From positions 1 to 29,485 of IMG/VR virus record IMGVR_UViG_3300030116_004030: a stretch of DNA of 29,485 nt; one strand, written 5' to 3'. Both the position numbers and the translations under genes were made by a program. Source of the DNA: a virus. Below the pieces are notes generated by a model that was not told the origin of the DNA, did not search any database, and worked only from the letters and a program-made list of their open reading frames with translations. Positions 1 to 29,485 of the stretch are shown in pieces; position 1 is the stretch's first letter, and each line of letters opens with the position of its first letter.

Positions 1-2121
1 TGAATCAAAAGTTGTCCCAGCATTAACACTTATTTTATTGCCAAATTCTGCACCACTACTGCTTATTACTAATGAATCAGAACCAGAATTAGCATTTATT
101 TTTAATATAGTTTGTGAATTTGTTTGGTCCTTAATACTAAACTTTCCAAGATTAGTTTGTAATCTAAAATCTTGATTATCATCACTATCAACAATTGATA
201 TTTGATTATTAGTAGCTGTAAAAAATCCTTTTGTAGCATTAATATTACCAGCAAAGGTCGCATTGTTACCAGAAATAGCTATTGGTGCATCTGTTAGTGT
301 GTCGCTATCTGACCACATTACAACATCGTTAGCTGTTCCTGAACCATCTACTAATCCACCATCTGTTTCAATTATATTGCCACTCGAATCTACAGCTAAG
401 TTTTTTGCAATAGTACCTGTTTTATTTCCTGAGCCATAAGCATTAAGTTTTATGCCACCACCACCAATAACTGTAAAATAATCGGCAGCTAAACTTTCAG
501 AATGTATAACAAATTGATTTGCGCTATCACTGATATTCATCCTCCAATTACCCTGTCCACCAATAAATTGAATTTTGTTTGCAGTTCCATCACTTAATTC
601 AAGTTCACCTGTAATTGTAACTCCTGTGCTTGTTGTTTCAAACTTTTTAGAACCATAATGAAAAAGTTTTAATGAACCTGTTCCACCGTCTGCCATAAGA
701 TAAGTGGTAGTACCACCCAAACCATTATCTGATTCAATAAATACATCGCCATCATCTTGCTTATTAAAAATAAATAGATTACCAGTTTCATTTTCTATAA
801 AAGAATTTGCACCATCGTGATATATTCTTAAATCACTTCCAGTACCCATAAATATTTTAGATTTATCTGGAAAGTTAACAGCACCTAAAGTTGTAGTGCC
901 ATTCACTAAACTACCATCAAGTTTAAAATAAATAGCGACACCACCAGAACCATCATCACCTCTAAATATAATATCTGCATCATCAGTATTGTTTTGTATT
1001 GTTAAATTACCTGTAAAATTTGTAATTGTACCATGACTACCTGTATGTTCTAATCTTAAATCTTGATTTGTACCCAACCTTAATTCAATATTGTCATCTA
1101 ATTGAACATGCTGAACAAATCTGTTCATTACAGTACTGCCATCCAAAAAGTAATAATTTGCAAGTCCACCTGAACCATCATCAGATTTAAAAAATATATC
1201 TTTATCATTAGCATTGTTCTCAATTATAAGATTTCCTGTATAATTTTGAATATAAGCATCTGTGTTATTGTGGTATAATTTAAAATCTACATCAGTACCT
1301 AACTTTAGTTCTTTACTGTCTAATAAGCTGATATGACCAGCAAAAGTTGCAGCTTGTGTTGAACCATCTAAGGTTAATGTTAATGTATTACCAGTATTTA
1401 ATTTAAGAGTACCTGATGCTGTTATTTCACTATCTGTTCCTGTAATTAATCTTAAATCATAATCATCACTAAATGGTTTTTTTAAATCTATATGACCACC
1501 ACTAGGTCCACCAATCTCCATAAATCCATAACCACTTGCAGCTTGTATTTCAATATTACTATCAGTTTTTAAACTACCGATTATATCAACATTGCCATTA
1601 AAAACTCCTGTGGTTGCATCTAAAGCACCAATAACTAATTTACCTTTTGTGGTCCATGATGCTGTAGAAGATGGCTCAGAAGTGCCTAAACCTATATAAA
1701 ATTCAGGATTTGAAACACCACTTGATGCATCATAAAACATTCCAACATATTTTTCACCACTAGAATTAATAGTTCCATACCAACCTATGTCCATGGTATT
1801 AGCAACATTATCTTTGGCTAATTCCATCATATTATCACCAATAGCAACAACTGTGGAATCAACAATTGTTGTAGTACCATTAACAGTTAGATTACCACCT
1901 ACTATAAGGTTTGAACCAATTTTTGCTTCTCCAGATGTTTGCAATTGATATGTTGGTGTTACACCAATACCTATCTTTGTAGTGCTTAGAAAAATAGGGG
2001 AATCATTACCCAAGCCATCACCAACTCTTTTGGGTGTTCCTGTTAGATTATCGTTATCTCCGATCTTTAAAAGTGAATCATAAGTGTCCTGAACTCTTTT
2101 GCCAGTTAATGTAGTACCCAT
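1..2121 (-). CDS. Tail fibre / receptor-binding structural protein, partial (C-terminus cut by window edge)
   Basis: The frame is open for 707 codons from the ATG at 2121 to base 1, so the C-terminus lies outside the window. The N-terminus (MGTTLTGKRVQDTYDSLLKI) is followed by a Gly/Thr/Asn-rich beta-structured chain. The stretch near residues 90-115 (IGDNMMELAKDN...DIGWYGT) is of a kind I recall from tail fibres of marine metagenomic phages. Three repeats start near residues 271, 346 and 422. Each has an LxLGT/MGTGSD element, DLRIYHDG-like and TGNLxI elements, and, in the first two, DDGSGG. Such repeats usually build an elongated fibre shaft. The gene follows the holin and the small basic protein and has its own upstream promoter-like box. 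The host receptor and any C-terminal adhesin cannot be seen. Confidence 0.85.
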   Translation of the reverse strand, partial: MGTTLTGKRVQDTYDSLLKIGDNDNLTGTPKRVGDGLGNDSPIFLSTTKIGIGVTPTYQLQTSGEAKIGSNLIVGGNLTVNGTTTIVDSTVVAIGDNMMELAKDNVANTMDIGWYGTINSSGEKYVGMFYDASSGVSNPEFYIGLGTSEPSSTASWTTKGKLVIGALDATTGVFNGNVDIIGSLKTDSNIEIQAASGYGFMEIGGPSGGHIDLKKPFSDDYDLRLITGTDSEITASGTLKLNTGNTLTLTLDGSTQAATFAGHISLLDSKELKLGTDVDFKLYHNNTDAYIQNYTGNLIIENNANDKDIFFKSDDGSGGLANYYFLDGSTVMNRFVQHVQLDDNIELRLGTNQDLRLEHTGSHGTITNFTGNLTIQNNTDDADIIFRGDDGSGGVAIYFKLDGSLVNGTTTLGAVNFPDKSKIFMGTGSDLRIYHDGANSFIENETGNLFIFNKQDDGDVFIESDNGLGGTTTYLMADGGTGSLKLFHYGSKKFETTSTGVTITGELELSDGTANKIQFIGGQGNWRMNISDSANQFVIHSESLAADYFTVIGGGGIKLNAYGSGNKTGTIAKNLAVDSSGNIIETDGGLVDGSGTANDVVMWSDSDTLTDAPIAISGNNATFAGNINATKGFFTATNNQISIVDSDDNQDFRLQTNLGKFSIKDQTNSQTILKINANSGSDSLVISSSGAEFGNKISVNAGTTFDS

Positions 2122-2130
2122 AGAATTAAT

Positions 2131-2150
2131 TTACTACAAATTTACTAAAT
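2131..2150 (-). promoter_or_regulatory. Promoter-like box upstream of tail fibre
   Basis: The minus strand reads ATTTAGTAAATTTGTAGTAA and ends 10 bases before the fibre ATG. It contains TAAATTTG, which fits the Bacteroidota -7 element TAnnTTTG. The same extended box occurs upstream of the genes starting at 9253, 26982 and 29315. No convincing TTTG -33 element is visible. Confidence 0.45.
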
Positions 2151-2155
2151 AAAGG

Positions 2156-2287
2156 TTAGTTAGTTTTTCCCTGACCTATATACTTTTTTTTGTAACCAGT
2201 TTGACCTTGACTAGCATTTTTAGAATGGACACCTGGTCGCTTTTTTTTTGGTTTTGTGTAATGAATATAGATGCCTTTTTTAGCCAT
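2156..2287 (-). CDS. Small basic conserved phage protein (43 aa)
   Basis: The ATG at 2287 lies inside the last codons of the holin gene (8-base overlap, ATGGCTAA), which fixes the start. A longer reading would need a TTG codon inside the holin. The product is very basic: KPKKKRPGVHSKNASQ in the middle and YKKKYIGQGK at the end. I recall similar short Lys/Arg-rich proteins with the GVHSK and KKYxGQG motifs as a widespread conserved hypothetical family of marine phages. The function is unknown. Charge and size would suit nucleic-acid binding or a virion component, but this is a guess. Confidence 0.7.
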   Translation of the reverse strand: MAKKGIYIHYTKPKKKRPGVHSKNASQGQTGYKKKYIGQGKTN

Positions 2288-2747
2288 TGCCTTTAATAAT
2301 TTTACTTGCCTTTTCTGTTGATCTACCACCAAAATAAGCAAGAACAACAGCCATCATCACCTTTTCAAAAGTATCATTCCAATTATCATGAATTACAAAT
2401 GGAATGCTTTCTATGCTATCTAATATACCAGCAAAAGAAAAAACAACAATACACCATATTAATATCATAGGTCGAACATTTTTTGAAAGCCAAGAATCAG
2501 ATTTAGAATCAGCTTCCCATCTTGATGTGATTGCTTCCATCTCTTTATTTTGTTGCTCGTATATTAATGTTTGTAATTTAATTTTATCTTCTGTTGGAAT
2601 TTTTGCTTTTGTAATTTCAGCGATAGCATCTTTTGGTGATGTTACTCCATTTAAGACAGCACCTAATTGTGGTGATACTATACTTGCAGCACCAAATAAA
2701 AGTTTGCCAACTGTACTATCTTTGAATTTCTTTTTTAGTTTGCTCAT
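2280..2747 (-). CDS. Holin of the 3TM / GTA-holin type
   Basis: This 155-residue protein matches the pattern of Pfam GTA_holin_3TM (DUF3154). It has an N-terminal hydrophobic stretch around residues 15-35 and a central helical segment. The diagnostic element WEADSKSDSWLSKNVRPMIL (residues 77-96) follows, then a membrane segment (IWCIVVFSFAGIL) and a final hydrophobic stretch ending in VVLAYFGGRSTEKASK. Holins of this group permeabilise the inner membrane at the end of infection so that the endolysin can reach the cell wall. The M15 peptidase lies two genes upstream. The ATG overlaps the stop of the preceding 45-residue gene as ATGA. Confidence 0.85.
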   Translation of the reverse strand: MSKLKKKFKDSTVGKLLFGAASIVSPQLGAVLNGVTSPKDAIAEITKAKIPTEDKIKLQTLIYEQQNKEMEAITSRWEADSKSDSWLSKNVRPMILIWCIVVFSFAGILDSIESIPFVIHDNWNDTFEKVMMAVVLAYFGGRSTEKASKIIKGNG

Positions 2748-2881
2748 ATGTAAACTCTAAAATGTATTACCAAAATTAATAAATAAATATTTAATTCACT
2801 GTAATCTTGCTCACCATCAACAGGATAGTATTCAACTCCTAAGAGTAAACCATTTGGTATGGGAGCTACACCGAAATCCAT
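2744..2881 (-). CDS. Small conserved hypothetical protein of the lysis cluster (45 aa)
   Basis: A 45-codon frame begins MDFGVAPIPNGLLLGVEYYP and ends in a hydrophobic, beta-rich segment (ELNIYLLILVIHF). Its ATG overlaps the stop codon of the M15 peptidase gene (TAATG), and its TGA overlaps the ATG of the holin gene (ATGA). This coupling on both sides supports a real gene. Similar short proteins with a PxPxGxLxG start and a SELNIYLxLxxIH-like end are, as I recall, common in flavobacterial phages next to lysis genes. The function is unknown. Confidence 0.7.
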   Translation of the reverse strand: MDFGVAPIPNGLLLGVEYYPVDGEQDYSELNIYLLILVIHFRVYI

Positions 2882-3345
2882 TATGCATTTGTTATATCAA
2901 TATACTTTGTTTTACCATCATCTCTAACAGCTTTTAAAATCTTGTTACGATTTTTATCTTCACTAACATAACTGACATGAACCCAATCAGGATTTGATTC
3001 AGAACCAAACTCGTAAATCATTTGGTCAAAATCTAAATTTTCTTTTATCCATTCAAACATTTCTTTATTTGTTTTATGGCCATATATGTCATCTATATCC
3101 ATAGCTTGTCCCTTACAATGTTGCGATCTGGTAGAGCCACCTATTGCTTCATTTAAAGCTGATGATCTATAAAAAGAATTAATTTTAATTGGACCACCAA
3201 CCCATTCTCTAAGTGGTTCAAATACTTTTTCAGCAAGAACCTTCATGTTGTTTAGTGTATCACCATCAGGTGTATTGTCAATGCCTAATCTTAAAGCAGT
3301 AACCGATTTGGTAGCTTCTTTTTCTGAAATGTGTTTACTAATCAT
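2881..3345 (-). CDS. Endolysin-like peptidase M15 (D,D-carboxypeptidase / endopeptidase fold)
   Basis: This 154-residue protein has the peptidase M15 (M15_3) pattern. SFYRSSALNEAIGG comes first, then SQHCKGQAMDID with zinc ligands His76 and Asp83, then QMIYEF and WVHVSY with the third ligand His123. Members cut peptide cross-links of peptidoglycan. No signal peptide is visible, so holin-dependent release is likely, and a holin is encoded just downstream. All expected metal ligands are present and the length is normal for a single-domain phage M15 enzyme. The alternative is a virion-associated muralytic enzyme, but the position between lysis genes favours endolysin. Confidence 0.9.
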   Translation of the reverse strand: MISKHISEKEATKSVTALRLGIDNTPDGDTLNNMKVLAEKVFEPLREWVGGPIKINSFYRSSALNEAIGGSTRSQHCKGQAMDIDDIYGHKTNKEMFEWIKENLDFDQMIYEFGSESNPDWVHVSYVSEDKNRNKILKAVRDDGKTKYIDITNA

Positions 3346-3351
3346 AATCTA

Positions 3352-3705
3352 TTAATTTGATGTGGCCCTTCTTGTAAATTGCATTTTATACCTATTGATG
3401 TACTCTTGTATTTCATCAGGATCAACATCTAATTTGAAAGATAAATCTGCTGCCCATTGACCTCTAGGTTTTTGAGTTTTTGTATCGTATAAAATAATAG
3501 TAGGAACTGATTTGATTTGATTTTTTATAGCTGGTGGTTGATCCTCTAGCTTTACTTTAATTACCTCTACACCTTTTATTTGTCTTAAATATGGATAATC
3601 ATTATCAGAGTTCCATTTTGAATTGATGTGTAATAGTGTCATATCTTGTGCATTAACTGCATAGCTAACAAACAAAATGAATATTACATAAATTAAATGT
3701 TTCAT
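3352..3705 (-). CDS. Secreted thioredoxin-fold-like protein without CxxC
   Basis: The 117-residue product starts with a clear signal peptide (MKHLIYVIFILFVSYAVNAQ, likely cleaved after Ala19). The mature part looks like a thioredoxin fold: LLHINSKWN where the active-site strand and helix would start, then VEVIKVKLEDQPP and VPTIILYD with a cis-proline-like VPT. There is no cysteine at the expected CxxC position, so redox activity is unlikely. The gene sits between the M15 endolysin and small membrane proteins, and overlaps the upstream gene by 4 bases. A periplasmic role in lysis or superinfection control is possible. I recall similar proteins in flavobacterial phages, always uncharacterised. 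Confidence 0.65.
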   Translation of the reverse strand: MKHLIYVIFILFVSYAVNAQDMTLLHINSKWNSDNDYPYLRQIKGVEVIKVKLEDQPPAIKNQIKSVPTIILYDTKTQKPRGQWAADLSFKLDVDPDEIQEYINRYKMQFTRRATSN

Positions 3706-4010
3706 CTTTTATAAACTTTATCTTCTAATTCTTTTATTGATTCTTTATTATCTAAAATATCTTCTTTTAAAACCTCAGTAGATTTTTCTATTTGAATAAC
3801 ATTTGACCTTATTAATTCGTCCTTTAACTTGAACTCCATCTTTTGAACAAACTCATCACCACTAAAATTTTCTACTTGATTTCTTAATTCTTGTATATCA
3901 CCTTGTAGAGTAAACCACATACTAGCTAAAGATATAGCACCACCTACAATCATAGCTATTGTTTTAAGGTCAAGTTTTACTTCGGTATCTTCACTAATTT
4001 TTTTTGCCAT
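3702..4010 (-). CDS. Single-pass membrane protein with coiled coil (lysis cluster)
   Basis: This 102-residue protein has a short charged N-terminus (MAKKISEDTEVKLDLKT), one membrane segment at about residues 17-35 (IAMIVGGAISLASMWFTL) and a long charged helical tail with heptad-like spacing. This layout resembles inner-membrane spanin subunits or accessory holin proteins. No homology to a named family could be established by eye. It overlaps the genes on both sides, the upstream 52-residue membrane protein by 17 bases, so co-translation is likely. I recall the family as conserved in Bacteroidota phages, with unknown function. Confidence 0.6.
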   Translation of the reverse strand: MAKKISEDTEVKLDLKTIAMIVGGAISLASMWFTLQGDIQELRNQVENFSGDEFVQKMEFKLKDELIRSNVIQIEKSTEVLKEDILDNKESIKELEDKVYKR

Positions 4011-4152
4011 TTACTTTTTTTATTTTTAAAATTGTATAAACTATTGTCAAAACCAATAAACCTATTCTAAGTATATCAACAATGTAATCAGCCATTGAAA
4101 CTGCTATTGCTGTCGTATTCATAATATATATTTTTAAATCATTAAAATCCAT
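3994..4152 (-). CDS. Small membrane protein, holin-like (52 aa)
   Basis: A 52-codon frame from the ATG at 4152 starts MDFNDLKIYIMNTTAIAVSM and continues into a strong hydrophobic segment (ILRIGLLVLTIVYTILKI), then a basic end (KKVNGKKN). It fills the whole space between the tail completion gene and the 102-residue membrane protein, and overlaps the latter by 17 bases. One clear membrane helix, with a weaker one before it, and a positively charged end resemble small class II/III holins or lysis regulators. This could be a second holin or an antiholin beside the 3TM holin at 2280-2747. The function is inferred from position only. Confidence 0.65.
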   Translation of the reverse strand: MDFNDLKIYIMNTTAIAVSMADYIVDILRIGLLVLTIVYTILKIKKVNGKKN

Positions 4153-4155
4153 ATT

Positions 4156-4593
4156 TTAAACTTCTGCGACCTTATTACTCATTTCAAGTATTGCTCTAAA
4201 ATAGGTATGGTCAATTAAATCTTCTTGCAAATATCGTAAACTTTCATTAGTAGTAGAATACACTTTAAAATTGTTAGCGCTTAAATCAAAAGCAGAAGAA
4301 TTTTTGCTTATTAATAATTGCAAACAATCATCCATAATATCATTCATTGTCAGATCACCACCACTATCTGCACTAAATCTTGTAACTACTTCAACCCTTG
4401 TAATAATATCAGCGTTGTATTTTGTTTGATTGTCATCTATTTGAGATGTTGAAACACTATAAACTCTGATATATGGAAATGTAGCATCAGATGGAACTCT
4501 ATTATATACAGGTACATTGGAACCACCATGTGATACATTGCCACTTAAAGCATTGATTACTTTTAATCTTATAAATCTAGTTGCATCTTTCAC
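4156..4593 (-). CDS. Tail completion / tail terminator protein (DUF3168-like)
   Basis: The 145-residue product has VPVYNRVPSDATFPYIRVYS followed by alternating beta strands and a helix (DIMDDCLQLL). This is the usual pattern of DUF3168/gp17-type tail terminator proteins, which cap the tail tube and join it to the neck. It is the last gene of the neck block, directly after the gp10-like protein, where this family is normally found. The start is GTG (4593-4591), overlapping the TGA of the preceding gene as GTGA. No nearby ATG gives a better start. Confidence 0.75.
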   Translation of the reverse strand: MKDATRFIRLKVINALSGNVSHGGSNVPVYNRVPSDATFPYIRVYSVSTSQIDDNQTKYNADIITRVEVVTRFSADSGGDLTMNDIMDDCLQLLISKNSSAFDLSANNFKVYSTTNESLRYLQEDLIDHTYFRAILEMSNKVAEV

Positions 4594-5036
4594 AATAATT
4601 GTTTTAAATCTTTTTCTATACCATCTAACAATTTTTTAAATCCCTTCCTAACTGCTGGAAAGAAAAATGGTTGAGGTGGTATATTAATTTTTCTTTTACC
4701 TTTTCCTTTGTATAATCTTTTTATTGTTGCAGATGGAATACCCAATGATTCTGCTTCCGATGTATTTACTAATGAACCAGTACCAAATTCTTGATATGGT
4801 GCATATTTTACACCAGCAAATACTTCGGCTGTCATACCAACAACCTCAGAACCTATTGATCTGATCAAATCACCATTATCTCTAGGTGCATTTGCAACTG
4901 CATCATTTTCCATAAACTTTACAGCATGAGCAATGTTAGTTGATAATTTTCTAGGAGCTTCTTTTCTTAATAAAGAAATCTTGTTATTCAACCTTGTCAA
5001 ATCTCCAGGATCAATCTTAATATCAACATTTTTCAT
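4590..5036 (-). CDS. HK97 gp10-like neck protein
   Basis: This 148-residue protein carries the HK97-gp10 family signature: an N-terminal helical part, NAPRDNGDLIRSI (residues about 54-66), AEVFAGVKYAPYQEFGTGS, and a C-terminal PPQPFFFPAVRKGF motif. Family members sit at the head-tail interface and help join the tail. The gene overlaps both neighbours by 4 bases, so the neck genes are translationally coupled. The family length (130-160) fits. Confidence 0.85.
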   Translation of the reverse strand: MKNVDIKIDPGDLTRLNNKISLLRKEAPRKLSTNIAHAVKFMENDAVANAPRDNGDLIRSIGSEVVGMTAEVFAGVKYAPYQEFGTGSLVNTSEAESLGIPSATIKRLYKGKGKRKINIPPQPFFFPAVRKGFKKLLDGIEKDLKQLL

Positions 5037-5362
5037 ATAATTCTAGTTGCTATAATTTTAGTATAATATTTAGGATCATCATCATAAACTTCATTGATTC
5101 TATAATTATTAACATTACCTTCTATTTGTAATATACTAGTTCTATTATTAATACTGTCAAATGCTTTCTTTCTGCATAGTATTTCAATTCTACTAACCCA
5201 ACTTCTTTTACCATCTTCAGATTTTATTTCACCACTTGTTTGAGTTATGTTTGCCCATATCGTTTTGTTTGTACTTACTGAATCACTATAACCACCATAA
5301 CCATCCGATGATTTACTAACTGATTTTATAATTAATCTTCTGTCTAGTTTTCCAGCATCCAT
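5033..5362 (-). CDS. Head closure / head-tail joining protein (SPP1 gp16-like)
   Basis: The 109-residue product opens MDAGKLDRRLIIKSVSKSSD and has GYGGYSDSVSTNKTIWANI, the standard start of the phage head-tail joining family (PF05521). It continues with the beta-barrel pattern of that family. These proteins form the stopper ring under the portal adaptor. It sits between the gp6-like adaptor and the gp10-like protein, which is the canonical order, and shares bases with both. Confidence 0.85.
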   Translation of the reverse strand: MDAGKLDRRLIIKSVSKSSDGYGGYSDSVSTNKTIWANITQTSGEIKSEDGKRSWVSRIEILCRKKAFDSINNRTSILQIEGNVNNYRINEVYDDDPKYYTKIIATRII

Positions 5363-5871
5363 TATACAAACATACTTTTAAAAGAACTCAAAATATTTTT
5401 TACTTCTGTAGGTACAGTAGCTACAATAGTTCCAGAGACAAAATCACTTCTATTATCATAATATGTTGATGTTAATTGTAATATAGCTTGTTTTAGTAAA
5501 GAATCATCTAATCCTGTTGTTACATATACAACAGTAACCTTTTCTGCTGGACCATCATCTAATTCAACAGTTTCTTTATCCAAACCAACATTAGTATGTG
5601 TAACAGCAGAACCATCAGCATGAATGCTAGAAATACTTGCTACAGGGCCAAATGGCAAATCAAATAAACCATTTGTGTTATCCATGTAATAAGATCGGTT
5701 CTTTGCAACAATATCCCTTGATATATAGTTTTCGCACCATATTCTTGCTTGTGTGATTTGTCTTGCAATTAATGCATCATCACTAGCTGTATCTATTCTA
5801 GCATAATCTTTGAAATCTTGTGTTGTTACAATCTCTGAACCTGTCGTTGAATTAATCTTTACTTGTCGCAT
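5362..5871 (-). CDS. Head-tail connector, gp6-like adaptor
   Basis: This 169-residue protein has the gp6/gp15-type adaptor pattern. VTTQDFKDYARIDTASDDAL is followed by helices with ARIWCENYISRDI. A beta part comes next (NGLFDLPFGPVASISSI), then a C-terminal helical segment with LTSTYYDNRSD. Adaptor rings of this type attach to the portal and start the neck. The N-terminal frame overlaps the end of the preceding 68-residue gene by 20 bases. Downstream it meets the head closure gene. Confidence 0.85.
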   Translation of the reverse strand: MRQVKINSTTGSEIVTTQDFKDYARIDTASDDALIARQITQARIWCENYISRDIVAKNRSYYMDNTNGLFDLPFGPVASISSIHADGSAVTHTNVGLDKETVELDDGPAEKVTVVYVTTGLDDSLLKQAILQLTSTYYDNRSDFVSGTIVATVPTEVKNILSSFKSMFV

Positions 5872-6058
5872 CTTTTGTTTCTTTAGAATCTAATTTCATT
5901 TCTTTAGTTTCTTTTTTTTGTTTTACTTCTTTCTTAATTGGCTCAACCCATCCTTTTTTAATCATGCCATGTACATTAGCATCAGCCATATCCATAACAT
6001 CACCAGGATTGATTATTATATTACCATCTTTAAGTTGGATTTTTGCTTTTACCTTCAT
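5852..6058 (-). CDS. Small head-region protein with Lys/Glu-rich tail (68 aa)
   Basis: The N-terminal 40 residues (KAKIQLKDGNIIINPGDVMD ... MIKKGWVEPI) look like the small domain often encoded between the major capsid and adaptor genes of HK97-type phages (DUF7210-like: beta strands, a GD turn and a final GWVE). The remaining 25 residues are a low-complexity Lys/Glu/Thr tail. It is the first gene after the terminator at 6080-6115 and overlaps the adaptor gene by 20 bases. The function is unknown, possibly a minor head or connector component. Confidence 0.6.
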   Translation of the reverse strand: MKVKAKIQLKDGNIIINPGDVMDMADANVHGMIKKGWVEPIKKEVKQKKETKEMKLDSKETKDATSKD

Positions 6059-6079
6059 AATAAAATTTTATGTAAAGAT

Positions 6080-6115
6080 AAAAAAAAAGCAACACTCGAA
6101 TTTTCAAATGTTGCT
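6080..6115 (-). terminator. Rho-independent terminator after the PD-(D/E)XK gene
   Basis: On the minus strand AGCAACATTTG pairs with CGAGTGTTGCT (11 pairs including two G-U) around a short A/T loop. A run of nine T follows. It begins 13 bases after the stop codon of the 124-residue endonuclease gene and precedes the neck gene at 6058. Confidence 0.8.
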
Positions 6116-6128
6116 TCTTAAGAGCTAT

Positions 6129-6503
6129 TTACGAAATCAATGCAAAGTTATTAAAATTTTCTTTATACTGATTATAGATGGATAATCTCAAGGATTTTTG
6201 ACCTTCATTTTTGACTATAAAAAATCCATTAAATTCTTCTGACCATAGAGCAAAGTAATCTACAAGGTGTGATGGATAGCTTGGTGATCCACTTCTTTTT
6301 AAAACAATTTGGATACTACGACCATGTTTATATCTATCAGCACCTAAGTATTTTACTTGAACCTTATACAACTTACCATCCTTTTCCAATATACAATCAT
6401 ACATTGAAGAATCTAGTAATGGAACTGAAACATTGTATCCTTCTTTTATGGCTGTTGTTGCAAAGTGATATTCAGCAAAGCATCCTTTCTGATTACCATT
6501 CAT
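6129..6503 (-). CDS. PD-(D/E)XK endonuclease (PDDEXK_5 / I-Ssp6803I-like), probable moron
   Basis: The 124-residue product starts MNGNQKGCFAEYHFATTAIK. It shows the core of the PF11645 family: Glu11 in the first helix (KGCFAEYHFA), Asp36 after the first strand pair (MYDCILE), then YKVQVKY with Gln49 and Lys51. All expected catalytic positions are present. The family includes the group I intron homing enzyme I-Ssp6803I as well as free-standing nucleases. There is no intron or interrupted gene nearby. The gene is alone between two terminators (6080-6115 and 6518-6550) inside the otherwise continuous head-to-neck cluster, so it looks like an inserted accessory gene. Its biological role is unknown; selfish homing, exclusion of rival phages or DNA processing are all possible. 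Confidence 0.75.
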   Translation of the reverse strand: MNGNQKGCFAEYHFATTAIKEGYNVSVPLLDSSMYDCILEKDGKLYKVQVKYLGADRYKHGRSIQIVLKRSGSPSYPSHLVDYFALWSEEFNGFFIVKNEGQKSLRLSIYNQYKENFNNFALIS

Positions 6504-6517
6504 GCCATATAAAATAC

Positions 6518-6550
6518 AAAAAAAACCAGATATGTTATATACCTGGTTTT
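6518..6550 (-). terminator. Rho-independent terminator upstream of the endonuclease gene
   Basis: On the minus strand AAAACCAG pairs with CTGGTTTT around a 13-base A/T-rich loop, followed by a T run. It lies downstream of the 47-residue gene that ends at 6581. Confidence 0.7.
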
Positions 6551-6580
6551 GTTGGTCAGAAAAATAAAAACAACTAACTA

Positions 6581-6724
6581 CTATGAAAACAGAATTTCTG
6601 ACTTTACAATTTTTTTTATGTCTTTTAATTTGCTATATAGTTGTAGCTTTTTGGTAGCTGGTATTTGTTTCCAAACATCTCTACCAATTATTGCATCTAT
6701 CATATCTTCTTCATTCATTATCAT
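6581..6724 (-). CDS. Small helical protein of the accessory island (47 aa)
   Basis: The frame from the ATG at 6724 begins MIMNEEDMIDAIIGRDVWKQ and continues with a charged, likely helical stretch (KKLQLYSKLKDIKKIVKSE). Another ATG two codons later (6718) is an equally possible start. It overlaps the stop of the upstream 50-residue membrane protein by 14 bases, which supports translation coupling, and ends before the terminator at 6518-6550. I recognise no family. Confidence 0.5.
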   Translation of the reverse strand: MIMNEEDMIDAIIGRDVWKQIPATKKLQLYSKLKDIKKIVKSEILFS

Positions 6725-6863
6725 AATCTACATTTTTAAATACAGCAATGCTTAATATTAACAAGAATGGTCCTGTAATAAAATCACTTACAACTAAAAC
6801 CGATCTAATTGCTAATAGTAATAGAAGGGAACCTAATCCTAATCTGATATGCTTTTTTTTCAT
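6711..6863 (-). CDS. Two-helix membrane mini-protein of the accessory island (50 aa)
   Basis: The frame starts MKKKHIRLGLGSLLLLLAIR and has two hydrophobic stretches: LGLGSLLLLLAI and, after VSD, FITGPFLLILSIAVF. It ends in an acidic tail (NVDYDNE). A positively charged start with two short membrane helices is typical of very small phage membrane proteins. The stop overlaps the start region of the 47-residue gene. No family is recognised. Membrane mini-proteins in moron islands often act in superinfection exclusion or as toxins, but nothing here proves this. Confidence 0.5.
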   Translation of the reverse strand: MKKKHIRLGLGSLLLLLAIRSVLVVSDFITGPFLLILSIAVFKNVDYDNE

Positions 6864-7033
6864 TTCTATTTCTTTTTAATTTGCCAAGCTCTTTTGCTTT
6901 TTTTATGTAATGATTAAATCTTATTCTACTGCTCATTACTAAAATCTTATCATTAATATCATTGCACAACCCCAAATAAACATAACAATCAATGCATCAA
7001 TTAATAATTTTTTTATTTTATTTTTCATAATTA
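6864..7033 (-). other. Gene-poor stretch with two apparently broken small frames
   Basis: No intact gene longer than 20 codons was found here. An ATG at 6935 opens a 19-codon frame that stops at 6876. With one more A in the run at 6898-6903 it would continue as a longer Lys-rich product. An ATG at 7028 opens ATG AAA AAA and stops at once. With one A fewer it would read on through a hydrophobic segment (LLIDALIVMFIWG). Both breaks are at homopolymers, so they may be decay or assembly errors. Confidence 0.35.
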
Positions 7034-7231
7034 TTATTTTATAATCTCAGTAACATAAACCTTATACCATAATTCAGGATTAGATAATTGTCTTTTAACA
7101 TCTTCAATTTTATCTTTAGATTGGTTTTTGTATTTATCCATAGACATAATTGATAATGATCTGTTTAGATTTTTAACATATCTATTTAACTTAGAATTTT
7201 GACTTTCGTTTTTTGTTATTATTAATTTCAT
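7034..7231 (-). CDS. Hypothetical basic protein, first gene of the accessory island (65 aa)
   Basis: The ATG at 7231 gives MKLIITKNESQNSKLNRYVK and a basic, Asn/Ser/Lys-rich helical chain ending NPELWYKVYVTEIIK. A longer frame upstream depends on a TTG codon and is less likely. TACATTTG, a TAnnTTTG-like box, lies just upstream (7237-7244), close enough to imply an almost leaderless message. The gene follows the capsid gene terminator at 7311-7339, so it must have its own promoter or rely on read-through. No family is recognised. Confidence 0.5.
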   Translation of the reverse strand: MKLIITKNESQNSKLNRYVKNLNRSLSIMSMDKYKNQSKDKIEDVKRQLSNPELWYKVYVTEIIK

Positions 7232-7310
7232 ATACTCAAATGTAAAATAATTTTTCAAAATAAAAAAATATTTTTATTGATATTTTAACACTACCTCATA
7301 TAAAGACATA

Positions 7311-7339
7311 AAAAAAGAGGGTGAAAACACCCCCTTTTT
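7311..7339 (-). terminator. Rho-independent terminator after the major capsid gene
   Basis: On the minus strand AAAAAGGGGGTG pairs with CACCCTCTTTTT (one mismatch) around a TTTT loop, followed by T-rich sequence. It starts 30 bases after the capsid stop codon. A strong stop here would insulate highly expressed capsid transcription from the accessory island. Confidence 0.85.
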
Positions 7340-7368
7340 GAGTATAAAAAACAATAAAAACTATATTA

Positions 7369-8562
7369 CTATGGAGTTTCTAGTGCTGTTTTAGCAGTGC
7401 TAAATGTACCATCAATTATACCTAATGGTAAATAAGTAGCAAGTGCTATTCTCTCTTGACATCTTACAGTTACGAAACCATCTCTGATGTTTGTTCCATC
7501 TTCTCTATGGAATGAAACAGCAAGATTTTCTCTAATCCATAATTGGCAAGAATTGAAATCACCAACTAAGAATGAACCAGCATTAACTTCATTGTTAATG
7601 ATTACTGGTACACCCATAAATGATGGTTGTAAACCTTGATAAACTTGATCTTTTAAATATCTTGACTGGCTATCCTTAAGTAATAAAATCTTATGGAAAT
7701 CAGTTGGATTTAAAAGAATGTAGTTTGGCTTGTAGTTAGATAGAGCTAACTGGTTGATTGCAGCTACTAATACATCAAATTCATTTGCACTATCAACTGA
7801 TTGATAGAATGCACCTGATGATGATGTGTCAAAGTTAGTACCTGAATTGTATAAACCATTTAGGTTTGGTGCTACACCATTACCACCAAGAATTTGGTCA
7901 TCTTCAACTTCTAATAGTTTTGCTGGTACTCTGTTAGAAATGTAGCTTGTTAATTGAGCTGTATCATTTAACATTTCATCACTGATTCTGAGATAGGTCC
8001 CAATCTTCTCTACATTAACAGAAGTAGCAGTCATATCAAAGTCAGTTTGACCTAGTGTTGATCCTTCATTAGCAGCAGCAGCACCATTAGAATATCCTGA
8101 TTCTTTTACGAATCTAACAACATCAGAACCAGTTGAACCATTAGGAATGATTTGTCTCATGTTCTGTGGTCGGTTAGGATCGAATTTAAATCCTGGAACC
8201 CTGTCGGCTGCTATAACTTCTCCTGAGAAATCTGCACCTGTAGTCATGTCAGCTTTAATTTCAAATTTAGCTGCACTTGTATTACCCTTTACTAAATTTT
8301 CAATAGCACCCTCATTGATTGCTTTTGTCAAGTTAGTTTTGAAATTTTTTGATTCATTCTTTTTTTCAAACATTTTTTTGTTTTCAACTTCGAATGCATC
8401 AAATCTTTCGTTAAATTTTTTAGTGAGGTTATCAATCTCTCCTTTAAGAGCTGAATCTGCCTTACCATTTGCACTTTCTAGTGCTTGTCCTGTAGCTTTC
8501 TCAATCTTTTCATCAATGATGTTTCCTAATTGATCTAGCTGATTTTTAACATTTTCATCCAT
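7369..8562 (-). CDS. Major capsid protein, HK97 fold
   Basis: The 397-residue product has a charged coiled-coil N-terminus (residues 1 to about 100, MDENVKNQLDQLGNIIDEKI onward), which matches the delta/scaffold domain of HK97-type capsid proteins. From about residue 105 the phage_capsid pattern follows, including DVVRFVKESGYSNGAAAANE, INQLALSNYKPNYILLNPTD, GVPVIINNEV and a final RIALATYLPLGIIDGTF. The prohead protease is encoded immediately upstream (10-base gap), so removal of the N-terminal domain during maturation is expected, probably between residues 100 and 130. A strong terminator follows. The family assignment is firm; the cleavage site is inferred. Confidence 0.93.
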   Translation of the reverse strand: MDENVKNQLDQLGNIIDEKIEKATGQALESANGKADSALKGEIDNLTKKFNERFDAFEVENKKMFEKKNESKNFKTNLTKAINEGAIENLVKGNTSAAKFEIKADMTTGADFSGEVIAADRVPGFKFDPNRPQNMRQIIPNGSTGSDVVRFVKESGYSNGAAAANEGSTLGQTDFDMTATSVNVEKIGTYLRISDEMLNDTAQLTSYISNRVPAKLLEVEDDQILGGNGVAPNLNGLYNSGTNFDTSSSGAFYQSVDSANEFDVLVAAINQLALSNYKPNYILLNPTDFHKILLLKDSQSRYLKDQVYQGLQPSFMGVPVIINNEVNAGSFLVGDFNSCQLWIRENLAVSFHREDGTNIRDGFVTVRCQERIALATYLPLGIIDGTFSTAKTALETP

Positions 8563-8572
8563 TTTTAGAAAA

Positions 8573-9253
8573 TTATTTTAAATTATTCAACAAATATTTA
8601 TAAACATCAAACTCAGATTTTTCTTCTACTGGCTCAGTGATTTCAAAAATCGGCTGAGTAGCATCTATGAACAAAGATTTTAGTTTGTATATTTCTGCTT
8701 CTATGGCATATCCCATATCATCTGAGATATTACCCTTTCTGATTAGCTTAGATAAATTATCATATCTTTTATAGACACCTTCTAAATCAGTAGTGCCTTT
8801 GACATCCATTATTTTAGCTTGGTCATTTGCTGCTAGAGTAACAGCAGAGATTTCATATAGCTTTACTTCTTTTATCTCTCTGTAATCACCTTTATCTTCT
8901 TTTACTATTGGTAATATACCTACAGAGTTTTCTGTAATAACACCAGCTTTCATTAATTCAATTATATCTTTACCTAATGATGTTTTAGGAATGGTAGCAG
9001 TAAAAACCAAACCTTTTTCATCTTCATATAATTCATCCATTTTACCAATGGGTTGCATCATATTATGTTGGTATAAGTATTTTACTCTATGGCCATTTTC
9101 TTCAATTGTCTTTTGATAAGCTCCTTTTCTAATTATATCTTTATCTGAATCAACATTGTCGAAATATGAACCATATCCTTTGACAATATTTTTATCTTCA
9201 TCTATGTCGCTTATAATTTCACCAAGTGGTGCAGTTTTGTAAATAAAATCCAT
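8573..9253 (-). CDS. Prohead protease, HK97 / S78 family
   Basis: This 226-residue protein has the S78 core: VKGYGSYFDNVDSDKDIIRK, then YLYQHNMMQPIG with catalytic His63, ITENSVGILP with Ser110, and KLYEISAVTLAAN with the acidic residue Glu134 typical of the triad. The enzyme removes the scaffold domain of the capsid protein inside the prohead. The C-terminal 60 residues are helical and acidic, as in the self-cleaved part of the family. The start at 9253 is preceded by the recurrent promoter-like box at 9262-9282. Confidence 0.9.
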   Translation of the reverse strand: MDFIYKTAPLGEIISDIDEDKNIVKGYGSYFDNVDSDKDIIRKGAYQKTIEENGHRVKYLYQHNMMQPIGKMDELYEDEKGLVFTATIPKTSLGKDIIELMKAGVITENSVGILPIVKEDKGDYREIKEVKLYEISAVTLAANDQAKIMDVKGTTDLEGVYKRYDNLSKLIRKGNISDDMGYAIEAEIYKLKSLFIDATQPIFEITEPVEEKSEFDVYKYLLNNLK

Positions 9254-9261
9254 AACTATAA

Positions 9262-9282
9262 TTTTTTACAAAATTACTAAAT
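9262..9282 (-). promoter_or_regulatory. Promoter-like box upstream of prohead protease
   Basis: The minus strand has ATTTAGTAATTTTGTAAAAA, with TAATTTTG as the TAnnTTTG element, eight bases before the ATG. It is the same box as at 2131-2150, 26991-27011 and 29322-29343, and could drive the protease-capsid pair separately. Confidence 0.45.
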
Positions 9283-9288
9283 TTTAAT

Positions 9289-9492
9289 TTACTTATTTCT
9301 TAGTAATATTTCTTCTAATGGTTCACCTTCTTCAAATACAATATTGTTATCTTGGTCAGGTAAAGGTTTATTATGTTTGTTATCAAACAACACTTGATTT
9401 GGAATACCTTTAGGAAAAGCTCTACATCCACCAGCAAGTTCTTGGAAATGTTTACATCTAATACAAATAAAATTTTCTTGTCTATTTTCCAT
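9289..9492 (-). CDS. Small Cys-containing protein near MuF (67 aa)
   Basis: The product begins MENRQENFICIRCKHFQELA and has Cys10, Cys13, His15 and Cys23, followed by FPKGIPNQV, then an acidic end with NNIVFEEGE. The CxxCxH...GCRAFPxGIP layout suggests a tiny metal-binding knuckle. I recall similar proteins in phages and bacterial defence-like loci, always unannotated. The ATG lies inside the end of the MuF gene (11-base overlap). The role is unknown, but the position suggests a head-related or cargo function. Confidence 0.65.
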   Translation of the reverse strand: MENRQENFICIRCKHFQELAGGCRAFPKGIPNQVLFDNKHNKPLPDQDNNIVFEEGEPLEEILLRNK

Positions 9493-11095
9493 AATATTTT
9501 TCTATTAATTGTCCAACTTCAATTGCATACTTACTTGGTGAAGAACTTAAATGATATTCAGTAAATGCTTCTGCAAAAAATTCATCAGCATTTGTTGATG
9601 CATATCTACCTAAAAATATATCATTAAAAACAACATGATTATCTGCTTCCCTTAATGTAATTAATTCTGTCTTATATCTCTCTCTAATTTTAGTCAGATC
9701 GGCCCAAAATCTTTTACCAGGTGTACCCAAATTTAATACAAATTCTTTTTGTGCTGTATTAGTTATAGTTAACAAATGGGCCATTTCATGAACTGTAGTT
9801 GATAGATAATCCTTATCAGGATCAACATGAGAATTGAATCTTCTATCAAATTTACCTATCATGTTTGATTCATGCATCCTTACCCTTGAATTTCTTGTAT
9901 TAAATGGTGAACCTAAGTTTATAACTTTTGTTTTACCTGATAATCTACTTGATTTTATATAACCAATAAATCTTTTGCCTGACCTAAACATTAATTGTAC
10001 TTCTGCATCATTATGATATGTCGCATAATTATATTTTTTCATAAGAGATTTTATTTGTGATTGTATCTCATTATATTCTTTTAAACTTCTTTTAGTTGAT
10101 AGTTGTAGTTTATTTATTTTTAATCCTACTTCTTCAAAGGTTTCTTTTATTTGTGTCCTAAATTGATTTAATGTAGTAGCAACACCTTCTACCAATGCAT
10201 CACCAGCAGTGGCAATAGTTTGTACTACAGTGTTGGTAATTGTTTCTAAACTAAAACTAGGTATTCTTGATTCTCCTATACCTACACCTATATCAGATAT
10301 TTCAGTTATTGGTACAGCACCTTCATCTGGTATTGTAATCATTCTACATCTACAATTAACAGTATTCTTTGCAGAACCTTCTCCAGGTCGCATTATTTCT
10401 TCTCCATTAACTAAAAATGGTTCTCCCATTCTTCTTGTTTGGCCATTAACTGATTGATGCCAATTTCTTACTCTTGCATCTCCCATAGTAACCCATTGCT
10501 TGGATAATTGATCTTCCGAAAACATTGTCTTACTTGATTCTTCTACTGCATAGTTAGATGCTCTTGTGCTTTCTGTTCTTACTAATCTTCTTGCTTGGTA
10601 ATCTGAATATTGTCTAAAGTTCTTTCTAAGTATTCTAGCTTTTTCTCTTTCTCCTAATCTCATAAAGTCAGGGTCCTTCATTAACCTAGATGTTAGTTTA
10701 ATTAATGAAGTTTTAGCTGTACCTGAAACAAGTGGAGCATTATAAGCTGCAATCAATGAACCATAAGTTGAAAAAGCATTTGTCCATTTAGGAGTAAATG
10801 GTTTAGGATCAGCTTTCTTATGATACTTTTCAAATGATCTGAAATACCAATTAGCAATGTGCAAACCAATATCAACATATAGTTGTTGGTATTTCTTTGT
10901 TATATCTTCTACTCTAAATAGATTATCATAACCAGTAGCACCAGTATCTAAAAAGTTTTGTACTCCTTTGAAGTAATTATCTTGATAAAACTTTCTAATT
11001 GAGGGTGTTACTTTCCTTTCTATTGCATCTACTTTAGAATCAAACTCTTTTACATATTTGTTTGATGTAAAATCTTTTATAGTAGTAACAAGCAT
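9482..11095 (-). CDS. MuF-like minor head protein with C-terminal HExxH zincin-like domain
   Basis: The 537-residue protein has a helical N-terminal third, then the Mu protein F domain at about 145-255 (RRLVRTESTRASNY, WVTMGDARVRNWHQ, and NTVNCRC at 244-250). MuF proteins attach near the portal and are packaged in the head. After a linker, the C-terminal 110 residues contain TTVHEMAHLLTI with HEMAH at 436-440. Near residues 500-512 comes STNADEFFAEAFTEY, which can supply the third ligand (Glu505 or Glu509). This is the layout of gluzincin metallopeptidases. C-terminal effector domains on MuF proteins are known as a polymorphic toxin-like group. Here the enzyme may be injected with the DNA. 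The activity is inferred. Confidence 0.85.
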   Translation of the reverse strand: MLVTTIKDFTSNKYVKEFDSKVDAIERKVTPSIRKFYQDNYFKGVQNFLDTGATGYDNLFRVEDITKKYQQLYVDIGLHIANWYFRSFEKYHKKADPKPFTPKWTNAFSTYGSLIAAYNAPLVSGTAKTSLIKLTSRLMKDPDFMRLGEREKARILRKNFRQYSDYQARRLVRTESTRASNYAVEESSKTMFSEDQLSKQWVTMGDARVRNWHQSVNGQTRRMGEPFLVNGEEIMRPGEGSAKNTVNCRCRMITIPDEGAVPITEISDIGVGIGESRIPSFSLETITNTVVQTIATAGDALVEGVATTLNQFRTQIKETFEEVGLKINKLQLSTKRSLKEYNEIQSQIKSLMKKYNYATYHNDAEVQLMFRSGKRFIGYIKSSRLSGKTKVINLGSPFNTRNSRVRMHESNMIGKFDRRFNSHVDPDKDYLSTTVHEMAHLLTITNTAQKEFVLNLGTPGKRFWADLTKIRERYKTELITLREADNHVVFNDIFLGRYASTNADEFFAEAFTEYHLSSSPSKYAIEVGQLIEKYYGK

Positions 11096-13344
11096 TATTC
11101 ATTATTTTCTAATTGACCAAGTTTTCTTTGTGCATACGATAACATACTTTGACCACCCCAACCTAAAAATGCAACATAACCTTTGTCTTTCCAAGGTGTA
11201 TCTCTATAATCAGGATTTATTTTATTATATCCACCACCCTTAGTTCTTGATAGAAAACTAAAAGTTCTTTTTAAGGTTGATAGTGAAAGTTTTTCTCTTG
11301 CAATCAATTGATTCATTCTTGCCAATCCAACATTTGTCATTCCATCAACTTCAGCTCTACCATATTTATCAATCCAATTCTTTACTCTCTTGGCATTGTT
11401 TGTTGCTGATTGTGGATAATCATCATATCCTTCTGCTTTAGCTTCTTTCTTACTACTTAATGGATGGCCCTTTGGTAATAAATCTGTATCATGCTTACCA
11501 CTTCTAAATCTACCATTTCTTAAAGCATAAAGGAAAGAATTACATCTGGCATATGCCCATTGGTCGCTACTTGTAACACTTGGTCGTACACTACTTGGGT
11601 TTGTGTTATATGCACCTACACCCCTTCTAAATACAGCTTTTAAAGTTCTTAGATTTGTTTTTTGCCACGATTTAGAAACCTTCTCGTTATGATCTTCTAC
11701 TTTTTTTTTTAAACCTTTTTCTACAGTTGCAGATACCGATTTATCTTCATCTTCATCATCTTTGTGTGGTTTACCATAATGATACTTATCGTTCTCTACA
11801 GCTTCCATGTATTCATCATGTGTTTTGAATGGCATATATACTTCTTGGCCATCATAAGAATGAGAATGGCTACCAGAACCACCAAGCTCTCTAGCTCTTG
11901 ATTCTGCTTCTTCTTGTGTAGTGAACACATCTGTCATTCCAGGAACTTTTGCTTTGTTTAACATCTTTTCCATATCAGGTTCATCAAGGTTTATATCAAC
12001 AACTGGTACATCAATATCTTGATTATCTATTGGTAAAAGATTTGCTGGGAAATAATAATCATTCATAGATGGTGTATCCATATCATGGTCATAACTCATA
12101 GCTGATCTTTTCTCATTAGGTGTTAGCCACCATGCCTTTGACATTTGATCCACAATCTTATCTGTTTCTTCTTGTAATTCTGGTATAACAGAGAAATCAT
12201 ATTCAATACAAATATCTTCTCCATATTTAGGGGCCAACCATCTATTTAATTCATCTTGTATCTTTTGCAATTCAGGTATTACACAATTCTGATATAATGC
12301 CTTCTTTGCTTCTTTCATGTTATTATAGGTACTTGATTCAGTATTATTGAGAAGTTGTACAGGTACATTAAAAATATTACATAAATCTTTAATAGATGCA
12401 TTATATTGTTCTATAAGAGATAAATCAGCAGTTGATAAACCAAAGTTTACCCATGATAATTTCTTAGGTGTTATGATAACATCACCAGCATGACTGGAAC
12501 CTTGATGTTGCCTTCTAAACTTATCTTTTAGTTGTTGAGCTTGTACCTCATTTAAATCTCCTTCTTCACTCATTAAGATACCTCTACTGGTTTGATTTTG
12601 CAAGAATTTAACACCAGTTTCTACTGCTTCGTTGTTTGTAGTCATTGACCTCATACCAGCTTTAAGTGGTGATTGGCCATACATATGTGAACCTGAACCA
12701 TCGTAATGGGGATTAAAATCCTTTATATGCAACATATCATCTGCTTCTATTCTATATATACCATTATACTCAATTGTATAGTAATCTACTGGTTTCATTA
12801 ATCCACCAGTATTTATTTCAACAACATGAGATGGCATAACATATAATTCTGTGTATTTACCTACATTTTCACCTGTATCTGGACCTATACCATAAACATA
12901 TCTATTCCCAGTTAACTTACCAAAAGCCACAAGCTCAGATATAAAAGATGCATAAGATTGAGATGGATTTGGTCGTTCCATTAACTTATGTAATTCTGTA
13001 TGTTGTAATTCTTCTAATGCATGACTTTTCAATAGGTTAGCTTTATACATTACAGATGAATCAGCAATACCAGAAGATAATGCCTTATAGCTCTTATACT
13101 TACTTTCATTTACTTTTCTATAAATGTGAAATGGTATTGTAGATGCAGCTTTGGTTATGATATTAATAAGTGAATATACAGTTGCATTTTTTCTATACCC
13201 TTCATCAATATAAGTATTGTCATTATCAGGGTTCCAAAGTATAGAATTACCTAAATAATTGTATATAGCTCTGTTATACTGTTCATTGGTTTGCTGTGAT
13301 TTATTTGTAATTAAGTATCTTAACCTATCGAAGAATGATGCCAT
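11095..13344 (-). CDS. Portal protein, HK97 type, with long C-terminal extension (749 aa)
   Basis: Residues 1 to about 430 are a standard portal: RKNATVYSLINIITKAASTI, LMERPNPSQSYASF, GNRYVYGIG, MYGQSPLKAGMRSM and IKDLCNIFNVPVQLLNN. HK97-type portals usually end near 400-450 residues. Three additions follow. The first is a short module with EAESRARELGGSGSHSHSYD (about 475-510). The second is a basic module with RTLKAVFRRGVGAYNTNP and HDTDLLPKGHPLSS (about 565-640). The third is a last module with NVGLARMNQLIAREKLSLST and AFLGWGGQSMLSYAQRK (about 675-745). I recall such modules on portals or proteases of marine phages; their function is unknown. A run of ten A bases lies at codons 545-548, between the first and second modules. 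The gene overlaps MuF by one base. Confidence 0.88.
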   Translation of the reverse strand: MASFFDRLRYLITNKSQQTNEQYNRAIYNYLGNSILWNPDNDNTYIDEGYRKNATVYSLINIITKAASTIPFHIYRKVNESKYKSYKALSSGIADSSVMYKANLLKSHALEELQHTELHKLMERPNPSQSYASFISELVAFGKLTGNRYVYGIGPDTGENVGKYTELYVMPSHVVEINTGGLMKPVDYYTIEYNGIYRIEADDMLHIKDFNPHYDGSGSHMYGQSPLKAGMRSMTTNNEAVETGVKFLQNQTSRGILMSEEGDLNEVQAQQLKDKFRRQHQGSSHAGDVIITPKKLSWVNFGLSTADLSLIEQYNASIKDLCNIFNVPVQLLNNTESSTYNNMKEAKKALYQNCVIPELQKIQDELNRWLAPKYGEDICIEYDFSVIPELQEETDKIVDQMSKAWWLTPNEKRSAMSYDHDMDTPSMNDYYFPANLLPIDNQDIDVPVVDINLDEPDMEKMLNKAKVPGMTDVFTTQEEAESRARELGGSGSHSHSYDGQEVYMPFKTHDEYMEAVENDKYHYGKPHKDDEDEDKSVSATVEKGLKKKVEDHNEKVSKSWQKTNLRTLKAVFRRGVGAYNTNPSSVRPSVTSSDQWAYARCNSFLYALRNGRFRSGKHDTDLLPKGHPLSSKKEAKAEGYDDYPQSATNNAKRVKNWIDKYGRAEVDGMTNVGLARMNQLIAREKLSLSTLKRTFSFLSRTKGGGYNKINPDYRDTPWKDKGYVAFLGWGGQSMLSYAQRKLGQLENNE

Positions 13345-13389
13345 TAATATATAATTTTTTGTAAAAATACAAAATATTAAATTCTTATT

Positions 13390-14574
13390 TTATACCACAT
13401 AGAAATTGTATCTATTTTTCCATCTACTATAAACAGCGTATCTAAGGGCATCTGCTGTATGGTCATTACCTGATATGGGTTTGTTAATTATTGTTCCATC
13501 TTTTAATTGATCCCAAAAATATGTTCTTTGCTCTCTTTGAATGTTTTTAGATTCACTTGATACAAATACTTCAAACTCTTTAATTAAACTAATACCAGCA
13601 TTTATACTACCTTGGCCCTTAATTGCTCCTTTTGCTAAACAACCCATTTGTCTTAGTTCTTCAATACTTTTAGGTTCTGCACTATCACAATAAGATAATA
13701 TATCATTAAGATTGTTTTGTTTTAAGAAGTTTGCTAAATCTCTATTGGTCATTCCTGTTTGATATAACCATTCATGCACATATAGTTTGTCTCCAACCTT
13801 ACCAACTTCTAATACTACTGCTGGATCATTTGTATATCCAAAGTCAATACCAATGACCTTATCATCTATATCAGGGAAATCACTCAATGGTATATATTTC
13901 CAACCTTTAAATATTTGTCTATCTGAAAACACAGCTCTCTTACCTTCTCCGAATACTCTCCAATAATCAGGGTCCTTATATCTTAATCTCTCTATTTCAT
14001 CTACTGTTTCTTTAGGTAAAAACTTATTGTCTTTGTATGTAGATAAAAATAAATCAGCATCATCACGATCTGCTAAATCATAAAGGTAATGTATGGGATC
14101 AGATGGGTTGAAATCTATAAGTATGTATTTTCTAGTTCTAAGGGCCAATTGTCTAAAATCTTCTTCAAAACATTCATTACCCTCATTCATCCATAGTATA
14201 TCTCTAGCACTACCTCTTATCTTTTGAGGATCATCAGTAGAAAAGAACTCTAATGTATGGCCATTGTATTCAAATGTATTATCTGTCTTATTATGAACTC
14301 CCTGGAAGTATATACCCAAACCCTTGGCAATATGTTGGAAATCCCTTAGAACTGATCTTTTGAGTGCTGGTAATGTCTTTCTTACTACACTAATAGTCAA
14401 TGGTTCTTTTTCTGTAGTCATAAGATATAAGCAATACTGCATCAAACTCCATGACTTTCCACTTCTAGTTCCACCTTGGAATATTCTTAATCTTTTGTCT
14501 GAATTGGCTGCCTGATAGAATTGCTTATTACAAAACTCTTTTATTCTTGTTCTTTGTCCTTGGCTGGTGTCCAT
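13390..14574 (-). CDS. terL: Terminase large subunit
   Basis: The 394-residue protein has the packaging ATPase motifs: Walker A GGTRSGKS (34-41), Walker B DILWMNEGNE (125-134), and the coupling region around 152-160 (LIDFNPSDP). The RNase H-like nuclease domain follows with IGIDFGYTND (Asp244), SYCDSAEP (Asp297) and NDHTADALRYAVY (Asp371/Asp375). The length and motif order fit the compact PBSX/Terminase_6-like group. It cuts concatemeric DNA and pumps it into the prohead. The start lies inside the small subunit gene (34-base overlap). Whether packaging is cos- or pac-type cannot be told from the sequence. Confidence 0.93.
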   Translation of the reverse strand: MDTSQGQRTRIKEFCNKQFYQAANSDKRLRIFQGGTRSGKSWSLMQYCLYLMTTEKEPLTISVVRKTLPALKRSVLRDFQHIAKGLGIYFQGVHNKTDNTFEYNGHTLEFFSTDDPQKIRGSARDILWMNEGNECFEEDFRQLALRTRKYILIDFNPSDPIHYLYDLADRDDADLFLSTYKDNKFLPKETVDEIERLRYKDPDYWRVFGEGKRAVFSDRQIFKGWKYIPLSDFPDIDDKVIGIDFGYTNDPAVVLEVGKVGDKLYVHEWLYQTGMTNRDLANFLKQNNLNDILSYCDSAEPKSIEELRQMGCLAKGAIKGQGSINAGISLIKEFEVFVSSESKNIQREQRTYFWDQLKDGTIINKPISGNDHTADALRYAVYSRWKNRYNFYVV

Positions 14575-14903
14575 TCAATTAATCTGGATTTAATATCTCC
14601 TTGCACCTCAGTTATATTCTTTTCAACATAACCCCTTCCCTTTCCTTTTGTTTTTAGTAGAAATATTGTTGCTGTAGTGTTACCATCTTTTATTTGCCTG
14701 TGTAATTCACTCTCAGCAAAGTCAAGTGTTACATTCTCTAAATCTTCAACATCTCTTTTATATCTGCTATCTTTCCTCATCCAATCATAATGTGTCTTTC
14801 TGTTAATACCAACTTCTCTTGCAGCTTTACTTACCACACATAAGTTTTGCTCCAAAGCAACAAGCATTTGCCTTTTTTTATGTGTTACATTTTGTTTACT
14901 CAT
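14541..14903 (-). CDS. terS: Terminase small subunit-like HTH protein
   Basis: This 120-residue protein has an N-terminal helix-turn-helix (VVSKAAREVGINRKTHYDWM, residues about 23-42). A helical segment with DFAESELHRQIKDGNTTATI and FLLKTKGKGRGYVEK follows, the typical central part of small terminases that bind the packaging site. It directly precedes and overlaps terL. TATTTTTG (14908-14915) just before the ATG resembles a TAnnTTTG element, but the five-base gap would leave almost no leader. Confidence 0.85.
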   Translation of the reverse strand: MSKQNVTHKKRQMLVALEQNLCVVSKAAREVGINRKTHYDWMRKDSRYKRDVEDLENVTLDFAESELHRQIKDGNTTATIFLLKTKGKGRGYVEKNITEVQGDIKSRLIEWTPAKDKEQE

Positions 14904-14921
14904 AATGCAAAAATAGACAAT

Positions 14922-15134
14922 TTACTTTTTCTTATTATTTTCAAAGAAATGTAAATTAAGGTCCCAAATCTTATCACTAGCAATTGATTGATTTTTATAT
15001 GTAATTGGTGATCTGATTATTTGGCCATTGTTATCTACTTCAACATAACATTCCTTTTTATTTCTAATAGGTACAATATAAATTTTAATATTGTTTTCTA
15101 AACACCAGGATTTTGCTTCTAAATATTTATTCAT
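14922..15134 (-). CDS. Hypothetical protein (70 aa)
   Basis: The product begins MNKYLEAKSWCLENNIKIYI and contains mixed strands and a basic end (LHFFENNKKK). It overlaps the upstream DUF1599-like gene by 4 bases (ATGA) and lies just before terS, so it belongs to the same operon. I recognise no family or motif. Confidence 0.55.
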   Translation of the reverse strand: MNKYLEAKSWCLENNIKIYIVPIRNKKECYVEVDNNGQIIRSPITYKNQSIASDKIWDLNLHFFENNKKK

Positions 15135-15484
15135 TCTATACTTTTATAAATTAAATTTAAATCTTCATGTAATGATTTATTTCTATCAATGGTCAAAGCT
15201 AAACCTAATACTAAATAATTTATTGCATCTGCATATCTTGATTCAATAGGTTCTGCTTCTAACATATTTGGATTTTTAGCATGAGTAATTATTGATTGTA
15301 CTTGTTTATCTAAAAATACAATCCAGCATTGTAATGGATCAATACCAGCTCTTTCTGCTGATGATTTAAAGTTATGTAGAACATCTACATGATTGTTTGT
15401 GTATTCTGGCTGTTTTGCATCCATAATACTTTCAGCTAATTTAAATAGCTGTTTTCTAATTTTTGTATAATTTTCTTTGTTCAT
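15131..15484 (-). CDS. DUF1599 / MazG-like all-alpha protein
   Basis: The 117-residue protein is all-helical with KQPEYTNNHVDVLHNFKSSA (residues 24-43), GIDPLQCWIVFLDKQVQSI and PIESRYADAINYLVLGLAL. The EYxxxxxDVLxNF and ESRxxDAINY patterns are those of DUF1599 (nucleotide modification associated domain 1), related to MazG-type all-alpha NTP pyrophosphatases. These are often found in phages with modified or methylated DNA. Two methyltransferase genes lie upstream in the same operon. The catalytic acidic residues look partly conserved. The substrate is unknown. Confidence 0.65.
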   Translation of the reverse strand: MNKENYTKIRKQLFKLAESIMDAKQPEYTNNHVDVLHNFKSSAERAGIDPLQCWIVFLDKQVQSIITHAKNPNMLEAEPIESRYADAINYLVLGLALTIDRNKSLHEDLNLIYKSIE

Positions 15485-15493
15485 AATATTTAT

Positions 15494-16126
15494 TTAAAAT
15501 AATTCTGTTTGATTAACATTTTCTTTTTGTTTTATACCCATCACAGTATTTAATATTGTTTTGCCAGCTTCATAATCAACTAAGTTTCTTGCAATTTTTT
15601 GAACACTTTGTTTGCCTTTATATTTTCTAAAATCATAATCATGAAATTCACACCATTTATCAACCTCATTTTTTGATTCCATTATATTACATTTTCTTTC
15701 ATTTAAATTATTTGGCAATGTAAAGTTTGTCCAATATAAGTGCCTACCTTTTTTTTGAGCTGAAATTAATGGCTCATAATATGGTATTACATTTTCAACA
15801 ACAAATTTACCTTTAAACCATTTTTGCAAAAACAATATTTCTTGGTATAACTTCATATCAGGATAAACTGGTTTAGTAGTGCTTCTTCTTGCAAATCTTG
15901 ATCTACTATGTGTTGGACATGGTGGAGATGACCATATAAAGTCAAACTCTTTATAATGATCTAATAAATATTGATGAGCATCTGCTACAATAACTTCATC
16001 ATTTGGAAATCTTTCTTGATATAATTTAGCTAATTCATCATCCCATTCAACCGCTGTTATTTGATGTTCATTACCCCATTTATATCTATTACCCCCTAAA
16101 CAAGCATATAAGTTTAATATTTTCAT
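15494..16126 (-). CDS. Cytosine-C5 DNA methyltransferase-like protein, short form
   Basis: This 210-residue protein has motif I (NLYACLGGNRYKWG, 5-18), a motif II-like acidic site (AVEWDD) and a motif III-like ADAHQYL. Motif IV is SSPPCPTHSR with candidate catalytic Cys70, and motif VI is FVVENV with Glu111. An ordinary C5 enzyme has 300 or more residues, a target recognition region and a motif IX/X end. Here the part after motif VI is only about 95 residues, although it keeps GRHLYWTNF (motif VIII-like). I recall this short form as common in Bacteroidota phages. It may methylate phage DNA to evade restriction, or modify nucleotides. The target is unknown. Confidence 0.8.
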   Translation of the reverse strand: MKILNLYACLGGNRYKWGNEHQITAVEWDDELAKLYQERFPNDEVIVADAHQYLLDHYKEFDFIWSSPPCPTHSRSRFARRSTTKPVYPDMKLYQEILFLQKWFKGKFVVENVIPYYEPLISAQKKGRHLYWTNFTLPNNLNERKCNIMESKNEVDKWCEFHDYDFRKYKGKQSVQKIARNLVDYEAGKTILNTVMGIKQKENVNQTELF

Positions 16127-16128
16127 AA

Positions 16129-17808
16129 TTAAAATGGTACTGTGTCTTTATGTATTTCTATTGTTTTTTCTTTATCATCTATTGGCAAATAAATACCACC
16201 AGAGTTAAAGTCAGGACATATTTCGGTTTCTCCTAATTGTCCATTTTCTTTTCTTTTTATTTTTTGGAAAGATATTTTTACTACATCTGAACCATATTTA
16301 GTTTTTCTACCAATCAATCTATGACATATGATTCCATTAAAACTTTTATTAAAAAAATCAGCAGAACCAGAAATTTGATAAAGATTGGGTATTTTATAAA
16401 TACCATTTTCTGATTCTATTTTTCTTGGATGTGCTACTAAAAAAAGATGTGTATTAGTTTGCTGGCAAAATTGTGTGATATAACTTAATTGTTTACCAAT
16501 ATAGCTATGATCTCTTTGAGCTGAATGGTCCAACATATTCCAAGGATCAATTACACAAACATTTACACCCTTTTGAAAAACCAATTCTCTAAATGCATCT
16601 AAGATACCTTTAAGTGTTAGATTTTCTAAATTAATTTTTATCCAATAAAAATGTTCTTCAATAAAATCTTTAGTGTTATTCAGATCATCAGTAGTACAAT
16701 TTTTTTTATTTAATTTATTTGCAATCCTTTTTATATGACCTTCATATGGATAACTTTCAGGTGAAAACATAGCACACCTAAAACTATATCTAGTGGCTAA
16801 ATTACAAAGTACCTGGTCAAGGATGTCAGATTTTCCACTATTAGGGATACCAGAAACCACTGTCCATTCACCAAATGCCATCTTGAAATAAGAATCTGAT
16901 CCTGGCAAACCAACTGAATAATTGACAATTCCATTTTCATTAAAGTTAATAACATCTTGCCATATGTCATGAACATTCAAAACACCTTCTAATGGAAAGT
17001 TTTTAGCATTTTTTATTATGTTTCTAAGTGTTTCTGCACCCTTTTCTATTAATACTTCATTAGCATCTTTAAAATCTTTAAAATCAACATATTTACATCT
17101 ATAATTTCCAAACCTTCTTGCTAGTTCATTTCTAAGCTGCAAACCAGCATCATCATTATCGGTACAAAGAACTATCTCTTTTTTGTCTTTAAAATATTCC
17201 CAACAATTATCTAGGTATTCTAATTTTTGTGAACCTTTACTTGCACCATTAGGAACTGATACAACTGAATATAATCCACATTCATGTAGGGATAGTGCAT
17301 CCATTTCTCCTTCTACAACATAACATCTTTCAAAATCTTTGATATTATCAATGCCATAAAATATTAATTCAGCTCCAGAAACTAATTTAAAATTCTTTTG
17401 GCCATCTCTATATTTTACATTGATTACTTTATTATCTCTATAATAATTAAAGTTTATACATTTTCTTTTGGCCCTAACTTGTGGCATATATTCTAGTGAT
17501 TCACCAATTTTCCAATGTACTAATGTTGGTTCTGATATTTTTCTATCAGCAAACCATTTAATTACCCTATCAGTTAAATTTACTTTTACCTTTTCTGGTA
17601 AAATATATTCTTGTTTTTTCTTAAATAAAACATTTCCTTGCCAACCACAATGATGACAATTATATAATCCTTCATCAATGTTGACAGACAAGCAATCATC
17701 ATTTTTATTTTTTCTTAAATGACTGCATTTTGGACATTTTGTTTTTATGTTTCCAGATGTTTTTTTGATTTTGATTCCTAAGTTTTGTAACTCTTTTAAA
17801 TAGCTCAT
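16129..17808 (-). CDS. DNA primase-helicase (T7 gp4-like)
   Basis: The 559-residue protein has an N-terminal zinc ribbon (Cys25, Cys28, Cys51, Cys54), then a Toprim domain with VVEGEMDALSLHECG (Glu167) and LCTDNDDAGLQLRNEL (Asp217 and following). The DnaB-like helicase domain has Walker A SGIPNSGKSDILDQ (320-327) and Walker B NVCVIDPWN (417-424). A His-bearing sensor (LFLVAHPRK) and a C-terminal RecA-like end follow. The order matches bifunctional gp4 enzymes that unwind and prime at the fork. The window encodes no DNA polymerase, so the host polymerase is probably recruited. The gene is tightly packed between a C5 methyltransferase and a PD-(D/E)XK gene. Confidence 0.93.
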   Translation of the reverse strand: MSYLKELQNLGIKIKKTSGNIKTKCPKCSHLRKNKNDDCLSVNIDEGLYNCHHCGWQGNVLFKKKQEYILPEKVKVNLTDRVIKWFADRKISEPTLVHWKIGESLEYMPQVRAKRKCINFNYYRDNKVINVKYRDGQKNFKLVSGAELIFYGIDNIKDFERCYVVEGEMDALSLHECGLYSVVSVPNGASKGSQKLEYLDNCWEYFKDKKEIVLCTDNDDAGLQLRNELARRFGNYRCKYVDFKDFKDANEVLIEKGAETLRNIIKNAKNFPLEGVLNVHDIWQDVINFNENGIVNYSVGLPGSDSYFKMAFGEWTVVSGIPNSGKSDILDQVLCNLATRYSFRCAMFSPESYPYEGHIKRIANKLNKKNCTTDDLNNTKDFIEEHFYWIKINLENLTLKGILDAFRELVFQKGVNVCVIDPWNMLDHSAQRDHSYIGKQLSYITQFCQQTNTHLFLVAHPRKIESENGIYKIPNLYQISGSADFFNKSFNGIICHRLIGRKTKYGSDVVKISFQKIKRKENGQLGETEICPDFNSGGIYLPIDDKEKTIEIHKDTVPF

Positions 17809-17809
17809 T

Positions 17810-18310
17810 TTAAATATTTAATTGTTCAAGTGAAATTAAGTTTTCTTTTTCTAAAACATATGATTCAACCCTTGTCATTCTTAAATTATTTTTCCTAAAT
17901 AACATTTTATTTGTTGCAAATCCTTCAAATCTATATCTTGGATATAAACAACTAAACAAAGCAAATAAATTACATTCGCTTTTTGCATAAGATGGAACCA
18001 TTAATGGATGATCTGGATTTCTGTTTACTTTTACATCTACTGTCATATTAATCCAATAAGCATCATAATAATCAGTACCAAGTTTTTTACTTGAGTTTTG
18101 TATTTTAAAATCAGGAAATAAATTTAATTCTCTACAAAAAATAAATTCAGCTCCAAATCCAACAATGTTAAGTTCTACTTTTGATTCTTTATTGACAGTT
18201 TTTAATCCATCCCAACCTGTTTTCTTTTTATTAATATGTCTTTGTTGAGCTGCCAATTCTACAATTTTTTGCTCATATTTATCTAATTTATATACTTTAC
18301 CTTTTCTCAT
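17810..18310 (-). CDS. PD-(D/E)XK-like nuclease next to the adenine methyltransferase
   Basis: This 166-residue protein has a likely nuclease core: GFGAEFIFCRELNLFPDF (Glu55), then GTDYYDAYW (Asp83) and TVDVKVN with Asp92 and Lys94. The remaining sequence (NLFALFSCLYPRYRFEGFAT) gives the following strands. Similar small proteins with the GxxGExxFxxxxN start and VDVK motif are seen in phages and restriction-like systems. It lies 3 bases downstream of the adenine methyltransferase and 1 base upstream of the primase-helicase. It could be a replication nuclease or the cutting partner of a phage R-M pair. Neither is proved. Confidence 0.65.
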   Translation of the reverse strand: MRKGKVYKLDKYEQKIVELAAQQRHINKKKTGWDGLKTVNKESKVELNIVGFGAEFIFCRELNLFPDFKIQNSSKKLGTDYYDAYWINMTVDVKVNRNPDHPLMVPSYAKSECNLFALFSCLYPRYRFEGFATNKMLFRKNNLRMTRVESYVLEKENLISLEQLNI

Positions 18311-18313
18311 AAT

Positions 18314-18733
18314 TTATTTTTTAAAAATTACTAGCATACTAGGTCGCATTGCTGGACCTGTTTTGCCATTTATGTCTATAAACTTAATTCTGCCTTTAAT
18401 AAATCTTAATTCAGCTTTATTATAACAGTATTCATGAAACCATTTTGTGTCTGTATTAGCAAAAACTAAAAAAACTATTAATTCAGCTTTTCCAAATTTT
18501 AATTCATGATTTGCTTTTTTTAACCAACCTAAAACATTAGAATATGGAGGATTTACAAAATTTCTTTTTCCCCATTCAATTTCTAAACCATTCCATTGAT
18601 TAATATCATGTTGAAATGGACATGGATCAAAATCAAAATTAAATTCTTTATTTAACTCATCATATAAATTTTTTGGTGTTTGCCAATGGTCAGTTTTTTT
18701 GCTTTGGAATAATTTTATTTGTTGCTTATTCAT
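18314..18733 (-). CDS. Phage DNA N6-adenine methyltransferase (Dam family)
   Basis: The 139-residue protein begins with a glutamine/lysine-rich leader, then DHWQTPKNLYDELNKEFNFD and FDPCPFQHD, the typical start of phage N-6-adenine methyltransferases (PF05869). The catalytic motif is NFVNPPYSN (NPPY at 60-63), and LIVFLVFANTDTKWFHEYCY follows. It transfers a methyl group from S-adenosylmethionine to adenine, probably protecting phage DNA from host restriction or regulating replication. The start codon overlaps the stop of the replication initiator gene by 4 bases. The target sequence is unknown. Confidence 0.9.
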   Translation of the reverse strand: MNKQQIKLFQSKKTDHWQTPKNLYDELNKEFNFDFDPCPFQHDINQWNGLEIEWGKRNFVNPPYSNVLGWLKKANHELKFGKAELIVFLVFANTDTKWFHEYCYNKAELRFIKGRIKFIDINGKTGPAMRPSMLVIFKK

Positions 18734-19584
18734 CTTATAAAATTTTTTATTGTTTCTATTTCATCTCTTTCTAAAATTTGTGAAATATTGTATTCATTTA
18801 ATTTATCTGTTTTTGTTTTTGCACCCAACCTTTCAACACCATCAGGGTCATTATAAATTACATATTCTACTATGTTTTTTATTTTCCAATAACATGATGG
18901 TTTATTATATTTTTTATAATTATCAAAAAACCTATCAATAAATTTTATACCATTTTGATCTTGATTTCTGAGTTTTAAAAGTGAAAGAAAATTGTTTGAC
19001 CAAAAATCATTATTTCTAGTAAACTTAACTACTAAGTATAATTCACCTAAATCATATTTATCAATTCTTACACATTTATCTAAACAATCAATCCAATTAG
19101 CAATTTGAGCATCTGTTTTAGGTTGATATTTATTTGGAAATAAACTTACAAAATGAGGATATGATTCAATGATTTTTTGATTTTTAACATTAATATTTCT
19201 TTTATATAATATATTATATATATTATTAATATTACTTTGTGCAGAAAAATCCATGTCTGGTTTTATCGGCTCTGGTTTTTCAGTATTCGGTTTATCATTT
19301 AGATAATAATTTATACCCTTAAACTTTCCTTTATCTGTGATCTTTTCTCTAACGATAAATCCATTATTTATAAGCTCATTTAATCTTTTTCTGATAGTAT
19401 CTCTACCTTCTTTAAAATGATTGGCAATAAATTCTACTGTTATTTTTTGATCTGATTTATGTGAAAACATCCAAGAGTATAAACCTGTAGCACCTAGAGA
19501 AATGCCTTTATGCCTATAAATATGTATTGGCACAATTGTATAGTTGTCAAACTTTTTTGGTTTGTAAATTCTATTATATTTCAT
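18730..19584 (-). CDS. Winged-helix replication initiator-like protein containing the probable origin
   Basis: The 284-residue product has an N-terminal winged-helix domain: LGATGLYSWMFSHKSDQKIT, VEFIANHFKEGRDTIRKRLN and GFIVREKITDKGKFKG. Phage replisome organisers and plasmid-type initiators start this way. A low-complexity linker (residues about 95-125, with KPNTEKPEPIKPDMD) follows, then a helical C-terminal domain with many aromatic residues. The linker is encoded by three tandem iteron-like repeats and an almost pure A/T stretch, as in lambda O and its origin. The gene is flanked by VRR-NUC, DnaA-like and primase-helicase genes. The replication role is inferred from fold and context. Confidence 0.65.
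   Translation of the reverse strand: MKYNRIYKPKKFDNYTIVPIHIYRHKGISLGATGLYSWMFSHKSDQKITVEFIANHFKEGRDTIRKRLNELINNGFIVREKITDKGKFKGINYYLNDKPNTEKPEPIKPDMDFSAQSNINNIYNILYKRNINVKNQKIIESYPHFVSLFPNKYQPKTDAQIANWIDCLDKCVRIDKYDLGELYLVVKFTRNNDFWSNNFLSLLKLRNQDQNGIKFIDRFFDNYKKYNKPSCYWKIKNIVEYVIYNDPDGVERLGAKTKTDKLNEYNISQILERDEIETIKNFIR
19190..19296 (-). other. Putative replication origin inside the initiator gene (iterons plus AT-rich stretch)
   Basis: Three tandem imperfect repeats of 14-16 bases lie at 19252-19296 on the minus strand: GATAAACCGAATACT, GAAAAACCAGAGCC and GATAAAACCAGACATG. Immediately downstream is a stretch at 19190-19234 with only one G/C base in 45. Iterons beside a low-melting segment within the initiator gene are the arrangement of the lambda origin. 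No experimental support is available here. Confidence 0.5.
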
Positions 19585-19596
19585 AAATAGCTAAGA

Positions 19597-19848
19597 TTAG
19601 TTTCTATCTACTAATCCTTTAATTTCATCACAAAAGTGTCTAAGCTGGTCATAAGTTTCCTTAAATTCTTGAAATGATATTTCTCTATCATCAAAAATAA
19701 ACCAAAGCAATTCCATTAATAAATCAAACTCTGCTTCACTTGCTTTTCCAATATACTTATACTCATACTTAAAATTGTCAGAACTTGACTGTGTCCACTT
19801 TACTCTTTGCTTTTCTGGCTCAAAATATACCTTTCTAGTTTTTGACAT
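19597..19848 (-). CDS. Hypothetical acidic protein (83 aa)
   Basis: The ATG at 19848 gives MSKTRKVYFEPEKQRVKWTQ, followed by an acidic helical segment (ASEAEFDLLMELLWFIFDDR) and a coiled C-terminal helix. A start two codons earlier would be TTG and is less likely. The frame overlaps the end of the VRR-NUC gene by 14 bases. No family is recognised. The strongly acidic middle could suit a protein partner of the neighbouring replication or nuclease proteins, which is only a guess. Confidence 0.55.
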   Translation of the reverse strand: MSKTRKVYFEPEKQRVKWTQSSSDNFKYEYKYIGKASEAEFDLLMELLWFIFDDREISFQEFKETYDQLRHFCDEIKGLVDRN

Positions 19849-20209
19849 TTTCAAAATAATTATCTATAATTTTAATACATTCATCTTCGTTATTACTCCA
19901 CAATGCCTTCCATTTCGCATTTTCGAGCCATTTAAGCCACTTTTTTTGGTTTTCGGTAGGTTTATTATACCCAGCTTTTAATTCAATCGCTAAACCATTA
20001 TAATTTTTATTGGGTGTAAATATCATTACATCAGGTACTCCAGGTTTTGTACCTAGATATTTCATTTTATATTGTTCAAATGGGGACCTTTTACCTTCAT
20101 TAGCAACATGAGTATATAATGCATTTGGGTATGTATCTTCTAAGTATCTCATTATTCTATTTTGCAATATATCTTCTTTTCCTAAATATTTTGAATATGG
20201 GTTTCCCAT
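19835..20209 (-). CDS. VRR-NUC domain nuclease
   Basis: From the ATG at 20209 the product has 124 residues, beginning MGNPYSKYLGKEDILQNRIM. It carries the VRR-NUC pattern: the first helix with an acidic residue, THVANEGKRSPFEQY, then KPGVPDVMIFTP with the catalytic Asp, and GLAIELKAGYNKPTENQKKW with Glu-x-Lys. VRR-NUC enzymes of phages are single-domain structure-selective nucleases that resolve branched DNA. A longer frame opens at an ATG at 20251, but it would overlap the preceding gene and add an unrelated hydrophobic leader, so 20209 is preferred. Confidence 0.88.
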   Translation of the reverse strand: MGNPYSKYLGKEDILQNRIMRYLEDTYPNALYTHVANEGKRSPFEQYKMKYLGTKPGVPDVMIFTPNKNYNGLAIELKAGYNKPTENQKKWLKWLENAKWKALWSNNEDECIKIIDNYFENVKN

Positions 20210-20225
20210 GCTATAATATAAAAAA

Positions 20226-20684
20226 TTAATCAGTATTTGCAAGAAGATCATTTAATAATAGATTAAAATCTTCTTTTTGAGTTTTAATTTGCTTTTTTAA
20301 TTTTTCTATTTTTTTTAATCTTTTACCACTCAAAACTAAATAATGATTATAGTTTTTTACCAATTGGTCAATAGTCAAATTAGTTTCTTTTTTCGATATT
20401 GAATTTTTTGCAAACAATAAAATTCTTGCAAATTTTTCATTATATATGCCACTTTTAAATTTATCATCTGCTAAAATGTTATCAAACTCTTTTAAAGCAT
20501 GAATAACAGTAGCATGGCCCTTATTAACTGATTTACCAATTTCGTAGTAACTCATTTTTAAAAGATTTCTACATAAATAATAATAACATGATCTAGCAAC
20601 TACATAGTCAAATCTTCTTGATTTTAGATCAAGGTTTAAATTAAATTCACCTTCTACAGTTTTTCTAAAAATATTTTGATTCAT
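20226..20684 (-). CDS. DnaA domain IV-like DNA-binding protein
   Basis: The 152-residue product contains VARSCYYYLCRNLLKMSYYE and IGKSVNKGHATVIHALKEFD (residues about 29-68). This follows the DnaA domain IV pattern of AR..amYLcR, a helix and IG...rdHsTVihA. No AAA+ domain is present, so it is a stand-alone box-binding domain. The rest (residues 80-152) is a charged coiled-coil-like tail. It might bind DnaA-box-like sites on phage or host DNA to recruit or block the host initiator. It lies between the exonuclease and VRR-NUC genes. Confidence 0.8.
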   Translation of the reverse strand: MNQNIFRKTVEGEFNLNLDLKSRRFDYVVARSCYYYLCRNLLKMSYYEIGKSVNKGHATVIHALKEFDNILADDKFKSGIYNEKFARILLFAKNSISKKETNLTIDQLVKNYNHYLVLSGKRLKKIEKLKKQIKTQKEDFNLLLNDLLANTD

Positions 20685-20686
20685 AA

Positions 20687-21472
20687 TTATATTATTAAAC
20701 AGCCATCATCTGTCGTTTGGTCCCAACTTGGCCCTGGGATAATACCTGTATTTATGTATGCTTTCCAATCTTTAAAAGCAGATTGCCATAATAATCTGCC
20801 TTGTTCAATTTTATCATCACTAATTTTTACAACCTCAATTCTATAAGGTGGATTAGTAGGACAAAGAATAAATCTAAAATCATCAATGCCCAACATATCC
20901 ATATAAAATGCAGCTTGTATATGATAACCTCTATTATAAATATCCCTTCTAAATTTATTTGGATTTGAGCTTTGACAAGTTTTTATATCAGCAATAAATT
21001 CGTTATTATTTCCAATAATGTCTGGTCGAACCCTAACATCAATACCATCATATTTTATATAATGAGATAATTCTATTATACCAGTGCAATATTTTTTTGC
21101 AGTTTGATTTTCTTTAAATCTATTATAAACACCCATTACTTTTTCAACTTCTTCGAAACTTAAAGGTATTTTATTATCAGCTTTTTCTAATGCTTCTTTT
21201 TTTAATGCAATACCTTCTTTTGTTCTACCATTTTCAATATATGGCATATGATAATATAAATCATCATATATATCAGTTTCAATTAATTTTGCATGAATTG
21301 CTGTCCCCAGCTTCATAGCTGGAGTTTCTTTAATTTTTTTACCATTCACTAAATCATCAACACTTTCTTCTGCTATTCTTTTTAAACCACTAGCACTAAT
21401 GCTTTGATGTGAATGATAATGTTCATTACTATCTTTTTGAACAATGATTTCAGTAATTTTCTCTTTAAACAT
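20687..21472 (-). CDS. PD-(D/E)XK exonuclease, RecE/DUF3799-like
   Basis: This 261-residue protein begins with SISASGLKRIAEESVDDLVN, then GTAIHAKLIE with His58 of the RecB/Cas4-like core. It continues with IDVRVRPDIIG (Asp near 154) and FIADIKTCQ with Asp-x-Lys. RGYHIQAAFYMDML supplies the downstream QxxxY motif. This is the pattern of the C-terminal nuclease of exodeoxyribonuclease VIII (PF12684). It likely resects DNA ends for the annealing protein encoded two genes upstream, forming a phage recombination pair. The start codon overlaps the end of a 43-residue gene. Confidence 0.88.
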   Translation of the reverse strand: MFKEKITEIIVQKDSNEHYHSHQSISASGLKRIAEESVDDLVNGKKIKETPAMKLGTAIHAKLIETDIYDDLYYHMPYIENGRTKEGIALKKEALEKADNKIPLSFEEVEKVMGVYNRFKENQTAKKYCTGIIELSHYIKYDGIDVRVRPDIIGNNNEFIADIKTCQSSNPNKFRRDIYNRGYHIQAAFYMDMLGIDDFRFILCPTNPPYRIEVVKISDDKIEQGRLLWQSAFKDWKAYINTGIIPGPSWDQTTDDGCLII

Positions 21473-21596
21473 TTTTTATAATTTTATGTATTAAATATGG
21501 CAGAACTAATATTTTACCAACTAATTTAAATAGCTCAAAAATTTCATCAATTTTTTCTGGTGATCTGCCTTGGTTTGATCTATATTGTCTTTTCAT
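21465..21596 (-). CDS. Small basic/hydrophobic protein (43 aa)
   Basis: The frame begins MKRQYRSNQGRSPEKIDEIF and ends with a hydrophobic helix (LVGKILVLPYLIHKIIKNV). Its stop codon lies eight bases inside the exonuclease gene, so the two are probably coupled. It is the only gene in the 220-base space after the terminator at 21641-21673. No family is recognised. The amphipathic or single membrane helix suggests a membrane peptide. Confidence 0.5.
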   Translation of the reverse strand: MKRQYRSNQGRSPEKIDEIFELFKLVGKILVLPYLIHKIIKNV

Positions 21597-21640
21597 AATT
21601 AAAAATTTCTTTTAATTTAAAAACTTTTTTTAATATATAC

Positions 21641-21673
21641 AAAAAAAAAAGACAGCTAATTAAAACTGTCTTT
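21641..21673 (-). terminator. Rho-independent terminator after the DUF3127 gene
   Basis: On the minus strand AAAGACAG pairs with CTGTCTTT around a 10-base A/T loop, followed by a run of T. It lies 23 bases after the DUF3127 stop codon and would separate the annealing-protein transcript from the exonuclease and replication genes unless it is read through. Confidence 0.8.
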
Positions 21674-21696
21674 CTTTCCCTTCTTGTTTGCTTAAA

Positions 21697-22047
21697 CTAA
21701 AATGGGAGATCATCTGGTTGATTTACTGGTGGTGGTGGATTACCAGTAGAAACAACATCATCATCAGATTCTTCTAGTTCTTCTATTCTCCAACCTTGAA
21801 TAGAATTAAAATATTTTACCTCACCTTTATCGTTAGTCCATTCTTTACCTCTAAGATTAATGTTAATTTTTACCTTATCACCAACTTGATGTTTATCCAA
21901 TAACGATGTCTTGTCTTGTATAAATTCAAGTAATATATCTTGAGGATATTGTTCATTGGTCCTTATAACCATTTCTCTTTTTCTAAAACCTTTTTCACCA
22001 TACTCTTTAGTATCGTTAATTAATTTTATTATACCTGTTACTTCCAT
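21697..22047 (-). CDS. DUF3127 SSB-like protein with acidic DDLPF tip
   Basis: The 116-residue protein starts MEVTGIIKLINDTKEYGEKG and continues with FRKREMVIRTNEQYPQDILL, VGDKVKININLRGKEW and KYFNSIQGWRIEEL. This is the OB-fold-like pattern of DUF3127, a family typical of Bacteroidota. The last 30 residues are Pro/Asp-rich and end DDLPF, very close to the acidic tip of bacterial SSB that recruits partner proteins. It probably serves as the phage ssDNA-binding protein beside the annealing protein and exonuclease. The family function has not been firmly established, so the SSB role is inferred from sequence and context. Confidence 0.8.
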   Translation of the reverse strand: MEVTGIIKLINDTKEYGEKGFRKREMVIRTNEQYPQDILLEFIQDKTSLLDKHQVGDKVKININLRGKEWTNDKGEVKYFNSIQGWRIEELEESDDDVVSTGNPPPPVNQPDDLPF

Positions 22048-22049
22048 AA

Positions 22050-22577
22050 TTATTTAATTTTAAATTTATTTTTTATTTGTTCTTTATAAGTGTTCTTCAT
22101 TCTAAAAGTTTCTAAAACATTAATTGCTTGTGTTTTAGTTGCCTTTAATGTTGCTTGGAATTGGTTTTCATCTAACCATTCTCTAGTGTCTTGAGGTTGA
22201 TTTTTAACAGCATTTAAAACTTCTTCTGCTGATGCTACACTTGTATCTATTCCTATACCTAAATTACCTAATGCCCTACCAACAGCACTTGTCTCACAGT
22301 TTTCAATATGTGATTTTTGATTTATAAATGTAGAGCTTTTGAGTTCTCTAGCAGTGCCACTAGATATTATTGAACCAGATGCATTTAAGATTTCGCATCT
22401 AAATTCAACTCTATTTTCATCAATGATTTGACCCTTTGAATTTTTGGATTTAAACCATTCATCTAAAGTTTTTGTTGTTACTAAGCCATAATCTTTATAT
22501 TTAGGATTTGTCCTAAATTCTTTGATTCTGGTGTTCACCATAACATAGGGTTTGCCCATGTAATTAATTGATTCCAT
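22050..22577 (-). CDS. Putative single-strand annealing recombinase (ERF/Rad52-like)
   Basis: The 175-residue product has KPYVMVNTRIKEFRTNPKYK at the start, a beta region with NRVEFRCEILNASGSIISSG, and the strongly characteristic IENCETSAVGRALGNLGIGI (residues about 93-112). AVGRALxxxGIG at this place is typical of ERF/Rad52-like single-strand annealing proteins of phages. The C-terminal 50 residues are helical and basic. It is encoded with an SSB-like protein and a RecE-like exonuclease, the usual partners. Which annealing family it belongs to cannot be fixed by eye. Confidence 0.72.
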   Translation of the reverse strand: MESINYMGKPYVMVNTRIKEFRTNPKYKDYGLVTTKTLDEWFKSKNSKGQIIDENRVEFRCEILNASGSIISSGTARELKSSTFINQKSHIENCETSAVGRALGNLGIGIDTSVASAEEVLNAVKNQPQDTREWLDENQFQATLKATKTQAINVLETFRMKNTYKEQIKNKFKIK

Positions 22578-22590
22578 AAATAGTATTTAA

Positions 22591-22800
22591 TTAAATTAAT
22601 CTTTTTTTTATCTCGAAACCATTGTTTTCCAACATATTGATTTCGCTAATCGTAAATCTTCCAGGATTGTTAATCCTATCTTTTAAGGTTGGTGGTGTGC
22701 ATTTTAATAACTTACACACTACACTTTTTTTTAACCCTAATCTTTTAAGCTCTTTTTCAAAATAACCTTTAAAAATAAACTTTTCTTCTTCTTTATTCAT
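22591..22800 (-). CDS. Small helix-turn-helix protein (69 aa), possible early regulator
   Basis: The ATG at 22800 gives MNKEEEKFIFKGYFEKELKR followed by a helix-turn-helix-like segment (KKSVVCKLLKCTPPTLKDRI). A short end with ISEINMLENNGFEIKKR follows. This is the Cro/Xre-like pattern seen in Bacteroidota phages. The promoter-like box at 22823-22830 lies upstream of this ATG, which rules out a longer TTG start at 22818 that would fall on the expected transcription start. It is the first gene after the tail operon terminator, so it may control the early region. Confidence 0.65.
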   Translation of the reverse strand: MNKEEEKFIFKGYFEKELKRLGLKKSVVCKLLKCTPPTLKDRINNPGRFTISEINMLENNGFEIKKRLI

Positions 22801-22822
22801 ATAATAAATTTGATGCAAATTA

Positions 22823-22830
22823 CAAAAATA
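22823..22830 (-). promoter_or_regulatory. Early promoter-like element with overlapping palindrome
   Basis: TATTTTTG on the minus strand fits TAnnTTTG. It lies between the terminator at 22854-22892 and the HTH gene, leaving a leader of roughly 18 bases before the ATG at 22800. The 12-base palindrome AAAAATATTTTT at 22824-22835 overlaps it. No clear -33 TTTG is seen. Confidence 0.4.
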
Positions 22831-22853
22831 TTTTTAAAAATGAAAAATAATTT

Positions 22854-22892
22854 AAAAAAAGAACCCCCTAGATATAAAATATTAGAGGGTTC
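22854..22892 (-). terminator. Rho-independent terminator after the tail tip gene
   Basis: On the minus strand GAACCCTCTA pairs with TAGGGGGTTC (one G-U pair) around an A/T-rich loop, followed by seven T. It starts 24 bases after the stop of the 652-residue tail gene and separates late tail genes from the early region. Confidence 0.85.
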
Positions 22893-22915
22893 AAGCAAAC
22901 AAAGAAAAGGAAAAA

Positions 22916-24874
22916 CTAAAACTTTATTATAAAATCACTTGCAATATCATCATCTTGATTTGGGACATGCATTACAGTTTGATATACATTTCTTTTAACA
23001 TTATATTTTATTGAATCAATAATACAACTTACTGGCTCTTGTAAAACCGATGTAGTAAAATTAACCCATATTTTGTTGTGCATACTTACAGGATCATTAT
23101 CAGCATTGTAAAGAGTGCCTTCATATCTTGTTACAAAACTTCTAAAGTCATTCATAACTTGCTGTGTAGTTATTCTTTCTAATGATTTAACAAAATTGGT
23201 TTTATCCCTTGACCTAAACCAATTACCACCAACTTTTGAATATTGCTCATTAGTCAAAATAAAACCATCAGATTTTTTTACACCAGACAAATCACCTGTT
23301 CTTTTTCTGATAAATTCTAACAAATCAAATTTTTCAAATAAATCTGTTCTTACATTATTATCATCAATATATTCTCTTTCAAGTATTATGCTATCCCAAT
23401 GGCAATCTGTAAAACCTGTCGTTGAGCCATTTTGGAATGGATCAAATAAAAAGAAATATAATTGCCAATTACCATTGGGTAAACTATCAATATTAAAATC
23501 ATAGCTTTTCCATCTGTTATTTGTTACAACATCTACTGTATTTATAGTGTTAGATGTAACCCATGAATTAGAAGAATTTGACCAATATCTGTCGGCAACT
23601 GCTGGATCACCAGGAATTACTACAGCAATCAATTTTATTTGAAACCTAAAACCTCTTGCTACTGAATTACTTGACTTAAAAAAATTATTCAATTTTAATT
23701 TATAAGCAATATGATCTACACCAGCTTCATCAATATAGGTTGCTAATTCTGCTGTTACACTAGTAGCACCTTCACTTGTTTTAATATTTGTAGATTTTAA
23801 TGATCTATCACCTTGAAAACTAAAATCACTTACTACAGTGCTATTAGTCAAACTCCAACCATCAGTTCCAAATTCAAAACCAGCATTACCTATAATGTTA
23901 TTGCTAAAAAATCCACTCATGTTTACAACTTGACTATATTGTTTAAGTGGTCGTAAAAATTCACGATTTAAATCTTGACCTAATGGAATCATATTTGTAG
24001 GTGTTGATTTTAAAACATTTACTGTACTTGTAGATTGATAAACACCACTTGAATTATATATATGATATTTTATATCTTCATCATTATTTGTTTGTAAAGA
24101 TGTAGTTTCTGCTGCTCTAATTCCAGTTGGTATTGTACCACCATTAGCAGTAGATGCAGAACTATCTTTTACTGATTGTTCACTATAACTAGAACAATTA
24201 ATAATATACCACCTACCATAACTTTGAAATATCCTGGCATTTGTAAACTTCAACATTTGTTCTAAAATTTCTTTACAATTTTTTGGATCAACTCCATCTT
24301 TAAAAAATTGTCTTGCTGCTATAAAAGTTTGGTCATAGACATTAAAACCAGTACTTGATCCATCTTCTTGTATATCATTAGATACATAAATATCAAATCC
24401 TAGATTTATATTAGCCAACACTTGATGAATATATGTCATAAAAGAACCAGAAGAAGTTAGTGGTTGAGTAAAACCATCTAAACTACCTAAACCATCATAT
24501 GCATTTATTTTTATTGAAAATGGTTTTGTTACCACAGCTTCATTGAATTGATCTACTAATAACCAACCTTCCCAATATGTTTGATAATTATTACTAGTGT
24601 CTTTGTATGAAATTTTGACTTTATATTCTCTTTCATCAAAAGTATAAAAGTCATCATAAGTTACTGTGTCAGTACAATATAAATTTATAGAACAAGTAGA
24701 ACCAATAATAGGATTATAAAAATCATCATCATTGTTCCAAGTTATCTCAACAGGATTTGAAGTTCCAACAAGTGGTAAAACACTACCAGTATAACCATCT
24801 TTTAGAATTTCAACTTTTTTACCTTTTAAGTTATCATCATCAAATTCTAATCTATATTTAACACCATATGCCAT
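22916..24874 (-). CDS. Tail tip / baseplate protein with carbohydrate-binding-like domain (652 aa)
   Basis: Residues 1-140 (YRLEFDDDNLKGKKVEILKD, PVEITWNNDDDFYNPIIGS, SIKINAYDGLGSLDG) follow a pattern I recall from baseplate-hub-like tail proteins of flavobacterial phages. Residues 180-240 contain a conserved helical and beta region (CKEILEQMLKFTNARIFQS). Residues about 326-500 resemble a carbohydrate-binding jelly roll (NIIGNAGFEFGTDGWSLTNS ... WQLYFFLFDPF ... CHWDSIIL), like CBM4/9 domains. The gene follows the tape measure gene with one shared base and ends the tail operon. It probably forms the tail tip and may bind surface polysaccharide. Confidence 0.7.
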   Translation of the reverse strand: MAYGVKYRLEFDDDNLKGKKVEILKDGYTGSVLPLVGTSNPVEITWNNDDDFYNPIIGSTCSINLYCTDTVTYDDFYTFDEREYKVKISYKDTSNNYQTYWEGWLLVDQFNEAVVTKPFSIKINAYDGLGSLDGFTQPLTSSGSFMTYIHQVLANINLGFDIYVSNDIQEDGSSTGFNVYDQTFIAARQFFKDGVDPKNCKEILEQMLKFTNARIFQSYGRWYIINCSSYSEQSVKDSSASTANGGTIPTGIRAAETTSLQTNNDEDIKYHIYNSSGVYQSTSTVNVLKSTPTNMIPLGQDLNREFLRPLKQYSQVVNMSGFFSNNIIGNAGFEFGTDGWSLTNSTVVSDFSFQGDRSLKSTNIKTSEGATSVTAELATYIDEAGVDHIAYKLKLNNFFKSSNSVARGFRFQIKLIAVVIPGDPAVADRYWSNSSNSWVTSNTINTVDVVTNNRWKSYDFNIDSLPNGNWQLYFFLFDPFQNGSTTGFTDCHWDSIILEREYIDDNNVRTDLFEKFDLLEFIRKRTGDLSGVKKSDGFILTNEQYSKVGGNWFRSRDKTNFVKSLERITTQQVMNDFRSFVTRYEGTLYNADNDPVSMHNKIWVNFTTSVLQEPVSCIIDSIKYNVKRNVYQTVMHVPNQDDDIASDFIIKF

Positions 24875-26982
24875 TATATAATTCTATCTCTGTTTCTGTT
24901 TGCTCTTTGTAATGCTACTACTAAATCTTGTCCTTTTAAACTAAATTCACCAGAAACATTTACTGATTGACTTCTATCACCAATCATTGATTTTAATCTA
25001 TCTAATGGAGCTATTACCTCAGGGTTAGATCTGGCCCCAGAATACTCTCCGACTAGTCCAAGAGTAGGTGAAGAAACTATACCACCTTTAGCAAATGCAA
25101 CAGGACCTTTACCCTTAGCTTCACCAATTGCCCTTGCCTTGTTTTGGAATAATTTACCAAGTGCAATTAAAGCAATACCAGCAGCAATAGCACCAAAACC
25201 ACCTAAACTTTTAAATGCTTCTTTAATCGCTATTAAACCAATACCAATTTTAACTGCTAATTGACCTAACTGAACAGCCATAGTTCCAATACCACCTAAC
25301 AAGATACTACCTAAACTAGCAACACCTTTACCAGTTCCAGAAATTGCATCACCTAATGCATTACCTAAACCAACAGCCATATTATTTAAACCAGATGTTA
25401 CAATATTATTCAACCCTTCATTCATCATTTGAGCATTTTGTTGAAATTTTAATGATTTTGCTAATTGTATTTTTTCTGTTTCGGATAATTTTTCTTGCAA
25501 CAAAATATTGCCTTTAGCAACACTTTCAGCTAATAATGTAGCTGGATCGGCTCCAGTAAATATATTAGCTAAATTGCCACCAAATGCTAAACCAGAAGTA
25601 TCTAAACTACTAACACTTGAAACTTGACTTCTTTTACTACCAGGTGGATCACTTGGTGGATCAGGAGTTGTTGTTGTGAGTGTTTGTTCTTCTTTTTTAA
25701 GTTTTATAAAATCTTCTAATAATTTTATTTGTTGACCAAATACAGTATTTTCTTTTTCTATTTCAGATGCTTTCCTTTTTACACCATCAGCATCTTCTAA
25801 AATTATTTTTTTCCTTGCTAATCCAAGTTTATTATTATCCTCTATTATTTTTTTATTAGCTTCAAAAGTTTCAGTTAGTTTAGCTAATTTAGATTCAGCT
25901 TCATTTAGCTTTAAATTTTTAATATCTTCTCCAAATGCATCTAACTTTGCAGCATCACTTGCTCTTTTTAAACTTTGTAGCTTAATCACAAGTCCAGCTA
26001 TGGCTGTTCCCACTAATATAAATGGATTTGCTTTCATAGCTGTTGTTAATGCTATAAATGCAACTCTAACTTTTGGCAAAACACCCAATATAGCAGACAA
26101 ACCTAAAGACAATTTACCAACAACTATTAATACAGGACCAATAGCAGCAGTGATACCAGCAAACAATAAAGTTATTTTCTTCATAGCTGGGGACATATCT
26201 TCTAATCTCTTTGCGAAACCTCTAAAAACCTTTACTAAATCCTTAGCTATTGGCAATAATATTTTCCCAAACTCTACAGCAACATCTTGTACATCTCCCT
26301 TTAATCTTCTCATTTGATTTGCAAAACTGTCTTGAGTTCTATCAGCATCTCCGACAGCTTTACTTGATTGTTTTAAAGCTAATTCAAAAGTTAATTGTGC
26401 TTTTGTAACTCTATCTAATTCTTTAAAAACTAAACCTTGATCTTCAGCAAATTGTTTTAAATCTGTTTCAGTAATTGCAATACCTAATGACTTAATACTT
26501 TCTCTTTCGCCTAACAACGCTTTTGTTAATGCTTGTGATGCTCCTTCTGCACCACCAGAAAAGTTTGTAAAAGATGCAAGATCAACTGCTAACTCATTAA
26601 CTTGTTTTGATAAGTTTAATGCTTCTGATTCAGCAAAACCAAACCCAACTAATAAATCACCAGTATTACTAAGTAAATCTTTTGCAGCTAATGATGATAA
26701 ACCAAATGATTCTTTAAATGTTTTTGCTGTAGCATTAGCTTGTTCTTGGATTGAGCTAAATACTGTATTGAATTTTGCATCAGTTTCTTCAAAGTCAGAT
26801 GCCATTTTAATTGCAGCTCCACCAGCCAAACCTAATGGTAATGTAAACTTTAAGGACATTTCTTGTCCAATCTTTGTTACACTTTTTCCAAATGATTGTA
26901 ATTTTTTTTGTGATGCAGATAGTGATGCATTTAAAGATGTAGCATCACCCAGTAACCTGACCTTTAAAGATTCTTGAGACAT
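24874..26982 (-). CDS. Tail tape measure protein (702 aa)
   Basis: The product starts MSQESLKVRLLGDATSLNAS and has a helical N-terminal region (AGGAAIKMASDFEETDAKFN, FTNFSGGAEGASQALTKALL) as in TP901-type tape measures. A hydrophobic segment lies near residues 265-340 and a second near 535-620. The end has the common AFAKGGIVSSPTLGLVGEYS and NPEVIAPLDRLKSM motif. It sets tail length and is ejected ahead of DNA. By the usual relation of about 1.5 angstrom per residue, the tail would be near 100 nm. It follows the chaperone pair, as expected, and its upstream region has the recurrent promoter-like box. Confidence 0.92.
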   Translation of the reverse strand: MSQESLKVRLLGDATSLNASLSASQKKLQSFGKSVTKIGQEMSLKFTLPLGLAGGAAIKMASDFEETDAKFNTVFSSIQEQANATAKTFKESFGLSSLAAKDLLSNTGDLLVGFGFAESEALNLSKQVNELAVDLASFTNFSGGAEGASQALTKALLGERESIKSLGIAITETDLKQFAEDQGLVFKELDRVTKAQLTFELALKQSSKAVGDADRTQDSFANQMRRLKGDVQDVAVEFGKILLPIAKDLVKVFRGFAKRLEDMSPAMKKITLLFAGITAAIGPVLIVVGKLSLGLSAILGVLPKVRVAFIALTTAMKANPFILVGTAIAGLVIKLQSLKRASDAAKLDAFGEDIKNLKLNEAESKLAKLTETFEANKKIIEDNNKLGLARKKIILEDADGVKRKASEIEKENTVFGQQIKLLEDFIKLKKEEQTLTTTTPDPPSDPPGSKRSQVSSVSSLDTSGLAFGGNLANIFTGADPATLLAESVAKGNILLQEKLSETEKIQLAKSLKFQQNAQMMNEGLNNIVTSGLNNMAVGLGNALGDAISGTGKGVASLGSILLGGIGTMAVQLGQLAVKIGIGLIAIKEAFKSLGGFGAIAAGIALIALGKLFQNKARAIGEAKGKGPVAFAKGGIVSSPTLGLVGEYSGARSNPEVIAPLDRLKSMIGDRSQSVNVSGEFSLKGQDLVVALQRANRNRDRII

Positions 26983-26990
26983 AGAGATTA

Positions 26991-27011
26991 TTTTTTACAA
27001 AAATACTAAAT
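26991..27011 (-). promoter_or_regulatory. Promoter-like box upstream of tape measure gene
   Basis: The minus strand has ATTTAGTATTTTTGTAAAAA with TATTTTTG as the TAnnTTTG element, eight bases before the ATG at 26982. The same box lies upstream of the genes starting at 2121, 9253 and 29315. Confidence 0.45.
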
Positions 27012-27013
27012 AA

Positions 27014-27382
27014 TTATACATCCCATTTTTTTCTGTTCTTATACTTAAGTGATTCATCTACCTTCTTTTTAAATGCTTCAAATGATTCTGATGATGACTT
27101 AGGTTTTCCAATACCTAGGAACATATCTTGAGGTAATGGGAAAAGTTTATGTGGAGCAATCATTTGTGATTTCTTTGTGCAATTTACATTATAAATCATA
27201 GCACTTAAATATCTAGTTTGTTCCCATTGAAGATTCATTTTTATCATAAAGGATTCTCCAAGTAATTGATTTTCTTTCCAGGTATTGAACCAAAATTCAT
27301 TTGGATTTATGCCAACCTGACCTATATAAAAATCAAGTAAACTTTCCCAATCAAGTTGGCTATTTACTTTCCCTTTGTAGAT
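27014..27382 (-). CDS. Tail assembly chaperone T region, expressed by -1 frameshift from G
   Basis: This frame (122 codons from the slip point) has no good start of its own at the front. It begins IYKGKVNSQLDWESLLDFYI and continues with GQVGINPNEFWFNTWKENQL, the WxxL...G(I/L)xPxEFWxxTxxE pattern of the second tail chaperone. It overlaps the end of the G gene in the -1 frame and is entered at the heptamer at 27382-27388, giving a predicted G-T fusion of about 241 residues, as for lambda gpG/gpGT. An internal ATG at 27247 could give a 77-residue product, but the family motif lies before it. The fusion product recruits tail tube subunits to the tape measure. Confidence 0.8.
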   Translation of the reverse strand: MYKGKVNSQLDWESLLDFYIGQVGINPNEFWFNTWKENQLLGESFMIKMNLQWEQTRYLSAMIYNVNCTKKSQMIAPHKLFPLPQDMFLGIGKPKSSSESFEAFKKKVDESLKYKNRKKWDV

Positions 27383-27738
27383 TTTTTTACATTTCTATCA
27401 ATACCCATATTCAAGTCATTACCTAAAATTCTTGATTCTGTCATTGATTGTATTATTTCTTGTAGTTGGTCAGTAGTAAAATCTTCTAGCCACATACCTA
27501 CAGTATATTCATTGTAGTCAATAGGTTTGTTTTGTTCTTGGTCATTTGCCAATAATCCACAATAAACCAAAGCTCTAATTGTAGTTATATTGAAACCTTT
27601 TGTAAATATTTCAGCTAATTCATTTAGCTCAATATCTAACATATCAGTAAAGTTGCACCAGAAATTCATGCTGAAATGCATGGTACGATTTTTACCACCT
27701 AACTTAATAGTGTAGTAACCTCTTTTTTTGTTTGCCAT
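27364..27738 (-). CDS. Tail assembly chaperone G (gpG-like)
   Basis: The 124-residue protein begins MANKKRGYYTIKLGGKNRTM and has FSMNFWCNFTDML, LVYCGLLANDQEQNKPIDYN, YTVGMWLEDF and ILGNDLNMGIDRNVKKSTKG. This is the flavobacterial-phage form of the first tail chaperone, encoded between the tail tube and tape measure genes. Near its end (codons 118-119) lies GTA AAA AAA, a -1 slippery heptamer that leads into the T frame. A strong hairpin precedes the gene (27753-27779), which may lower its expression relative to the tube protein. Confidence 0.85.
   Translation of the reverse strand: MANKKRGYYTIKLGGKNRTMHFSMNFWCNFTDMLDIELNELAEIFTKGFNITTIRALVYCGLLANDQEQNKPIDYNEYTVGMWLEDFTTDQLQEIIQSMTESRILGNDLNMGIDRNVKKSTKGK
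27382..27388 (-). other. -1 ribosomal frameshift site (A AAA AAA)
   Basis: On the minus strand the G frame reads GTA AAA AAA TCT. The seven A bases form the slippery heptamer A-AAA-AAA in correct phase. A -1 slip continues as ATC TAC AAA GGG into the T frame, which stays open to the stop at 27014. Confidence 0.75.
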
Positions 27739-27752
27739 AATTTAAGTGTTAA

Positions 27753-27779
27753 AGGGTGTGATTCCTTACTTCACACCCT
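27753..27779 (-). terminator. Strong hairpin between tail tube and chaperone genes (attenuator-like)
   Basis: AGGGTGTGA and TCACACCCT form a perfect nine-pair stem around a nine-base loop. On the minus strand only two or three T follow the stem, so it is a weak terminator at most. It lies 14 bases after the tube stop codon and may act as a partial stop or as a 3' stabiliser of the tube message. Confidence 0.55.
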
Positions 27780-27793
27780 ATATTAAAATTTTA

Positions 27794-28225
27794 TTAATTA
27801 GTTGCTTTTGTAATATTACTTGTAGTTGTAATTGAACCACTGAAAGTAACTGGTGATTCCATTTCACCAGACATTGTAACTGATGATATAAATCCTTTAC
27901 CAGAATATACTGCATCTCCAGTTTCAGCAGTACCAAAACTCCAATCAAGTTTAGTACCAGCAATTAAAAAATCGGTAGCTTCAATAGCATTGTTAGCATC
28001 ATCATAAGCAACAAGTCCTTCAAAACTTATTTCTCCAGATTTTACACCAGCAATAACTTCTTGAAAACCTGAACTGTTTTTTGTTGTACTCTCAGGTAAA
28101 TCACTTGATAAAGATAACTCACATGAAGTAGTGTGTCCACAAATAACAGTTGATCCAGCAGTACCATCTGCTGTGTCAAATTTTAATAATAGGTTTGTTC
28201 CATTAAAAGGTCCGACTGTAGCCAT
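27794..28225 (-). CDS. Major tail tube protein, copy 2
   Basis: The 143-residue product begins MATVGPFNGTNLLLKFDTAD and has LPESTTKNSSGFQEVIAGVK, SGEISFEGLVAYDDANNAI, GKGFISSVTMSGEMESPVTF and SGSITTTSNI. This is the phage tail tube (TP901-1 major tail protein) pattern seen in Bacteroidota phages. A paralogue sharing the same core lies just upstream. A TATATTTG box at 28256-28263 and a hairpin after the gene suggest that it is the more strongly expressed copy. Position directly before the chaperones supports its role as the main tube subunit. Confidence 0.85.
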   Translation of the reverse strand: MATVGPFNGTNLLLKFDTADGTAGSTVICGHTTSCELSLSSDLPESTTKNSSGFQEVIAGVKSGEISFEGLVAYDDANNAIEATDFLIAGTKLDWSFGTAETGDAVYSGKGFISSVTMSGEMESPVTFSGSITTTSNITKATN

Positions 28226-28255
28226 ATCTTATTTTTTATAAATTATTTAATGAGA

Positions 28256-28263
28256 CAAATATA
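28256..28263 (-). promoter_or_regulatory. Promoter-like TATATTTG element before tail tube gene
   Basis: The minus strand has TATATTTG, a TAnnTTTG match, in the 50-base space between the two tail tube genes, leaving a leader of roughly 25 bases before the ATG at 28225. No convincing -33 element is visible. Confidence 0.4.
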
Positions 28264-28275
28264 CAAATAAAATAA

Positions 28276-28734
28276 TTATAGATTATTCCAGTTATCAGCA
28301 ATAGTTTGCCATTGTCTAAATATGTTTTCCCATGTTTGGCCATCAGAAATAGTATAAACACCAGTTAGGTTTATTTCTACATTAAATGTTGTTGCAGTTT
28401 CAAATTCTGCTGTTTCTGTAACATTAGAAATAAAACCCTCACCTCTTAAAACTAAATCTGGATCAACCAATTCTTTGACATAGAATACAGCTTTAGTATC
28501 TGTAATCATCATATCAACCAGATCATCATATTGTAATGATTCAGAATAATCAGTTAAGCACTCACAGGTTACATTACCTGATTTTATACCAACAATAAAC
28601 TCTTTGAAACCACCACTATTTTTAGTAGTTGATTCTGGAAGATTTGCATTTATATCAAAACTTACACTTGTAGAGTGTCCAATAACAGTAGTGTCTTTGA
28701 CTAATAAAAAATTAGAACCATTGACTACTGGCAT
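28276..28734 (-). CDS. Tail tube paralogue, copy 1, with Trp-rich tail
   Basis: This 152-residue protein shares the core of the next gene: VNGSNFLLVKDTTVIGHSTS, LPESTTKNSGGFKEFIVGIK, then SGNVTCECLTDYSESLQYDD, GEGFISNVTETAEFETATTF and NLTGVYTI. The C-terminus adds about 20 residues with regular Trp spacing (TWENIFRQWQTIADNWNNL), absent from the other copy. The duplication is tandem and diverged. It may form a special ring at the tube tip or neck, or a mixed tube. It overlaps the upstream 79-residue gene by one base. Confidence 0.8.
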   Translation of the reverse strand: MPVVNGSNFLLVKDTTVIGHSTSVSFDINANLPESTTKNSGGFKEFIVGIKSGNVTCECLTDYSESLQYDDLVDMMITDTKAVFYVKELVDPDLVLRGEGFISNVTETAEFETATTFNVEINLTGVYTISDGQTWENIFRQWQTIADNWNNL

Positions 28735-28973
28735 TACTCATCTTTTAAAGGAGTTATTTCACCAGTATCAATATTTAATGAACCTTTACCATGTTTTTCT
28801 TCTATCTCTTTCATTTTGTCCTGTTGATCTTTTTGTGCATCTTGCCATTGACCTACTAATTCAGGTATTGAATTATAAGCAATTACTCTCATTCCTATTT
28901 CTTGAGCAATTTGTTGAGGTTTAGCTAATAATTGTTTGAGTTCTTGTAACTCCTTTTCTTCTAGTTTTGCCAT
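28734..28973 (-). CDS. Small coiled-coil protein of the tail module (79 aa)
   Basis: The product begins MAKLEEKELQELKQLLAKPQ, with heptad-like Leu spacing over residues 1-60, then KHGKGSLNIDTGEITPLKDE. The KYG-GSLNIDTGEI ending is recalled from small proteins of flavobacterial phage tail modules. The function is unknown; a chaperone or structural adaptor role would suit a coiled coil. It overlaps the tail tube paralogue by one base. Confidence 0.6.
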   Translation of the reverse strand: MAKLEEKELQELKQLLAKPQQIAQEIGMRVIAYNSIPELVGQWQDAQKDQQDKMKEIEEKHGKGSLNIDTGEITPLKDE

Positions 28974-28988
28974 TATATATAATTAAAA

Positions 28989-29315
28989 TTAATCCCAATT
29001 AGGGTGTAAATAAGTGTCAGTTGGATTTTCTTTTTGTTCAATTTCTGCATAAATAATATCTTGAAATTTTTTAACATCTACAATTGATTCAATCCAGCTA
29101 ACTACATTCTCTTTTGTCAAATTATCATATTCAATAAATTCTTCATCACTATGTGGTGATAATGTTACAAAATTATATATATCATGATACAAAGTTTTAT
29201 CAGCATCCTTAACACCTTTATAAATGTAATGAACTGTATGAACCACATTTGATTTACCATCTTGTAGAATTTTGGCATCTAGTTGTGAGATATGCCATGA
29301 ATATGAAATTGCCAT
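28989..29315 (-). CDS. Conserved small tail-module protein (DUF7936-like, 108 aa)
   Basis: The 108-residue product begins MAISYSWHISQLDAKILQDG and has VVHTVHYIYKGVKDADKTLY, EFIEYDNLTKENVVSWIESI and a C-terminal HPNWD. The pattern SYxWxIxxLDxK...VVxxVHxxY...FxxYxxLTxExVxxWIE is one I recall from a small protein family of marine phages (DUF7936-like), usually beside tail genes. The function is unknown. The recurrent promoter-like box lies upstream at 29322-29343. Confidence 0.65.
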   Translation of the reverse strand: MAISYSWHISQLDAKILQDGKSNVVHTVHYIYKGVKDADKTLYHDIYNFVTLSPHSDEEFIEYDNLTKENVVSWIESIVDVKKFQDIIYAEIEQKENPTDTYLHPNWD

Positions 29316-29321
29316 AATTTT

Positions 29322-29343
29322 TTTTTTACAAATTTAATTAAAT
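29322..29343 (-). promoter_or_regulatory. Promoter-like box upstream of the 108-aa gene
   Basis: The minus strand has ATTTAATTAAATTTGTAAAA with TAAATTTG (TAnnTTTG) 13 bases before the ATG at 29315. It is the fourth copy of the box and is less exact in the TTTAG part. Confidence 0.4.
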
Positions 29344-29346
29344 ATT

Positions 29347-29485
29347 TTAACAATTGCCACCACCAATTATAGAACCATTGTTTCCTACCTGTATAAATTT
29401 ACCTGTGGTTGAACCACCACTAGCATATACTTGATAAAAACCAGCAGATGCAACAAGTGTACCTGTTGAATTTTGATAAGCAGTA
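29347..29485 (-). CDS. C-terminal end of a structural (fibre-like) protein, partial
   Basis: Only the last 45 codons are in the window, ending in TAA at 29347-29349. The visible part has TLVASAGFYQVYASGGSTTG and FIQVGNNGSIIGGGNC, Gly/Ser/Thr-rich and beta-like, as in fibre or decoration proteins. The fibre gene that runs off base 1 could be the same gene in a circular genome. Direct joining of base 29485 to base 1 breaks the frame, so at least 2 (3n+2) bases would have to be missing. It may also be a separate gene. Confidence 0.5.
   Translation of the reverse strand, partial: TAYQNSTGTLVASAGFYQVYASGGSTTGKFIQVGNNGSIIGGGNC

What the first reader, a model, noticed from the sequence alone, without database searches (positions are those of the whole stretch)
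9482..10000. MuF minor head protein carrying a predicted HExxH metallopeptidase domain
The C-terminal ~110 residues have HEMAH at 436-440 and a downstream DEFFAEAFTEY, the ligand set of gluzincin peptidases. MuF proteins sit at the portal vertex inside the capsid, so the domain could be delivered with the genome and act on host proteins early, or act during assembly. Effector domains fused to MuF are a known but barely tested group.
Basis: partly seen in the sequence, partly recalled or inferred. Interest (0 to 1): 0.6.

Follow-up and report, generated by a model that had tools for sequence, protein, structure and literature searches.

The report
Phage capsid protein with protease partner
A phage head protein carries a zinc-protease domain on its tail end that is probably injected into the host, and almost everywhere it occurs in its phage group it is followed by one tiny metal-binding-looking protein that may hold the protease in check.

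Summary
The gene 9482-11095(-) encodes a 537-aa MuF minor head protein (PF04233). Its C-terminal ~220 residues are a zinc metallopeptidase with HEMAH 436-440, Y498, E505 and E509. AlphaFold gives pLDDT 94, and the best solved matches are all metallopeptidases (PPEP-1/-3, MtfA, Wss1), though each match is weak. No Pfam family claims the domain above cut-off. MuF-metallopeptidase fusions are already published as part of the MuF polymorphic toxins, so the kind is known.

The new part is the neighbour. A 67-aa gene (9289-9492), overlapping the MuF stop by 11 nt, encodes a CxxC...C...H protein with no Pfam family. A search anchored on that small gene alone found the protease gene directly upstream in 73 of 73 testable loci. 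The pair diverges together: against a close relative, flanking proteins are 88-95% identical, the protease domain 52% and the small protein 70%. None of 23 larger contigs of the group, the window included, has an integrase or serine recombinase, and one isolated relative (lotta8) is virulent. MuF toxins had been reported only from temperate phages.

Best reading: a virion-carried protease effector with a cognate inhibitor, used against the host. Protease chemistry is nearly certain; injection and inhibition are inferred.

The parts
9482..11095 (-). MuF minor head protein with C-terminal metallopeptidase, 537 aa
   Evidence: ORF; Phage_Mu_F E 1.1e-10; head morphogenesis PHROGs
10337..10642 (-). 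MuF domain, residues 152-253
   Evidence: PF04233 match
9485..10144 (-). Zincin-type metallopeptidase domain, about residues 318-537
   Evidence: ATLF and M90 sub-threshold matches; AlphaFold pLDDT 94.4, pTM 0.92 for residues 300-537; PDB fold hits PPEP-1, PPEP-3, MtfA, Wss1
9776..9790 (-). HEMAH, residues 436-440: expected two zinc-binding His and the catalytic Glu
   Evidence: conserved
9602..9604 (-). Tyr498, expected transition-state Tyr, 7 residues before E505
   Evidence: conserved
9554..9586 (-). DEFFAEAFTEY, residues 504-514; E505 the expected third zinc ligand, E509 conserved
   Evidence: conserved
9289..9492 (-). 67-aa CxxC...C...H partner protein; start codon overlaps the MuF stop by 11 nt
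   Evidence: no Pfam family; PHROG 33375 of unknown function
8573..9253 (-). Prohead serine protease S78, the dedicated maturation protease (context)
   Evidence: PF04586 E 2.8e-28
7369..8562 (-). HK97-type major capsid protein (context)
   Evidence: PF05065 E 4.8e-35
11095..13344 (-). Portal protein with a long C-terminal extension (context)
   Evidence: PF04860 E 8.6e-60 over residues 55-415
13390..14574 (-). Large terminase (context)
   Evidence: PF04466/PF17288

Best explanation
The protein is a portal-vertex (MuF) structural protein whose C-terminal domain is an active zinc endopeptidase of the gluzincin type, closest in fold and active-site layout to the M34 group (Pro-Pro endopeptidases, lethal-factor-like domains). 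It is made late, packed in a few copies at the portal, enters the next host with the DNA, and cleaves one or more host proteins early in infection. The 67-aa Cys/His protein made by translational coupling directly after it is its cognate partner, most likely an inhibitor that keeps the protease from acting in the producing cell. Shown: the fused architecture, conserved catalytic residues, confident fold, tight linkage and joint divergence with the small gene, exchange of the domain between different head-protein chassis. Inferred: enzymatic activity, presence in virions, injection, the target, and that the small protein inhibits.
For: MuF domain and its place between portal and S78/capsid. H436, E437, H440, Y498, E505, E509 conserved (A5 agrees but was selected on the motif). 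AlphaFold pLDDT 94.4; the 11 best PDB fold matches are all metallopeptidases; viral fold hits are phage head proteins and phage 'lethal factor'/metalloprotease proteins; best PDB sequence hit of the family profile is lethal factor, E 0.004; profile match to a secreted clostridial protein at E 6e-11 that passes the Peptidase_Mx and Mx1 cut-offs. Domain mobility: same domain on unrelated MuF N-termini and on a portal protein in L038. Small gene directly downstream: 73/73 small-gene-anchored loci; 55/65 non-redundant protease genes, one of them convergent on the opposite strand; recurs in a Bacillota prophage. Cassette-like divergence; distance correlation protease-small given MuF-N 0.51, 0 of 2000 permutations. 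Published MuF toxins Bxa and Apk2 are neutralised by adjacent small proteins (PMC11699363).
Against: No biochemical or virion data for this protein or a close homologue. The small-protein family is not protease-specific: it also follows an ART-PolyVal toxin-like protein on a cyanobacterial plasmid, lies beside a MuF with a different C-terminus in a gut phage, and stands alone in most Bacillota genomes that have it. In a virulent phage an immunity protein cannot protect a lysogen. PDB fold matches are individually weak (best E 0.07, TM about 0.36-0.44).
Confidence: 0.55

Rival explanations
1. The protease is injected as an effector, but the small protein is not an inhibitor: it is a co-delivered cofactor, folding or zinc-loading helper, or a general partner of phage and plasmid effectors.
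For: The small family accompanies different effector types (ART-PolyVal in L094, another MuF C-terminus in L093) and occurs alone in genomes. Its CxxC...C...H pattern suggests a metal site.
Against: Joint divergence with the protease domain rather than with the MuF part fits a direct contact partner. Published MuF toxins have adjacent inhibitors (PMC11699363).
Confidence: 0.2
2. The domain works during assembly: it cuts MuF or another head protein in the prohead, or releases itself as a polyprotein-processing peptidase, and the small protein times this.
For: Location in the head module; zincin domains in phage polyvalent proteins are proposed processing peptidases (PMC5512222).
Against: A separate S78 prohead protease is encoded two genes downstream. 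Phages with similar MuF N-termini have short MuFs without it (Flavobacterium 11b, PB15, Pq0, P12026). A fast-diverging domain next to conserved head genes is unlike an assembly enzyme.
Confidence: 0.15
3. The small gene is an ordinary head-module gene that merely sits next to MuF, and the linkage reflects shared phage ancestry.
For: Most loci come from one broad phage group, and head genes are syntenic.
Against: Related short-MuF phages lack it. It stays adjacent across unrelated MuF N-termini, a portal chassis, a Bacillota prophage and one convergent arrangement. Among 50,697 phage records only protease-MuF phages (lotta8) and one other MuF phage hit at E below 1e-3.
Confidence: 0.07
4. The domain is a catalytically dead structural relic.
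For: None found; listed for completeness.
Against: All catalytic positions conserved while most of the domain diverges to about 20-40% identity.
Confidence: 0.03

Closest known systems
MuF polymorphic toxins (Jamet et al. 2017, PMC5576092; Bxa PMC11699363; Apk2 PMC12226406)
   Same: MuF domain at the N-terminus, variable enzymatic C-terminus, gene after the portal, small ORF directly downstream. 20% of 191 catalogued MuF toxins carry a metallopeptidase domain.
   Different: Reported as exclusive to temperate phages, mostly of Firmicutes. Here the group has no integrase or serine recombinase in 23 records, and lotta8 is virulent. The recurring Cys/His partner is not mentioned in the passages read.
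M34 peptidases: Pro-Pro endopeptidases PPEP-1/PPEP-3 and lethal-factor-type domains (PF07737 ATLF)
   Same: HExxH followed by Y-(6)-E; fold matches; sub-threshold Pfam match.
   Different: Scores stay below the Pfam cut-off (19.4 of 27.4 bits), TM-score about 0.4, fused to a capsid protein, no secretion signal.
Peptidase_Mx/Mx1 (PF15887, PF15890) and M90/MtfA (PF06167)
   Same: Zincin clan; the distant secreted homologue L012 passes the Mx and Mx1 cut-offs; some family members give weak matches.
   Different: The window protein stays below the M90 cut-off and has no Mx match at the limit used; different architecture.
Zincin domains of phage polyvalent proteins (Iyer et al. 2017, PMC5512222)
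   Same: HExxH zincins in virion-delivered phage proteins, linked by profile search to lethal factor.
   Different: There they sit in giant multidomain proteins and are thought to process them; here a two-domain MuF protein with a dedicated small gene.

Membership tests
MuF polymorphic toxins | N-terminal MuF domain | tested here: met
   PF04233, 42.7 bits over a cut-off of 29.6
MuF polymorphic toxins | Gene directly downstream of the portal gene | tested here: met
   Portal 11095-13344, MuF 9482-11095
MuF polymorphic toxins | Variable enzymatic C-terminal domain, shuffled between chassis | tested here: met
   88% vs 52% identity against L016; same domain on unrelated N-termini and on a portal
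MuF polymorphic toxins | Small ORF directly downstream | tested here: met
   67-aa gene, 11-nt overlap; conserved
MuF polymorphic toxins | Carried by a temperate phage | tested here: not met
   0 of 23 records with tyrosine or serine recombinase, but many are fragments; lotta8 isolated as virulent (PMC7077304). A distributional feature, not a defining mechanism.
MuF polymorphic toxins | Toxicity neutralised by the downstream protein | not testable with these tools
   needs expression
M34 / ATLF peptidases | Pfam PF07737 above its cut-off | tested here: not met
   17.7 and 19.4 bits against 27.4
M34 / ATLF peptidases | HExxH with Y-(6)-E downstream | tested here: met
   H436-H440, Y498, E505; the M34 spacing itself is from general knowledge
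M34 / ATLF peptidases | M34 fold | tested here: inconclusive
   PPEP-1 is the best PDB match but E 0.07, TM 0.36-0.42
Clan MA zincins | HExxH in a helix with a downstream Glu ligand, zincin fold | tested here: met
   Model helices 127-143 and 204-217 hold the motifs; the top 11 PDB fold hits are metallopeptidases. Three-dimensional distances between the residues could not be measured.

The most novel reading that the evidence does not exclude
A phage group without detectable integrases, probably virulent, carries a polymorphic protease-inhibitor pair on the capsid portal, where the Cys/His small protein is a broad-use inhibitor family that guards several unrelated phage and plasmid effectors. 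This would be an injected proteolytic host-takeover or anti-defence weapon rather than an inter-bacterial toxin.
Probability: 0.3. Interest if true: 0.8.

Novelty: new variant of a known kind. Interest (0 to 1): 0.58.

Why it matters
MuF fusions are thought to be phage-delivered effectors, but few have been tested and none of the tested ones described in the papers read is a protease. A compact two-gene module conserved over dozens of phages, with an isolated phage-host pair (lotta8 on Flavobacterium LMO8), makes it testable whether virulent phages also inject such proteins, what they cut, and why they need an inhibitor. The small protein is a widespread unnamed family whose role could be settled at the same time.

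Tried and rejected
A single-sequence PDB search of the C-terminus gave only chance hits; the profile was needed. One search was run in the wrong frame and repeated. A profile of the most divergent small proteins could not be used for a contig scan. The idea that the small gene is protease-specific was weakened by the ART-PolyVal and other-MuF contexts and by solo copies in genomes. Synonymous sites are near saturation, so recombination and fast protein evolution cannot be told apart as the cause of the local divergence. The small protein's model has no PDB fold match. The annotation 'structural protein' for lotta8 gp028 rests on sequence similarity, not on virion proteomics. No defence-system model explains either gene. 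No tRNA or Rfam match in the window. Invariance in alignment A5 is not used as proof because its rows were selected on the motif.

Full report
What was checked. The ORF 9482-11095 on the minus strand encodes 537 aa. It sits between a portal gene and an S78 prohead protease followed by an HK97-type capsid protein. HEMAH (436-440) and YASTNADEFFAEAFTEY (498-514) are present. HExxH alone appears in 1.1% of shuffles of this protein and the spaced set in 0.035%. The window is a 29,485-base virus record, low in GC, with no tyrosine or serine recombinase found. Its nearest terminases are from Bacteroides phages at about 40% identity, and the only annotated phages in the collection that share the C-terminal domain over most of its length infect Flavobacterium.

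The domain. Pfam gives ATLF (lethal-factor type) and M90 matches below their cut-offs. A profile of 59 relatives finds the lethal factor chain as best PDB sequence hit at E 0.004 and matches a secreted double-domain protein of Oceanirhabdus (L012) at E 6e-11, which itself passes the Peptidase_Mx and Mx1 cut-offs. AlphaFold on residues 300-537 gives pLDDT 94.4 and pTM 0.92, with HExxH in one helix and E505/E509 in another. The eleven best PDB fold matches are PPEP-1, PPEP-3, MtfA-type and Wss1 metallopeptidases. Each is weak on its own (E 0.07-0.64, TM about 0.2-0.44). Viral fold hits are phage head proteins and phage proteins named lethal factor or metalloprotease. I conclude that it is a divergent zincin close to M34, not covered by a Pfam model at its cut-off.

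Conservation without circularity. In the scan that used an EF[FI]AEA[FW] pattern and a HExxH pattern as alternatives, all loci found through the first pattern only still have HExxH. Of the loci found only through HExxH, 27 have the downstream Glu set; the five that fail are four open frames cut off at a contig end and the distant L012. A later scan anchored only on the neighbouring small gene recovered the protease gene upstream in 73 of 73 loci with an upstream frame in view.

The small partner. The ORF 9289-9492 (67 aa) starts inside the last codons of the MuF gene (ATGGAAAATAG). Homologues with the pattern CxxC...C-x-AFPxGIP...H...Q lie directly downstream of most relatives. C10, C13, C23, A25, H40 and Q47 are invariant over 26 sequences. 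There is no Pfam family and PHROG 33375 is of unknown function. Over 65 non-redundant protease genes, 55 have it adjacent, one of them convergent on the opposite strand. This set includes loci found through the small gene; among those found through the protease it is about 20 of 30. The ten without it belong to distant clades, and most of those have other small ORFs instead. Related phages whose MuF lacks the domain do not have it. It recurs with the protease in a Bacillota prophage, where a frameshift separates the MuF and protease frames (PHROG 1657 spans both). Elsewhere it follows a polymorphic-toxin-like protein with a C-terminal ART-PolyVal domain on an Oscillatoria plasmid and lies convergent to a MuF with another C-terminus in a gut phage. 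In Bacillota, 8 of 399 genomes have it, mostly alone.

Modular evolution. Against the close relative L016, nucleotide identity is 78-91% over most of terminase to capsid (one 200-base bin at 68%) and falls to 57-72% from about 10,000 to 9,400. Protein identities are terminase 95, portal 89, MuF N-part 88, protease domain 52, small protein 70, S78 91 and capsid 94%. In the small protein the N-terminal half carries the divergence, 57 versus 87%. Over 26 phages, protease and small-protein distances stay correlated when the MuF N-part is controlled for (0.51; none of 2000 permutations), while MuF-N and small protein do not to that extent (0.18). Physical closeness contributes, but the S78 gene on the other side of the small gene correlates less with it (0.57 versus 0.73). 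The domain also occurs on unrelated MuF N-termini and on a portal protein.

What is known. MuF toxins were defined in 2017: 13% of MuF proteins had toxin domains, 20% of those a metallopeptidase, and 89% were followed by a small ORF; virulent phages had none (PMC5576092). Bxa and Apk2 have since been shown to be toxic and neutralised by adjacent proteins (PMC11699363). Zincins are common in phage polyvalent proteins (PMC5512222). So the fusion is of a known kind. Different here are the phage group without detectable recombinases (0 of 23 records; many are fragments), the virulent isolates lotta8-1/-2 that carry the pair (PMC7077304), and the conserved Cys/His partner.

Verdict. An active zinc protease on a portal-vertex protein is about 93% likely in my judgement, delivery into the host about 65%, inhibition by the small protein about 50%. 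The tests are listed under next steps.

Noticed in passing
window 11095-13344: The portal protein is 749 aa with an extension of over 300 residues after the portal domain (415-749), weakly matching DUF3721, DUF5824 and PHROG 2859; relative L003 aligns over only 576 residues. Possibly another variable fused domain.
   Followed up: no
L182 4414-6268: In a Bacillota prophage the MuF and protease parts lie in two frames overlapping by about 50 nt, with PHROG 1657 spanning the junction: frameshift by sequencing error or programmed.
   Followed up: partly
L038 283-2607: The same protease domain is fused to a portal-type protein (775 aa) instead of a plain MuF, again followed by the small gene.
   Followed up: partly
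L074, L078, L083, L087: Distant MuF-protease genes are followed by a different small acidic protein (pattern ..SPYFV..NWHL..APEE..KEF..F), perhaps the equivalent partner of that clade.
   Followed up: no
L093 185-1636: Gut phage MuF with a C-terminal THNHPRG motif domain, unassigned by Pfam, beside the same small-protein family.
   Followed up: no
L095 5302-6165: The small Cys/His domain is fused to the C-terminus of a 287-aa protein in Aeromonas caviae.
   Followed up: no
L143 2914-3248: Two tandem copies of the small gene follow a MuF protein with a divergent HExxH domain.
   Followed up: no
window 15494-16126 and 18314-18733: Short C5-cytosine methylase-like ORF (210 aa, only the N-terminal part of the family) and a Dam-type adenine methylase.
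   Followed up: no
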